From an uncultured Acetatifactor sp. (GTDB taxonomy: Bacteria; Bacillota; Clostridia; Lachnospirales; Lachnospiraceae), in NCBI GenBank assembly GCA_949840935.1, contig CATKXX010000010.1:1-64000 (forward strand): 64,000 nucleotides of DNA, read 5' to 3'. This document shows, piece by piece, positions 1-64,000 of the stretch. A program made the position numbers and the translations under genes. Under the pieces are notes generated by a model. It saw nothing but the letters and a program-made list of their open reading frames with translations. It searched no databases and had not been told where the DNA came from. Numbering within the stretch: position 1 is the stretch's first letter; the number at the start of each line of letters is the position of its first letter.

Positions 1-261
1 CTATCATACCACAAAGCGTACAAAAGCGCACGCTTTATTTTCAAAAGATTGACAAAAAAATAAGCCATACTAGGCTTGGATAAAGGATTTTCGCGATATG
101 ATGTTAAAAAGAAGTGTCAAAGACCCGTTTTGAAAGCACTTTTGCTTTTATTATGCCATTATTTTATGAAAAAGCCGCGTAAACCGTAAAATGTCTTGTT
201 GCCTATCTCCCTGTATATATGCTACAATATACAGGAATGAAATGAACGGGAGGTCAAGCCT

Positions 262-738
262 ATGAAGCCATGGGTCATCACATTAATAGTCATTGCCGTT
301 GTACTGGTAATTGCAGCGGTCGTTCTCTACTTTCTGGGTAAAAAAGCGCAGAAAAAGCAGGCTGAACAGCAGGAAATACTAAATGCCAACAAGCAGACCA
401 TATCTATGCTCATCATAGACAAAAAGCGGATGAAAGTCCGGGATGCGGGGCTTCCCCAGATTGTCCTGGAACAGGTGCCGAAGGCTATGAGGGGTTCCAA
501 GCTGCCCATTGTCAAGGCGAAGGTTGGCCCCCAGATCATGTCCCTGATCTGCGAGGAGAAGATTTTTGATTCCGTTCCTGTGAAGAAGGAAGTCAAGGCT
601 GTGGTCAGCGGTATTTATGTCCTGGATGTAAAGGGACTCCACGGACGGAAAGAAGTACAGCCCGCGAAGAAAAAAAGCCGCTTTAAACAGGCTCTGGAAG
701 CCGCCCAGGAGAAGGCCGGCGCCAAGCCCGTAAAGTAA
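262..738 (+). CDS. small single-TM membrane protein, function unknown
   Basis: ORF with an N-terminal hydrophobic segment (WVITLIVIAVVLVIAAVVLYFLG) and a basic tail; GGGAGG upstream of the ATG; followed by a stem-loop. Confidence 0.75.
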   Translation: MKPWVITLIVIAVVLVIAAVVLYFLGKKAQKKQAEQQEILNANKQTISMLIIDKKRMKVRDAGLPQIVLEQVPKAMRGSKLPIVKAKVGPQIMSLICEEKIFDSVPVKKEVKAVVSGIYVLDVKGLHGRKEVQPAKKKSRFKQALEAAQEKAGAKPVK

Positions 739-754
739 CCTTGCAGGCTTTTGA

Positions 755-810
755 CCAGGCTGCCGGGGATATGCCTGTAAGGCGCCCCCGACAGCCTGGC
801 TGTTTCTTTT
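755..810 (+). terminator. candidate rho-independent terminator after the 262-738 CDS
   Basis: CCAGGCTGnCGGGG...CCCCGACAGCCTGG inverted repeat followed by a T-rich tract (ctgtttctttt). Confidence 0.6.
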
Positions 811-895
811 CCGAAATCTGGCTCATGTCTATTCCTCCAAATGGCTTGCCTGAAAATGGGCAGGTCTGCACACTGGGGCGTGTTTGAAAAGTGCT

Positions 896-1336
896 CTAGC
901 TTTCCATGATCCCGCCGAACAGCTCCCCCTCAATGGAGTACAGGTTTTCCATGGGAAGGGCCGTTCCGTCCGTAAAGACTATCTGATGCTTATATTCATC
1001 CACCTTTTTCACCCTGCCGGAAATCCTCACATATGCTCCTCCGCTCTTTTTCTGATCTGGCTGGAAGCAGAGTACTTCTATCTCCGGCTGCTGTGACTGG
1101 TTTTCCCTGAGCAGCCGCAGCTGTTCATCCAGCTGCTCTTTCCTTCCCTCATCCAGCTCCACAAATTCTTCCGTCCGTCTTGCGGCCTCCCGGATAGCGG
1201 CATCGTGGCCGGCCAGCGCCGCAAAGGGGGAAAACTGCGCCGCGCGGTCATAAAGCGCCATCTGGGGATGTTCTGTGGACGTATGGTGGGGCAGGTTTAT
1301 AATATCGTCATACTTATGTTCATTTATAAGCCCCAT
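896..1336 (-). CDS. YolD-like family protein
   Basis: 146 aa; PHHxSxxHPQMxLYDRAAQFSPFAAL motif typical of YolD-like proteins; directly downstream of the Y-family polymerase gene. Confidence 0.75.
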   Translation of the reverse strand: MGLINEHKYDDIINLPHHTSTEHPQMALYDRAAQFSPFAALAGHDAAIREAARRTEEFVELDEGRKEQLDEQLRLLRENQSQQPEIEVLCFQPDQKKSGGAYVRISGRVKKVDEYKHQIVFTDGTALPMENLYSIEGELFGGIMES

Positions 1337-1466
1337 AATGAATTCCTCTTATTCCATTTTAGCTTTATTCCGTTTTAGCTTTATCCCATTTTTCTCCATT
1401 CCATTTTCTCTTAAATTCATTTCCTTTAAAACTCATTTTCACCCTGCATTTTTCCCTGCCGCCTCT

Positions 1467-2990
1467 TTACGCTTTATGGCCTCCGATCTGGCGGTTGCGC
1501 TCCATGGCTGTGGCGCCCTCCTGCAGGCTCATTCCCTTTAATATGGCGTTCCCGCCATATTTCTTTTTTACAGAAAGCATGGCCTCCTGCAGCTTCCTCT
1601 CCTTTGCAAGCCTTGCATCCTCAGCGGCCTTCCTGCCGGTCATTTCTTCATAGTCAGTAAACAGGCTCAGCTGCTCATATTTCTCCTCCCCTGCTTCCGT
1701 CTCGTCCGCCAGCCGGTTTGCCGCCACCGTGATACGGCGTACCAGCAGGGACGGATTGACGATCTGCCCATACAGCCCCATAACGGCATCCACGATCAGC
1801 CTGGCGGAGGAAGTCCGGCGTTCCAAGTTTACAGTCCCATGGGCATGTTTCGGTACTTTCCTGCCATAACGGTCAGCCGTGACTTCACCCTGGTAGCTGT
1901 CCCTGATCTCAGGGTTCGCAAGATTGCCTGTATCATATCCCACCGTAAGCGTCACCTGATCTGTTATGAGCTTCTTTTCCACCAGATCCAGCGCAAGCTG
2001 TTCTGTCATTTCACGGACGATCAGCCCGGCCCGGTCAAAATCATAGGGGCAGTGCAGCACCTGACCGGAGCTGATACAGCTGGTCTCCGGCTTATAAGAC
2101 TTTATCAGATCCATGGTAACGGGCTCCCATCCCCAGGCATGGTCTATGAGAAGCTCCGCATTGATCCCAAAGAGCCTGTACAAAAGTTCTTCATTATAGT
2201 AATCCCCGTTTCCGCCCAGGGAACATCTTGCAATATCCCCCATCGTAAACAGGCCCACCTCCTCCAGGCGTCTCCAGTAGCCCTGTCCCACCCTCCAGAA
2301 GTCCGTGAGCGGCCTGTGGCTCCAGAGCTTCTGCCTGTAACTCATTTCATCCAGCTGGGCAATACAGACGCCGTTTTCATCCGGAGCGACATGTTTTGAC
2401 ACAATGTCCATTGCCACCTTGCACAGATACAGATTTGTGCCAATCCCCGCGGTGGCGGTAATCCCTGTGGTGTCAAGGACGTCCTTCACGATCTTTGACG
2501 CCAGTTCCCTTGCAGTGACCCGGTAAGTCTGCAGATACTGGGTCACATCCATGAAAACTTCGTCAATGGAATAGACATGGATATCCTCCGGGGCAATATA
2601 TTTCAGATAGATGTTATAAATGAGGATGCTGTATTCCATATAGAACGCCATCCGGGGCTGCGCTGTGATATAGGATACCTCCATTTCCGGATGCTCCCTC
2701 AGCTCCGCGGCAGAACAGGAAACGCTGGAAAAACATCCTCCCGGCGCTCTTGCCCGGCGCTCCAGATTGACCTCCTTCACACGCTGCACTACCTCAAACA
2801 GCCTGGCCCTGCCAGAGATACCGTAAGCCTTTAGGGACGGGGATACCGCAAGGCAGATGGTCTTCTCCGTCCGTTCGGCATCCGCCACTACCAGATTTGT
2901 GTCCAACGGGTTCAGGCTGCGCTCCACACACTCTACAGAGGCATAAAAAGATTTCAGGTCAATCGCTATATAAGTATACTGCTGCTCCAT
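1467..2990 (-). CDS. Y-family DNA polymerase (UmuC/DinB/UvrX-like)
   Basis: YIAIDLKSFYASVECVERSLNPLDTNLVVAD and VYSIDEVFMDVT catalytic motifs; start chosen at MEQQYTY inside the longer ORF (to 3017). Confidence 0.9.
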   Translation of the reverse strand: MEQQYTYIAIDLKSFYASVECVERSLNPLDTNLVVADAERTEKTICLAVSPSLKAYGISGRARLFEVVQRVKEVNLERRARAPGGCFSSVSCSAAELREHPEMEVSYITAQPRMAFYMEYSILIYNIYLKYIAPEDIHVYSIDEVFMDVTQYLQTYRVTARELASKIVKDVLDTTGITATAGIGTNLYLCKVAMDIVSKHVAPDENGVCIAQLDEMSYRQKLWSHRPLTDFWRVGQGYWRRLEEVGLFTMGDIARCSLGGNGDYYNEELLYRLFGINAELLIDHAWGWEPVTMDLIKSYKPETSCISSGQVLHCPYDFDRAGLIVREMTEQLALDLVEKKLITDQVTLTVGYDTGNLANPEIRDSYQGEVTADRYGRKVPKHAHGTVNLERRTSSARLIVDAVMGLYGQIVNPSLLVRRITVAANRLADETEAGEEKYEQLSLFTDYEEMTGRKAAEDARLAKERKLQEAMLSVKKKYGGNAILKGMSLQEGATAMERNRQIGGHKA

Positions 2991-3060
2991 CCCGGTACTC
3001 CCTGCATAAAAAATCATACTGCGACATATGCAAAGTTGATTCTGATTATTTCCTGATCAT

Positions 3061-3082
3061 ATTATAGCAGAAAATGTGTTCG
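3061..3082 (-). promoter_or_regulatory. candidate LexA (SOS) box overlapping a promoter of the Y-family polymerase gene
   Basis: Minus strand reads CGAACACATTTTCTGCTATAAT. The first 14 nt agree with the Gram-positive LexA consensus CGAACRNRYGTTYC at 12/14 positions and lie 2 nt from a TATAAT -10 box. Confidence 0.6.
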
Positions 3083-3384
3083 ATTATTATATTTTTTTCA
3101 AAAGTTTATAAAAAGTTTATTGATATTTGAAACCAGCTATTTTATACTTATGTTATCAGGCATTTATTATTGATAACTGATATTTCATTTTTCGTCACAT
3201 GGCGGAAAAGGGCTTTTCAGAATATCAGTGTTCTCATGGTAATTCACCAGATTTTACCACCAAAAGCGAAACAACATATGTACAACGAGTTGTATCCCGG
3301 TATTATATACAGCCTCTTTCTGCGTATATACGCGTATCCATTCTTGTGTCCATACTTCACTCTCACTGTCGAAAGGAGAATCAC

Positions 3385-4413
3385 ATGTCCTCAAATGAAA
3401 GCAACACTGTTCTGAATTCCAGGCTGCATGACAGCAGCAGTAAACTGATCTTTGACGAACCTCTCCTCTGCGCCCAATTCCTCCGGGGTTATATCAACGG
3501 CATCCCCTGCCTGAAAGACGTCTGCCCGGAGGATATCGAAGATGTATCCGAGCAATACGTACCTCTTTTTTCCGAAGAACGAAATAGTGACCGGGTCAAG
3601 AAGGTACATATTAAAAATGGTACACCGTTTTTTCTTGTTTCTCTTATTGAACATAAGACCAAAGTGGAGTATAATGTATCCATGCAGATATTCCGCTATA
3701 TGGTCTATATCTGGGAATCCTACGAAAGGGAAGAAGAAAAGAGGGAAAAGGGCATATCCAGACGGAAAGATTTTCGATATCCGCCAATCCTGCCCATCGT
3801 ATATTATGAAGGGCGCCAGAAATGGACGGTGCCTCTGGACTTTAAGAGCCGTATCATCGAGGGAGAGGCCTTTGCCAGATATATTCCCGATTTTCAATAT
3901 TACCTTGTCCCCCTCCGGGATTTCAGCAGCAGGGAACTGTTGGACAGGGAAGACGAGATTTCCCTTGTCATGCTGATCAACCGGCTGCAGGAGCTGGATG
4001 ATATTTCCTCTTTCCGTTCCCTGTCCCGGGATAAGCTCGAGACGATCCTGGAGAATACCCCTGACCATATAGCAGACATTATAGCGGACATACTGCTTGC
4101 TTTTTTGTTAAAATCCAATGTCCCGGCCGAGACGGCGGAGGAAACAGCGGGGAAAGTGAGGGAGAAGAAAATGGGCGAATTATTTGCAGATATGGCACCT
4201 ATTGACATTCCGGCAGAACAGGCAAAAATCCGGGAACAGCAGCAGGCAATTGATGCGCAGCAGCAGGCAATTGATGCGGAAAAGCAGAAGGTCAACGCGC
4301 AGCAAGAGCAAATGAAAACAGAACGCCAATTACTGGAAATGGAAAAGCAGGAACTGGAACTTCTGAGGAAAGAATTAGAAGCCCAAAAAGAAAAAATCAT
4401 GAAAGGGAATTAA
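3385..4413 (+). CDS. Rpn-family PD-(D/E)XK nuclease / putative transposase-like protein
   Basis: KLIFDEPLLCAQFLRGYI, FFLVSLIEHKTKVEYNVSMQIFRYMVYIWE and PIVYYEG motifs typical of the Rpn/Transposase_31 family; start at MSSNESN with GAAAGGAG upstream; Q/E-rich coiled-coil C-terminus. Confidence 0.75.
   Translation: MSSNESNTVLNSRLHDSSSKLIFDEPLLCAQFLRGYINGIPCLKDVCPEDIEDVSEQYVPLFSEERNSDRVKKVHIKNGTPFFLVSLIEHKTKVEYNVSMQIFRYMVYIWESYEREEEKREKGISRRKDFRYPPILPIVYYEGRQKWTVPLDFKSRIIEGEAFARYIPDFQYYLVPLRDFSSRELLDREDEISLVMLINRLQELDDISSFRSLSRDKLETILENTPDHIADIIADILLAFLLKSNVPAETAEETAGKVREKKMGELFADMAPIDIPAEQAKIREQQQAIDAQQQAIDAEKQKVNAQQEQMKTERQLLEMEKQELELLRKELEAQKEKIMKGN
4237..4278 (+). repeat. two identical 21-bp tandem units (heptad repeat QQQAIDA) inside the Rpn-family gene
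   Basis: cagcagcaggcaattgatgcg occurs twice in tandem, in frame. Confidence 0.85.
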
Positions 4414-4431
4414 GATCATGTTCCATAATTC

Positions 4432-4461
4432 AGGCGAAATGCCTGTAACAGCATTTCGCCT
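4432..4461. terminator. stem-loop between convergent genes
   Basis: Perfect 11-bp inverted repeat AGGCGAAATGC / GCATTTCGCCT with an 8-nt loop; no strong T-run. Confidence 0.4.
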
Positions 4462-4479
4462 TCTCCAATGCAGGACTGC

Positions 4480-5985
4480 TCATTCCTCCACGGATACAGC
4501 CTTCAATTTATCCATGTCGTCCAGCATTTGGTTACATCGGATGTCAATGACAGGCCCCCCAGTCCCTTCAATATATTCCCTGGTGATAGTTACACGGCCG
4601 ATATTGTCGTCCTTGGGAATCTCATACATGATATCCAGCATAAATTCTTCAATAATGGAGCGCAGCGCCCTGGCCCCCGTCTCACGCTTCATGGCCTTTT
4701 CCGCAATGGCATCCAGCGCCCCTTCAGTGAACTCCAGCTTCACTTCGTCCAGCTCCAGCAGCTTCTGATATTGTTTCAGAATTGCGTTCTTGGGCTCCTT
4801 CAGAATCTGCACCATCATCTCTTTGGTAAGCCCCTCCAACGTATAAATAATGGGCAGGCGGCCGATAAACTCGGGAATCATGCCAAATTTCCGGATATCC
4901 TCCACCGTCACTTTTGACAGAAGATTCTTGTCCTTGTCATATTTGTCCTTTAATTCGGAATTGAAACCAATTGAGGCCGTCTTAGTCAGGCGTTCCTTGA
5001 TGATTTCTTCTAGGTCAGGGAACGCTCCGCCACAGATAAACAGAATGTTTCGGGTATTGACCGTCGCCAGGGGAACCATGGCATTCTTACTGTTCGCGCC
5101 CACAGGAACCTCCACCTCCGCGCCCTCCAGCAGCTTCAGCATACCCTGCTGCACACTCTCCCCGCTGACATCGCGGGTGTTGGTATTCTTCTTCTTTGCA
5201 ATCTTGTCGATCTCATCTATAAAGATAATTCCGCTCTCCGCCTTCTCTACATCATTGTCCGCCGCCGCGAGCAGCTTGGACACCACGCTCTCAATATCGT
5301 CGCCGATATAGCCCGCCTCAGTCAGGGAAGTGGCATCCGCAATGGCAAGGGGCACATCCAGAAGCCTTGCCAGAGTCTTAACCAGATATGTCTTTCCGCT
5401 TCCCGTAGGCCCTATCATCAGCATATTGGACTTTTCAATCTCAATCTCGTCCATGGTGTTGGTGGCAACACGCTTATAGTGGTTATACACAGCCACAGAG
5501 ATTACCTTTTTGGCCTGCTCCTGGCCCACTACATATTCATCCAGGCTGGCCTTAATCTTGTGGGGTGCGGGAATATCCCTGATATTGAGGACAGGCTGAC
5601 TGCCCTCCTTTTTTTTCTTCTTGATCTTCTGCTTATTCGGTATACCCCCGTCTCCCTGCAGATCGGCAAGATTTACAAAACTGATGTTGGGAATGCCCCC
5701 CTGTCTTGTCATTTGATCCAGCTCATTCTGGATCCTGGGATCATGGAGCAGCCCCTGATAATCAAACTGGCTGACCGTCTCCATTGTCTTGTGCATACAG
5801 TCATTGCAGACACAGATATTGTTGGGCAGCTTAAACATTTTGCCTGCCTTGCTCTCCGGCCTGCGGCAGACAAAGCACACATCCTCATAATCGCCGCTCT
5901 TATTCTCCTCCTCTGTGATTATTTTCTTCTCCTGGGAATTTGAATCATCATTTTCATTATAATTATCTGACATATTGTCCCCCAT
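4480..5985 (-). CDS. clpX: ClpX-like AAA+ unfoldase with N-terminal C4 zinc finger
   Basis: CxxC...CxxC zinc finger (VCFVCRRP...CVCNDC), Walker A GPTGSGKT, Walker B FIDEIDKI, GYIG pore loop, IGF motif; the ORF extends to 6045 but the start is probably MGDNMSDNYNEN, so the start coordinate is approximate. Confidence 0.85.
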   Translation of the reverse strand: MGDNMSDNYNENDDSNSQEKKIITEEENKSGDYEDVCFVCRRPESKAGKMFKLPNNICVCNDCMHKTMETVSQFDYQGLLHDPRIQNELDQMTRQGGIPNISFVNLADLQGDGGIPNKQKIKKKKKEGSQPVLNIRDIPAPHKIKASLDEYVVGQEQAKKVISVAVYNHYKRVATNTMDEIEIEKSNMLMIGPTGSGKTYLVKTLARLLDVPLAIADATSLTEAGYIGDDIESVVSKLLAAADNDVEKAESGIIFIDEIDKIAKKKNTNTRDVSGESVQQGMLKLLEGAEVEVPVGANSKNAMVPLATVNTRNILFICGGAFPDLEEIIKERLTKTASIGFNSELKDKYDKDKNLLSKVTVEDIRKFGMIPEFIGRLPIIYTLEGLTKEMMVQILKEPKNAILKQYQKLLELDEVKLEFTEGALDAIAEKAMKRETGARALRSIIEEFMLDIMYEIPKDDNIGRVTITREYIEGTGGPVIDIRCNQMLDDMDKLKAVSVEE

Positions 5986-6063
5986 CCTTCCAATTCTTCT
6001 GCACAACACTGATATGAGTATACTCGAAAATTTCACGATATACAAGTGAACTTTTTCTAAAGC

Positions 6064-6100
6064 GGAAAAACAGCCTCACTTACCGTGAGGCTGCCTTCCG
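6064..6100 (-). terminator. candidate terminator downstream of the HtrA gene
   Basis: Minus strand AGCCTCAC-ggtaa-GTGAGGCT hairpin followed by GTTTTTCC. Confidence 0.7.
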
Positions 6101-6170
6101 TGATGTTTATATATGAGGAACAATGTTATGAGAAAATCATTTCTTGCAGGAAATCAGTTTTTCCAGAAAA

Positions 6171-7505
6171 TTAGTTCTTCCTTTCTCCAGGCTTTTCACC
6201 CAGAGTTATCTCCAGCTCACAGGAGACATATTCACCGTTTACCTGCCGCATAACGGTGATGTTGACCGTCTCACCTGCCTTATAATATTGCAGTGCGCTC
6301 TTTAAGCCATTATAAGAAGTGATCTTCCTGTCATCGAGCTTCACAATGATGTCCTGCTTCATAATGCCTGCCGCCTGCGCAGGGGAGCCCTCCTCCACAT
6401 CGTAGACGAAAACACCCTGAGGCATATGATACATCTTGATGACCTGATCTGTAATCTCCTGCATGGTAATTCCGATATATCCCGTCTCCTCCTCCGGTAT
6501 CCTGTCCTTCATCAGGTCTGCTATAATAGGGCTGGCGGAGCTGATAGGAATGGCGTAGCCCATGCCTTCCACTCTTGTGCTGGCAATCTTATTGGAATTA
6601 ATACCGATGACTTCACCTTTAATGTTTAGCAGGGCCCCGCCGGAATTCCCTTCGTTAATTTCCGCGTTCGTCTGGATAAAGGTTCCCTGGGAGCCATCCT
6701 CCATGGTGATCACACGGTCTAATGCACTGACAATGCCATCTGTCACGGACTGTCCGATGCCAAGGGCATTCCCAATTGCGATCACAGGCTCTCCAAGCTT
6801 CAGGCTCTCGCTGTCCCCCAGCGTTGCAATCGTAATCGCTTCCCTGGTCTCCGCACTGAGGCTGTCTATGGGAACGGCCACCACCGCGAGATCCATATCC
6901 GGATCTGTACCCTTAATAGCGGCATGGGCCGTTGTGCCGTCGATAAAGGTGATTTCCAGGTCATCCGCGCCATTTACCACATGATTGTTGGATACGATCA
7001 AAAGTTCATTTTCATTTTCCGCCACAATGATACCGGAACCGCTGGAGGCATTCTGCTGGCTGTAGCTCTGCCCCCATATGCTGTAGCCTCTGCTCGTATA
7101 ATTATTGATGATAGATACCATGGCCGGCATCACATCCTCCACCATGTCGGAGACATCATCATGGACATAAGTAATGTGGGTTGCCTCCGCCTGCCCGTTT
7201 ACAGGCGCTGTCAGCATATCCTCCGGCATACCGGACACAGTTTCGGAGGACTCCTTCTGTGCAAAGTAATCTGTCCCCAGCTTTATACCGTAGAAACCCG
7301 CTCCCGCACAAAGCCCAAAACAGAGTCCCAGCCCTGCGCTGAGTGCAGCCTTGCGAAATCCGCCTGCGGGGCGCTTCGGCTTTTTTACCTTTTCCTGTGG
7401 CAGGGGCGCTGCTGTCCTGGCTCTCTCATCCAGCACCTCTGCCGGACATGCTGTATAATCAAAATAAGGATTCTTGTTTTCATTTCCGCTTTCATTATCG
7501 TACAT
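6171..7505 (-). CDS. HtrA/DegP-type S1C serine protease with PDZ domain
   Basis: TM anchor, His block SNNHVVNGADD, Asp block DPDMDLAVVAV, Ser block NEGNSGGALLN, C-terminal PDZ. Confidence 0.92.
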   Translation of the reverse strand: MYDNESGNENKNPYFDYTACPAEVLDERARTAAPLPQEKVKKPKRPAGGFRKAALSAGLGLCFGLCAGAGFYGIKLGTDYFAQKESSETVSGMPEDMLTAPVNGQAEATHITYVHDDVSDMVEDVMPAMVSIINNYTSRGYSIWGQSYSQQNASSGSGIIVAENENELLIVSNNHVVNGADDLEITFIDGTTAHAAIKGTDPDMDLAVVAVPIDSLSAETREAITIATLGDSESLKLGEPVIAIGNALGIGQSVTDGIVSALDRVITMEDGSQGTFIQTNAEINEGNSGGALLNIKGEVIGINSNKIASTRVEGMGYAIPISSASPIIADLMKDRIPEEETGYIGITMQEITDQVIKMYHMPQGVFVYDVEEGSPAQAAGIMKQDIIVKLDDRKITSYNGLKSALQYYKAGETVNITVMRQVNGEYVSCELEITLGEKPGERKN

Positions 7506-7589
7506 AAAAGTCTGCCTCCTTTTGTTTTCTATGAGAGAAGTATAATCTGAAATTGTGACGGAATTGTGTTTATAGAATGAAGTAGTTGT

Positions 7590-7656
7590 GAAAAAATAAC
7601 AGACCCCCTGGCGCTTTCCTGCACCTCGTCAGTCAGGCCGCGCCTCCGGGAGTCTG
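7590..7656 (-). terminator. candidate rho-independent terminator downstream of glmS
   Basis: Minus strand CAGACTCCCGGAGGCGC...GCGCCAGGGGGTCTG imperfect stem followed by TTATTTTTT. Confidence 0.7.
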
Positions 7657-7707
7657 TGTATGACCGGACTGTTCCGCATGGATGTTCCGCAGCAGAAAAT
7701 CCGGATA

Positions 7708-9534
7708 TTATTCAACCGTGACGGACTTCGCCAGATTCCTGGGCTTATCCACGTCACAGCCCCTGCCTACCGCTACATAGTACGCAAATAATTGCAGGGG
7801 AATGATAGCAAGAGAATTGGCAAAATAGGGATTGCTCTCCGGAATGTAAACCACATAATCGGAAGCCTTTTCCATCGCTTTATTCTGCTCACAAGTCACC
7901 GCCATCACAAAGGCTCCCCTCGCCTTTACCTCCACCACATTGCTGATCGTCTTCTGGAACAGGGCAGGCTGGGTGGAAAGCGCCACAACCAGGGTACCGT
8001 CCTCAATCAGAGAGATGGTTCCATGCTTCAGCTCCCCCGCCGCATACGCCTCTGAATGTATATAGGAAATCTCCTTCAGCTTCAGAGAACCCTCCAGGGA
8101 GATTGCATAGTCAATTCCTCTGCCGATAAAAAAGATATCCCTGGCCCCCAGATAACGGTTTGCAAAATGCTGTATCTTCTCCTTCTGCCCCAGCAGAAGT
8201 TCAATCTGATCCGGCAGGCACCGCAAATCGCCCAGCAGCTCTCCAAATTCCTTCCCGTTCAGCAGGCCCCGCACCTTCGCCAGCTTCATTGCCAGCATAT
8301 ACAGGGCCGTAAGCTGGGCGCTGTATGCCTTGGTGGTAGCCACCGCAATCTCGGGGCCTGCCCAGGTGTACAGGCAGGCGTCCGCCTCCCTGGCAATGGA
8401 GCTTCCCACCACATTGACAATCCCCAGTACCTTCTGCCCCCTTGCTTTGGCCTCTCTCAGGGCAGCCAGTGTATCCGCCGTCTCCCCTGACTGGCTGATG
8501 ACAATGACCATGGATCCCTCTCCCAGGATAGGGTCACGGTAGCGGAACTCGCTTGCTACATCCACCTCCACGGGAATCCGTGCCAGTCCCTCCAGCACAT
8601 ACTTTCCAGTGACGCCCGCATGATAGGCGGAACCGCAGGCCACAATGCGGATTTTTTCTATTCCCTTTAATTCCTCATCCGTCATATTTAATTCTTCAAT
8701 GACAATATCGTTGCCCTTGATCCTGGGCGAGATCGTATCCGTGATCGTTTTGGGCTGTTCGTACATTTCTTTCAGCATGAAATGCTCATATCCCGACTTC
8801 TCCGCCGCATCCGCATCCCAGTCAATGGTGGCAGATTCCTTGGTAAGCTCCTCCTCATCCACAGAATAAAATCGAAGGCCGTCCTTTCTCAGCTCCGCCA
8901 CCTCCTGATTGTCCAGGTAATAGACCGTCCTGGTATATCGTAAAATGGCGGGGACATCGGAGGCGATAAAGCATCCCTTATCATTCTGTCCCACGATCAG
9001 GGGACTGTCCTTCCTGGCCGCATAGATCACATCAGGATGGTCGGCAAACAAAATGCCCAGGGCGTAAGAACCCTCCACGCGGTGAAGAACCTTCGTGATC
9101 GTTTCCAGGGGATTTCCCTTATAATAATAGTCAATCAGATGCGCCAAAACCTCCGTATCCGTATCGGACACAAACTGATAACCCTTACTCTGCATTTTCT
9201 TTTTTAACGGTATGTAGTTTTCTATTATGCCATTGTGCACCACGGCAATGGTTCCCGCCGCGTTGGTGTGGGGATGGGCATTCGTATCGCTGGGTGCGCC
9301 ATGGGTCGCCCATCGGGTATGCCCGATACCGGCGCTGCCGGGCATGGTCTCGCCGCCTCTTGTGAGATTTTCCAAAATCTTCAGCCTGCCCGCCGCCTTC
9401 CTGGTACGTATCTCCTTTCCGTCAAACACTGCCATCCCCGCGGAATCATATCCCCGGTATTCCAGCTTCGACAGGCCGTCCAGGATAATGGGCGCCGCCT
9501 GATCATTTCCAATATAACCTACAATACCACACAT
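7708..9534 (-). CDS. glmS: glutamine--fructose-6-phosphate aminotransferase (isomerizing)
   Basis: MCGIVGYIGN Ntn-amidotransferase N-terminus, two SIS domains, C-terminal DKPRNLAKSVTVE. Confidence 0.97.
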   Translation of the reverse strand: MCGIVGYIGNDQAAPIILDGLSKLEYRGYDSAGMAVFDGKEIRTRKAAGRLKILENLTRGGETMPGSAGIGHTRWATHGAPSDTNAHPHTNAAGTIAVVHNGIIENYIPLKKKMQSKGYQFVSDTDTEVLAHLIDYYYKGNPLETITKVLHRVEGSYALGILFADHPDVIYAARKDSPLIVGQNDKGCFIASDVPAILRYTRTVYYLDNQEVAELRKDGLRFYSVDEEELTKESATIDWDADAAEKSGYEHFMLKEMYEQPKTITDTISPRIKGNDIVIEELNMTDEELKGIEKIRIVACGSAYHAGVTGKYVLEGLARIPVEVDVASEFRYRDPILGEGSMVIVISQSGETADTLAALREAKARGQKVLGIVNVVGSSIAREADACLYTWAGPEIAVATTKAYSAQLTALYMLAMKLAKVRGLLNGKEFGELLGDLRCLPDQIELLLGQKEKIQHFANRYLGARDIFFIGRGIDYAISLEGSLKLKEISYIHSEAYAAGELKHGTISLIEDGTLVVALSTQPALFQKTISNVVEVKARGAFVMAVTCEQNKAMEKASDYVVYIPESNPYFANSLAIIPLQLFAYYVAVGRGCDVDKPRNLAKSVTVE

Positions 9535-9537
9535 AAT

Positions 9538-10509
9538 TTATTCTCCTCCCGTCCCCGCTCCGTTTTCCCAGTACTCCCTGTTTGTTGTGATCCTCAGTAT
9601 CCAGCTGCGGGGCAGCCTTTTATAATGCTTCCCCAGCAGATATCCCGTATACCGGAAACAGCACTGTATGCAGAAGCCGGGAAACAGGTACAGCTTTTTC
9701 TTTTTTCTTAAATAAGTATATGTCTTTACCACCAGCCTTTTTCCCTCCGATTCCGAGGGAATTTCAGCAAAAATTTCCGGGTGGTCTGCCTGAGACACAC
9801 CCAGATCGAAATTTCTGCGCAGCTGCTGCATATTCGTATAGTTGTGGGAATGAAACACTCTGGCATCCGCCTCATAGGCAATGCTGTAACCTGCTTTGAC
9901 GGCGCCTGCCGCATAAATCATATCTTCATTAAATATGGTATGCCGGATAAAACCTCCCAGCGCATCATATATATCCCGCCGATACGCGGCGCATACATTG
10001 GAGCAGAAAAAAGTCTTGACCCCCAGCCTTCCGATGTCCTCCGCCGATTTCACAGTGGAGACCGGCGGATAGTTGAATTCTCTGGATGCCCTCTCCGCCT
10101 CACTGCATCCCTCCGCAGGCAGCTGTCTGGCATAGGCTGCTGCCACCTGCCCCGACAGGCGGACAGTAAGCCTCTCCACCAGATATTTGTCCGCAGGCAG
10201 GGCATCCTGGGTCATGGTAATGAAGATATCCGCATCCGAGAGCGTCACCCCAAGGTGCCTGGTAGCGCCGTGATCAAACTCCTCCTTTGAAATATGCCGG
10301 ATCTTCACGTCAGGATATCTGTCCGACAGCTGTCCGCCGCCTGTCAGCTGATCAAAATACTTTTTCTCCGTGTTCATGAGGATAATGCTCTGCACGGGAA
10401 CCGTCTGGCTTTCCAACCTGTCCAGCAGCGTATACAGCTCCCTCCCCGGCCTGTAGACCGGGATGATCACATCAATCTTCATGCCCGTTTCCGTCTTCTG
10501 CATCATCAT
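9538..10509 (-). CDS. family 2 glycosyltransferase (rhamnosyltransferase-like)
   Basis: IDVIIPVYRPGRELYTLLDRLESQT; TQDALPAD; GT-A fold. Confidence 0.85.
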   Translation of the reverse strand: MMMQKTETGMKIDVIIPVYRPGRELYTLLDRLESQTVPVQSIILMNTEKKYFDQLTGGGQLSDRYPDVKIRHISKEEFDHGATRHLGVTLSDADIFITMTQDALPADKYLVERLTVRLSGQVAAAYARQLPAEGCSEAERASREFNYPPVSTVKSAEDIGRLGVKTFFCSNVCAAYRRDIYDALGGFIRHTIFNEDMIYAAGAVKAGYSIAYEADARVFHSHNYTNMQQLRRNFDLGVSQADHPEIFAEIPSESEGKRLVVKTYTYLRKKKKLYLFPGFCIQCCFRYTGYLLGKHYKRLPRSWILRITTNREYWENGAGTGGE

Positions 10510-10515
10510 CCGAAA

Positions 10516-11616
10516 TTACTTGTTAATATACGCAGCGGTGTCGGAAGCGATCTTTCTGCTGTACTCGCGGACACTGTCCGTAACGGTATAATCCTCATCG
10601 TTAAACAGGAACTGATGCAGCCATACCACATTGGACTCCAGATCCATGGGGATGACACTGCTTCCCTTGGCTCCGATATTGGCAACCGTCCTCATGCTCT
10701 CCTGAGGGAACCCGCCCTCGTCCACAATCTCATATGTGGTGATGGAGCCCAGGAATTCCATGATCGTCTCTGTATCTACATTTGTGTAAATATCGTCAAT
10801 CGCATTATTAAACACCTTGGTCAAGGTAGCCAGATCGGCCTCCTTCGCCTGATCCTCGATTGCCTGGATCACTTCCCTCTGGCGGGCGGTACGCTTGAAA
10901 TCGTCTCCAAGAGTATAACGGATACGGCAATATGCGGTAGCCTGTAAACCGTTCAGCAGCTGATAGCCCGTTTCTGTCACAGGTACGTAATCGCATTTCA
11001 AAGTCTCCGCAATGCCAATCTGATAATTATTGATATGCTTCAGCTCTTCCTCATCCACATCAATCCACACGCCGCCAAGACCGTCTATCACCTCGCTCAG
11101 CCCCTTGTAGCCCACTGTCACAAAATGCTCAATATCCATATCCAGATTCATATTCAGCATCTTTACCGCCTGCTCCGCACCGCCAAAGGAATATGCAGCA
11201 TTACACTTACGGTATTCGTCCGTGCCGATATTCAGGTAGGAATCCCGGTACACGCTGACCAGCTTAATCTCCCCGGTATCCCGGTTAATGCTGGCGATCA
11301 TGATACTGTCGCTCCGGCTGTTCTTATACAGCTGGCTGTCCGTCTCCGCATCCACGCCAAACAGCGCTATATTCAGATAGCCGTGCATGGTGCCGCCTTC
11401 CTCCTGTGCCTGGCGCACCTCCTCGTGAATCTCCAGCTCCTTCGGATCCAGGACTGTCACCTTGGGCCCCTCGCTGGTCTTGTTCATGACCAGATACAAT
11501 ATCGCGATCATGATCAGGATGATAAAGATTTCCACGGCAAAAATGATGATCTTCCGCCTTTTTTTCGTCTCCTGCTGCTTTGCAGTCATTTTTCTGTTGT
11601 TTGCCTGTGTTTCCAT
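10516..11616 (-). CDS. LytR-CpsA-Psr (LCP) family glycopolymer ligase
   Basis: TM anchor; NIALFGVD, SRSDSIMIASINRDTGEIKLVSVYRDSYL, YCRIRYTLGDDFKRTARQREVI. Confidence 0.93.
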   Translation of the reverse strand: METQANNRKMTAKQQETKKRRKIIIFAVEIFIILIMIAILYLVMNKTSEGPKVTVLDPKELEIHEEVRQAQEEGGTMHGYLNIALFGVDAETDSQLYKNSRSDSIMIASINRDTGEIKLVSVYRDSYLNIGTDEYRKCNAAYSFGGAEQAVKMLNMNLDMDIEHFVTVGYKGLSEVIDGLGGVWIDVDEEELKHINNYQIGIAETLKCDYVPVTETGYQLLNGLQATAYCRIRYTLGDDFKRTARQREVIQAIEDQAKEADLATLTKVFNNAIDDIYTNVDTETIMEFLGSITTYEIVDEGGFPQESMRTVANIGAKGSSVIPMDLESNVVWLHQFLFNDEDYTVTDSVREYSRKIASDTAAYINK

Positions 11617-11634
11617 AATACTTTCTCCTTATTA

Positions 11635-13050
11635 TTAATATGCATTTTTATTAACAAACCCTGTAAAAAAAGTCATAAAAATAATTTTAATGTCAAAACC
11701 CAGGGTCCAGTTTTCAATGTAAAAGATATCGTACTCAATCCGCTTTTTGATGGAGGTATCTCCCCTGAGCCCGTTTACCTGGGCCCATCCCGTGAGCCCC
11801 GGCCTCACCTGGTGCTTTACCATGTACCTGGGGATTTCTTCCCTGAATTTCTCCACAAACAGCGGCCTCTCCGGCCTGGGGCCCACCAGGCTCATATCTC
11901 CCTTCAGGATATTGAACAGCTGGGGCAGTTCGTCCAGGCTTGTACGGCGCAGAAGCTTCCCCACCCTGGTCACACGGGGATCATCCTTTACGGTCCACGC
12001 TTTCTTTTCCTCCGTGGGAGCCTGCTGCTGCATACTGCGGAACTTATACATATGGAACGATTTATTGTGAAGGCCGATCCGCTCCTGCTGGAAAATAACA
12101 GGCCCGGGGCCGGAGCATTTCACCGCAATGGCAGCTGCCAGCATGATAGGGGAGGTGATGATAATACCCGCCAGCGACCCGACGATGTCAATCATCCGCT
12201 TCAGTATGATATTTCCCATGTTTGTCAGCGGCACATACCGGATATTGATGACCGGAAGCCCCATCAGATCCTCCGTATAGGGCCTGCTGGGGATCATGCT
12301 GTTATAATCCGGTATAAACTTCGTGTGCACCCCGGACTTTTCACAGATATGCACGATCTCCTCCAGATTGTCATAATCCTTCAGGGGAAGGGTGACTGCA
12401 ATCTCGTCCAGCTTATTCTCCGGCAGGATGATCTCAAGATTCCCCAGGGTCCCCAAAACCTTGACGCCCTTGTAAAGCGTTCCCGCGGGCACATGGTCAT
12501 CCAGGATGCCGCAGGCCACATACCCCCACTGGGGATTATCCGTCAGGCGGTCAATGTATTCCTCCGCAGCCCGGGAATATCCCACCAGAAGCATGTGCTT
12601 CAGATTGTATCCCTTCCTGCGGATGGTGCGCAGGCTCTTTCGGAGCGCCAGTCTCAGCCAGGATGTGATCCCTACATTGAAAATGTAAAAGAGGGCCATT
12701 ACGGAACGGGAGAAGTTGATCTCCTTGATGATCATATACAATATCACTATGAGCACCACGATCCCTATGGTATTGGCCTTCACAATGCCATAAACCTCGA
12801 ACCGACGGCGTACCGTCCTCTTTGGCGCATACACACTGCAGGCAAAATAAATGAGCAGATAGATCGGCACAATAAAGAGCAGCAGTGCGATATACTCGCT
12901 GAGGGGAAGGACTCCCTCTCCCGGGCCGTCATTGAGAACATAAAACTTGACCACATAAGCCAATATCAAGGAAAACGCCGTGATGACAGCGTCTATTAAT
13001 ACCAATAATCGATTGAATATTTTTTGGTTGTCTTTAATCATACGCTTCAC
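11635..13050 (-). CDS. polyprenyl glycosylphosphotransferase (initiating sugar-phosphate transferase)
   Basis: Multiple N-terminal TMs, nucleotide-binding-like middle, C-terminal KRMIDIVGS...MYKFRSM...DELPQLFNILKGDMSLVGPRPERP. Confidence 0.95.
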   Translation of the reverse strand: MKRMIKDNQKIFNRLLVLIDAVITAFSLILAYVVKFYVLNDGPGEGVLPLSEYIALLLFIVPIYLLIYFACSVYAPKRTVRRRFEVYGIVKANTIGIVVLIVILYMIIKEINFSRSVMALFYIFNVGITSWLRLALRKSLRTIRRKGYNLKHMLLVGYSRAAEEYIDRLTDNPQWGYVACGILDDHVPAGTLYKGVKVLGTLGNLEIILPENKLDEIAVTLPLKDYDNLEEIVHICEKSGVHTKFIPDYNSMIPSRPYTEDLMGLPVINIRYVPLTNMGNIILKRMIDIVGSLAGIIITSPIMLAAAIAVKCSGPGPVIFQQERIGLHNKSFHMYKFRSMQQQAPTEEKKAWTVKDDPRVTRVGKLLRRTSLDELPQLFNILKGDMSLVGPRPERPLFVEKFREEIPRYMVKHQVRPGLTGWAQVNGLRGDTSIKKRIEYDIFYIENWTLGFDIKIIFMTFFTGFVNKNAY

Positions 13051-13072
13051 CCAAGGTTCATGTTACAACATT

Positions 13073-13126
13073 ATTATAAAAAGAACAACTTAGGAATTTA
13101 TGAAGCAATTTCTTAATATTTCTTAA
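13073..13126 (-). promoter_or_regulatory. candidate promoter: -10 box and upstream TTAAG direct repeats 10 bp apart
   Basis: TATAAT on the minus strand (13073-13078); CTTAA on + at 13112 and 13122. Confidence 0.4.
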
Positions 13127-14090
13127 GAAATCGAAGCGTATTGGCATAAAGCTCCCACTGGATGGCAAAATAATTGCCCAGATGTGCCCATTGAAAGCGG
13201 ATTCTGCGGTTTCTTCCCTCCCTGGAAAACAATTTGTGAAAGCCCTCCAGAAGCCCCTTCAGATAGATTCCGCCCATACCTTTTTTACAGAAAAAGAGAA
13301 ACTTTACCAGAAACCCAATGCATAAAAAAGGGAGATTCCATACCCATTGCAAAAGGGGCATATTCTTCCCCACAACATAGATATTATTGGCAGAAGCCAG
13401 CCTTGTCTTAAACGCGTTATACCTTGAGCCGGAGGATGCGCTGCCATAATGAATGACCTCAGCCCGGGGCTCATAATAATTCCGATAGCCGTATATTCTT
13501 GCCCGGTACCCGATGTCCAGATCCTCCAGATACGCAAAATGCATTTCGTCAAAGAGGCCCGTCCTCTCCAGGATACTCCTCCTGTAGATTGCCGCGCCGC
13601 CACATGCGGAAAAGACCTCCACCGCCCGGTCAAAGCCCTTCGCAGGCCGTCCCTTTCCCCTGGCAAAGGCCCATCCAAGGACACAGTAACGATCCCCCGC
13701 GCCATCCAGAAGCTCCGGCCTGTCCCACATAAGCATTCTGGCGCTGACAGAAAAAGCCTCCGGCCGGCCCTCCATGGCACGGTATAATTCATACACAAAA
13801 TCTTCCTTCACTCTTGTATCATTGTTCAGCAGGATGACATAGGGCGCCTCCGACGCCTCGATCCCCACGTTTACCGCATGGCAGAAGCCCGTATTCTCAG
13901 GCAGGGCGATGCTCCTGACCTGCGGGAATTCCTGCCCGATCAGCGCAAGGCTGCCGTCGGTGGAACCGTTATCCACCACAAGGATCTCATATTCCGGCGT
14001 AATGTCAACCTGCTCTGAAAGGGACTGCAGGCATTCCCGCAGAAAATCCTTCCCATTATAATTTGGTATAACTACTGTTATTTTGCACAC
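13113..14090 (-). CDS. family 2 glycosyltransferase
   Basis: KITVVIPNYNGKDFLRECLQSL, DNGSTDGS; GTG start at 14090 preceded by GGGAGG fits better than the ORF-track ATG at 14141, which overlaps the upstream gene. Confidence 0.88.
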   Translation of the reverse strand: MCKITVVIPNYNGKDFLRECLQSLSEQVDITPEYEILVVDNGSTDGSLALIGQEFPQVRSIALPENTGFCHAVNVGIEASEAPYVILLNNDTRVKEDFVYELYRAMEGRPEAFSVSARMLMWDRPELLDGAGDRYCVLGWAFARGKGRPAKGFDRAVEVFSACGGAAIYRRSILERTGLFDEMHFAYLEDLDIGYRARIYGYRNYYEPRAEVIHYGSASSGSRYNAFKTRLASANNIYVVGKNMPLLQWVWNLPFLCIGFLVKFLFFCKKGMGGIYLKGLLEGFHKLFSREGRNRRIRFQWAHLGNYFAIQWELYANTLRFLKKY

Positions 14091-14091
14091 A

Positions 14092-15651
14092 TCAGACCTC
14101 CCTGCCGGGACATTTACGCGCTGGCCGGCCCTTCTTCCCAAGATACTGTTTTCTCTCCGGCAGATACAGCAGCCTATATCCCTGCTCCCGGAACACCTGT
14201 CCTAATTTCACACTCAGAATCCTGTAATCCGTCCCGGCCGGAAGCGACTCCGGGTTGAAAAGATCCGTCCCGGACAGCGTAACATAGGAAACACCTGCTA
14301 TTTTCTCAAAAAGCTCCCGCAATTCTTCCCTTACCGCGATGTTCCTGATATCCAGTGCCTCCGCATCCTGCTGCAGCGCCGCCCTGTGCAGATAACCGCT
14401 GTAGGAGGCGGGAAGCCCTTCATAATACACCCCGCCGTCCCGGGACATCCGCCCTCCCGCAATCCTTCCGCCCTGTATCACCGGGCCTCCCACCGCCGCC
14501 AGGTCAGGACGCAGCCTGAGGATATCCCCCTCATACTCCAGACGGTAAAAGCCCAGATGCTCCGTGTCAACCGCTTCCGCCCTCCAGCCCATCCTGTGGG
14601 CAAATGCCTGCACCGCCCTTTTCCCCGCCTCGTACGCATAGAGCTTGCTCTGAGGGTTTTCCGCGGTGGAGCCCGTATGGCACCGCCAGTGATACAGCAC
14701 CAGAGGAATATGGACAATTTCTTTCTCCTGCCCGCCTGCCAGAATCTCATACGTCCCTCTCAGCACCAAGTCATAGTCCTGCGCCCCGTCATATTCCCTG
14801 CGAAGCAGAAGCCTCTGGATAAGGCTGCGTTCCATGACCATAAAATGACAGACGTAATTATTTGAGAGCAATAAATCCAGGTTAAAATCCTCCTTCAGAT
14901 TCGGATCATAAAATTCGGTACCGTCCCCATCACATTTATCCTCATCCGAATAAAGAAGCCGCGGCTCAGTCCCCTTCCGCCGCTCCTCTTCTATCCTGGC
15001 TGCCATTTCATAAAGCGCATTCTCCGCCAGCAGGTCATCATGATCCAGCAGCCCCACATAATCGCCCTCCGCCAGGGCAATCCCCTGATTTGTGTTATCC
15101 GCAATCCCCCCGTTGGAGGGAAGCCGGAAGTAACGGATACGGGAATCCCCATAAGCCTCCGCTGCCGCCCTGATCCGGTTTCCTTCCGCCGCGCCTCCGA
15201 TAACGGAGTCCACCCCTTCCCCGGGCCCTGGCGCCGCCCCTGCTGTCACACCTCTGTCATCCGGCGTCGTCCCCGCATCCTCCGTGGCATCCGCCAGAAT
15301 CAGCTCCCAGTGGGGATATGTTTGATTTATTACGGATGTTATCATTTCCCTCAGATACCTCTCGGGGGTGCGGTATGTGGGCACGACGATGCTGAATCGG
15401 ACTGTGGAAAAGCCTTCCGCCGCATGTCTGCGCTGCCTCTCCTTCTCCTCCTCCGATACAGGCTCCCACCGATACAAAACCCTGCTTCCGGGATCCAGCC
15501 TTTCCCGCAGGGCACCCACCGTACTGCGCAGGCCGTTGCGCTTCAGATAGTATACCGTTTTCTTTATATTTGCACTGTTAACAATACTCATAAAATACTG
15601 ACTCCGCTCCAGAGCGTGTTTGAAAAATGCTTTCCTTGGGATGTGCGTCAC
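14092..15651 (-). CDS. family 2 glycosyltransferase (rhamnan-synthesis type)
   Basis: FSIVVPTYRTPERYLREMITSVINQTYPHWELILADA; LLDHDDLL; LVLYHWRCHTGSTA. Confidence 0.88.
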   Translation of the reverse strand: MTHIPRKAFFKHALERSQYFMSIVNSANIKKTVYYLKRNGLRSTVGALRERLDPGSRVLYRWEPVSEEEKERQRRHAAEGFSTVRFSIVVPTYRTPERYLREMITSVINQTYPHWELILADATEDAGTTPDDRGVTAGAAPGPGEGVDSVIGGAAEGNRIRAAAEAYGDSRIRYFRLPSNGGIADNTNQGIALAEGDYVGLLDHDDLLAENALYEMAARIEEERRKGTEPRLLYSDEDKCDGDGTEFYDPNLKEDFNLDLLLSNNYVCHFMVMERSLIQRLLLRREYDGAQDYDLVLRGTYEILAGGQEKEIVHIPLVLYHWRCHTGSTAENPQSKLYAYEAGKRAVQAFAHRMGWRAEAVDTEHLGFYRLEYEGDILRLRPDLAAVGGPVIQGGRIAGGRMSRDGGVYYEGLPASYSGYLHRAALQQDAEALDIRNIAVREELRELFEKIAGVSYVTLSGTDLFNPESLPAGTDYRILSVKLGQVFREQGYRLLYLPERKQYLGKKGRPARKCPGREV

Positions 15652-15772
15652 ACTTTGTGGGATGCAAGCCCCGATTTGGGAGGCGTAGTGGGGCTACGTT
15701 GACCAAATTGGGGCGCCGCAGGCCGCGAAGTGGGGCGTGCAGACCGAGGGAATGATTTTTCAAACACGCTCT
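15611..15772. repeat. 162-bp long-hairpin, MITE-like repetitive element
   Basis: Perfect 18-bp terminal inverted repeat AGAGCGTGTTTGAAAAAT...ATTTTTCAAACACGCTCT; internal imperfect palindrome CCCCGATTTGG/CCAAATTGGGG and CGTAG/CTACG apical stem. Confidence 0.75.
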
Positions 15773-15817
15773 AATAAAAATCCCCTGCCGATCCCATCAG
15801 GAATCAGGCAGGGAATC
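15773..15817 (-). terminator. candidate terminator of the phosphoglucomutase gene
   Basis: Minus strand CCCTGCC...GGCAGGG followed by GATTTTTATT. Confidence 0.7.
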
Positions 15818-15849
15818 CTTATCTTTCTTTCAATGGGGGCAAGACCACT

Positions 15850-17571
15850 TTACAGCAGGGTCTTCAGATCCTCTGTCAGCTTCTCCACCCTGGCCTGGGC
15901 ATCCTCAATGCTGCTGCCCTTTACGCCCATATAGAATTTGATCTTAGGCTCCGTGCCGGAGGGACGTGCGCAGCACCATGCGTCGTCAGGAAGCTCAAAG
16001 TAGAGCACATTGGAATTGGGAAGACCTGTTGTGGTCTCCTCCCCTGTCTCCATGTCGATCACCTTATCCGTCTTATAATCCCTGAATTTCAACACCTTCA
16101 GATCACCGAATGCCTTGGGCGGATTCTGGCGAAGCTTATCCATGATCTCCGCAATCTGTCTTGCGCCGTCGATACCCTTCATGGTAATGGTGTACTGGGT
16201 CTCCTTGAAATAGCCGTACTTCTCATAAGTATCCAGCATCATATCCCACAGGGTCTTGCCATGCTTCTTACAATACGCAGCCACCTCACAGAGGCACATC
16301 ACCGCCACAATGGCATCCTTGTCCCTTGCATGGGTTCCCGCCAGGCAGCCATAGCTCTCCTCCAGACCAAACACATAATGGTTGCTGCCGGTCTGCTCGA
16401 ACAGTTTGATCTGCTCGCCGATAAACTTAAATCCTGTCAGCACCTCGATCAGCTTTACATTGTAGGCAGCGGTGATGGGCCTGGTCATATTGGTGGTCAC
16501 AATGGTGGTCACCAGGGCAGGATTCTCAGGCATTGTCCCGGTGGCTGTTTTCTCCCTGAGAATATATTCCGCGATCAACATACCGGACATGTTCCCGGTA
16601 AAGGAAACATATTCCCCTGTCTTCGCATCCTTTGCGTAAATCCCCAGGCGGTCCGCATCGGGGTCGGTAGCCAGGACGATATCGGCATCCTTTTCCTTTG
16701 CCAGGCGCAGCGCGTATGTAAACGCCTTGGGATCCTCGGGGTTGGGATAATCCAGGGTGGTAAAATTGGGATCCGGATTCTCCTGCTCGGGAACCACATA
16801 GACATTCTTGAATCCCAGCTCGGAAAGAATACGCCTCACAGGAAGGTTCCCCGTACCGCAGAGCGGGGTGTATACAATCTTGATGTCATCCGCCACCTCG
16901 GCGATCACATCGGGATGGATGATCTGTTTCTTCAGCTCCTCCATGTATTTGTCGTCAATCTCCTTACCGATGACCTGATAAAGCCCCTTCGCCTGGGCAT
17001 CCGCCTTGTCCATAGTCTTTACCGTATGGTAATCCTTTATACTCTGCACCTCGTCTATGATCTGCTTATCCTTGGGTGCAGTCACCTGTGCGCCGTCCTC
17101 CCAATATACCTTGTAACCGTTGTACTCAGGCGGATTGTGGCTGGCAGTCACCACGATACCTGCGGTGCAGCCCAGTGTGCGGAGCGCAAAGGACAGCTCG
17201 GGCGTGGGCCTTAAGGATTCAAACACATAGGCCTTAATGCCGTTTGCCGCAAGGCAGAGAGCCGCCTCATCCGCGAATTCGGGAGACATATTCCTGGAAT
17301 CATATGCAATGGCAACACCCTTCTCCTGTGTGCCCTGCTTTAAAATAAAGTTTGCAAGGCCCTGGGTCGCCTTGCGGACCGTATAAATGTTCATGCGGTT
17401 GGTTCCTGCGCCGATAATGCCGCGGAGGCCGCCGGTGCCGAATTCCAGCTCCTTGTAAAAGCGCTCCTCAATCTCTCCTTCGTTGTCGCGGATCGCCAGA
17501 AGCTCGTTCTTGGTATCCTGATCGAAGTAGTCGTCGTCCAGCCAGAATTTGAATTCATCCATAAAGCTCAT
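15850..17571 (-). CDS. phosphoglucomutase / phosphomannomutase
   Basis: GGLRGIIGAGTNRMN, TASHNPPEYNGYKVYWEDGAQ, DPDADRLG, RPSGTEPKIKFY. Confidence 0.95.
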   Translation of the reverse strand: MSFMDEFKFWLDDDYFDQDTKNELLAIRDNEGEIEERFYKELEFGTGGLRGIIGAGTNRMNIYTVRKATQGLANFILKQGTQEKGVAIAYDSRNMSPEFADEAALCLAANGIKAYVFESLRPTPELSFALRTLGCTAGIVVTASHNPPEYNGYKVYWEDGAQVTAPKDKQIIDEVQSIKDYHTVKTMDKADAQAKGLYQVIGKEIDDKYMEELKKQIIHPDVIAEVADDIKIVYTPLCGTGNLPVRRILSELGFKNVYVVPEQENPDPNFTTLDYPNPEDPKAFTYALRLAKEKDADIVLATDPDADRLGIYAKDAKTGEYVSFTGNMSGMLIAEYILREKTATGTMPENPALVTTIVTTNMTRPITAAYNVKLIEVLTGFKFIGEQIKLFEQTGSNHYVFGLEESYGCLAGTHARDKDAIVAVMCLCEVAAYCKKHGKTLWDMMLDTYEKYGYFKETQYTITMKGIDGARQIAEIMDKLRQNPPKAFGDLKVLKFRDYKTDKVIDMETGEETTTGLPNSNVLYFELPDDAWCCARPSGTEPKIKFYMGVKGSSIEDAQARVEKLTEDLKTLL

Positions 17572-17757
17572 TTTTTACATACCCCGTTTCTGCACAGTTT
17601 TTCTTCTCAGGGGATCTGCGCACACTGTGCTGACACAGACCCTGCAATATTTAGATAATTATACCATATTCCTGTAAATTGCGCCACTGTAATTTGTCTG
17701 TCTTATATGCATGAAAACGTATGCCATGTAAACGTATCGGACACAGAAGCCTGTCAC

Positions 17758-19017
17758 TCAGATAATGTAATTAAAGGGATTAATATAATAAGTCCCGCTA
17801 AAGAGGTGGATCATCAACAGCCCCCATCCCACCAGGACGACAATATCACGCCATGTACTCTTTTCCGTGTCGTAGGTCAGCATCACAAGCCTTGCCGCAG
17901 CCACCACCCAGACCAGAAGCATCCCGGATGTCATTTCCCAGGCAAAGCTGCAATATTCCAGCTTGCTCCCCGTCTCCACCAAGAAGGCATATTCCAGAGT
18001 ACCCACCAGATACCCGGTCAGCGCCAGCTGTCCTTCCACATTTTTCACAAAATATCTCGGGCCTGCAGCAAGCATCCAGAGAGGAAAGGCCATGGAAAGT
18101 ACCCAGGACTTGAAAATATTGGGCGAAAATATGCTCCATGCGGTAAAGATAGGGTAGACTGCCACACTGGAATCCGAATGATTACTGCCCCACATGTAAA
18201 ATGCAGCGTAAGAAAACAACAGATAGATCACGGCGGGGATGCTGGCGCAGCCAATCCTCCACAGAAAGCCCCATGTCTTTTTCCAGCTGCCGTCCTTTTT
18301 CCGCAGTGCCGCCACCAGGTCGGCACAGAGATAGACCACCCCTGCGGGAAGCAGCATGAACAGAAAGGTGGGCTTTGCAAATACCGAGACAAACAGTGCG
18401 GCGCCAAAAAACAGGTAAAGATATTTCCTGCTCTTCTCCCCCCGGCAGAACAAAGTCTCCTTTCCACGGTACACCAGAATCAGATCCACCGCGAAAAGAA
18501 ACGACAGGAGCCCAAAGGGCTTTACCGCTATATGGGTGGGGTTAAAAAAGGCGTTGATCCCATACTGCCCCTCATAATGGTAAGGGTTGAACCACCTTAC
18601 ATACATGGGCATGGCAAAGCTCAGCATGGCGCTGACGGCCGCAGCAGCCACTCCTGAACTGCTCTTTCCCCTCCTCTGGGCAATGCGGTCTATCAGAAAG
18701 AAGCTGACCAGAAAATTCAGCACGCTGAAAAGGCTGTTTGCCAAAGCCCCCGCTTCCTCCCAGGGCATTACCAGGATCCAGGCGCAGGCTTTCACAGTCA
18801 GATGCCAGAGCAGATAAGGGCGCTCAAGCCATATCTTCTTCAAAGTTTCAAAGGTGAGATGCTCCGCCTGCCAGATATGGTCGTGGATATCCACATAAGT
18901 ATCGCTCTTAATCTCATTCAGCGTATATTTATACATGATCACAAATAGGACGGCCCCCAGGACTGCCGCTGCCGCATATTTTACCCTGTTCTGATTCCTC
19001 TCCGCTCCTGTTTCCAT
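17758..19017 (-). CDS. polytopic membrane protein, unknown
   Basis: about 10 hydrophobic segments; located within the glycan locus. Confidence 0.7.
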   Translation of the reverse strand: METGAERNQNRVKYAAAAVLGAVLFVIMYKYTLNEIKSDTYVDIHDHIWQAEHLTFETLKKIWLERPYLLWHLTVKACAWILVMPWEEAGALANSLFSVLNFLVSFFLIDRIAQRRGKSSSGVAAAAVSAMLSFAMPMYVRWFNPYHYEGQYGINAFFNPTHIAVKPFGLLSFLFAVDLILVYRGKETLFCRGEKSRKYLYLFFGAALFVSVFAKPTFLFMLLPAGVVYLCADLVAALRKKDGSWKKTWGFLWRIGCASIPAVIYLLFSYAAFYMWGSNHSDSSVAVYPIFTAWSIFSPNIFKSWVLSMAFPLWMLAAGPRYFVKNVEGQLALTGYLVGTLEYAFLVETGSKLEYCSFAWEMTSGMLLVWVVAAARLVMLTYDTEKSTWRDIVVLVGWGLLMIHLFSGTYYINPFNYII

Positions 19018-19070
19018 ATGCCAAGACTCTTATCCTTTCCGTACTTTTTATCCCGTAGTATCTGTTCCGT

Positions 19071-21089
19071 CTATCCCTGTATTTTCAGGGAATAGTCGCT
19101 TCTGTCAAGGGAGAAATTCGGATTGTAATAGGGATCCCCCGCCTCCAGCACAGCTTTCCATTTCCGGCGGAATTTCTCCGATTCCCGATTGTACCGCTCC
19201 GCCTTCTCCCCATTGTCGTCCAGCCCCCGGGAGACGGATTCATAATGGAACAGCTCCGCAAAGGGAGTGAATACATTCAACAGCCCCTTCTCCCGCAGCT
19301 TCAGGCAGAAATCCACATCATTCAGCGATATGGCAAAGCCCTCGTCCAGTCCGCCCACCTCCTCATAGAGGTTCTTCTTTACCAGCAGACAGGCCCCTGT
19401 CACAGCCGTGACATCCTGGGCATAGCAGAGCCTTCCCATATACCCCAGGTTCTGCCGGTGCTGTTTATAATGGGTATGGCCCGCCGTCCGGTGAGCCCCC
19501 AGGCCGATCACTACCCCTGCATGTTGGATCGTCTTATCTCCGTAGTAGAGCTTGGCGCCCACCGCCCCCACATCCTCTCTCTGGGCGTACATCAGAAGCT
19601 CCTCCATCCAGTTGACGGTGATGACCTCCGTGTCGTTGTTCAACAGCAGGACGTACTCGCCTGTGGCGTATTTTACGCCCAGATTATTCACCGAGGAATA
19701 ATTAAAACCTCCCCGGAAGGTGACGACCACAATCCTCCCGTCGCCGCTGCGTTGTATTTCCCCATCCCCCTCATAGGGGAATCCCAGAAGCTGTGTATAA
19801 TAATCCCTGATCTCCTGCGTGGAGCTGTTGTTCTCCACGATCACAATCTCAAAATTGTCATAGGTGGATTTTTCCAGTACCGAGGACACACATCTGCGCA
19901 GATTCTCCACATGATCCCTGTTGGCAATGATCACGGAAACCTTCGGCGTCCCAAGGATCTGGTAACGGATGCGGAAGATCGTCTCAAAGGCCCTGGTGCT
20001 CTCGATCTTAAAATGGTCGAAGCCATGCTTCCTCAGATGCTCCGCCACCGCCCCCTTCGCCGCCTCGATGGCATAGGGCTTCGCCTCGATGCCGGAGGCC
20101 ACGCTTCCCGCATGGCTGCGCCAGTAATACATGAGCCTGGGCACGTGTACCACCTTTTTCGCATTGTCCGTCAGACGCAGGATCATGTCGTGATCCTGGC
20201 TGCCGTCAAATTTCGGGCGGAACAGCTCGCTGCCGTCCAGAAGCTCCCTGGCAAACACGCTGAAATGGCAGATGTAATTATTGGCCCGGAGATTATCCGG
20301 GGAGTAATCCGGCTTAAAGTGCATGGTCAGCATATGGTTGATATCGCCGCTCTTAAAGGTGGTCTCATCGCAATAGAGATAATCCGCATCCTGCTCGTTG
20401 ACAGCCTTCACATATTCATAGAGCACGCTGGGATGCAGGATATCATCCTGATCCAGAAGCCCGATAAACTCTCCCGTGGCCATGGCCAGACAGGCGTTTG
20501 TGTTCCCCGCAATGCCGCTGTTTCGCTCCAGCTTCCGGTATACCACCCTCCCGCCGGACTTTTCCACATACTCTCTGCAGATCTCCTCTATATAGCCATG
20601 CGCCGCATCGGAGCCGTCCGCCAGGCACAGCTCCCAATTCTCATAGGTCTGGTTCATCACGGATTCCAGCATCTCAATCTGAAATTCCCTCGGATTATTC
20701 CAGAGAGGCACCAGGATGCTGATCTTCGGCATCCGCGGAAACACGGCAGCCCTCTCCGCAGCCGCCTGCTCCGGCGAAGGAAAGCTCTCTGTACCAAACT
20801 GCCGCATAGCCTTCCTCTCCCGCTTCTTGTAATCCAGTTTGTGAAGTACCCCCCTGGGGCCGCCGCAGTTCGCCAGCCGGTCCTTCTGGCGGATCAGCCA
20901 GTGCACGCAGCTGCGCAGTGGCTTGCTCAGCTTCCACAGAGGATTCTTTTTGATCCGGTTCAGCTTCCATTCCAATTCTTCGTTTTTTGCTTCCAGATCA
21001 GCCACCCGTGCCGCCAGGTCGGCGCATTTCAAATGTTCCTGCTCATATGCCTCTCTGTAGTCTGTCGTCTCTGTCATAATGTCCCCCAC
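19071..21089 (-). CDS. tandem-domain family 2 glycosyltransferase
   Basis: Two GT-A domains (SILVPLWNNPREFQIEMLESVMNQT and KVSVIIANRDHVENLRRCVSSVLEKS), LLNNDTEV, GACLLVKKNLYEEVGGLDE. Confidence 0.92.
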   Translation of the reverse strand: MGDIMTETTDYREAYEQEHLKCADLAARVADLEAKNEELEWKLNRIKKNPLWKLSKPLRSCVHWLIRQKDRLANCGGPRGVLHKLDYKKRERKAMRQFGTESFPSPEQAAAERAAVFPRMPKISILVPLWNNPREFQIEMLESVMNQTYENWELCLADGSDAAHGYIEEICREYVEKSGGRVVYRKLERNSGIAGNTNACLAMATGEFIGLLDQDDILHPSVLYEYVKAVNEQDADYLYCDETTFKSGDINHMLTMHFKPDYSPDNLRANNYICHFSVFARELLDGSELFRPKFDGSQDHDMILRLTDNAKKVVHVPRLMYYWRSHAGSVASGIEAKPYAIEAAKGAVAEHLRKHGFDHFKIESTRAFETIFRIRYQILGTPKVSVIIANRDHVENLRRCVSSVLEKSTYDNFEIVIVENNSSTQEIRDYYTQLLGFPYEGDGEIQRSGDGRIVVVTFRGGFNYSSVNNLGVKYATGEYVLLLNNDTEVITVNWMEELLMYAQREDVGAVGAKLYYGDKTIQHAGVVIGLGAHRTAGHTHYKQHRQNLGYMGRLCYAQDVTAVTGACLLVKKNLYEEVGGLDEGFAISLNDVDFCLKLREKGLLNVFTPFAELFHYESVSRGLDDNGEKAERYNRESEKFRRKWKAVLEAGDPYYNPNFSLDRSDYSLKIQG

Positions 21090-21092
21090 TTC

Positions 21093-23126
21093 TCACAATA
21101 CCTCCAGGAAACGGTTCGACCAGTTCATCAGCCCCGCTCCCGTGATCCGGTGCTTCACTGCCACACCGACCCGGTACCTCCCCGGCGGAAGCAGATTTGC
21201 CTTCAGCCTCACATGGAATCCGCATAAGCCCACATTTACCTGATCCGGCATATTTTCCACAAGATCAGGCCTATATTGTTCGCTTAACGGAATGACCAGC
21301 GCTCCGCTGGGCCCCCGGAACCATTCATCTGCCTCCGGTGAAAATACCTCCGACACCTTTTTCAGCATAAGGCTTTTGTCGTAACACGCGTTATTATCTC
21401 CCAGCACCGCCGCCCAGCCGCAGACTCCTTCCGGCTGCACCGTTTCGATGCGCACCATGACGCACTCGTCCCGGCGATGGTCATACAACGTCTTTTCCAC
21501 CAGGAATTTATCATATTCCTGCACAGCATTTCCCATAACCTGACAGGCCGGGCGGATTTTCGTGTCCAGCCCCTCCCTGCTAAAATGTACGGAAAAGTAG
21601 GGATCCTTCCCCACCAGCCCCGGGTGCCTCTCATACAGCTTCTCCCGCTCCTCCAGAAGGCGTTCCAGCTTTTCCACCGACTCATCTTCCCCCCTGCTCA
21701 GGGATTCATGATGGTATGCGTAACAACCGTTCATGCATACGTTGTGGTATCCCGTCTCATACAGGGTAAAACACAGATCCACATCATTAAATGCCACCTG
21801 TAATTCTTCTGAAAAGCCTCCTGCCTCCCGGAATCTGTCACGCCCTGTCATTAAGCAGGCGGCAGTCACTGCCAGATAATTTACATTTCCGTGGTACGTG
21901 TAACCATACGCCTCCCCGTCCTCCAGAAACTGCAGCTTGTGCACCGGCCCCATGGGAAGATTGGTGATGCCCATATGCTGGATCCTTTCCGACCCGGGAT
22001 AGTACAGCTTCATCCCCACCGCACCTGTATACGGCCTTGACGCCAGGGACGCCATCTGTCCTATACAGCCCGGTACCGCCAGCTCCACATCATCATTCAG
22101 GAACAGCAGGAAACGGCCCCTGGCCGCCTCCGCCCCCAGGTTACACATCCGGGAGAAATTGAATTCCATGGGCCGGTACAGGTAAGAGGCCTCCACTGTC
22201 CCACAGGACAGTTCTCTGATCAGCTTTTCCGCTCTCTCCCGGTTTTCCTCCTGGCTTCCGTTGTCCACCACGACCATTTCCAGTCTCAGCCCCTCTGCCG
22301 TGTTTATCACAGCCCTGAGGCATTTCTCCAGAAGCTCCACATGATCCCTGGAAGGGATGATCACGGAGACTGCCGGGCCTTCGGAAGGCCCGGCGGCGCC
22401 CTCCTCGTCTTCCCGGCAAAATGCCTCCGAAAGCTCCCCGGCGCCCTCCTCCCCGGCCCCCCGGTAAAATGCCTCCGAAAGCTCCCCGGCACGCTCCTGC
22501 AGGCAGGGTAATGGCTGGCGGTACCGCGCCTGCTCCTCCAGGCTCCCGCAGTGGAACAGGATCTGAGCCACATGCCCTATGCTGCGGGCACCTTTCTCAT
22601 AGCCTCCCGCCACTTCCACGCAATATCGTATCCACCGGGCATACGCAGGAAAATCCGCCGCCAGCAGGTCATTTCCCTTTACGGTGTACCACAGGGTATC
22701 CCTGCCGGCAGCTTCCCTCACCCTGGCAAAAAAGTCTTTCCGCATGGCCACAATGCTTCCGAAATAAAAGCAGCTGTCCAGCACATCTGGGGACCAGTCC
22801 GGCTTAAAATCAGGGAAACAGGCCTTCCCCTTCTCCTCCCGAACATCCTCATCCCCATACAAAAGCTGTACTTCAGGGTGCTGCATAAAATAACATATGA
22901 TGCTTTTTCTGGCATATGAAGTCAGCGTCCCCCTGGCCACACAGAGGAACACATAGTCGCCGTCCTCTGTCTCCCCCGGCAGGCACGCTTCGTTCTCCTC
23001 CTGCCACAAAAGGGCCTGCTGTTCCAGCCATTGGCCATAGCTGCCCCTCTTTTTAGCCAGAAGAAGCTTATACCGCATATTATCCTTTTGTGAAAGCAGC
23101 TGTTTCGCCAGTTTCCTGATATCCAA
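21093..23126 (-). CDS. family 2 glycosyltransferase with degenerate N-terminal domain and C-terminal accessory domain
   Basis: AVSVIIPSRDHVELLEKCLRAVINTA, FLNDDVELAV, FNDVDLCFTLYETGY. Confidence 0.9.
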   Translation of the reverse strand: MDIRKLAKQLLSQKDNMRYKLLLAKKRGSYGQWLEQQALLWQEENEACLPGETEDGDYVFLCVARGTLTSYARKSIICYFMQHPEVQLLYGDEDVREEKGKACFPDFKPDWSPDVLDSCFYFGSIVAMRKDFFARVREAAGRDTLWYTVKGNDLLAADFPAYARWIRYCVEVAGGYEKGARSIGHVAQILFHCGSLEEQARYRQPLPCLQERAGELSEAFYRGAGEEGAGELSEAFCREDEEGAAGPSEGPAVSVIIPSRDHVELLEKCLRAVINTAEGLRLEMVVVDNGSQEENRERAEKLIRELSCGTVEASYLYRPMEFNFSRMCNLGAEAARGRFLLFLNDDVELAVPGCIGQMASLASRPYTGAVGMKLYYPGSERIQHMGITNLPMGPVHKLQFLEDGEAYGYTYHGNVNYLAVTAACLMTGRDRFREAGGFSEELQVAFNDVDLCFTLYETGYHNVCMNGCYAYHHESLSRGEDESVEKLERLLEEREKLYERHPGLVGKDPYFSVHFSREGLDTKIRPACQVMGNAVQEYDKFLVEKTLYDHRRDECVMVRIETVQPEGVCGWAAVLGDNNACYDKSLMLKKVSEVFSPEADEWFRGPSGALVIPLSEQYRPDLVENMPDQVNVGLCGFHVRLKANLLPPGRYRVGVAVKHRITGAGLMNWSNRFLEVL
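22388..22490 (-). repeat. 48-bp tandem duplication coding a linker in the GT2 gene
   Basis: In-frame ELSEAFYRGAGEEGAG / ELSEAFCREDEEGAAG. Confidence 0.7.
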
Positions 23127-23147
23127 GCTTCCGTCCTCCGGCTGTCC

Positions 23148-25205
23148 TCAGATCAGCCTCTTTACCGCCTCCGCCATGTCGCGCGCCATCTCCTGTGACA
23201 GCCTTACTATCTCCATGCGGATGTGGAGGGTGTTTTCCGCGCTGCGGTTTAACCTTGTCATGTCAATATTGATATTGGGATCCTCTGTGGGAAAAATATA
23301 AGTACCGGGCTTCGCCACCCTGCCGTTTACCAGGACATTCTTTTTCTTCTTATCCAGGGGCACGGCCTCCCCGTTCAATGTCAGCTCCAGAAGCCTTACC
23401 ATACAGGCTTCCATGGCAGGGTCTATGCGCAGCATCCTTACGTCCCCGCTCACCTTCAGCTCCAGCTCGATCAGGTTCTCCCCCCGGCAGGCATCCTGCA
23501 CAAAATAAGATCCCTCCTCGCTGAAGCCCTTCCCCTTATCTTCATAGACCTGGACACGGCTCACACTCTCGGAATCCTGGTATCTGTCAATCCACTTCAG
23601 GGGCGTCAGCACACGTTTTCCGATCATCTCGCGCATTTCTGCCATAGCAAGACGGTTTCCGGTGACAAATTTCTGAAAGCCCCTCTCCTGCTCCCTGAAA
23701 TTTTCCGCATCCTCCTCCGTAATCTGCAGCTCCTCCAGAATCCTGTCAAGCTTCAGCTTATTCCGCTTCTCGTCCTCCAGCAGATAGCAGTATATAGCGC
23801 GGAAGGCCAGCTCCTTGACGCTGATGGGCTTGCCGAAGGTCCATTCATAGTCGATCAGCGTCCACTTATCCCTGCTCACCAGGATATTTGCGAAGATCAG
23901 GTCAAAGTCCGCCACCGGATAATCGCTGTTATACCCAACCCTCTCCACATACTCCCTGAAGAACCTGTGAAAGCCTTCCAGGTCATCCCTTTCCAGGCAT
24001 TTATCCATCAGCTCCGAAAGCGGGATTCCCAGCACAAATTCAAACTGTGCATACAGCTCGTCCCCCTTCTCCTCCAGGGTACATTTATTGATCTCGATAT
24101 TGCCTCCCTGATATTTCTCCTCCAAATTCTCATAGGCCAGCGCCATCCCCCTGATATGTTCCCTGGCGGCCCCGCTCATGGGATACTTCCGGACGCTGAT
24201 GCTCCCTTGCGCGTCCCTGCTGATCTCCGTTTTAATGGCGTACTCCGGGGCGCGGTCATTGGAATATTTCACATACTTTATGTCGAAGCCCTGCCCGATC
24301 ACGGCGAGATAGGAATTGGCAAACACAGAAAACAGCCCCTCCTCCACCACCCCGTCAAAGGCGTTCTTTTCGTCAAAGAGCATCATCCTGTCCCGGTCAA
24401 AATTGCGTATATTATTGGCCAGCTCCCCCTTCCCCGGCAGATAGTCGTCGCTGTACAATGTAGTCATAAACTTATAGTCGGGATAGGGATAATAAAAATG
24501 ATATTGCGATATCCCGCATCTGCGGAAGAGCTTCTCAAGCCCCTTTCTTCCGAATGTCTTCACGCTGTCACCGGAGCTGTAATTCTCAATCCCCGAAAAA
24601 TACGTCCCCAGGTGATCCTCCCTGCAGCCCGCAAAATATTTCATTCCATACTTGTTTTCAATGGCAATGACCATTCTGCCGCCCTCATTCAGATGCGGCA
24701 GGAGAAGCCTCAGGAAATCCTCATACGGCCTGTCTCCCCCGATATAGCTCTGGCCATACTCAAAGACACCCACGAGAAAGATGTAATCAAAATCCTTCGG
24801 CAGGCCAGGCTCAATATCAATAAAATTGCCCACATGGATGGTCACATTCCCACATTCGCTGTGGCGGTAAGCGTTGATCAGGCTTCTCTTTTTCGACAGC
24901 TCCACGCAGGTAACGCTTTCCGCCTTCCTTGACAGCATACCTGTGACCGCCCCGCATCCGCTGCCCACCTCCAGCACCCTGTCGCTCTTTTTCAGTGGGA
25001 TCCAATCCACGATATTTTCCCGCAGAGGGGACAGATGGTACAGGACGGGCCAGCTCTTCCTCTCCTCGATCACCCCCGCATACTCGATGGGGGAAAGCTT
25101 TTTCACAATATCCAGCAGCTCGTCCTCCACTGCTCCGTCACAGTAAAGATCCTCCCCGGAATAGTTACTGTAATCCAATTTAACCCTGCCAATCTTCTCT
25201 AACAT
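23148..25205 (-). CDS. fusion protein: class I SAM methyltransferase + kinase (APH-like) domain + C-terminal module
   Basis: LEVGSGCGAVTGMLSRKAESVTCVELS (SAM motif I); VADFDLIFANILVSRDKWTLIDYEWTFGKPISV (APH-like catalytic/metal-binding pattern). Confidence 0.75.
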   Translation of the reverse strand: MLEKIGRVKLDYSNYSGEDLYCDGAVEDELLDIVKKLSPIEYAGVIEERKSWPVLYHLSPLRENIVDWIPLKKSDRVLEVGSGCGAVTGMLSRKAESVTCVELSKKRSLINAYRHSECGNVTIHVGNFIDIEPGLPKDFDYIFLVGVFEYGQSYIGGDRPYEDFLRLLLPHLNEGGRMVIAIENKYGMKYFAGCREDHLGTYFSGIENYSSGDSVKTFGRKGLEKLFRRCGISQYHFYYPYPDYKFMTTLYSDDYLPGKGELANNIRNFDRDRMMLFDEKNAFDGVVEEGLFSVFANSYLAVIGQGFDIKYVKYSNDRAPEYAIKTEISRDAQGSISVRKYPMSGAAREHIRGMALAYENLEEKYQGGNIEINKCTLEEKGDELYAQFEFVLGIPLSELMDKCLERDDLEGFHRFFREYVERVGYNSDYPVADFDLIFANILVSRDKWTLIDYEWTFGKPISVKELAFRAIYCYLLEDEKRNKLKLDRILEELQITEEDAENFREQERGFQKFVTGNRLAMAEMREMIGKRVLTPLKWIDRYQDSESVSRVQVYEDKGKGFSEEGSYFVQDACRGENLIELELKVSGDVRMLRIDPAMEACMVRLLELTLNGEAVPLDKKKKNVLVNGRVAKPGTYIFPTEDPNINIDMTRLNRSAENTLHIRMEIVRLSQEMARDMAEAVKRLI

Positions 25206-25240
25206 TTCTTACCTCACAAATAGTCTTCTCTTTGCTTTCT

Positions 25241-26542
25241 CTACTCTGCGGCTGTCACCCTCACCACAGAATCCATGTCGTAAAAGCCCACCGTATTCTT
25301 GTCGGAAACTACGGTGATATTGACGGCGTCATACAGCCTGTGGTAGACCTCGAAGGTATCGCCGTCATAACCCGTAACGCCCAGGGAGATCAGATATTCC
25401 CCGCCCTGGAGGCTCATGCTCTGGGTAAATGTGATATCTTTTACCTGCCCCGGCTCCGCGCTGTCCAGATACGCCTTTTCAATCATGGAATTCGTCCCCG
25501 TAATTTCCGTACCCGTCACATTTTTGAAGGAAAAGGCAAAAATGGGCGCCGGCACATGATCCGTAAACCGGACGCGCATATGGACTGTAAACTCGCTGCC
25601 CTTGATGATGGCAGTGGTGCGCACCCCCCTGTCGTCCGTAATGTAATATTCTTCGATCAGCGCCTGCCTCGTACCATATTCCAACACATCGGGATTGACC
25701 CCGGAAGCCTTCCTTGCGGCCTCCTGCAGTTCCTCATCCCCCAGCAGGCCTCTCTCCTCCGGGTGTCCGGGAAGCTCGTACTGCCCCACCAGCACGCGCT
25801 TATACGCATCGATCATCTCCTTGGGAGATCCTTCTCCGAGAAGCTCTCCCTTGTTCAGCAGGAATACCCTGTCACAGTATTTGCTGATACTGCCAAGGTC
25901 ATGGCTGACGAAGACGATGGTCTTACCCATTTTCTTAAATTCCTCGAATTTATGGTAGCATTTCGCCTGGAAAAAGACATCCCCCACAGACAGGGCCTCG
26001 TCCACGATCAGGATCTCCGGCTCAATGTTAATGGCCACCGCAAAGGCCAGGCGCACGAACATCCCGCTGGAATAAGTCTTTACCGGCTGATATACATAAT
26101 CCCCGATATCCGCAAATTCCAGGATCTTAGGAAGCTTCTTATCGATCTCCTTCTCGGAAAAGCCCATCATGGTGCCGTTCAGATAGACATTCTCTATGCC
26201 ATTGTACTCCATGTTAAAGCCTGCACCAAGCTCCAGCAGCGCGGAGATGCGCCCCTCCACATGAACCTCCCCGGAGGTGGGGCTGAGCACCCCTGTAATG
26301 ATCTTCAGGATCGTGGATTTTCCGGAACCGTTGGTGCCTATGATCCCCACCGTCTCACCCTTTCGGATCTCCAGATTAACGCCGTTTAGAGCATAATGCA
26401 GCTTATGCACCTGCTTTCTTCCAAATCCAAAAGCCTCCTTCATGCGATCCTTGGGCTTGTCGTATAGCTTATATATTTTGACCAGCCCGCTGACCCGGAT
26501 TGCAGGACTCTCCTCCTGCCTTTTATTCCCTGTTTCTCCCAT
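25241..26542 (-). CDS. polysaccharide ABC exporter ATPase with C-terminal Wzt-type domain
   Basis: Walker A GTNGSGKS, LRLAFAVAINIEPEILIVDEALSVGD; about 190-aa C-terminal beta-rich extension like Wzt_C. Confidence 0.9.
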   Translation of the reverse strand: MGETGNKRQEESPAIRVSGLVKIYKLYDKPKDRMKEAFGFGRKQVHKLHYALNGVNLEIRKGETVGIIGTNGSGKSTILKIITGVLSPTSGEVHVEGRISALLELGAGFNMEYNGIENVYLNGTMMGFSEKEIDKKLPKILEFADIGDYVYQPVKTYSSGMFVRLAFAVAINIEPEILIVDEALSVGDVFFQAKCYHKFEEFKKMGKTIVFVSHDLGSISKYCDRVFLLNKGELLGEGSPKEMIDAYKRVLVGQYELPGHPEERGLLGDEELQEAARKASGVNPDVLEYGTRQALIEEYYITDDRGVRTTAIIKGSEFTVHMRVRFTDHVPAPIFAFSFKNVTGTEITGTNSMIEKAYLDSAEPGQVKDITFTQSMSLQGGEYLISLGVTGYDGDTFEVYHRLYDAVNITVVSDKNTVGFYDMDSVVRVTAAE

Positions 26543-26562
26543 GGCATCCTTCCATCCGCCGC

Positions 26563-28113
26563 CTAACTGTTGCCGTTTTCATTCACGCTCCGACAATAGA
26601 CAGCCTCCTTATTATACCACCTTGCAATGGCCTGATTCTCCTCTCTGCCCGCATTTTCCGACAGATCCCCTATGCGCAGGAACCAGGGCCGGAAATGATA
26701 GGCATCCACCACCACTTTGTCACCGCCGTTTTTGATCTTTTCCACTCTGGCGAGGTATTCCTTGTGATATTCATTGGCTTCTCCGGTGTGAATATAGTAG
26801 TAGGCCCCGTAAGAGGAGTAGTTTCCCGCCTGATTCTTCTCCAGGGAAAAGGCTGACAGCAGCAATACCCCTATCATCAGATAGAATCTCAGGGGATTTC
26901 TTTCCAGTCCCAGTCCCACAGCCTTTTCAACCCGCTTCCAGGCATTATGAAATCTCGGCGGATTTTGTGCTTCCTGAAGCTTTCTGCATACCCAGCCCGT
27001 CCAGTAGACGAAATTGATGATAAACAACAGCTGATACGTTATTTTCACAGCGTTTAATGTCCTGTCAAAGCCTCCGTGGCCCAGCACATAGAGGGTGGGC
27101 GTAAAGCCTGCGGCATACAGACAGAAGGACCATGCAAGGAGCAGCCCCGGATACCGAAACCGCAGCGGCCGCTTTCTGACCACATTCCGCACTACGGGCC
27201 AGGCCAGCAGCATCATGATCAGCATTGCCGGGCCGGTGAATTCCCACAGGTGGTCAAACGCCTCCTTAAAGGAAAACAGAACCGCCGCAGCCGGCGCCAT
27301 CCCGCTGCCCAAAGCCTCTCCCCGCACACTGTTTCCCGGCGCGGATGCGGATACATAGAAGCAAAAGCCATAGACCAGCAGAGAGGGAATCATCAGCAGC
27401 GCTTTTCTCCTGCGCAGGCATACCCCCAGCGCCAGAATCGACAGCCCCATCAACAGCCCCTGGAGCGCCGTCACATAATTGGCCCCGCCTGCCAGCACGG
27501 CCCCCGCCAGCGACCAGGCCGCTGAAACAGCGATGACTCCCTTCCTTCTGTCCGTCAACAGCCTGATCCAGGATGCGATCAGCAGCAGGAGAAATGAATG
27601 CATTCCCACATAGTGAACACCGCCGTTATACCAGTAGAATCCCTGCTGCGCTGATGAGATAAATTCCACCACCACGATAGTGACCACCACCTGCAGCACA
27701 ATACCGTTTATCCTGTCGCTTTTCAGCACGTTTCGCACCAGTTCCCTGGTCAACATCCATGTGGAGAAGGTAAGGATCAATATCAGGAATACGGGGCCCC
27801 AGAAATAATACTGTTCTCCCCATACCGAGGGCACCAGCGACATAAAGAAGATGGAGGAAAAGGTTCCCTGCCATGCGTACCACTGGACTCTGAGACAGTA
27901 GACAGCGCCGCTGACCGCGCTTGAAATGCTCCTGTTCACACCCAGAAAATCTTTCACAAACTGTCCGTAATTATAGTCGTCATACCACGGTATGGCATAT
28001 ATGGTCAGCCGCAGCAGAGGCACCAGCAAAAGCAGCAGGGCACACACAGCCAGCGCTGCCACAATTCTCATATCCGGTTCCCAATTCAAGATTTGTTTCA
28101 GTCGTTCCTTCAT
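26563..28113 (-). CDS. polytopic membrane protein, DUF6056-like
   Basis: About 11 hydrophobic segments; IPWYDDYNYGQFVK N-terminal motif; located between permease and ATPase genes. Confidence 0.7.
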   Translation of the reverse strand: MKERLKQILNWEPDMRIVAALAVCALLLLLVPLLRLTIYAIPWYDDYNYGQFVKDFLGVNRSISSAVSGAVYCLRVQWYAWQGTFSSIFFMSLVPSVWGEQYYFWGPVFLILILTFSTWMLTRELVRNVLKSDRINGIVLQVVVTIVVVEFISSAQQGFYWYNGGVHYVGMHSFLLLLIASWIRLLTDRRKGVIAVSAAWSLAGAVLAGGANYVTALQGLLMGLSILALGVCLRRRKALLMIPSLLVYGFCFYVSASAPGNSVRGEALGSGMAPAAAVLFSFKEAFDHLWEFTGPAMLIMMLLAWPVVRNVVRKRPLRFRYPGLLLAWSFCLYAAGFTPTLYVLGHGGFDRTLNAVKITYQLLFIINFVYWTGWVCRKLQEAQNPPRFHNAWKRVEKAVGLGLERNPLRFYLMIGVLLLSAFSLEKNQAGNYSSYGAYYYIHTGEANEYHKEYLARVEKIKNGGDKVVVDAYHFRPWFLRIGDLSENAGREENQAIARWYNKEAVYCRSVNENGNS

Positions 28114-28166
28114 ATCGGATCACCTTACCTTTCTGTCTCAAACAAACCAAAGCTGTCAAATTTCTC

Positions 28167-29144
28167 TTAAAGTACATCCGCGAAATGAACCTTTAAACGC
28201 TTAAACACCAGCGCCCCGATGCCAAACAACACCACCGTCACGATCCAGAAATACATCGTGGAATAGAAATCTTCAAAAAACCACTGCTTTTCATATATCG
28301 CACTCCTGTACCCGTTTACAATATATACTAACGGATTGATCTTAAGCGCAACCACCCAGTCGCCGTCCATCTTATTGATATCCCACAGGATGGGGGTCGC
28401 CCACATCCCGATCTGCAGCGCGATATTGATGATCTGTGACAGATCCCTGAAAAACACTACGATCGCACAGGTCGAATAGCACAGGGCCAGCACAAAGATG
28501 AACATACAGGCGCTGTAGTAAAAGAGCTGCAGGGTATACACTGTGGGGAAATATCCGTAAAAGGCCGCTATCACAAGCAGCACCAGCACAAAAAAGCCAT
28601 GGATGAAGGTAGCCGCTATGATCTTGATGATCGGCAGGATGCTGATCTTAAAAACCACCTTTTTCACAAGATAATTGTACTCTGTCAGAGCGTTGGTGCC
28701 GTTGTTCAAAGCCTCGCTGAAAAAGAACCACGGCACAAGCCCCGCCGTCAGGAACAACACATAGGGCACATCATCGGCGCCCCTTCCGGGATTTCCCATA
28801 ATGATCTCAAACACCACGTAATACATGGCCACAGTGACCACGGGCTGTATCATCGCCCACACCGCTCCCATATAGGAACCCGCATAACGTTTCCTGAAAT
28901 CATTCTTTGCCAGCTTCCAGATCAGATGCCTGTTCTGGAACAGTTCCACCGGCAGCGTAGTAAATTTATCATACCCCTTCGCAAAGATCAGACAGGATAT
29001 CACAATGACTATACAGGAAATGATCTTCTTGACCAGCTCCTCCTGGGGATCTGCATGGGGATTATGATGCACCACAATGATCACTGCCATCAGAAGCATC
29101 ACCGTGGAAAAAAGGGTAATTCCCAGCTTCTTGCTTATCTTCAT
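28167..29144 (-). CDS. polysaccharide ABC exporter permease (Wzm/TagG type)
   Basis: LIWKLAKNDFRKRYAGSYMGAVWAMIQPVVTVAMYYVVFEIIMG; NPLVYIVNGYRSAI. Confidence 0.93.
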   Translation of the reverse strand: MKISKKLGITLFSTVMLLMAVIIVVHHNPHADPQEELVKKIISCIVIVISCLIFAKGYDKFTTLPVELFQNRHLIWKLAKNDFRKRYAGSYMGAVWAMIQPVVTVAMYYVVFEIIMGNPGRGADDVPYVLFLTAGLVPWFFFSEALNNGTNALTEYNYLVKKVVFKISILPIIKIIAATFIHGFFVLVLLVIAAFYGYFPTVYTLQLFYYSACMFIFVLALCYSTCAIVVFFRDLSQIINIALQIGMWATPILWDINKMDGDWVVALKINPLVYIVNGYRSAIYEKQWFFEDFYSTMYFWIVTVVLFGIGALVFKRLKVHFADVL

Positions 29145-29165
29145 GTTAGCCGCTACCTCTTGCTC

Positions 29166-29717
29166 TTACTTTCTCAGGCTGTCAATGCCGCCCCAATTCC
29201 TGTCCCGCTCCGCCAGGATCAGCTCCATGCCCTCCGGTATGGGCCACTCTATGCCGATGGCGGGATCGTCATAACGGATCCCTCCCTCATCGTTGGGATG
29301 ATAGTAATCCGTAACCTTATAACAGAATTCCGCGTAGTCGGACAGCACCAGAAAGCCATGGGCAAAGTTTTTGGGGATAAAGAGCTGCTTCTTGTTCTCC
29401 TCCGACAGAATCACGCCGAACCACTTGCCGTAGGTGCCGGATCCCTCCCTGATATCCACCACCACGTCAAATACCTCTCCCCGGATCACGCGCACCAGCT
29501 TGTCCTGGGGAAATTCCTTCTGGAAATGCAGCCCCCTCAGCACCCCCTTCCTGGAAGCCGACTGGTTATCCTGCACAAATACCTCCGGAATCCCTGCGGC
29601 CTTAAAGTCCTCATACTGATAGGATTCAAAAAAGTAACCCCTCTCATCCCCGTGTACCTCGGGCGTGATCACCTTCAGGCCCTCAATCCCGCAAGTCTCC
29701 ACCTTAATCTTTCCCAT
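29166..29717 (-). CDS. rfbC: dTDP-4-dehydrorhamnose 3,5-epimerase
   Basis: DERGYFFESYQYEDF, RGLHFQKEFPQDKLVRVIRGEVFDVVVDIR, FIPKNFAHGFLVLSD. Confidence 0.96.
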   Translation of the reverse strand: MGKIKVETCGIEGLKVITPEVHGDERGYFFESYQYEDFKAAGIPEVFVQDNQSASRKGVLRGLHFQKEFPQDKLVRVIRGEVFDVVVDIREGSGTYGKWFGVILSEENKKQLFIPKNFAHGFLVLSDYAEFCYKVTDYYHPNDEGGIRYDDPAIGIEWPIPEGMELILAERDRNWGGIDSLRK

Positions 29718-29732
29718 TGTTCTTCCTCTCCT

Positions 29733-31064
29733 TTAAAAATAGCTTATATTCATATCCACATTTCCCTCTATGCCGTCCACTGCACCCTTGGAGGTATACT
29801 GCCACATCTGGTAATGCCCCTGATAGAGCGGTGCGCTTCTGTACTCCGCCAGCCAGATGCAATAGTCCTCCAGCCTGTCCGTATGAAGATTATTATTATA
29901 CCAGTTGCGGCTGGCATATACCCCGGCATTGTACCCGGCGTTCTCTATGGTGCGGCAGAAAGCCTCGCAGACCAGCGTCCTGGTCTCGGGATCCAGCCCG
30001 TCAGCCCTTCCGTTTCCTCCCGCGCCCTCCGTATCGATGAAAATGGGATAACTGACATTGTAGCTGCGGATCAGCTCCAGCACGGCGGACGCTTCCTCCA
30101 CCGCCTCCACCTCATTGACCGCCTGGGTAAAGAAATAAATCCCTGTGGGAATACCGCTGGAAGCCGCCCCCTTCATATTCGCCTCAAAAAAGGGATCCTC
30201 CACCAGGCTTCCCGTCACAGACCCGCGGTAGCCGGCACGGATGATGGCAAATTCTATCCCTGCACCCTTCACCCTGTCCCAGTCAATCTCCTTGTTCCAC
30301 TTGGAGACATCAATGCCCAGATGAGAGTTGCCGGAGGTCGCCTGGAAGCTTTTGATCTCACTCCTGTCCGCATCCGCCGCCGCTTCCGCCACAGCCGTAT
30401 CCTCCGCTTCCGCGTCGATCTCCTCCTCCGTTTTGATCAGCAGAGATATGTCGTCAATGGCCACATACTCCACCTTATCCTTCACATGGACACGGGTCTC
30501 ATTGGCAGGAACCTTGTAGCCCGCTATGGGAAGCAGCTCTACATAGTACTCCCCGGAGTCCAGATCCCCGATATAAATGATCCCGTCCCTGTCCAGATCC
30601 TTATACTCCCCCATGTCCTTCAGCGACACATAGAAGCTCTCCCCTGTCACCGGTTTCCCCTCATTGTCCACGATCTGGATCCTGAGATCCTTCTCCACCG
30701 AAGTGACCATCAGGGACAGGCGGTTGCTCTGATCCCGGGCCGCCTCTAAAATGGGGTTTATCTCCGGGTCAAAGAAAGTCTCGTCCTCCAGGAACGCGGA
30801 CAGGCTGCTGCCGATCTGCCCCGGGGAGGCCCCTTCCCGGGAGCCTCCTTCCCCATCGTCCGGAGCAGCGCCGTCCAGATCCCCCTTTTCCCCGCTGTCT
30901 GCCAGGGGAGGCCCCTCCTGGGAAGCCTGCTCCCCGCTGTCCTGGGAGGGCCCCCTCTGAGGCCTGCCCCCACGATCCATATTATTCCACATCACCAGGG
31001 CGGAAACCAGGAGGATCATCACCAGAGAGCCCAGAATCGTCCATTTCCTCAGCCTAGAGTCCAT
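29733..31064 (-). CDS. membrane-anchored GH25 muramidase with beta-domain
   Basis: N-terminal TM, low-complexity linker, [69 protein letters not shown]. Confidence 0.9.
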
Positions 31065-31923
31065 TTGCTACCTCTACCATGTATTTCCCGTAATTCGTTT
31101 TCATCAGGGGCTCCGCCAGCTTCAGAAGCTGTTCCTTGTCAATAAATCCCCTCTTATACGCAATTTCCTCAATGCAGGAGATATACAGCCCCTGCCTCTT
31201 CTGGAATGCCGCCACAAAGTCGCAGGCATCCAGCAGGGCGTCGTGGTTCCCCGTATCCAGCCATGCAAAGCCCCTTCCCAGGGTCTCCACATGAAGCGTC
31301 CCCCTGGTGAGGTACTCATTGTTCACGCTGGTGATCTCAATCTCGCCCCTGGCAGAGGGTTTTACGTTTTTCGCGATCTCCACCACATCATTGTCATAAA
31401 AGTACAGTCCCGGCACCGCATAATTACTCCTGGGCTTTTCCGGCTTTTCCTCGATGGAAAGCGCCCTGCCGTTCTCGTCAAACTCCACCACCCCGTACTC
31501 TCTGGGGTCACGGACGTAGTACCCGAAAATGGTAGCACCCTTTTCCCTTGCCGCCACTTCCCGGAGCACCCTGGAAAAGCTCTGCCCATAGAAAATATTA
31601 TCCCCCAGCACCAGCGCCACCCTGTCATTCCCGATAAAACTCTCCCCGATCAGGAACGCGTCCGCCAGCCCCCTGGGAGACTCCTGCACCGCATAGGAAA
31701 AATCCATCCCCAGCTGATGTCCGTCCCCCAAAAGCTCCTCAAACACAGGCAGATCCCTGGGTGTGGAAATGATCAGCACTTCCCGGATTCCCGCCAGCAT
31801 CAATGTCGAGAGCGGATAATAGATCATCGGTTTGTCATATACCGGCATGATCTGCTTGGACACCGCCTTTGTGAGAGGATACAGCCTGGTTCCCGACCCG
31901 CCCGCTAATATAATACCCTTCAT
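31054..31923 (-). CDS. rfbA: glucose-1-phosphate thymidylyltransferase
   Basis: [52 protein letters not shown]. Confidence 0.98.
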
Positions 31924-32011
31924 AGATTACATTCTCCTTCCCCAGTGCTTCTTTGTTCTCTGCACACTGAATGGGAACGACGTCCATCGTTCCCATTGTC
32001 CCGGTTCTTTT

Positions 32012-33094
32012 TTACTTTTCGTACATTTCCTGATAATACTTCTGGTAATCCCCGCTGGTCACATTCTTCATCCACTCCTCATGCTCAAAGAACCACTGGA
32101 TTGTCTTTCGGATGCCCTCCTTAAACATGGTTTCGGGCTCCCATCCAATCTCACTCTTAATCTTGTCAGGAGCGATGGCATACCTGCGGTCGTGGCCCTT
32201 CCTGTCCTCCACATAGGTGATCAGATTCTCCGTCACCATTGCCTTCCTGGGATCCGTATCCGGCAGCATCTCCCGGAGTGTCTCCAGGATGATATGGATG
32301 ATCTCGATATTCTGTTTCTCATTGTGTCCGCCGATATTGTACGTTTCAAACAGCCGCCCCTGCTCCTGAACCATATCGATTGCCTTCGCATGATCCTCCA
32401 CAAACAGCCAGTCCCGGACATTCTTCCCGTCCCCATAGACAGGCAGCTTCTTTCCCTGGAGGGCATTGTTGATGATCAGGGGAATCAGCTTCTCAGGGAA
32501 CTGATAAGGGCCGTAATTGTTAGAACAGTTCGTGATATTGGCAGGGAAATGATACGTATCCATATATGCCTTCACCAGCATGTCCGAGCCGGCCTTGCTG
32601 GCCGAGTAAGGGCTGTGGGGGGCATAGGGCGTAGTCTCATAGAAAAAGGCGTTATCGTCATCGGGCAGCGAGCCGTACACCTCGTCCGTGGATACGTGGA
32701 GGAATTTCTTTCCCTCCTTATAGCCTCCCCCGGGCAGCTCCCAGGCAGCCTTTGCACAGTTCAGCATCACTGCGGTTCCCAGCACATTGGTCTGCACAAA
32801 GACTTCCGGGTTTTTGATGCTTCTGTCCACATGGCTCTCCGCGGCGAAATGCACCACTCTGTCGATATCGTTCTCCCGGAAAATTTTCGCAACCGCCTCC
32901 TTGTCACAGATGTCCGCCTTCACAAAGGTATAGTTGGGCCTGTCCGCAATATCCGTCAGGTTCTCCAGATTCCCCGCGTAGGTCAGGGCATCCAGGTTAA
33001 TGATGCGTATCTCATCCCCATATTTCCGAAACATATAATGAATATAATTAGAGCCGATAAATCCCGCTCCTCCTGTTACCAGATAGGTTCTCAT
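32012..33094 (-). CDS. rfbB: dTDP-glucose 4,6-dehydratase
   Basis: TGGAGFIGSNYIHY, HFAAESHVDRSI, YSASKAGSDMLVKAY. Confidence 0.98.
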   Translation of the reverse strand: MRTYLVTGGAGFIGSNYIHYMFRKYGDEIRIINLDALTYAGNLENLTDIADRPNYTFVKADICDKEAVAKIFRENDIDRVVHFAAESHVDRSIKNPEVFVQTNVLGTAVMLNCAKAAWELPGGGYKEGKKFLHVSTDEVYGSLPDDDNAFFYETTPYAPHSPYSASKAGSDMLVKAYMDTYHFPANITNCSNNYGPYQFPEKLIPLIINNALQGKKLPVYGDGKNVRDWLFVEDHAKAIDMVQEQGRLFETYNIGGHNEKQNIEIIHIILETLREMLPDTDPRKAMVTENLITYVEDRKGHDRRYAIAPDKIKSEIGWEPETMFKEGIRKTIQWFFEHEEWMKNVTSGDYQKYYQEMYEK

Positions 33095-33228
33095 ATCCTC
33101 TCTCCTTCCTTATTCTGCAGCCGTCGGGGCCCGCGATCATAATCCGCCTGTGTCCTCTGGGCTGCATGGCCCGGACAGTATTATTTTACCATACCGCGGC
33201 CCCTGGTGGCTACCTGTTTTTTATCCAC

Positions 33229-36138
33229 TTAATAGCCCAGATAGCTCAGATTCATATCCACCTTCCCCTTAATGCCGCTTACGCTCCCGGTGGACTTATA
33301 CTGCCACAGGTCGTATCTGCCGGTGTAGGTGGGAGACGCCGCGTACTGGGCCAGCCATATCTTATAGCTTCCCAGCTCGCCTGCATTCAGCTTGCCTGTG
33401 AGCCACGTCTTATTCGCATAAATACCCGCCGTATATCCCGCACCCTGTATGGTCTCACAGAAGGCCCTGCATACGGCCGTCCTGGTAGCCCTGTCAATGG
33501 AATCCGCACGTCCGCCGCTGGGCTCCACATCCAAAAACACCGGATAGGAAATCTTGTATCCCTTTATCTGTTCCAATACCATGGAGGCCTCCTCCACCGC
33601 CTCCACCTCATCCACTGCCTGTGTGAAGAAATAGACGCCCACCTTTAAACCTGCTGCCGTAGCTCCCTGGATATTGGCGGTAAATTTGGGGTCTTCAATC
33701 AGTTTACCCTGGGAGGAGCCCCTGTAACCACATCTTATGATCACATAGGAGACGCCGGAATTACTCACCGCGTTCCAGTCGATATTCCCGTTCCACTTGG
33801 ACACGTCAATTCCCATGTCTCCCGAGCCGGTCACCAGAGTGCCGTCACTGGCAAAGTTATATCTTGCCCCCTGGATCACCTGTTCCCCCGTCACCATCTC
33901 ACCGGCGGCGTTAAAGTAGTAAACCTTCCCGTTCAGGGTCTGCCACCCGGAATATTTGGCGTTCCCCTTCACAAAAAAGCTCTCCGCCGTGTAATAGTCC
34001 GCATAGACGGCCTCCCTGTAGGCGCCGTTCTCCAATACATACAGCTGATTGCCGTCCGCATCCTTCAGCTTTGTAATCCGATCCTCCCTGGGGTGGCTCT
34101 TTACCGTCACCGTAAGGCTGGCGGACACTGTCTGCCCGTTCTCCGTATAGCTTACCGTGACAGCCGTACTGCCCTCATTGCCCCCGGTGACAGTCACCGC
34201 CGTGCCCGACACAGAAACCGCGGCGACATTGGAATCCGCCGATACTGCGGACACCGTAGGCGCCGCCGTGGCAGCCCCCGAAAGTGTGGCATTGACCGTA
34301 ACCGCGGCAGTGGAAAAGACTGTCACATCCGTCTTGTCCAGCGTGATCCCCTGCAATGTGAGAGGCGGATTTGGCCCGGAAACCGTAGTCATGGTTTCCA
34401 TGACCCCAGTGGGCGCCCCTGCCGAAACCAGTGTGGCCGGATCGGGAATGGCGCTCCTGGAGACCTCATTATAGGTGGCGTCTATCACCTTGCTTTCCAC
34501 CCACTCCACCGTATCCGGCAGGGAAGATTCCACCACAGTGACATTCTGCTTGGTGTCCTCCTTGGCCGCATTGACCTCGGACTCCTTTTTGATCTCGTTG
34601 GACACATCTACCTTTTTATAATCAATGTCCTTTTTAACCTCTACCTTCTGGGAATCCCCGGGTATCATGTAATCGCTGTATTTCTCATCCGAGAGCGCCT
34701 CCATGACCACCGTGTAGGATCCGGGAGTGATATCCTTTTTATAGATGATCCCGTCCATATCGTCATCGGACCAGACTACGCTCTTGCCGTCGGGGCCGGT
34801 GACAGTCACCACAAAGGGGACGTTGGAGATCAGCTTGCCGTTGGCCTGGTTGATAAATTTAATCTTCAAGTCCTTCTGCACGGAAGTCAGGTTCAGCGTA
34901 ACCGTGATGTTCCTTCCGTATTCCGCCTCCTGGTATTCCCTGGGAGGCTCCACCACCTGATCCTGAACCGTCTCCAATGCCGCTATGCGGGCAAGCTCCG
35001 CGTCAGCCACTGCCAGAAGCCCCTCACCGCCGATCGTATGGATGCCGTCCAGCTGGCTGCCCACACCGGCAAAGTCCGCCACCTGATTGTCCACAATCCT
35101 GGAGCTGATGTAGAGCCCCCCTGTCACCAGCGCCAGCACAAGCACCGCCACACCTGTACCCAGGATCACCCTGTCAATGCCGCTCATGGAACCCGCGCCC
35201 TGCTGCAGCTTATACAGGAAACCTCCGGAAGGACGCTTCTTCCCCTTCGGCGCCCTGGGGCGGCGTCTCTCCTCAAGCCGGCCTTCCTTATAATAATCAG
35301 GCCCCGCTTCCGCGGCATATCCCTCCTCCGGGCTGCTTTCCGCTTCCATGCTATATCCTTCACCCGGGTAATCCTCTGTCTCTGCGACGTATTCCTCCTC
35401 TGGATAAAGCCCGGCCGCTTCTAAGCTGTATTCTTCCTCTGGATAGTTTCCCGCTGCTTCGCCGTACTCCTCCTCCGGGCTGCTTCCTGCTTCTATCCCA
35501 TATCCATCACCCGGATAGCCTTCCGCTTCCGCAGCATATTCTTCGCCAGGGTAGCCTTCCGCTTCCGCAGCATATTCTTCACCAGGGTAGCCTTCCGCTT
35601 CCGCAGCATATTCTTCGCCAGGGTAGCCTTCCGCTTCCGCAGCATATTCTTCGCCAGGGTAGCCTTCCGCTTCCGCAGCATATTCTTCATCAGGATAGTT
35701 TTCCGCTTCCACGGCATATTCTTCGCCGGGATATCCCCCGGCTGCTTCAACGTACTCCTCCTCCGGGCTGCTTTCGGCTACTGCGCCATATTCCTCCTCC
35801 AGGTAATCTTCCGCTTCCGCAGCATATTCTCCTCCAGGGTAGTTTTCCGCTTCTATAACGTATTCTTCACCTGAATATCCCCCGGCCGCTTCAACGTACT
35901 CCTCCTCCGGGCTGCTTCCTGCTTCTATTCCATATCCATCCTCCGGATGATCCTCCGCTTCCGCGCCATATGCTTCTATACCGTATTCCCCGCCAGGATA
36001 ATTTTCCGCCTCATCAAAGTACTCCGGTTCTTCCCCACCATATTCCTCGTAATCGGAGCCGTCCCAGTCATAATCGTTCTCGTCATAGTCCTTCCAGCCT
36101 TCCACCGGCTTCTTCGTATGGTTGAACAATTTCTTCAT
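33229..36138 (-). CDS. large GH25 muramidase with repetitive acidic Tyr-rich N-terminal tail, TM, beta-domain, Ig-like domain and choline/cell-wall-binding-like repeats
   Basis: C-terminal [35 protein letters not shown]25; TM VILGTGVAVLVLALVTGGLYI; GWQTLNGKVYYFNAAGEMVTG repeat; EEYAAEAEGYPG tandem repeats. Confidence 0.9.
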   Translation of the reverse strand: MKKLFNHTKKPVEGWKDYDENDYDWDGSDYEEYGGEEPEYFDEAENYPGGEYGIEAYGAEAEDHPEDGYGIEAGSSPEEEYVEAAGGYSGEEYVIEAENYPGGEYAAEAEDYLEEEYGAVAESSPEEEYVEAAGGYPGEEYAVEAENYPDEEYAAEAEGYPGEEYAAEAEGYPGEEYAAEAEGYPGEEYAAEAEGYPGEEYAAEAEGYPGDGYGIEAGSSPEEEYGEAAGNYPEEEYSLEAAGLYPEEEYVAETEDYPGEGYSMEAESSPEEGYAAEAGPDYYKEGRLEERRRPRAPKGKKRPSGGFLYKLQQGAGSMSGIDRVILGTGVAVLVLALVTGGLYISSRIVDNQVADFAGVGSQLDGIHTIGGEGLLAVADAELARIAALETVQDQVVEPPREYQEAEYGRNITVTLNLTSVQKDLKIKFINQANGKLISNVPFVVTVTGPDGKSVVWSDDDMDGIIYKKDITPGSYTVVMEALSDEKYSDYMIPGDSQKVEVKKDIDYKKVDVSNEIKKESEVNAAKEDTKQNVTVVESSLPDTVEWVESKVIDATYNEVSRSAIPDPATLVSAGAPTGVMETMTTVSGPNPPLTLQGITLDKTDVTVFSTAAVTVNATLSGAATAAPTVSAVSADSNVAAVSVSGTAVTVTGGNEGSTAVTVSYTENGQTVSASLTVTVKSHPREDRITKLKDADGNQLYVLENGAYREAVYADYYTAESFFVKGNAKYSGWQTLNGKVYYFNAAGEMVTGEQVIQGARYNFASDGTLVTGSGDMGIDVSKWNGNIDWNAVSNSGVSYVIIRCGYRGSSQGKLIEDPKFTANIQGATAAGLKVGVYFFTQAVDEVEAVEEASMVLEQIKGYKISYPVFLDVEPSGGRADSIDRATRTAVCRAFCETIQGAGYTAGIYANKTWLTGKLNAGELGSYKIWLAQYAASPTYTGRYDLWQYKSTGSVSGIKGKVDMNLSYLGY
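35521..35700 (-). repeat. five near-identical 36-bp in-frame tandem repeats (12 aa: EEYAAEAEGYPG type)
   Basis: ttccgcttccgcagcatattcttcgccagggtagcc repeated at 36-bp steps; degenerate flanking units over about 35320-35990. Confidence 0.9.
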
Positions 36139-36259
36139 TTTCCGTACCCTTTCTGATTATCGTTCCCCTGTAAAAATCTGCCCTGAATTTAACAATTCCG
36201 TAACATTATATCATTGCGGACCTGGCACTTCAAGCTAATCTGCCATTTCTTTATAATTT

Positions 36260-36295
36260 CTTCAACATTTCTTAAATCTTCTTAAACTGTCTTAA
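36260..36295. promoter_or_regulatory. phased CTTAA direct repeats in a divergent intergenic region
   Basis: CTTAA at 36271, 36281 and 36291 (10-bp steps), CTTCAA at 36260; minus-strand TATAAT at 36205-36210. Confidence 0.45.
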
Positions 36296-36442
36296 TATTG
36301 TGGACTTTCAATCCACATAATAGTAAAATAGCAATAGCTGCATGAGTACCCCGCAGCATTCGCCAGGCCAACATGGTTGGCTTTATACTCGTGCAGGCAC
36401 GGCATTTGGCTCATTGCTCGCGGAAATGAAACGGAGTACAGG

Positions 36443-37594
36443 ATGAAGAAAGAAATAGAAGAAAATAAACACAATATACCGGATATCGAAATCATAGACC
36501 TGGAGGAGGACGAACTGTCCGATGAGGGCCCTGCCGATAACAGAGAGGGCTATGGGGATCAGCCTCCCGCTTCCGGGCCGCCGAAAGAGAGAAGACGCTT
36601 TCCCCGCATCAATATGCATATCGTTCTGCTCCTTGTTTTCGTGGTTTTTGTGTGCGGGATTGCCTATAAGGTCATGAATTTCGGTGAGTTTATCGATTTG
36701 GATGAAATTTTCAGAGACGGAAAGGGCACCTACGATGATACCCTGGATGAAATCCTCCCCCTGCTGGACGCCGACGGTAAGCGTGTGGACACCAGCTACG
36801 AGGACGGGCTTACCATTGTAGCCTTTGGAAACGCCCCCTTTGCGGACGACAGGGATTCCGAGGATAATCTGGCAAATATGATCTCGGAAATGACAGGGGC
36901 CACCGTGTACAACTGTTCCATCAGCGGCAGCTACTTGGCTTCCCAACGCCCCATCATCGACACCGCAGGATCTCCCATGGATATGTATACCTTCTACTGG
37001 CTGTCCATCCTTGCCACCGGAAACGATATCATGCTCAGCTATGATGAGGCAAAAGAAACATTGGGTGAAGATCTTCCCCCCGAGACGGACGAGGTTCTCA
37101 ACACCCTGACCACCCTGGACTTTAATACAGTGGATGTGATCGTAGTCCTGTACGACGCCACAGACTACCTGCTGGGACACCAGATGTACAGCGACCAGAA
37201 TTCCACCGATATAGAACAGTTTACAGGCAACCTGGAGGCCGGGATCGGTATGTTCCAGAGCGTATACCCGCATATCCGCATTATTGTACTGTCGCCCCCC
37301 TATGCATTTTCCGACCAGCTCGATGAGAAGGGAAACTACATCAGCAGTGATATCGCCAGGTATGGCCAGGACGTCCTTTCCACTTACGTCATCAAAGAAT
37401 ACAGCTCCTGTGTGACCAGAAGCGTCTCCTTTGTCGATAACCTCTACGGCACGATCACAGAGGACAACGCCCATAAATACCTGATCGACAATCTGCACCT
37501 GAACGCCGACGGCCGCAGGGAGATTGCCAAACGCTTTGTATACGCCCTGAATTACTACAATCAGGAAGGCCAGAATGAGGCCGGAGACAAATGA
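36443..37594 (+). CDS. membrane-anchored SGNH-fold protein with degenerate catalytic blocks
   Basis: Start MKKEIEEN; TM IVLLLVFVVFVCGIAYKV; VAFGNAPFADD at the GDS block; VIVVLYDATDYLLG at block III; DNLHLNADGRR at block V. Confidence 0.7.
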   Translation: MKKEIEENKHNIPDIEIIDLEEDELSDEGPADNREGYGDQPPASGPPKERRRFPRINMHIVLLLVFVVFVCGIAYKVMNFGEFIDLDEIFRDGKGTYDDTLDEILPLLDADGKRVDTSYEDGLTIVAFGNAPFADDRDSEDNLANMISEMTGATVYNCSISGSYLASQRPIIDTAGSPMDMYTFYWLSILATGNDIMLSYDEAKETLGEDLPPETDEVLNTLTTLDFNTVDVIVVLYDATDYLLGHQMYSDQNSTDIEQFTGNLEAGIGMFQSVYPHIRIIVLSPPYAFSDQLDEKGNYISSDIARYGQDVLSTYVIKEYSSCVTRSVSFVDNLYGTITEDNAHKYLIDNLHLNADGRREIAKRFVYALNYYNQEGQNEAGDK

Positions 37595-37609
37595 TCGTCT
37601 CCGGCCTCT
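37577..37609. terminator. stem-loop between convergent genes, overlapping the stop codon of the SGNH gene
   Basis: GAGGCCGGAGAC ... GTCTCCGGCCTC near-perfect 12-bp inverted repeat. Confidence 0.55.
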
Positions 37610-37619
37610 GCCGTTTCTC

Positions 37620-38408
37620 TCAGTATTTCAGGTCAAAATCCCTGTCCCGGTAAATGACGTATCCGTCCGTCCGCAGAAAAACCTCCCAGTTATACTCTGA
37701 GGTTTTTCCAATGACTTCCTTCTCCTCCGGCAGAATAATGTAATGGCAGCCTTCCTCCTTCGCAAGAGGCGCCAGTCGGCTTAAGTCAATGACTTCCTTC
37801 TCCATCTCGTCGGGAAGACCTGCCCATCTGTTCCAGCGTTCCACCGTCATCTCCCGGCCAAAGGGCATACATATGGTGGGCTCATACTGCCGCACATACT
37901 GCACCAGCTCCAGCGGGAACGCCGCCTGCACCTCCCTGCCCGGCTCCAGGATGGCGTCACAGATATGCACTACACTGTCCGGCACATGGTATAAATTCTC
38001 CGCCCGCTGAAAGAACGGATTTTTGTAAATAAAACTGCCGGAGACCACAATCCCTGCCGCAGCGGCCAGCGCAAAAACAGTTTTCCGCCGGCCGGTAAGC
38101 CTGCCGTAAAGCGTGGCGGCGGCATAAGCCGTGGTCACCGTTATGGGAAGCAGCCACAGGATCCGGTAATAAATCTCATCCCCCACCAGATGATACAGCC
38201 CCCTGGCAAACAACGGGTTAAAGAACAAAAGCAGCAGAATCACCGGCACGATGACCAGCAAAATCCTCGCATATTTCCTTTGTTCCCTCACCCACAGATA
38301 GGCCAGCGATATCAGATACAGGATTACGATCAGCCCGGTGCCCATATATTCCCGAAAAAGCTCTGTCACAATATTCCACATAGGTTCCTCCTGCCAGCGC
38401 CCTGTCAC
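37620..38408 (-). CDS. membrane protein, unknown
   Basis: 262 aa, three to four N-terminal TMs, soluble C-terminal domain; RBS/operon context. Confidence 0.65.
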   Translation of the reverse strand: MTGRWQEEPMWNIVTELFREYMGTGLIVILYLISLAYLWVREQRKYARILLVIVPVILLLLFFNPLFARGLYHLVGDEIYYRILWLLPITVTTAYAAATLYGRLTGRRKTVFALAAAAGIVVSGSFIYKNPFFQRAENLYHVPDSVVHICDAILEPGREVQAAFPLELVQYVRQYEPTICMPFGREMTVERWNRWAGLPDEMEKEVIDLSRLAPLAKEEGCHYIILPEEKEVIGKTSEYNWEVFLRTDGYVIYRDRDFDLKY

Positions 38409-38421
38409 AAAAAGCAGGGTA

Positions 38422-39480
38422 TCAGTCCAAAATAAGATATAACACTGCGTAACACACGTCCGGCAGACAGCAGACCGCCATGGGAATCAGTATTTTCCAC
38501 CTTTTAAAGGCAATCGCCCCGCAGGCTCCCGCAATCCCCACCAGCAGGCAGCACAACATGGCCCCCATGGTGCTGCACAGGCAGCCTGTAATGTTGGCTG
38601 CCGCCAGAAGCACATAATATTTTACCAGGATCTTCTCTCCCTCCTGAAGCTGCCGCAGGAGAACCAACAGCAGCAGCAAAAGCACAGGGATCACAATACT
38701 GCCCAGGGCTGCCTTCCCCTGCCTGCTCCTGGCGATCATGAAATTCTCCGCCGTATAAAAGGAATAATCCCCAAACAGCACCAGAAGCTCCGTAAAGATC
38801 AGGAAAAGAGGCAGCGGCTCCCTCTTTCCCCGAAGCAGGAACCTTCCCAGCAGGTAAAATATGCCATAAGTCATTGCGATCAACGCCACCGGAACCACCA
38901 CATGAGCCACTGTCACCGCCCGTATTCCCGTTATCTCGGCCAGATAAGCAATCCAGATTGGAAACGGTGCCAGCCCGTGCCTTGCGTCCAGCTCCGTCCC
39001 AAATCCCGTGTAGGGCTGCTTCCTGTACATCGTAAGGGCATCCTGCGTTATGGACGAAATCGCCACGTAGAAGGCATCGTCGCCATCCCTGTATGTCATC
39101 CTGACAGCCTGTACAAGCTGAAAGCCCAGCACTGCCCAGAATATCAGCCATAAAAGCACAGACTGCCTCCGGTCAGCCCCCTTGATCAGCGACAGGGAAA
39201 CCGCCTTCCTCCTGCCCCTGAATGCCAGGAACGCCGCCGCCAGCACCGACAATGCCAGCACCGCGCTGTACCAGATGATTACATACCGGAAGCTCATTTC
39301 CAGCAGGATCATAGGCACACAGATCAGCTGGAAGCAGGCCCACAAAAAAAGCTGGCCGCTTACCCACTGAAAAATGATCCCCTTTAAATAATGATCCACA
39401 TTCTTCTGAAACAGACTGCCCACAAAGACGGGCACTGCAAACAACAGCAAAACCGCCGCCAAAATCCGTAATCCTGTCAA
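38422..39480 (-). CDS. polytopic membrane protein, DUF6077-like
   Basis: Multiple TMs; DGDDAFYVAISS motif between TM segments; operon context. Confidence 0.65.
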   Translation of the reverse strand: MTGLRILAAVLLLFAVPVFVGSLFQKNVDHYLKGIIFQWVSGQLFLWACFQLICVPMILLEMSFRYVIIWYSAVLALSVLAAAFLAFRGRRKAVSLSLIKGADRRQSVLLWLIFWAVLGFQLVQAVRMTYRDGDDAFYVAISSITQDALTMYRKQPYTGFGTELDARHGLAPFPIWIAYLAEITGIRAVTVAHVVVPVALIAMTYGIFYLLGRFLLRGKREPLPLFLIFTELLVLFGDYSFYTAENFMIARSRQGKAALGSIVIPVLLLLLLVLLRQLQEGEKILVKYYVLLAAANITGCLCSTMGAMLCCLLVGIAGACGAIAFKRWKILIPMAVCCLPDVCYAVLYLILD

Positions 39481-39483
39481 GAC

Positions 39484-41262
39484 TTACCTGTCCTTTCTTA
39501 AAATATACAGCCTGTCGCCATAAGCGCTGGGCTGATACTCCGTCTCCTGCTCCAATTCCAGACCGTAATCCTCCCACAAAAGCTCCAGCACTTTAAGGTC
39601 ATCCACTCCCCCCTTGACCAGCACTGCCACCCGGCTTAATTCCTCAATTCCGGCCCTGTCCCTCCTGTTCTCCAGTTCCTCCGTAGTCAGAAGCAGCGAC
39701 CTGTCATAAGAAGTAAATTCCAGCAGGTTCTCATAATACCCCACTCCCTCATAGATGCAGATGCAGGGACAGTCCCCATATTCCGCCGCATCCGCCCTCT
39801 GTTCGGAATATCCCCTGTACAGATAGCTCCCGTCATAGCATATGAGATTCCATGCCTGGAACAGCAGCAGGATACCGCATACCACCCCGGTAAGCCCTCT
39901 GGTGAGCTTTTCCTCACAGCTTCTGTAAAGCCTGCCAAGGCATCCGAACACTGTCAGCATCAGGATCAGAGCCGCAAAGGGAAACAGCGGCATAATATAA
40001 CGATCCACCAGATAGGGTGACATCCTCGCCGCCAGCAGGAAATAGCCTGCCGCCGGAAACAGCAGCAGCCACAAAAGCTCTCTCCTCTGCCGCCTTTCCC
40101 CGCTTTCCGCCCCCTTTGGGGATACCGCCTTTCCCCTGCCTTTCCTTCTCATCGCCAGCACAAAGGCGCACAGGACAAGCACCAGGCTCAGGGAATACCA
40201 TCCCGCCCCCCGCTCCAGAAGGATCTTTCCAAAGGCCGCCAGGCGGGTTCCATATCCCGCAAGCCCCCGGGACAGGTTTCCCAGCGCCTCCACACCCCTT
40301 CCGCTGGAAAAGACGTCCGCAATGGCAAAGGGAAACACGGCCAGCCCTCCCACAGCCGCCAGCAGCATGGAACGGACAAAGCAGAACAGCTCCCTTTTCC
40401 GCCCGTCCCTCCAGAGGCATACACTGACAACCGCCGCCAGCAGCAGACAGTAAAACAGGAAAAAATACTGCGTCCAGAAGCCCAGCATGACAGCCAGGAT
40501 CAATTTCCCGTTCCTCCTGTCAAAGGAAGCGGCCTGCCACTTTTCCAGCACCAGGTAGAAACAGAGCACACACCACAGCGTCACCATGCCGTACATGCGG
40601 ATCAGCAGCACAGTTGCCAGCGCTCCCCCGGACAGCCCGTAAAAAAGCATTGTCATCAGCCCCATCCGGCGCCCCTCCTTCTCCATGCCAAAGGCAGGGG
40701 CCAGCAGTAGGCAGATTTTATATAATAAAACCTGTATCCCTGCGACTGCCGCCATATTGATCACGCATCCCATCCACGGGGAAATCCTGCCCCGGAACAG
40801 AGAGGATATCGTATGCAGCAGCATGAAATGCAGGGGAGGGTGGTTATCATCCTTCACATTAAAATACACGGACAGGTAGTTAAAGGCATCCCTGCCCTCC
40901 ACTGTGATATAATCGGAAAACTGCTCCGAGGTAATCCACACCGGCTCCTCATAGACATCCGCCGTATAGGTAAGCAGCTTGCTGTTTCCGCGGTTCTGCA
41001 GCACATCCATCACCGTATCCGCCAGGTTTCCCATGGTTTCGCCGAAGCTTTCGCCGTCGATCTCATTGTGTACAAATTTCGCCAGCCGGCCCTCCGGCTG
41101 CGTAGTCACGATCCACGGATTAAATTCCGCGTTGGCAAGCTCAAAGCTCAACAGCTCGTCCATGTGGAAGCCTTCCTTCCACGATACAAAGAGACAGAAC
41201 ACCGCCATACAGGCGAGCACCGCCATAATCTCATATGCTTTTCCTCTAATGGCCTTCCACAT
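39484..41262 (-). CDS. polytopic membrane protein, GT-C (GT39-like) candidate
   Basis: WKEGFHMDELLSFELAN (acidic first loop after TM1, GT-C-like) and DDNHPPLHFMLLHTISS; start at MWKAIRG preferred over the ORF-track start. Confidence 0.7.
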   Translation of the reverse strand: MWKAIRGKAYEIMAVLACMAVFCLFVSWKEGFHMDELLSFELANAEFNPWIVTTQPEGRLAKFVHNEIDGESFGETMGNLADTVMDVLQNRGNSKLLTYTADVYEEPVWITSEQFSDYITVEGRDAFNYLSVYFNVKDDNHPPLHFMLLHTISSLFRGRISPWMGCVINMAAVAGIQVLLYKICLLLAPAFGMEKEGRRMGLMTMLFYGLSGGALATVLLIRMYGMVTLWCVLCFYLVLEKWQAASFDRRNGKLILAVMLGFWTQYFFLFYCLLLAAVVSVCLWRDGRKRELFCFVRSMLLAAVGGLAVFPFAIADVFSSGRGVEALGNLSRGLAGYGTRLAAFGKILLERGAGWYSLSLVLVLCAFVLAMRRKGRGKAVSPKGAESGERRQRRELLWLLLFPAAGYFLLAARMSPYLVDRYIMPLFPFAALILMLTVFGCLGRLYRSCEEKLTRGLTGVVCGILLLFQAWNLICYDGSYLYRGYSEQRADAAEYGDCPCICIYEGVGYYENLLEFTSYDRSLLLTTEELENRRDRAGIEELSRVAVLVKGGVDDLKVLELLWEDYGLELEQETEYQPSAYGDRLYILRKDR

Positions 41263-41263
41263 A

Positions 41264-43051
41264 TCAACCCTCTTTTTCCATATTCCCGGCCGGCAAAACC
41301 ACCTCGTAAATATAGATCCGATAATAGCTGTCCTCCGTCTCCAGGGGAGTCTCATTTACCAGAGCCAGCCCCTGCTCTTCCGCGTTGGCAATATATGCCG
41401 CCGACAACACATAGTCGCCCCCCAACTCCTTCAGCGCCCCTGTGTCCAGCCGGTAATCCTGAAAGAAAAAGCCGCCCTTTTCTATGGTATAATAGCCGGG
41501 ACACTCCGAGCTGAACAGATAACATCTGTTGCCCCAGTCATCGAAATATTCCCTCAGATAATCGCTCCGCTCCAGCTCTGGTGCCAGGATCCTGCGGAAA
41601 TCATGCTTGTATGATACCGGATAATGATTGGAATAGCCGTCCAGACAGTAAAAGCCGTGATACAGCGCCGCCGCCGGGTCTATTCCCAGGCTGACCACCC
41701 TGTATTCCGACGGCTCCATCCCGGAAGCCTCCCGCAGGCAGCCTTCCACCTGCTCCATGACGCCGATTGCAAAATAATCCCGGAAGCTCAGCAGGCCGTA
41801 ATCGGGATTCCGCAGCATCTGTATATTGGATTTTACGTCCCCCGCCATCAGAATCTGTATCCCTGTCACCGCCGCCGCAATCCCGCAGAAGGCGCCCGTA
41901 AGCAACCCGGCCATCGCAATACCCCGGGACGTGCACGCCTTCTCCCTTCTCCGGCACAGCAGAAGCTCCAGGCAGATCATCCCCCCGCAGGCAAAAGCAA
42001 GATACCAGAGCGTGGGAGCGATCCACAGCAGCCGGTTTACCTGGAAAGCCCGAAGCGCGGACATCCGGTTCCTGAGAAAGACTCCCGCCCCGCTGTCCCA
42101 AAAAGCCGCCGCCAGGGAAAAAGCCAGATTCCACAACAGACATACGCCCGCCCTTCTCTGCAGCCGTCTCACCCCCTCCTCCCGGAGGAAGGCTCCCAGA
42201 GCCAGTGCCGCCAGCGTCATCACCAGCAGAAGGAAATGATAATCCTCACTGTGCTGCCCTCCCCTGGTAAGATTCTGCCACAGGGTGGACAAAAAAGGCG
42301 ATGCCTTCAGCACATACTCCGACTTATGGGAAATCTCCCCGTCTCCCTTTCCCAGCAGTTCCCCCAGCAGCCGCCAGTTTTCCGCCACATAGATTCCCAG
42401 GAGCATCAGCCAGGCCCCCAAAAAGGGCAGCACCCTCTCCCTCTGCCTCCACAGAAGCCAGAACAGCCAGGCCAGGCCCATCCCCAACAGCCCGAAGCCC
42501 ACAAGCACCAGGGAGGAAGTCAGCGCATAACATGCCGTATACAGATAAGCCGCCGGGATATGGCGCCCCTTCTTCAGCTGGAGCACACACCAAAATAAAA
42601 GCGGAATCCCATACTGTGACAACCCGTACACCGGCAGAAAGGGAATGTACGCGAACAAGACTGCCGCCGTCATGGCTATCCCCTCCTGCACACGGGACTC
42701 CCTGGCCAGAAGATACATTCCCACATACCCTGTCAGGCTTCCCGCCATCTGCATCAACAGCAGGGCGGCGGCGTAATTCCCTCCCAGGAATAAAAGCACA
42801 AAGCCCGGCGCAGGCGGTGTCAGGGCCGTCTTAGACACCCCTCCCAGAAATTCCGGCAGGATATCCCCCCGGAACAGATGCCTGGCCTGCAGGACATAGG
42901 CGATCAGCTCACCGTCCAGCTGGTCATGATAGTTAAATATGGCGTCCTCGCCCAGGATCAGACAGGGAATCCCCATAGCCGCCACAGCGGCAAGCCCCAG
43001 GAAAAACCATACCTTATTCCGTTTGCTCCCGGCTCCTCTCAGCTCACCCAC
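41264..43051 (-). CDS. polytopic membrane protein, DUF6044-like
   Basis: EDAIFNYHDQLDGELIAYVLQARHLF; LDGYSNHYPVSYKHDFR; paralogue of 57547-59346. Confidence 0.75.
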   Translation of the reverse strand: MGELRGAGSKRNKVWFFLGLAAVAAMGIPCLILGEDAIFNYHDQLDGELIAYVLQARHLFRGDILPEFLGGVSKTALTPPAPGFVLLFLGGNYAAALLLMQMAGSLTGYVGMYLLARESRVQEGIAMTAAVLFAYIPFLPVYGLSQYGIPLLFWCVLQLKKGRHIPAAYLYTACYALTSSLVLVGFGLLGMGLAWLFWLLWRQRERVLPFLGAWLMLLGIYVAENWRLLGELLGKGDGEISHKSEYVLKASPFLSTLWQNLTRGGQHSEDYHFLLLVMTLAALALGAFLREEGVRRLQRRAGVCLLWNLAFSLAAAFWDSGAGVFLRNRMSALRAFQVNRLLWIAPTLWYLAFACGGMICLELLLCRRREKACTSRGIAMAGLLTGAFCGIAAAVTGIQILMAGDVKSNIQMLRNPDYGLLSFRDYFAIGVMEQVEGCLREASGMEPSEYRVVSLGIDPAAALYHGFYCLDGYSNHYPVSYKHDFRRILAPELERSDYLREYFDDWGNRCYLFSSECPGYYTIEKGGFFFQDYRLDTGALKELGGDYVLSAAYIANAEEQGLALVNETPLETEDSYYRIYIYEVVLPAGNMEKEG

Positions 43052-44558
43052 GTCTCAGCTCCCTTTCCGCATTTTCTCCCGAAGGAAGCCCGCCCTGCGC
43101 TTCCCTGCCGGTTAAAATCACCGGCCAAGCCATCCACAGCTGCAGGATCAGCACCGTATCCTTATAATCCTGCATACCCGCCCCCTGCATGGTATACCAG
43201 ATTACCAGGATTCCCGCCGTAGCCAGACAGCACAGTACAGGCCCCGCTGCCATCCTCCCGGCCCTCCGGCTGCCGGGCAGCCACAGCCCCTGCAGCAGCA
43301 GCGTAAGGATTGCCGCCACCGCAAACCACCAGCACCCGTAATCCATGTAAAGCCTGGACAGCCCCGGCATTTTCTCCAGAAAGAACTCGTAATTCCTGCT
43401 GTAGGTATCGTAACCCCTTCCCATGAGGAACAGCTGCAGGCACACAGGCGACGCGCCGTATCCCAACACATCCCACAGGATTTCCTTACAGATTTCCGGC
43501 CCATGCCACATCCAGGCCAGACCCATGATCTCCACACAGAACGCCTCCGCCTGCTCCTTTGACACAGACTGATCAGCTACTGCCTGTACCAGAATGGGAA
43601 AAAAGCTTTTGTCCATACTGTCCGCATATTCCGCGGCCTGCCAGGCAATATCCTCATTCACAGGGCTTACCATCTCCCAGGGCCAGTCTTCGTAGTCCTC
43701 CTGGATACTGGTCCACACCACCCTCTGAGTCAACGTCATCAGCGGCGTTTTCTGCAGCCTCCCGTAAAACCCCGGTGTACATGTCAGGCTCCCCAGCCCT
43801 GCAATCATCCCGGCAAACGCTGCTGCCAGAAGGATCCCATAGAGCTGCCGCCTCCCATCCCCCTTCCATTCCCTGCAGCAGAAAATCAGCAGCAGCGCCA
43901 CAGGCACCGCGCCCAGATACAGGTACTCCGGTAAAAGGAACGCCAGCAGCAGCCAGCACAGAGAAAGCTCAGCCAGCCTTCTCAGGGTGCGCTTCCCGGG
44001 AATTTTAACCGCTTCCGTCAGCAGGGCAAGCCCTTCCAGAAGCAGCGACGCCGCAAAGGAACAGGGCAGGATTGCCATGTGGCACTGCATGGCCATGGGA
44101 ATGGTCACAAATGCCAGGCTCCCCCATACGGTTTTCCACCCTCCCCGGGGCAGGAAGACACGCAGGAACCTCCATGCCGTAACAAAGGCTGCCGCCAGCT
44201 GCACCCCATAGACGATCACATGCCTCCTCCCCGCAAGCCGCAGGAAAACCGGATATAAAATACCCGTATACTCGTCACAGCGCAGGGTATGGCTGACCTC
44301 CATAAGGAAAATGCTTTCCCCGAACTGCGGCACATGGAAAAAATGACAGCACATCCAGACAATCCCCAGGACTGTCTGGATGCTGATCCCTGTGAAAAGA
44401 ACTCCCTTTAATATGGCGGAAGCATGGCCTGTGATTTTTTGAACGCTTACTCTGCTGTCCACCGTTCCCTCCGTCGTTGTGCTGTCATGCTCTTTTGTTC
44501 CCGGTATAATCAGGCCGCGCTCAGCTGTAAAATCTCCTGACAACGCCGCAGATTTCAT
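43044..44558 (-). CDS. polytopic membrane protein, unknown
   Basis: Multiple TMs; operon context; start may lie downstream of the overlap with the aminotransferase gene. Confidence 0.65.
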   Translation of the reverse strand: MKSAALSGDFTAERGLIIPGTKEHDSTTTEGTVDSRVSVQKITGHASAILKGVLFTGISIQTVLGIVWMCCHFFHVPQFGESIFLMEVSHTLRCDEYTGILYPVFLRLAGRRHVIVYGVQLAAAFVTAWRFLRVFLPRGGWKTVWGSLAFVTIPMAMQCHMAILPCSFAASLLLEGLALLTEAVKIPGKRTLRRLAELSLCWLLLAFLLPEYLYLGAVPVALLLIFCCREWKGDGRRQLYGILLAAAFAGMIAGLGSLTCTPGFYGRLQKTPLMTLTQRVVWTSIQEDYEDWPWEMVSPVNEDIAWQAAEYADSMDKSFFPILVQAVADQSVSKEQAEAFCVEIMGLAWMWHGPEICKEILWDVLGYGASPVCLQLFLMGRGYDTYSRNYEFFLEKMPGLSRLYMDYGCWWFAVAAILTLLLQGLWLPGSRRAGRMAAGPVLCCLATAGILVIWYTMQGAGMQDYKDTVLILQLWMAWPVILTGREAQGGLPSGENAERELRRG

Positions 44559-45648
44559 CCACCTGCTCCAATGTCAGCCCATAATACATGGGCAGGCGGG
44601 CCAGACGCTCGCTCTCCCTGGTGGTGTACCGGTCTTCTCCGTGGAACCGCCCGAATTTCTGTCCCGCAGGTGCCGTGTGCAGGGGGATATAATGGAATAC
44701 CGAGAGGATCCCGTTCTGCTTCATATGGGCGATAAACGCCGTTCTCTGCTCCAAGTCAGCTGCCTTGATGTAAAACATATGGGCATTGTGCACGCAGCCC
44801 TCCGGCACTGTGGGCAATTCGATTTTCCCCGCCTCCGCCAGCGGCAGCAGGTTCTCCCAGTAGCGGTTCCAGAGGGACAGCCTGGCCTCATTGATCTCAT
44901 CCGCTTTTTCCAGCTGGGCATAGAGGTAAGCCGCATTCATATCGCTGGGCAGATAGGAGGATCCCAGGTTCACCCAGGTATATTTGTCAATCTGCCCCCT
45001 GAAATATTTGCTGCGGTTCGTACCCTTCTCACGGATGATCTCCGCCTCCTCCACATCCTTCTCATCCCGGATCAGCAGTGCACCGCCCTCCCCCATACTG
45101 TAATTCTTCGTCTCATGGAAGCTGAAGCAGCCGAAATTGCCAAAGGTTCCCAGCGCTTTCCCCTTGTAGGACGCCATGATCCCCTGGGCCGCATCCTCAA
45201 TAACGGCCAGATGATGCCTCCGGGCGATGTCCATGATCGTATCCATTTCACAGGCAACCCCCGCGTAATGAACCGGCACAATGACGCGGGTCCTGTCCGT
45301 GACCGCCGCCTCTATCCGCTTCTCATCCAGATTCATGGTGTCCGGCCTGATATCCACAAACACAGGCACCGCGCCGCGCAGTGCAAAGGCGTCCGCGGTG
45401 GAAACAAAGGTGTACGCGGGCATAATGACCTCATCCCCCGGCTGGATTTCCGTGAGCAGGGCTGCAAGCTCCGTGGCATGAGTACAGGAGGTGGTAAGCA
45501 GGCATTTCGTTGTCCCTGTCCGCTCCTCGATCCACTGGCTGCATTTATGGGTATAGGGCCCGTCACCGCATATTTTCTGATTCTTTACACATTCCTGAAT
45601 ATAGTCCGCCGCTTTTTCCGCATAAGGCGGTACATTAAAATTAATCAT
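44521..45648 (-). CDS. rffA: DegT/DnrJ/EryC1-family sugar aminotransferase (dTDP-4-amino-4,6-dideoxygalactose transaminase type)
   Basis: ICGDGPYTHKCSQWIEERTGTTKCLLTTSCTHATELAALL, EDAAQGIMASYKGKALGTFGNFGCFSFHETKNYSMGEGG. Confidence 0.9.
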   Translation of the reverse strand: MINFNVPPYAEKAADYIQECVKNQKICGDGPYTHKCSQWIEERTGTTKCLLTTSCTHATELAALLTEIQPGDEVIMPAYTFVSTADAFALRGAVPVFVDIRPDTMNLDEKRIEAAVTDRTRVIVPVHYAGVACEMDTIMDIARRHHLAVIEDAAQGIMASYKGKALGTFGNFGCFSFHETKNYSMGEGGALLIRDEKDVEEAEIIREKGTNRSKYFRGQIDKYTWVNLGSSYLPSDMNAAYLYAQLEKADEINEARLSLWNRYWENLLPLAEAGKIELPTVPEGCVHNAHMFYIKAADLEQRTAFIAHMKQNGILSVFHYIPLHTAPAGQKFGRFHGEDRYTTRESERLARLPMYYGLTLEQVDEICGVVRRFYS

Positions 45649-45675
45649 ATCTGACGGCCCTCCTTTGGCCTGCTC

Positions 45676-46632
45676 TCAATTCCTTTTCCATTCTCCCGTC
45701 ACCGCTCCCTGTACATTATCCGTGACCTTGCTGATAATGTATTTGGGCCGTCCCTTCACTTCCTCGTAAATCCTCGCAATATAATGCCCGATGACTCCCA
45801 GGCTGAGCATGAGGAAGCCTCCTATGATCAGTACCAGGAGGATGACCGTGGTAAAGCCCTCCACCGCCGTTCCCATCAGGAATTTTACCAGCGTCTGCAC
45901 CGCCAGCACCAGGCTGAACAGTATGGATATCATCCCCATGACCGTCACAAGCTGCAGGGGCAGGGTACTGAAAGAAGTGGCGTTGGCTATGGCATATTTC
46001 ATCAGGCTCCAGAAAGACCACTTGCTCTCCCCGTACTGCCTCTCCTGCACCTCGTACTGCACCGTCTCCGTCCGAAAACCGGCCCAGAAGGTCAGGGCCC
46101 GGAAAAAGGTATTGCGCTCCGGCAGCGCCAGCAGGACATTTACCACCTTTCTGTCCAGCAGCTTATAGTCGGAGGAGGAATTCATATCCATCCGGATCAG
46201 TCTGCTCATGATCTTATAAAAGAGCCCCGCAGACATCTTGTGAAGCAGGCTTTCCTTTCCCCGGCTGATCTTGATCCCCTCCACCACCTCCGCTCCCTCC
46301 TGCCACAGCTTCCACATTTGAGGGATTACTTCGGGAGGATGCTGCAGGTCACAGTCCATCACGATCACCGCGTCCCCTGTGGTCAGCTCCAGTCCCGCAA
46401 AGATACCGGCCTCTTTCCCAAAGTTACGGCTGAATTCCGCTCCTTTGACCCGCGGATCCGCTTCCGCCGCCCTGCAGATCTCGCGGTAAGTGCCGTCCCT
46501 GGAACCGTCGCTGATGAATACCAGCTCATAATCGATGCCCTTCTCCTTCAGCAGGCCGGACAAGACTCCCGCCGTATTGGCTATATTCTGTTCTTCATTA
46601 TAAGCCGGCAGTACAATGGACAACAATGCCAT
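45676..46632 (-). CDS. GtrB/DPM1-like polyprenyl-phosphate glycosyltransferase
   Basis: LSIVLPAYNEEQNI, FISDGSRDGT, MDCDLQHPPEVIPQM, QERQYGESKW, two C-terminal TMs. Confidence 0.9.
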   Translation of the reverse strand: MALLSIVLPAYNEEQNIANTAGVLSGLLKEKGIDYELVFISDGSRDGTYREICRAAEADPRVKGAEFSRNFGKEAGIFAGLELTTGDAVIVMDCDLQHPPEVIPQMWKLWQEGAEVVEGIKISRGKESLLHKMSAGLFYKIMSRLIRMDMNSSSDYKLLDRKVVNVLLALPERNTFFRALTFWAGFRTETVQYEVQERQYGESKWSFWSLMKYAIANATSFSTLPLQLVTVMGMISILFSLVLAVQTLVKFLMGTAVEGFTTVILLVLIIGGFLMLSLGVIGHYIARIYEEVKGRPKYIISKVTDNVQGAVTGEWKRN

Positions 46633-46687
46633 CCTTCTCCTCCATTCCGGCTCCGCGTTCTCTCCCGCGCCCGGAACCAGTCTATTT

Positions 46688-48241
46688 TTATTGGCTCAGA
46701 TTTTCTGTTTTAATATACATGATACCGTCAATGATGCGGATGGAATCCTCCCCCGGAAAGCTGTCCATGGCCCTGTACTCCTCCGAATAGTACATTTCCG
46801 CCATAGCCTCCGCAGGCTGTATATTCAGCGTCGCCCCCAGATAATGCCGGATAAATTCCCGGTAATTGTCCCCCGTATAGAGCAGGCTGTCACCGTTGAG
46901 GCCGATCATATTGGAAGTCACCGGCAGCGTAATGTCCGTGCCGGGATATTGCACGTCGCTGACATATCCTATCATGGCAATGGGAATACCCGGGTAATAT
47001 CCTTCCGTCTGTTCAATCCTGTCCAGCAGGCGCACACAGTACGCGTACGTCTTCTCATAGCGCTTCTCCAGATTGGAATACGCGATATTATCCGTCACCG
47101 CATAATGGAAGACCAGCACCAGGGCCGCCGCAAACGCCGCCCACTCCGTCCATGCACTGCCTCCTGCCCCTTCTCTGTCCCTGCCCGCGAAGGCCGAAAG
47201 ACCGATGGGAATCAGCACCCACTGATACCGCATCAACAGATGGTAGGTCACATCAGGAGAGATCAGCAGGATCACATTGGTGATCATGGGGAAAATCGCC
47301 AATACAAACATTATAGCGAAAAGAGACGTCCATTTCCACTCTTTTCTGCTGCGTATCCGATAAAAGCCCGCTCCCAGCACGGCACACAGGAGCAGCAGAT
47401 ACGCCGCCGCAGACGGCACATCCCGAAAGACCACATTCCCCTTCAGGGAAAAAGCAAGGAAATCGCGGTACATACCTCTGACAGCCGCAGGCAGGCTTCC
47501 CCCGGCCACACCGGAAGCCATATCATTGATCCCCTGGTAGGAAGCAAGCTCCTTACCCTGTATCCATAGCAGCACCCGGAGGATGACATAGTAAAGCCCC
47601 GCGCCCCCGGCGCCCATATACAGGTAGCGGGCAGCCTTTTGAAGCTTTTCCCCTATGCCCTCCGGCCCTGCCGCCAGCATCAGGATTCCGTACACCGACA
47701 GAATCATGGCAAAGGGAAGGTATGCCTGATAGGTTCCCATACTGAAAGCAAGGCACACCGCACCCGGAAGAAAGCCTCTCCGGTATTTCTTTGTGAACCA
47801 TGCCGCCAGCACGGCCAGCAGCAGCGCCAGCATATAGCCGTCCAGGGTAAATACATACGCAAAGGTGGAGGCCAGCGCCGGAAAGGAAACAAGGAGCCCC
47901 CCTGCCAGTATCACCGCCCAGGTTCTGCGGATCTCCAGGAAATCCACCAGAACCGCACTGGCCAGCGAAAGGAAAAACAGGCCCAGGAGCCCGATCATCC
48001 ACGGAATGGTGTAAAAGGAAGAAAAGCCGCAGGCCACCATAAGGAACCACCGCCCGGAGGTAATCATATTCTGGTCAAAGCACATGCTCGCCAGCCCGTC
48101 ATGATTCGGGATATCCGACAGCATCACCGGCATATGAATCAAAAGGCCAATGACAAAGGTTGACACAAACGCCGTTTTCCATTCCCTCTTTATCCCATGA
48201 TTCTTCAGTTTTCCAAACAGCCCGTCCGGCGTCATTCCCAT
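46688..48241 (-). CDS. GtrII-like glucosyltransferase-domain membrane protein
   Basis: DIPNHDGLASMCFDQNMITSGRWFLM motif with multiple TMs; start chosen at MGMTPDGLFG; the ORF track extends to 48442. Confidence 0.75.
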   Translation of the reverse strand: MGMTPDGLFGKLKNHGIKREWKTAFVSTFVIGLLIHMPVMLSDIPNHDGLASMCFDQNMITSGRWFLMVACGFSSFYTIPWMIGLLGLFFLSLASAVLVDFLEIRRTWAVILAGGLLVSFPALASTFAYVFTLDGYMLALLLAVLAAWFTKKYRRGFLPGAVCLAFSMGTYQAYLPFAMILSVYGILMLAAGPEGIGEKLQKAARYLYMGAGGAGLYYVILRVLLWIQGKELASYQGINDMASGVAGGSLPAAVRGMYRDFLAFSLKGNVVFRDVPSAAAYLLLLCAVLGAGFYRIRSRKEWKWTSLFAIMFVLAIFPMITNVILLISPDVTYHLLMRYQWVLIPIGLSAFAGRDREGAGGSAWTEWAAFAAALVLVFHYAVTDNIAYSNLEKRYEKTYAYCVRLLDRIEQTEGYYPGIPIAMIGYVSDVQYPGTDITLPVTSNMIGLNGDSLLYTGDNYREFIRHYLGATLNIQPAEAMAEMYYSEEYRAMDSFPGEDSIRIIDGIMYIKTENLSQ

Positions 48242-48342
48242 ATTGCCTGCCCGCTTTCCCGTTTCCGCCAAAACCGCCAACAGCGCCTCCGGCCATAAAT
48301 GCGGGGAACGCCTGTCTCCGGCCTCCCCATGTAAAAATCCCG

Positions 48343-49185
48343 TCACTGCTCCAGGTATGCGGCGATTGTCTCCGCCAGCAGCCTCCTGCCCGCCTCGTTG
48401 GGGTGCAGTCCGTCCCTGGTATAAAGGTTCCAGTCCTCCCACACCTCATGGGGATAGAAATCATGATACAGATCCAGGATCTCCACCCCCATCTCCTCCG
48501 CCACTTCTATTTCCCTGTTTACATACGCCTCCAGTATGCCGCCCCCTTCATCCTTCTCCTCGCAGGTCTCATGGGAATACTCATACCAGCTGTAGGTGGG
48601 GGTCAGCAATAGGATCCTGAGATCAGGGTAGGCTTCCTGCCAGTAAGACAGCGCACTGCGCAGCGCCCCGGTGAACGTGAATTCATCATAGGGATCCTCC
48701 GGGTTCTCCAGGGGCACCCCATCGTGGTAATCGTTGACGCCGTACAGGACGAGCAGGATATCCACATCGGAAAAATCGATGACCTCCACCGTATCTATCA
48801 CTTCCTCAAAATACTCCGTGGCGTTTTCCCTGACCCTGGTTATCTGCTGCAGCCCAAAATCATCCATTGCCGCCGCCCGCGAAAGTAATACAAAGGACAG
48901 GCTGTCCTTGGTATACGCAAGCCTTCCCTCCCTCTCAATGCGGCTTGCACAGGTACCTCCCAGCGCGCCGTTAAAGACCTCCCGCCCTGAAAGCTCCGCC
49001 AGATACCCGCTGACTGCAGTCTCATCCCGCACCTGCCCGAAAATGCTGTCCCCAAACATCACGATCCCGGGGGAATACGTCTTCTCCACCTTTCTGAGAG
49101 GGAATGTGAACAGCAGCAGCGCCCCGAAAAGCGCTATGGATATGAGCCCGTATATGACCGTCTTAATCTGAAGCCTGTTCTTCAA
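48343..49185 (-). CDS. membrane-anchored SGNH/GDSL hydrolase
   Basis: VMFGDSIFGQ, LLVLYGVNDYHDG, RDGLHPNEAGRR. Confidence 0.85.
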   Translation of the reverse strand: MKNRLQIKTVIYGLISIALFGALLLFTFPLRKVEKTYSPGIVMFGDSIFGQVRDETAVSGYLAELSGREVFNGALGGTCASRIEREGRLAYTKDSLSFVLLSRAAAMDDFGLQQITRVRENATEYFEEVIDTVEVIDFSDVDILLVLYGVNDYHDGVPLENPEDPYDEFTFTGALRSALSYWQEAYPDLRILLLTPTYSWYEYSHETCEEKDEGGGILEAYVNREIEVAEEMGVEILDLYHDFYPHEVWEDWNLYTRDGLHPNEAGRRLLAETIAAYLEQ

Positions 49186-50322
49186 TCAAAAATATCCTCC
49201 CTCGATCTTACCCTTTCCCAAATTTCCAGGCTGCTCTCCGTCCCATGGCCTACAGACACCTTCCTCCGGCTGCCCCGCCAGGATCCCGGCAAGCCTCCCG
49301 GCCCCCAGGCCGTCCGTAAGCCCACGCCCCCTCCTGCTGCAGTCCATGCGCTTCCCCGCATCCTCCGCCAGCAGAATCACCTGTTCCGCCAGCCGTTCCA
49401 GCACGGCGCCGGGATTCTTATGGTATGCCCCCGCGGAAGGGGCAATCCCTTCCCTTTGAAGATATTCCGTTATTTTCTCCTGATTCTCCGCGTAGGAGAA
49501 GCATACAAAAGGGACTCCCAGGGCTGCCAACTCATAGACGGTGGAGCCGCCGGCAGTGACAGCCAGGTCGCACCGGCGCATCAGCTCCGCCATATTCTCC
49601 ACATCGTGATAAATATGAATCTGCCCTGACTGCCTTTCCAGGGACTTCATTTCTTCCAGATGGGGGTTAAAGCTTCCGATCACCAGATGATAATCCAGCT
49701 TTATCCCTTCCCCTCCTGCCCCTGTGATCTCCGCCTTCTCCCTGATCTTTCTCAGAATCTGTCCCGCGATATTCTCCTGGTCGCCGCCCCCGGTAGTGAT
49801 CAGAAGATTTTCCGCCCTCCCCCCGGCCTGGCAGGGTTCCCCGCGAAATTGCGGCCTGACCGGCACATAGGCGCTTCCCAGAATCAGCTCCGTGCCCGAG
49901 TCCCCATAAAGCCTCTCATAGGCCGCCCGGTCCGCAAAGGCGTTGTAGTTGACGACCCTGTCCACAGGAAAGCATTCCTCTCCCAGATCGTCCAGCAGCG
50001 TCACCCTGCCGTATGCCCCGATTTCCCGCAGGTAAGCCTTTGTCACAGAATAGCTGTCCACAAGGATGATATTTCTCTTTCCGCCAATCCCCGGTATCCG
50101 GGGCCATGCGGAAAGCTCCCCCTCCATATCCCGCAGGTCGCTCTCCAGGACAAATACTTTATAACCCCTCCGCCGCGCCATCTCTGCAGACTGCGCGTCC
50201 GCACAGACAAACAGAATCTTTTCGCCTGTCCCAAGGCACCGCAGCTCGTCCGCTATGGTCAGGCACCGCATCAGGTGCCCTGCACCGATTCTTGCATTGC
50301 CGTCCGCCCGAATCAGAAACAT
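49186..50322 (-). CDS. pseG: PseG-like UDP-2,4-diacetamido-2,4,6-trideoxy-beta-L-altropyranose hydrolase
   Basis: IRADGNARIGAGHLMRCLTIADEL; LLDDLG; CDLAVTAGGSTVYELAALGVP. Confidence 0.9.
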   Translation of the reverse strand: MFLIRADGNARIGAGHLMRCLTIADELRCLGTGEKILFVCADAQSAEMARRRGYKVFVLESDLRDMEGELSAWPRIPGIGGKRNIILVDSYSVTKAYLREIGAYGRVTLLDDLGEECFPVDRVVNYNAFADRAAYERLYGDSGTELILGSAYVPVRPQFRGEPCQAGGRAENLLITTGGGDQENIAGQILRKIREKAEITGAGGEGIKLDYHLVIGSFNPHLEEMKSLERQSGQIHIYHDVENMAELMRRCDLAVTAGGSTVYELAALGVPFVCFSYAENQEKITEYLQREGIAPSAGAYHKNPGAVLERLAEQVILLAEDAGKRMDCSRRGRGLTDGLGAGRLAGILAGQPEEGVCRPWDGEQPGNLGKGKIEGGYF

Positions 50323-50336
50323 ACCCGCCTCCCGTC

Positions 50337-51395
50337 TTATCCGAAATCCACCAGATCCCAGCTTAAGGGTGTGCCCAGTGCAGCGTCCCTGGCAATCTTC
50401 TTCCCCAATATCTCCTCATAATACATAGTGTGCAGGCCGCAGCCGGGCCGCACGGAGCGCAGGTTTTGGGGCGTGAACACATCCCCTGCTTTCATATCCT
50501 CCGCCACAAACAGGGAGCGGGAATGCTCCCGGGTCTTTGCCTGCTTGGGAGTCAGGTCGTAACTCACCCTTCCCAGGGCCTTTTCAATCTTGCGGATATT
50601 GTCCGTCATTTCCCGAAACTCCTCCGGCTCCATGGAGAAGGCCGCGTCCGGGCCGCCGTCCTCACGCCGCAGCGTCAGATGCTTTTCCACCACCTTCGCC
50701 CCCAGCGCCACCGCGGCGCAGGCCACCGCGCCGCCCATGGTATGATCCGACAGGCCCGCGATGCAGTCAAAGCTCTCCCGCATGGAGGGAATCGTCCTCA
50801 GGTTGATATCCTCGTAGGGCGCAGGGTAAGCCGAAGTACATTTCAGCAGGATCACCTGCTCATTCCCCTCCTCCCGGCAGGTTCTAAGAGCCATCTCGAT
50901 ATCGGCCATATAAGCAATCCCCGTGGAAATGATCACAGGCTTGCCCGTCCGGGCAATCTTTCTCAGGAAAGGGATATCCGTGATTTCCGGGCTGGCCACC
51001 TTATAGGCAGGCACCCCCATCTCCTCCAGGAAATCAATGCTGTGCAGGTCAAAGGGCGAGGAGAAAAAGATCAGCCCCATCTCCTCCGCAATCCTCTTTA
51101 ACTCCGGCTGCCATTCCCAGGGCGTGTACGCCGTCTCATACAGCCTGTACAGCGTAGTCCCGTCCCAGATGGTTCCCTGGGTGATCTGGAAGCAGGGGGC
51201 CTCACAGTTTAAGGTAATGCTGTCCGGCGTGTAAGTCTGTATCTTAATGGCATCCGCCCCCGCCTCCCTGGCCGCCTTCATGATCGCCACCGCCCGGTCA
51301 AAGTCCATCAGATGGTTGGCGGACATTTCCGCTATGATAAACGCCGGGGCGTCCTCGCTGACCAGGCGGCTGCCGATATAAATCTCCTTCTTCAT
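50337..51395 (-). CDS. pseI: pseudaminic acid synthase
   Basis: EMSANHLMDFDRA, GTIWDGTTLYRLYETAYTPWEWQ, SPFDLHSIDFLEEMGVPAYKVASPEITD, C-terminal SAF domain. Confidence 0.95.
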   Translation of the reverse strand: MKKEIYIGSRLVSEDAPAFIIAEMSANHLMDFDRAVAIMKAAREAGADAIKIQTYTPDSITLNCEAPCFQITQGTIWDGTTLYRLYETAYTPWEWQPELKRIAEEMGLIFFSSPFDLHSIDFLEEMGVPAYKVASPEITDIPFLRKIARTGKPVIISTGIAYMADIEMALRTCREEGNEQVILLKCTSAYPAPYEDINLRTIPSMRESFDCIAGLSDHTMGGAVACAAVALGAKVVEKHLTLRREDGGPDAAFSMEPEEFREMTDNIRKIEKALGRVSYDLTPKQAKTREHSRSLFVAEDMKAGDVFTPQNLRSVRPGCGLHTMYYEEILGKKIARDAALGTPLSWDLVDFG

Positions 51396-51461
51396 ATCAA
51401 TATCATACCTTTCCGCGCCCTGTGACGCCTCTCTGGAACGTGTCTGGAAAATGACGTGTTC

Positions 51462-51878
51462 TCACCGGAAGGAAGCCATGCCCTCGTATAAGATCTTTGC
51501 CGACCCCAGGATAACGCATTTCCCCTCCTGGTTATACACGTTTGTCTCCAGGATAATGATCCTTTTCTCCGGCTGGATCTCCGTGATCTTTACCCTGGCT
51601 GTCACCGTATCGCCCACAAACACCGGCTTTCGGAAGGACAGGTTCTGTTCCAGATAGATACTGCCCTCCCCCGGAAGCCGGGTGCCCAGCACCCCGGAGA
51701 TCAATCCCGATACCAGGATCCCATGAACCACACACCTTCCGAACCTTCCCTTCTCCGCGTAAGCCTCGTCCACATGTAAGGGGTTATGATCCCCCGAAAG
51801 CCCGGCAAACTGCCGCACCTCCTCCATGGTAAAGCATTTGGAGGCCTCCGCCTCCTTCCCTGCATATAATTCTTCCAT
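51462..51878 (-). CDS. MaoC-family (R)-specific hydratase / hot-dog-fold protein
   Basis: FAGLSGDHNPLHVDEAYAEKGRFGRCVVHGILVSGLISGVLGTRLPG. Confidence 0.92.
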   Translation of the reverse strand: MEELYAGKEAEASKCFTMEEVRQFAGLSGDHNPLHVDEAYAEKGRFGRCVVHGILVSGLISGVLGTRLPGEGSIYLEQNLSFRKPVFVGDTVTARVKITEIQPEKRIIILETNVYNQEGKCVILGSAKILYEGMASFR

Positions 51879-51880
51879 CC

Positions 51881-52456
51881 TTATATCCTTTCACCGCATT
51901 CCCCGTGGAACTGTTTCTCCAGCTCCAGGATATCCCGTCTGCGCTCCCCCTTTTTCCTGGCGGGGATTCCCACATACATGGCCCATTCCTCCGTGCTCTT
52001 ATTGCAGAGGGACATGCTTCCCACCGCCGTACCCTCCGCCACCGTCACTCCCGGCAGCACCACGCTGTTACAACCGATGATGGCGTGCCTGCCAATCCGC
52101 ACCGGGCTGCTGATACTGCCGGGCTTATACCGGGCGGGCACCATGGGATTCGTCATGGAGGCGCCGCTGTAATCATCCGACACGGCATAGATGGAGCATT
52201 TGGAGGAGAGCCCCGAGAAGTCCTCCATCACAATACCCTCATCTCCCCCGTACAGCCCGCAGAACTGTGAAATATGGATATAATCCCTCAGTGTGACATT
52301 TCCGCTGATGACAGTAAAGTCGTCAATCCGCACGTGATTGCCCAGGCTCAGTTTCTCCGGGCTGTACAGCACCGCATGTCTTCCGATCAGCACGTCCTCG
52401 CCATATTCCTTTAACCCCAGACCTCTCAGCTCCTCTTTGGATAAAAAATTGTCCAA
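51881..52456 (-). CDS. left-handed beta-helix (hexapeptide) acyltransferase
   Basis: IGRHAIIGCNSVVLPGVTVAEGTAVGSMSLCNKSTEEWAMYVGIPARK. Confidence 0.9.
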   Translation of the reverse strand: MDNFLSKEELRGLGLKEYGEDVLIGRHAVLYSPEKLSLGNHVRIDDFTVISGNVTLRDYIHISQFCGLYGGDEGIVMEDFSGLSSKCSIYAVSDDYSGASMTNPMVPARYKPGSISSPVRIGRHAIIGCNSVVLPGVTVAEGTAVGSMSLCNKSTEEWAMYVGIPARKKGERRRDILELEKQFHGECGERI

Positions 52457-52481
52457 CTCTTTCCCTCCTGTTACTGCCTGT

Positions 52482-53180
52482 TTACCGGTTTTCCCCGGAA
52501 TGCATCAGGCGGTATTTCATTTCCGCGATCTGCCAGTCCGTCAGGCTGTCGATATCCTGCACCTCCAGCTCCGACACCACCAGGGGCAGGATATTTCCCG
52601 TCATAACCTTTTTCGTCCGCCGGAAGGCCTCCGTGCGGAAAACATAAAACTGCCCCGCGTCATGGTAATGGGGCTGCAGATCCTGGGAACGGCTGTCCAG
52701 GTATTCCGGGTAACGAAACACTAGCCTCCCCTCCTCCATCACAAACGCCCGCTGGGGAGGGTAGGAGAACGCCACTACCGGAATCAGGGAATCCGCGCCG
52801 CAGGCTCCCAGCCTCTCCACCGCCTCCCTCAGCTTTTCCCCCGTCACAAAAGGGGCTGTGGGATAGATACAACACCCGATATCAAAGGATTCCCCCCGCT
52901 TCTCATATTCCTCCAGGACTTCCAGAAGTACCTCACTGGTGGAGGCGTGGTCGCCGGCAGTCCTCTCGCTGCGGGTAAAGGGAACCTGGGCTCCATATTG
53001 TTTCGCGATCTCCGCGATCTCCGCATCCTCTGTGGATACCATGACGCAGTCAAACGCCCCCGACGCCAGCGCCGCCTCCACAGAATATGCCAGTATGGGC
53101 TTCCCGCAGAAATTCCGGATATTTTTCCGGGGAATCCGTTTGCTTCCGCCCCTTGCCGTAATGATTGCTATTGTCCTCAT
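52482..53180 (-). CDS. pseF: pseudaminic acid cytidylyltransferase
   Basis: MRTIAIITARGGSKRIPRKNIRNFCGKPILAYSVEAAL; start at MRTIAII, not the ORF-track start, which runs through the upstream tandem repeat. Confidence 0.92.
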   Translation of the reverse strand: MRTIAIITARGGSKRIPRKNIRNFCGKPILAYSVEAALASGAFDCVMVSTEDAEIAEIAKQYGAQVPFTRSERTAGDHASTSEVLLEVLEEYEKRGESFDIGCCIYPTAPFVTGEKLREAVERLGACGADSLIPVVAFSYPPQRAFVMEEGRLVFRYPEYLDSRSQDLQPHYHDAGQFYVFRTEAFRRTKKVMTGNILPLVVSELEVQDIDSLTDWQIAEMKYRLMHSGENR

Positions 53181-53200
53181 ACCATTGTCCGTCCTTTTAT

Positions 53201-53325
53201 CGTCCTGTGCTGAGCTGCGTTTTGCGTCATGCGGCGGGCCCGCCCAAGTTGTTTCTTCGTCCTGCACAAAGTCGCATTTTGCGGCATGCGGTGGGCCCAT
53301 CCAAGCAGTTTCATCGTCCTGTGCG
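53201..53325. repeat. 57-bp intergenic tandem repeat, two full units plus a partial third
   Basis: Units start at 53201, 53258 and 53315 with cgtcctg(t/c)(g/a)c...; unit length 57 bp. Confidence 0.85.
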
Positions 53326-54342
53326 TCCCGCGCGGAGCCGCCGCACCAGGCGCTTCAACCGATACCACAAATAAAATCCCAGGTTGGATCTTTGCTGCAG
53401 CGCGATCAGCCGCTGCTCCTCCCCGCCGGTGTTTTCCCGGTAATATTGGTTCTGCTCAAACAGCGGAAAGCGCTCCCGGATTCCCGCCCTTAACTCCCTC
53501 ACAAAGGACAGCTTCGGGTGCCCTACTCCCGCCATATAGGAAAAGAGAGTGTTCACATAATAAAGCTCCGCGAAGCGGTACTCGAGCTCCTTTTTGTATT
53601 CTTCCAGAAATCCCCGCTCCTTACACTGTTCATATAATAATACCGCCGCTTTCATGCGGTCCCTGCATTTCTCCTCGGAAATATGATGCACCGTGGACAC
53701 CTGGCGCTGGTAATAATAGTACAGCGGTTCCTCCACTTTCTCAAACCGGGTGAAATACAGCGACCACAGGGGCCCCGCGCAGTTGTCCTCGTAAAAGATC
53801 CCCTCCGGGAAATCCAGGCGGTTCTCCGCGATCACCCTTCTTCGATACACCTTGATCACCATACTGCCCATACGCATCAGCAGGCTTTTGTGCTTATCCC
53901 TGTCCAGCAGTCCGGTCTGGGCCATGGTGTTGTTCTGTACGACCTTGCCCACCTCAAAGGTGTGCTCCGACACCAGGCTGTAATCGCAGCCCACCAGATC
54001 CGCCCCCGTTTCCTCCCCTTTCCGGATCAGCTTTTCATAAAAATCGGGAGCCGCCCAGTCGTCGCTGTCAACAAAGCCCACCCAGTCGCCCCGGGCCCTC
54101 TTGAGCCCTTCGTTCTTGGCTCCCCCCTGGCGTTTGTTCCGGGGATAAGTAATGACCCTCACCAGATCAGGGAAGCGCTTTTCATACTCCCGCAAAACCT
54201 CCAGAGAGCCATCCGTGGAAGCGTCGTCCACCGCCAGGATCTCATAATCCTCCAACGTCTGGGCAATCAGGGAATCCATACAGTAATTCAGTTTTCCCTC
54301 CGCCGCCATATTATACACCGGCACAATAATGCTCAGCTTCAT
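53311..54342 (-). CDS. family 2 glycosyltransferase
   Basis: LSIIVPVYNMAAEGKLNYCMDSLIAQTLEDYEILAVDDASTDGS; FVDSDDWA. Confidence 0.92.
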   Translation of the reverse strand: MKLSIIVPVYNMAAEGKLNYCMDSLIAQTLEDYEILAVDDASTDGSLEVLREYEKRFPDLVRVITYPRNKRQGGAKNEGLKRARGDWVGFVDSDDWAAPDFYEKLIRKGEETGADLVGCDYSLVSEHTFEVGKVVQNNTMAQTGLLDRDKHKSLLMRMGSMVIKVYRRRVIAENRLDFPEGIFYEDNCAGPLWSLYFTRFEKVEEPLYYYYQRQVSTVHHISEEKCRDRMKAAVLLYEQCKERGFLEEYKKELEYRFAELYYVNTLFSYMAGVGHPKLSFVRELRAGIRERFPLFEQNQYYRENTGGEEQRLIALQQRSNLGFYLWYRLKRLVRRLRAGRTGR

Positions 54343-56087
54343 AGGCTGCCCCTTTCAAGGACTGCCCTGCCGCCCTCCACCCGGTACACGAGATCGCACT
54401 TTTCGATGGTCTGCAGCCTGTGCGCAATGATGATCAATGTCTTCCTGCCATGCAGCCGGTTGATGGACTCCATGATCGCGGCCTCGGTGTCATTGTCCAG
54501 CGCGGAGGTAGCCTCGTCCAGCACCAGCACCTCCGGGTCGTGGTACAGGGCCCTGGCAATGCTGATACGCTGCCTCTGTCCGCCGGAGAGGCGGATCCCC
54601 CGCTCCCCGACCCCGGTGTCAAGCCCTTCCGGCAGCGACCGGATGAATTCGTCCAGCTGCGCCTCCCTCAATACCTCCCACAGCCTGTCCTCGTCAATCT
54701 GATCCTCCGGCACCCCGAAGGCCACATTCTTCCGGATGGTATCATCCAGCATAAAGATCATCTGAGGGATATATCCTATATTTCTCAGCCATTTCCGGTA
54801 ATTTCTCCTGACGTCCACGCCGTCCGCGCACACCGTGCCGCTCTTTGCCTCCAGAAGCCCCAGCAGGATATCCACCACGGTACTCTTTCCCGCCCCGGTG
54901 GTTCCCACGATCCCCACAGACGCCCCGATGGGAATCGTCATCCGGGCATGGTCAAAGATCAGCTTATCCGTGTTGGGATAGGCGTATGTGATGTCCCTGA
55001 GCTCAATGGATTCCCTGATCGGAAGCTTTTCTTCCTCCTCTGCGGCAAAGGACAGATCCACCTTATCCCCCCGGATCTCATCCTGCAGATTATCGCTGAC
55101 CCCCATGAAAAAGGGCTCGAAATACGCAATGGAATTGATCTGGTTGTTGATCCGGTTCACCGCCGGGAGCAACACAATAGCCGCCGCTGCCAGTGTGGCC
55201 ATGGCCGTCACCAGCTCCTCCGTGTGCATACCGGACACCACCTGCAGGATCATATAACCCATCATGGCCGCCACGCAGGCTGTCTCGATCAGCAGCTTGG
55301 GGATATTGTTGTACAGGCTGTACTTCTGCACCGCATCCACATACCCCTTCCCGCATTTCCTGTACTCAGCAACAAAATACTGCTCCTTGCCGTTTACCTT
55401 GATTTCCTTAATTCCCTGGACAGTCTGGGAAATCCATTTGAACAATCCGCTGTAGAAATCCTGATTGTCCTTCCCTGCCTGGTACATAATGGGCTTAAGC
55501 ACCTTCTTGATCACGTACATCAGCGCCAGCAGCACCACCGCCAGCATGGCCGTCATGGCGCCGTTATTCATAAAGCAATAGCTCACTATGAACAGGGACA
55601 CCACCCCGTCGGACAACAGCTGCAGCAGGGCAAGGATCAGGGCATACATATTGTTCACATCGGAAGTAATGCTCCTCTGCACCACCGCCGTGTCCGCATT
55701 GAGATAAAATTCATACCCCCTCCGCAGATAATTGCGCATCATCCGCTCCGAAGTCCTGAACTGATTGGTATAGACAAAGGCAAAGGTCAGCTTCTGCTGG
55801 AAAAACAGGAACAGGTTTTTCACCACAAACACTGCCACCAGCAGCCCCATCACCATCACGGAAAAGCTCTCATAACTGTCGCAGCCCAGGAATCGGTACA
55901 GCGCCCCCACCGTGGCGCTGGTCTCCACCGCGTCAGGGTCAATGACCACATTTACCACCTGTACCAGCATCCCCACACCCGCCGTCTGCAGGAAAGCCCC
56001 GATGATCATCAGCACGATCAGGCCGCCCATGGCGCGCTTCTGTTTTTTGTCCAGTAAGACCTGCAATTTTTTCACTATCTTCCACAT
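54339..56087 (-). CDS. ABC exporter, fused TMD-NBD (PglK/MsbA-like flippase candidate)
   Basis: Six-TM N-terminal half; GIVGTTGAGKSTVVDILLG; LSGGQRQRISIARALYHDPEVLVLDEATSALD. Confidence 0.92.
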   Translation of the reverse strand: MWKIVKKLQVLLDKKQKRAMGGLIVLMIIGAFLQTAGVGMLVQVVNVVIDPDAVETSATVGALYRFLGCDSYESFSVMVMGLLVAVFVVKNLFLFFQQKLTFAFVYTNQFRTSERMMRNYLRRGYEFYLNADTAVVQRSITSDVNNMYALILALLQLLSDGVVSLFIVSYCFMNNGAMTAMLAVVLLALMYVIKKVLKPIMYQAGKDNQDFYSGLFKWISQTVQGIKEIKVNGKEQYFVAEYRKCGKGYVDAVQKYSLYNNIPKLLIETACVAAMMGYMILQVVSGMHTEELVTAMATLAAAAIVLLPAVNRINNQINSIAYFEPFFMGVSDNLQDEIRGDKVDLSFAAEEEEKLPIRESIELRDITYAYPNTDKLIFDHARMTIPIGASVGIVGTTGAGKSTVVDILLGLLEAKSGTVCADGVDVRRNYRKWLRNIGYIPQMIFMLDDTIRKNVAFGVPEDQIDEDRLWEVLREAQLDEFIRSLPEGLDTGVGERGIRLSGGQRQRISIARALYHDPEVLVLDEATSALDNDTEAAIMESINRLHGRKTLIIIAHRLQTIEKCDLVYRVEGGRAVLERGSL

Positions 56088-56117
56088 GCGCTCAATCCAT
56101 CCTCCATGCCGGGCTTC

Positions 56118-57206
56118 TCAGATCTGCTCATTCTGCCTGTGGATCAGCGGATCCTCATAGGCATCCATAAAATCCGCCCCCAGGCAGACGGTTTCCTCCG
56201 CAAAGGGCAGATCCTTGATCTCCGTGAAGACGCCCACCACCTTCCGAAAACGCACCCCTGGGAAAAACTGCAGCATCTCCATGGGAATCTTGGCGTCAAA
56301 CTGGGGGTATTCCCCAAATTTGCTGCGATAATCCAGCTCGTCCCTGGGGTGGGGCTTGAGGAAGATCTTCCCCTCCGGCTCATACATCCTGATGATATCC
56401 CGGAAGATACGCTCCCGGACGTCCAGCGTGCACAGTGGGTCTGTCAGAATCAATATCTTATTCTCCTCCCCCGCTCCCTGTTCCAGCTGCTCTTTCAGGC
56501 CTTCCATATCCCGGATAAAGGCTTTCAGTATCCGCTCCTTATCCTCCCTGGTCAGCCTGTCCACCAGCTCCTTCCTGGGTGCCTCAATATACTGAGGGCA
56601 GGGGTAGTGGATGGCGGAAATGTCATTGACCTCCATATCCAGACAGTACTTGCCATATCCGTTTTGTACGAAGATCAGGTTCAGCTTCCTGGACAGGAAC
56701 GCCTTCAGCTTAAAGTGCCCTCTGTTGTCATACCGGGCGGCGTCAAAATTCTTCAGACAGTTCAGCCCGTCCTCCACGGCGTGATAATAAATCTTATTCT
56801 GATTCAGATAATACCCGATGGGATCCGAATCGCAGTATACATAAATATCCTCATATTCCCGAAAATCCACCGGCACATAGGGCGCTTCCAGCTGCGCGTA
56901 CCTCCTGGTAAAACGGATGCGGCAGTACAGGTTCCCCAGGAATCCTCCCCCGCCCTTCCTCCACCTGGCAAGCTCCGGGAAGAAATCCTCCCGCTTCTCA
57001 TCAAATTCCAAGACCTCCCGGAACAGCCCGGAAGCCTCCACACGGCTTTTCAGGTCTTCAAAATCATTGGACATACTGGAAAGCACCAGGGTCGCCCGGC
57101 CCTGCTGCTCCTTCGGCAGCTTTAATTCCTTTAAAAAAGTGATATAAACATGATAATAAGTATGACACACATATATCCTGGGCCATTTCTTTGTATTCTT
57201 ATTCAT
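56118..57206 (-). CDS. GT52-like (sialyl-/polysialyltransferase-like) glycosyltransferase
   Basis: RIYVCHTYYHVYITFLKEL N-terminus, HAVEDGLNCLKNF, KILILTDPLC, KIFLKPHPRDELDY (HP motif); start at MNKNTKK with GGAGGG upstream. Confidence 0.7.
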   Translation of the reverse strand: MNKNTKKWPRIYVCHTYYHVYITFLKELKLPKEQQGRATLVLSSMSNDFEDLKSRVEASGLFREVLEFDEKREDFFPELARWRKGGGGFLGNLYCRIRFTRRYAQLEAPYVPVDFREYEDIYVYCDSDPIGYYLNQNKIYYHAVEDGLNCLKNFDAARYDNRGHFKLKAFLSRKLNLIFVQNGYGKYCLDMEVNDISAIHYPCPQYIEAPRKELVDRLTREDKERILKAFIRDMEGLKEQLEQGAGEENKILILTDPLCTLDVRERIFRDIIRMYEPEGKIFLKPHPRDELDYRSKFGEYPQFDAKIPMEMLQFFPGVRFRKVVGVFTEIKDLPFAEETVCLGADFMDAYEDPLIHRQNEQI

Positions 57207-57230
57207 TCTTATACACTGTGCCCTCCATGA

Positions 57231-57390
57231 CGCCTGACTGCCAATGCTTCCGGTTTTCAATGTCTCCGGTTTTCAATGCTTCTGGTTTCCAATGTCGCCG
57301 GTTTTCAATGCCTCCGGTTTTCAATGTCTCTGATTTCCAATGTCTCTGATTTCCAATGTCTCTGATTTCCAATGTCTCTGATTTCCAATG
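57231..57390. repeat. 16-bp minisatellite, about 9-10 tandem units
   Basis: Units (c/t)(t/c)(t/c)C(C/T)G(G/A)TTT(T/C)CAATG at 16-bp steps from 57247; the last four units (57327-57390) are identical. Confidence 0.9.
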
Positions 57391-57396
57391 TTTTCT

Positions 57397-57425
57397 ATTT
57401 TAGCACAATTTCAGGCCGTAGTAAA
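57397..57425 (-). promoter_or_regulatory. candidate promoter of the GT52-like gene
   Basis: Minus strand TTTACT-17 nt-TAAAAT immediately upstream of the minisatellite. Confidence 0.45.
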
Positions 57426-57546
57426 ATGAATATTATATAAAGCAGGCCCCCGACTGTCCTGCAGGCGCCGCAGGACAAAGTCTCAAAGGCATAGGATAGC
57501 ACATACTGCATATCCTCGTCTGTCCCACAAGCGCCCGCGGCAACCC

Positions 57547-59346
57547 TCACAGCCCATAGAGCCACACCCCCCAATAGCTGGACTCTGTCTCATAATAGCC
57601 CAGGAATTCCAGGCCCATTTCCTCATAATCCAGAATCTCCCCCGCCGAGAAAATGTATTCGCAGCCCAGCCCCTTAAGCGCTTCCATGTCAAATTCCAGC
57701 CCTTCGTACCGGATTCCCAGCGTTTTCCCGAGCATCCACGCATTCCCCGTGGTTCCGTTGAACAGGTAACAGCGGCTGCCCCATTCGTCAAAGTACAGCC
57801 TGGTCTGCTCGTTTTTCACCAGCTCCTTTTCTATGACTGCCCGGAACCTGTGCTTGTATTCCAGAGGATAATTATTGGAATAACCGTCTACCGTATAAAA
57901 GCCATGCATCAGGGCGGGAGCGGGATTCATGCCCAGATGGGCCACACGGTAATCCTTCATATCCCTGCCGATGGCCGCCTCCAGCTGCCCCATCAGCTCC
58001 TCCGCGTAAAAGCTTTCCCAGGTAATATACCCGGTGATGCCGGAACCGTTATTCATCTGGTTGACATTCAGGTAAAAATTGGACTCCGTCTTGATTTCCT
58101 GCATCACAGGCAGCAACAGGCACACCAACACCCCCAGCTTCAGGGCCGGATACCCGAAAATCACCAGCCCTCTCTCCCTGCCGCCGTTACTGGCGGACGG
58201 CCCGCAGACGCCATGATCCCACCATATGGAACAGCAGAGCGCAAATTCCAGATACCATCCCGCGGGATACAGCCAGTAAAATCTCTCCAGCTGAAAATAC
58301 CGCAGGAACCCGCTGCAGCTGTTTTTAAAGTCCACCACTCCGGGAGAAAGGCAGATTCCATATAAGAGGGCAATCCCTCCCAGCACCCCCAGCCCAAGCC
58401 AGCCCGCAAGCAGCCTCAGATGTGCCGCTCCCTCCAGCTTTTTCCGAAAGAGCAGCCCCAGCACCAGCAGCGCCAGGATCGGCAGAATCAGCCCCCGGTG
58501 CAGGGAGGGCGCGTGCTGGGCGCTGTCCAGGAAGACGCTTTTCACCGTGTCCCAAAAAGGCGCGGCGTGATTCACCAGCTCCTCCCTGTGGCTGACATAG
58601 CTGCTCCTTCCCAACAGAAGCTCTCCGAACAGGCGGTGGTTCACACCCAGGTAAATCCCCAACAGCCAGAAAAACCCCAGGTAAATCCAGCGATTGTGAC
58701 GCTTCTTGATCAAAAGCCACAAAACTGCCAGCAGCCAGAAGCCCAAAACCACATAGCCGATCAGCACCAGATGGGTGGTCAGGCCAAAGAACAGAATCCC
58801 CGCAAAACTGCCTGCCACATGCTTCTTCCGGTACAGACACAGAAAGCAATATAACAAAAGCGGCACCCCCAGCACCGACAGGCCGTAGACCGGCTGAACG
58901 GGCAGCAGGCAGAAGCACCCTGCCGCCGCCACAGCCAGGATACTACTGTCCGTTATCTCCTTCACGCTCCCGTACATTCCAAAGAACCCCGCCCCGCTCA
59001 CGATCAGGTACTGCAGCACAAAGGCGGGAAACACCGACAGGAAACGGTACAGCCAAATAAATAAAATGGCGGAAGGCTGCATACCGCTGGCGTTGATCCC
59101 TCCCAGCAGCTCCGGGAAACCCGCCCCGCTCCCGGCCGCCAGATGCCTGGCACTCAGCACATAGGTCATCAGCGTCTCATCCAGCTGGTCGTGTACGGGA
59201 AAGACGCTGCCCTCCTTCAAGATTAGATACGGTGCAAAGGTAACTGCCAGAAGCAGGATACCCACCCACCACAGAGGTATCCTGTCCACCGCCAGCACCG
59301 CCCTGTTCAATTGATAAACCATGCCGCCCTGTCTTTTTTCCCGCAA
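57547..59346 (-). CDS. polytopic membrane protein, DUF6044-like paralogue
   Basis: EGSVFPVHDQLDETLMTYVLSARHL; VDGYSNNYPLEYKHRFR; parallels 41264-43051. Confidence 0.75.
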   Translation of the reverse strand: MREKRQGGMVYQLNRAVLAVDRIPLWWVGILLLAVTFAPYLILKEGSVFPVHDQLDETLMTYVLSARHLAAGSGAGFPELLGGINASGMQPSAILFIWLYRFLSVFPAFVLQYLIVSGAGFFGMYGSVKEITDSSILAVAAAGCFCLLPVQPVYGLSVLGVPLLLYCFLCLYRKKHVAGSFAGILFFGLTTHLVLIGYVVLGFWLLAVLWLLIKKRHNRWIYLGFFWLLGIYLGVNHRLFGELLLGRSSYVSHREELVNHAAPFWDTVKSVFLDSAQHAPSLHRGLILPILALLVLGLLFRKKLEGAAHLRLLAGWLGLGVLGGIALLYGICLSPGVVDFKNSCSGFLRYFQLERFYWLYPAGWYLEFALCCSIWWDHGVCGPSASNGGRERGLVIFGYPALKLGVLVCLLLPVMQEIKTESNFYLNVNQMNNGSGITGYITWESFYAEELMGQLEAAIGRDMKDYRVAHLGMNPAPALMHGFYTVDGYSNNYPLEYKHRFRAVIEKELVKNEQTRLYFDEWGSRCYLFNGTTGNAWMLGKTLGIRYEGLEFDMEALKGLGCEYIFSAGEILDYEEMGLEFLGYYETESSYWGVWLYGL

Positions 59347-59430
59347 TCCGGTATCCTCCCGCCAATCCTGTCATACTGCCGGAGGCATACGATCCTCCGG
59401 ACTTGTCGCTGTATATCCCCGTCAGCCTCC

Positions 59431-61134
59431 TCAGGGCCCCGGCCCCATAAAATGCCAGATCAGATAGGAGCCGCCGTGGGATGCCGTAAGCCTCTCCTCC
59501 AGAACAGGAGCGCCGCCCGATTTTTCTTCAAAATAGCGAACTACGGCATCTTCCGCCTGAACCTCCACAGGCTCCCCGTCATCATATATGATCAGGTAAA
59601 AATCCTCCCATGCCTCTCCCCTGTATGTCTGCAGGTATTCCCTGAGCACAGGGGTATTGGCATTCCATCCGCCGGTGTACATCCCGTTGGCAGGCATGTA
59701 AATCTCAGTTTCCAGGGCACTTCCCTTATAAAAGCTGAAGGAGGCATTTTCCAGGAAAAAGCACCTGTCCGAGTGCTGCCGGCAATACTCCCTGACCTCC
59801 CTCAGCCCCTCGATGTAGACAGCCTGCCCCTAATTCTCCGCCTTCACATACCGGTATTGAGCCTGTCCCGCTCCGTATCCCAACAGGAGGAATACACAGG
59901 CCAGGCACAGATCAAACAGCCTTATCCACCGACGCCTCCGGGGACAGCCGGATTTCACCAGCAATGCCAAAAGAAGTACACTCTCACAGAAGATCAGCGG
60001 ATAAGTTACCCTGGGAAGGACTCTCCCCCTGTAAAAGAGATAGCTCCACACCACGGTGCGCGCCATTCCCAGGCCGGCCAGGGGAGCCGCCATTTTCAGG
60101 TTCCCTGATAAGATCACATGGGCTGCAAGACCCAGCCACAATACCGCCATCACCCGGCTTCCCGACAACGGGTCTTCATACACATCCCCAAACAACGACA
60201 ATCGGAACGCCTCCGCCATGCCGACGCCGGAACTGTTTCTCTCCCTCGCATAGGCCGCCAGTTCTTCCGCGCATTCAGGGCTGATATCCCCCTCCAGCAT
60301 CACATAATTACAATAGGCCTCATACTCCGTCCGCGTCACCTGATGTCTGTCCAGTATCCCCTTCACATCCTCATAAGCGGGAGTGCCATAATAATCAAAC
60401 ATCTCTATCCTGGCCCTGTTATATTGTTCGTATTCCTGCCATTCCTTCCCGTGATACCCCAGCAGACCGCCGGCTGCGCCTGTAACAAGGATGACCGCCA
60501 CCGTCCCTGCCCACTGACTCATCCTTTTGATCCTCTCCTGCCACTCTCCGTCCGCGGCATAGAGCAGCCCCAGAAAAACCATCCCTCCCAGAGGTTGGAT
60601 CATCAGCATGGCATCGCTGCGCAGGAAATAAGCCATAAGCTCCAGCCCGCCAAACACCCATATCCCCTTACGATCCTGCCTCAAGCAGAGGCAGACATAG
60701 CCTGCCGCCGCCATCAACGCCGCTGTGGATGTAAATTGAATCAGGCCCACAGAATACAGATTAATCAGGAAACAGCCGCAGCACAGCCCAATCCCCGCCG
60801 CCGTTTCCACCCTGCCCCTGCAGCAGGACAAAACAGCATGGAAAATGACAGCCCAGGATACCGTCTGAAAGAGAATCAGGCAAAGGCCGTACCATGGAAT
60901 CTGCCCAGTGATCCTGTACAAAAAACAGATGACGGCGGCCAACAGCCAGTTTATCAGCCTTACATGCGGATCCGGTTCCTGCACAACGGTTCCTGCCAGC
61001 ATTTCCGTGATGACCCGGTCGTCATTGGTGCCATAAAAGATTCCCGTCCTGTTCCACACCGCCGCCATGGCAGCCAGCGCCATGATCACCGCAAGCAAAA
61101 GCTTATATCTTTTTTCCAAGAGCCTTTTCATCAC
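59431..61134 (-). pseudogene. polytopic membrane protein gene interrupted by an in-frame TAG at 59830-59832
   Basis: ORF 59830-61134 ends KAEN-TAG. Reading on in the same frame gives GQAVYIEGLREVREYCRQHSDRCFFLENASFSFYKGSALETEIYMPANG... to the stop at 59431, with no other stop over 132 codons. Confidence 0.75.
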
Positions 61135-61146
61135 CGCTGCCGCCCC

Positions 61147-62805
61147 CTAAAAGTGCACAATAATATACTCTCCCATATCCACAATGGAGCCCTCCTGCGG
61201 GAACCGGGGCAGCTCCAGGGAAAAGCTTTCCGCCGCCGCGTAATTCCCAATCTCCATGTAAGGCTGCAGCTCATAGCCGTGCATACGGAAGAATTTTATC
61301 AGCTCCGCGTCGCTGTCAAAGGCATACCTTCCCCACTCGATCACCGACAGCGAAGGGGTCTGGGCTACCCACACGCCGTAATCCCGGTAATACTTTTCCA
61401 GCAGATGCTCATCCACCGGATCCGTCCACCGCTTCATACGGTAAAAGGTCTCCGAATTATATGGCACATAGGCCGCCTGAATCAGCTCCTGGGGAATCTG
61501 GTACGTGCCCGTGAACACCACCGGTTTGTCCACCGGCCCATACTTCCTCTCCAATTCAAAGGCAATCCTGCCCACAGTCTCCTTCGCCGCCTCATATTTC
61601 ATATAATCCACGTAAAACCAGCGGTTCATGTCCGCACATTGATTCCACAGGATCACACAGAGCCCGAAGATCACCGCTTTGCTGCAGAAGCTGCCCAGCC
61701 TGATCCTCTTTCGCATCAGACGGCTGCCCGCGGCCCTCTGCAGGCACAGGCCTGAAAGAAGGGCCCCATATCCACAGATCACCGGCAAAAACTGTGCCGA
61801 CCGGTAGAGCGTTGTCTTTCCCTCCACCACAACAAGCAGGAACGCCGCGATAAAGCAGCCAGCCGTCAAAACCACAATCCAGCCGCTCCTCCTGCGGATA
61901 CTCTCATAAATGCCAAAAGCCGCCATAAGCGCTGCGGCCAGAAGGAATATCCTGACAGGGAGATAAGCGAGCGCAAAGACACCATACATGACATAGACCC
62001 GCTTCAGCAGCATGACGAATTCCGCCCCCGCTCCCGGTTCAAACATCCAGGATACCATCTCCGTCACAGAGCGGTGGACAGCCTCCCCCTTCAGATATTC
62101 CAGGCCAAAGACGCCCGTCACAGCCGCCGTCATCAGGCCGCGCAGCACCACAGCGCTAAGTGCCGCGGCTGCAGCCATACAAAGGGAAAGGAATACCCTG
62201 CGTCCCATGTCCGCATACCTTTCCGTTAAGAGTATTAAAAACACACCCAGCAGCCACACCACCATAAAGGATTCATAACACCCCATGGCAATCCACAGGA
62301 AACAGGCGGAACCGGCAAACCGGGAAAGCTTCCCCGGCTCCTCCCACCACTGCCTGAGAAAGCACAGGCTGATTCCCGCACAGAGATAGCCGATGGATAT
62401 GCCATTATGGAGATAGTAGGTATACACCTCACTGATCAGCGGACAGGACAAAAACACTGCGGCAAAAAAAAGATACGCCCACTCCGGCGCTTTCTCCTTT
62501 AAGATCACCCGGAACAAAGCCGCCCAAACCGTCACAGCCGCCATGAGTATCAGCACTCCCGCCAGATCCGTCACCAGAGGGGCAAATTCCCCGATCCAGA
62601 ACACCTTATTCAACAGATACAATACCCAGCGCCCCACGATTGCCGCCAGGCCCTCCTGAAAATAATAGGCATACGGCGTATCATCAATCCCCACGGCAGG
62701 ATGAGTCACCATAAAGCCATAAGCCAAAGCGGCTGTCAGGCTCAAAAGCAGCAGGTAACGCCTGTCTCTGCCAAGAGCCGTAAAATTCTCTTTATACTCC
62801 TTCAT
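61147..62805 (-). CDS. GtrII-like glucosyltransferase-domain membrane protein
   Basis: VTHPAVGIDDTPYAYYFQEGLAAIVGRWVLYLLNKVF and multiple TMs; start at MKEYKENF is approximate (ORF track to 62940). Confidence 0.75.
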   Translation of the reverse strand: MKEYKENFTALGRDRRYLLLLSLTAALAYGFMVTHPAVGIDDTPYAYYFQEGLAAIVGRWVLYLLNKVFWIGEFAPLVTDLAGVLILMAAVTVWAALFRVILKEKAPEWAYLFFAAVFLSCPLISEVYTYYLHNGISIGYLCAGISLCFLRQWWEEPGKLSRFAGSACFLWIAMGCYESFMVVWLLGVFLILLTERYADMGRRVFLSLCMAAAAALSAVVLRGLMTAAVTGVFGLEYLKGEAVHRSVTEMVSWMFEPGAGAEFVMLLKRVYVMYGVFALAYLPVRIFLLAAALMAAFGIYESIRRRSGWIVVLTAGCFIAAFLLVVVEGKTTLYRSAQFLPVICGYGALLSGLCLQRAAGSRLMRKRIRLGSFCSKAVIFGLCVILWNQCADMNRWFYVDYMKYEAAKETVGRIAFELERKYGPVDKPVVFTGTYQIPQELIQAAYVPYNSETFYRMKRWTDPVDEHLLEKYYRDYGVWVAQTPSLSVIEWGRYAFDSDAELIKFFRMHGYELQPYMEIGNYAAAESFSLELPRFPQEGSIVDMGEYIIVHF

Positions 62806-63015
62806 ATCCGTCTCCATTTTGCCAGTGCAGGTCCGCAAAATGCGGCCGTCAGTTGTTCTAAGTATAACCTGATAAGCCGATACATGCAACAGCCATAAAT
62901 TCTTTCTGCTGAAAAGGAACCAGTAGCGTTTATCCTTCAAATGTGATAGACTCTATTTGCGGGATTCCCAAAAGCGGATCCAATATAACCGTATAAGTAA
63001 GAAAGGATGCTCCTT

Positions 63016-64000
63016 ATGAAAATACCATTTCATAAAGCCTTCAAAAGGCTCCTGATCACCGCCTCTGCGGCGGCCGCCCTCCTGTGTCTGCTCCTCCTGG
63101 TGAAACATCTGCCGCAAAGCGAATCACAGAAGCAGGACTATCAGCAGCTCGCCTCCACAGAATACGATACCGTCTTTTTTTCCATGTATCCCATCGACAG
63201 CTTCCGGGAGGAAGACTTTTCGTATTACAGGGGGATGACCCTGTGCAAGTCAACCTACTGCATCCCTTCCCTTTCCGTGCTGAAGGATTACTTGCGGCAG
63301 GCTGCCAGATCCGGGAATCAGATTACCACTGCCTACCTGGGTATCCGGCCCGAGCTGGCAGAGCCCCGGAAGCTGCAGAAGCTCCTTGCCCGTTATCCCG
63401 ATATCCACTTTGAGATCCTCCTTCCATGCTCCTCCGCCGAATACTGGAAGTCCCTCTCCCAGAAAGATTATGAGCGTACCTTGTCTGCCTTCTGCAGCCT
63501 TCTTGCCACTGCGGCGGAGATTCCGAATGCAAACTTCTACTTTTACGACGCGGAGGAATGGCTGATCTCCAATCCCGGAAATTATCTGGACGATGGCTCC
63601 GTCAACGAAGATATCGCCGGTATGCTCGTAACTCACAGCGACAGTGATCACGGATATCTGGTGACGGCAGAAAACGCTGAATCCGATGCCTGGAATCTGA
63701 CCTCGCTGACCGGCGCCCTGCGTGCCGCGTCCCTGTCGTATCCTGATCTGGACGGCAGCCGCATCGTTTTCTTTGGCGACAGTGTGATCGGGAATTCCAC
63801 CGACAGCACCTCCATCCCGGGAGTGGTGGCAGGGCTCACCGGAGCGGAAATCTACAACTGCGGTTATGGGGGGAACAGCGCCGCCATGGCTCCCGACATT
63901 CCAATTTCCCTTCCGGGGATTGTGGACGCCTTTTTCCGGGAAGATTTATCCGTCCTTCCCCGGGATACGCAGGTATACGCAGGAATCTCCGATTATCTGG
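63016..64000 (+). CDS. membrane-anchored SGNH-hydrolase-like protein, truncated by the window end
   Basis: Open frame from ATG 63016 (GAAAGGATG upstream) to the window edge: MKIPFHKAFKRLLITASAAAALLCLLLL...RIVFFGDSVIGNSTDSTSIPGVVAGLTGAEIYNCGYGGNSAAM. Confidence 0.8.
   Translation, partial: MKIPFHKAFKRLLITASAAAALLCLLLLVKHLPQSESQKQDYQQLASTEYDTVFFSMYPIDSFREEDFSYYRGMTLCKSTYCIPSLSVLKDYLRQAARSGNQITTAYLGIRPELAEPRKLQKLLARYPDIHFEILLPCSSAEYWKSLSQKDYERTLSAFCSLLATAAEIPNANFYFYDAEEWLISNPGNYLDDGSVNEDIAGMLVTHSDSDHGYLVTAENAESDAWNLTSLTGALRAASLSYPDLDGSRIVFFGDSVIGNSTDSTSIPGVVAGLTGAEIYNCGYGGNSAAMAPDIPISLPGIVDAFFREDLSVLPRDTQVYAGISDYL

Follow-up and report, generated by a model that had tools for sequence, protein, structure and literature searches.

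The window, the whole 64,000-nucleotide stretch analyzed here, belongs to an uncultured Acetatifactor sp. (Lachnospiraceae; contig CATKXX010000010.1, positions 1 to 64,000). Between positions 49186 and 53180, on the minus strand, it holds five genes, in the order pseF, LbH (an acyltransferase with a left-handed beta-helix), MaoC (an (R)-hydratase of the MaoC type), pseI, and pseG. These genes and their neighbors are as follows.

44521 to 45648, minus strand: WecE-type dTDP-Fuc4N aminotransferase (TIGR02379, 628 bits; cutoff, 434.9)
48343 to 49185, minus strand: SGNH/GDSL hydrolase, immediately after pseG (PF13472)
49186 to 50322, minus strand: pseG, UDP-sugar hydrolase (NCBIfam TIGR03590, 197.5 bits; cutoff, 153.6)
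50337 to 51395, minus strand: pseI, pseudaminic acid synthase (NCBIfam TIGR03586, 476.5 bits; cutoff, 340.3)
51462 to 51878, minus strand: MaoC/PhaJ-type (R)-enoyl-CoA hydratase, the proposed source of (R)-3-hydroxybutyryl-CoA (PF01575, E 1.7e-24)
51881 to 52456, minus strand: LbH acyltransferase of AntD type, proposed PseH substitute (hexapeptide PF00132)
52482 to 53180, minus strand: pseF, CMP-pseudaminic acid cytidylyltransferase (NCBIfam TIGR03584, 284.5 bits; cutoff, 205.7)
53311 to 54342, minus strand: family 2 glycosyltransferase, same operon (best NCBIfam match PRK10073, below cutoff)
54339 to 56087, minus strand: PglK-like ABC transporter, possible glycan flippase, same operon (NF050066, 342.9 bits, below cutoff)
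56118 to 57260, minus strand: GT52/polysialyltransferase-like protein, candidate CMP-nonulosonate transferase, also present in relatives (PF07922, E 1e-10; PF07388, E 7e-6)

PseG, PseI, and PseF, already recognized in the initial annotation, all scored above their NCBIfam cutoffs, and the MaoC and LbH genes lie between pseI and pseF, where it had placed them. Intergenic gaps along pseF-LbH-MaoC-pseI-pseG are 25, 2, 66, and 14 bp; pseF to pseG is one tightly packed operon. The pseF start was set at 53180 because the 40 additional residues from an in-frame upstream ATG (53300) fall outside the matched domain. Besides WecE, the window’s cluster contains a second DegT aminotransferase.

The module shares PseC, PseG, PseI, and PseF (all over cutoffs) with the classical PseBCHGIF pathway of Campylobacter and Helicobacter; where that pathway has the GNAT PseH, the module has LbH and MaoC. 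No PseH-type GNAT was found from pseF to pseG, in agreement with the initial annotation. The best GNAT of the genome (C10:67126-67674; 81 bits; PseH cutoff, 93.1) is encoded 14 kb upstream, beyond the window’s end, and adjoins another (DegT) aminotransferase. It was considered as the missing PseH and set aside, because relatives with a PseH in the slot also keep the same DegT-GNAT pair; judged by this gene content, it is probably not the missing enzyme. PseC is encoded outside the window, 25 kb off (C10:77896-79164; 465 bits; cutoff, 423.5). PseB was found in 10 of 12 genomes tested, with none above cutoff in the window’s genome (assembly 64% complete). In the relative G344, PseB is encoded upstream of pseF, at approximately 30 kb; the corresponding place here would be just past the contig end. 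Given the incomplete assembly and a contig that stops near the expected place, real loss of PseB is unlikely.

Close relatives (G344, G022, and G135) carry pseF-FkbH-ACP-GNAT-pseI-pseG-SGNH, with a PseH-like GNAT, whereas the window and loci L073 and L074 carry pseF-LbH-MaoC-pseI-pseG-SGNH. Because FkbH, ACP, and the PseH-like GNAT occupy exactly the same slot, the window’s arrangement is read as a cassette swap. The FkbH cassette is expected to give a glyceryl group where the LbH-MaoC cassette would give 3-hydroxybutyryl. The SGNH hydrolase is retained with either cassette, and its position is kept in L073, L074, L153, L154, and L156.

LbH proteins encoded next to nonulosonate genes formed a single branch (18 proteins versus 63 others; SH-aLRT, 98). 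A MaoC neighbor accompanies 16 of these 18, compared with 0 of the 63 others, and in 2 of the 16 (L084 and L087) the MaoC and LbH domains are fused into one polypeptide. Strains with the cassette include Lachnospiraceae bacterium A2 (L077) and Roseburia sp. 1XD42-69 (L076). LbH-MaoC, mapped as a label on the PseI tree, requires at least three changes; the pair thus accompanies distant synthases, in several gene orders. Of the 76 genomes of the family that have a PseI-like gene, just two have a MaoC no more than 2 kb from it, and these are also the only two with LbH at that distance. The MaoC genes of G094 and G173 were rejected as the same cassette (5 to 9 kb from pseI, beside FkbH, with a different pocket), and a plasmid search for MaoC returned distant metabolic homologues only. 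MaoC and hexapeptide proteins both belong to widespread families, and a stray hydratase beside a generic acetyltransferase in a glycan cluster would leave plain Pse5Ac7Ac as the product; the pairing and the two fusions make such chance adjacency highly improbable. The functional link between MaoC and LbH, originally a guess, is thereby supported.

The best PDB match of the LbH protein, over its full length, is the set 3vbi-3vbp (E 2e-51), labeled “galactoside O-acetyltransferase,” which we take to be AntD, an N-acyltransferase. LbH is also 46% identical to an AntD-like LbH encoded beside an aminotransferase in Bacillus dicomae (Bacillus cereus group). Its active-site Ser84, aligned with a residue that differs among the deposited PDB chains, is kept in 18/18 clade members and 61/63 other LbHs. 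A WbbJ/WcaF-type O-acetyltransferase was rejected as an identity, with NCBIfam scores far under cutoffs and an AntD match spanning the full length. AntD is named as an N-acyltransferase in a title cited in PMC8141488. AntD-like LbHs outside the clade are mostly encoded next to DegT aminotransferases of other sugars, neighbors that are suggestive of acyl transfer onto the amine of an NDP-amino sugar and that favor the N-acyl transfer assumed in the initial annotation.

Two other roles for LbH were weighed. It might O-acylate or O-acetylate finished pseudaminic acid while a GNAT elsewhere performs the PseH step. The PDB label, the PseH-like GNAT 14 kb away, and the GNATs that adjoin LbH in four clade members (L081, L082, L084, and L087), where LbH may therefore not be the sole acyltransferase, would fit this role. 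It is nonetheless distinctly unlikely, considering the presumed AntD identity of the PDB entries, the distant GNAT also kept by relatives having a slot PseH, and most LbH-MaoC loci, which have no GNAT near pseI. Alternatively, the cassette could make an (R)-3-hydroxyacyl group and place it on a different amino sugar in this glycan, for instance the dTDP-Fuc4N produced by WecE, which would be a rival substrate; the product of the second DegT aminotransferase could also be the real acceptor. WecE is encoded in the same cluster without an adjoining acyltransferase, and the aminotransferase neighbors of AntD relatives outside the clade also speak for it. Against it, in L075-L080, L083, L084, and L087 the pair sits among pseF, pseI, and pseG without WecE in view, in L086 and L088 it adjoins PseC directly, and WecE is seen in few loci only; we consider this acceptor unlikely. 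In L072, the order is LbH-MaoC-PseG, with no pseI or pseF nearby.

The MaoC protein best matched the (R)-specific enoyl-CoA hydratase 1iq6 (E 2.4e-34), the PhaJ of Aeromonas caviae, with which it shares sequence, the catalytic Asp/His of the hot-dog domain (D30 and H35, conserved in the alignment), and pocket positions (S61, L64, and I129); that PhaJ serves polyhydroxyalkanoate synthesis, unlike the role proposed here. The positions are presumably those that line the pocket, as assigned from PhaJ work. All LbH-paired MaoCs retain the catalytic and pocket residues, and their pocket is made tighter by bulky side chains at position 64 (L or I) and position 129 (I, V, or M); two unpaired MaoCs carry G/A at position 64.

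In the two clade members that lack MaoC, a FabG/PhaB-like SDR reductase takes its place, accompanied in one of them (L082) by a thiolase above cutoff; there, thiolase and reductase stand in for MaoC. The SDR scores under the curated acetoacetyl-CoA reductase cutoff, and its substrates could be ACP-bound; by homology, the reductase and thiolase are a predicted alternative route to 3-hydroxybutyryl-CoA. The window’s genome encodes the complete butyrate operon thl-crt-hbd-bcd-etf, and crotonyl-CoA is therefore available. Both hbd and bcd are present in 15 of 16 MaoC genomes and both are missing from the genome that has the thiolase and the SDR; in the L083 genome, which has MaoC, no bcd and no convincing hbd were found. 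Another 3-hydroxyacyl-CoA could be the donor for pseudaminic acid, either a longer chain or the branched 3-hydroxy-3-methylbutyryl-CoA that is linked to anthrose in the AntD pathway (PMC8141488). The tight MaoC pocket, the butyrate genes that accompany the MaoC form, and L082, where the simplest outcome of thiolase and reductase is 3-hydroxybutyryl-CoA, make this quite improbable. The acyl chain guessed in the initial annotation thus gains support from the PhaA/PhaB-like replacement of MaoC and from the host butyrate operon.

From these comparisons, the LbH-MaoC pair probably takes the place of PseH as an acyl-specification cassette, which would make (R)-3-hydroxybutyryl-CoA and put its acyl group onto a pseudaminic acid precursor; the initial annotation’s view of MaoC as a donor maker is thereby supported. 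The PhaJ-like MaoC would hydrate crotonyl-CoA from the butyrate pathway to (R)-3-hydroxybutyryl-CoA, and the AntD-like LbH would move the 3-hydroxybutyryl group onto the 4-amino group of the PseB/PseC UDP-sugar. PseG would release the acylated sugar, PseI would condense it with phosphoenolpyruvate, and PseF would activate the product to CMP-Pse5Ac7(3-hydroxybutyryl), which a glycosyltransferase encoded in this operon would use. The most likely product is predicted to be a 7-N-[(R)-3-hydroxybutyryl]-type pseudaminic acid. The initial annotation called the cassette self-contained. Donor maker and transferase are indeed present, but the term is slightly too strong, because crotonyl-CoA must come from the central butyrate pathway and two of the Pse enzymes are encoded elsewhere, PseC at a distance of 25 kb and PseB off the assembled contig.

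Pse5Ac7(R-3-hydroxybutanoyl) is made by psaABCGHF of Acinetobacter baumannii (K42 and K93) and by psb of Shigella boydii type 7 (PMC9676051, PMC6586298, PMC3628348). These loci share the predicted product with the window, and there, too, a two-gene swap in a constant pse module sets the acyl group; however, their swapped pair is a UDP-sugar cleaver and an acyltransferase, whereas the window’s is a transferase and a donor-making enzyme. The six-gene psa module, as named in those papers, has no hydratase. In the anthrose operon antABCD, found in the Bacillus cereus group, AntD is homologous to the window’s LbH (identity with the B. dicomae protein, 46%), but its acceptor is a dTDP-4-amino hexose instead of the proposed nonulosonate precursor. 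AntA is a putative enoyl-CoA hydratase; the anthrose literature covered does not state its activity. Knockout of AntA halves anthrose (PMC10050317). The idea of an enoyl-CoA hydratase in the AntD locus of B. dicomae was discarded, as Pfam gave no match of this kind for the gene upstream, and no MaoC was found in the AntD-related loci examined. The Pseudomonas syringae viosamine island (vioS, vioR, acp, and vioB), in which vioR deletion abolishes the modified sugar (PMC3927599), is likewise a sugar cassette with its own 3-hydroxybutyryl-making genes; its route acts on viosamine and runs through KASIII, a reductase, and an ACP, in contrast to a CoA hydratase and pseudaminic acid. No description of a MaoC hydratase in pseudaminic acid synthesis was found in the open-access literature searched, and the dedicated MaoC, the AntD-type transferase replacing PseH, and the exchangeable slot appear to be new.

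Nonulosonate operons of gut Lachnospiraceae plausibly, and on balance likely, contain an exchangeable donor-plus-transferase slot that may be filled by LbH plus MaoC, a MaoC-LbH fusion, LbH plus reductase and thiolase, or FkbH plus ACP and GNAT, such that the N-acyl group of the surface sugar is switched by swapping a cassette with its own acyl-donor enzyme, matched to the central metabolism of the host. PseH-based annotation would merely call a missing gene in such genomes. The cassettes, the fused hydratase-transferase included, would be natural acylation modules for the enzymatic synthesis of acyl-variant nonulosonic acids. If this reading is true, it would provide a sequence rule to predict non-acetyl pseudaminic acids in commensal genomes, and it would tie butyrate fermentation directly to surface-sugar chemistry that is read by hosts and phages.

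The five genes of the module (pseF, LbH, MaoC, pseI, and pseG) were found as initially annotated, closely packed in succession on the minus strand (window positions 49186-53180), and the PseG, PseI, and PseF identities held, each scoring above its curated cutoff. All five are part of an extended glycan cluster encoded on one strand, which also includes a PglK-like ABC transporter, a GT52/polysialyltransferase-like protein, several glycosyltransferases, and a WecE aminotransferase.

51881-52456, minus strand: LbH (left-handed beta-helix) acyltransferase
51462-51878, minus strand: MaoC-type (R)-hydratase
Contig C10:77896-79164: PseC, 25 kb upstream of the module

Immediately upstream of pseC, where the cluster starts, is a gene for a TIR-domain protein (L009:19253-19993; contig C10:79253-79993). 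Three 16-base repeats with exact 57-base spacing (window 53195-53324) fall mostly inside the 130-base gap that separates pseF from the GT2 gene; they were not called as an array by Tandem Repeats Finder.

The host genome is 2.89 Mb and 64% complete (window, C10:1-64000), and its closest relatives by LbH similarity are gut Lachnospiraceae MAGs labeled Acetatifactor and Blautia. No PseB was found in this 64%-complete assembly; PseB exceeded the cutoff in 10 of 12 genomes tested. In the congeneric genome G344 it lies ~30 kb upstream of pseF, a distance that would fall just beyond the end of the window's contig (82588); the absence is thus most simply explained by an assembly gap. A PseH-type GNAT is indeed missing from the slot between pseF and pseI. 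The sole GNAT in the window's glycan cluster scored 81 bits (PseH cutoff, 93.1) and is partnered with a different aminotransferase; G344 has the same DegT-GNAT pair plus a separate GNAT directly before pseI.

With LbH as the query against genome contigs, 80 loci were recovered. Eighteen LbHs, including that of the window, formed one branch (SH-aLRT, 98), although near copies (L076/L078 and L086/L088) put the independent count below 18. A nonulosonate gene adjoins LbH in 18/18 clade members and MaoC in 16/18; outside the clade, 0/63 LbHs have a MaoC neighbor, and most adjoin DegT aminotransferases. The LbH-MaoC pairing is conserved, in two relatives as a single polypeptide, and occurs in several gene orders.

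L084:7560-8597 and L087:7572-8588: fused MaoC hydratase domain and AntD-like LbH domain
Window: pseF-LbH-MaoC-pseI
L075, L083: pseF-pseI-LbH-MaoC-pseG
L066/L085: MaoC-pseI-LbH
L086, L088: LbH-MaoC-PseC

Locus L072 (7938-10134) carries LbH-MaoC-PseG in an otherwise window-like cluster, with pseF and pseI absent within its 16.5 kb. On the PseI tree, the LbH-MaoC label requires at least three changes; the synthases of L079 and L080 form a lineage apart from the window's, that of L079 scoring higher as NeuB than as PseI. Of the 76 family genomes that carry a PseI-like gene, only G000 and G045 have MaoC within 2 kb of it, and only these two have LbH within that distance.

The window and relatives L073 and L074 share the order pseF, LbH, MaoC, pseI, pseG, SGNH; genomes G344, G022, and G135 have pseF, FkbH-domain protein, ACP, PseH-like GNAT, pseI, pseG, SGNH. 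The window's PseI shares 76-77% identity with those of G344/G022, so the module backbone is orthologous and its middle differs. Scored on the G344 copies, the FkbH-domain protein reached 277 bits for TIGR01686 (cutoff, 147) and the ACP matched PF00550.

L153:1278-3745: FkbH, ACP, and PseH-like GNAT in the pseF/pseI slot
L154:13617-16055: same
L156:11256-13687: same

FkbH-type proteins load glycerate onto ACP, so relatives with this cassette probably make an N-glyceryl sugar, which the gene content suggests to be N-glyceryl pseudaminic acid. In C. jejuni, the fkbH-domain gene cj1302 lies within the flagellar glycosylation region (PMC7099621). An SDR-MaoC-FkbH group occurs in other Lachnospiraceae (L070:4555-6038 and L071:13155-14530); its MaoC pocket differs.

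The best structural match of MaoC was A. caviae PhaJ, with catalytic D30 and H35 and with S61, L64, and I129 at the positions that shape the PhaJ pocket. In all LbH-paired MaoCs, residue 64 is L or I and residue 129 is I, V, or M; two MaoCs without an LbH partner have G or A at 64. The host carries a thiolase-crotonase-hbd-acyl-CoA dehydrogenase-etfBA operon, so crotonyl-CoA should be available; hbd and acyl-CoA dehydrogenase occur in 15/16 genomes with the MaoC form. The host's crotonase/hbd branch would yield (S)-3-hydroxybutyryl-CoA, as is established for butyrate formation in clostridia; the (R) form would come from MaoC. The clade members without MaoC (L081 and L082) have a FabG/PhaB-like reductase after LbH, and L082 also has a thiolase.

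L082:8573-10493: reductase and thiolase genes (PhaA/PhaB-like set) inside the pse cluster of an Atopobiaceae MAG

The L082 genome showed neither an acyl-CoA dehydrogenase nor a convincing hbd; this one case fits the same donor being made from acetyl-CoA.

LbH aligns along its length with structures 3vbi-3vbp, which are named galactoside O-acetyltransferase in PDB but are structures of AntD. Ser84, variable among the deposited chains, is kept in 18/18 clade members. A title cited in PMC8141488 gives AntD as an N-acyltransferase of anthrose synthesis. The PseC product is the putative acceptor of LbH, given the occupation of PseH's slot, the nonulosonate neighborhood, and, in L086/L088, the position directly next to PseC. 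There are two weak points: LbH may not be the sole acyltransferase in L081, L082, L084, and L087, where a GNAT adjoins it, and it may act on another acceptor, the WecE product (dTDP-Fuc4N) being available within the window's cluster.

The initial proposal that MaoC makes the acyl donor for an acylated pseudaminic acid is supported by comparative genomics and appears likely. The sugar type is already known, A. baumannii (psaABCGHF) and S. boydii (psb) being established producers of Pse5Ac7(R-3-hydroxybutanoyl) (PMC9676051, PMC6586298, PMC3628348), and the logic of dedicated acyl-donor genes within a sugar cassette is shared with systems such as the P. syringae viosamine island (PMC3927599). Since no paper joining MaoC with pseudaminic acid was found among the open-access papers searched, what appears new here is the combination and the exchangeable genomic slot that holds it.
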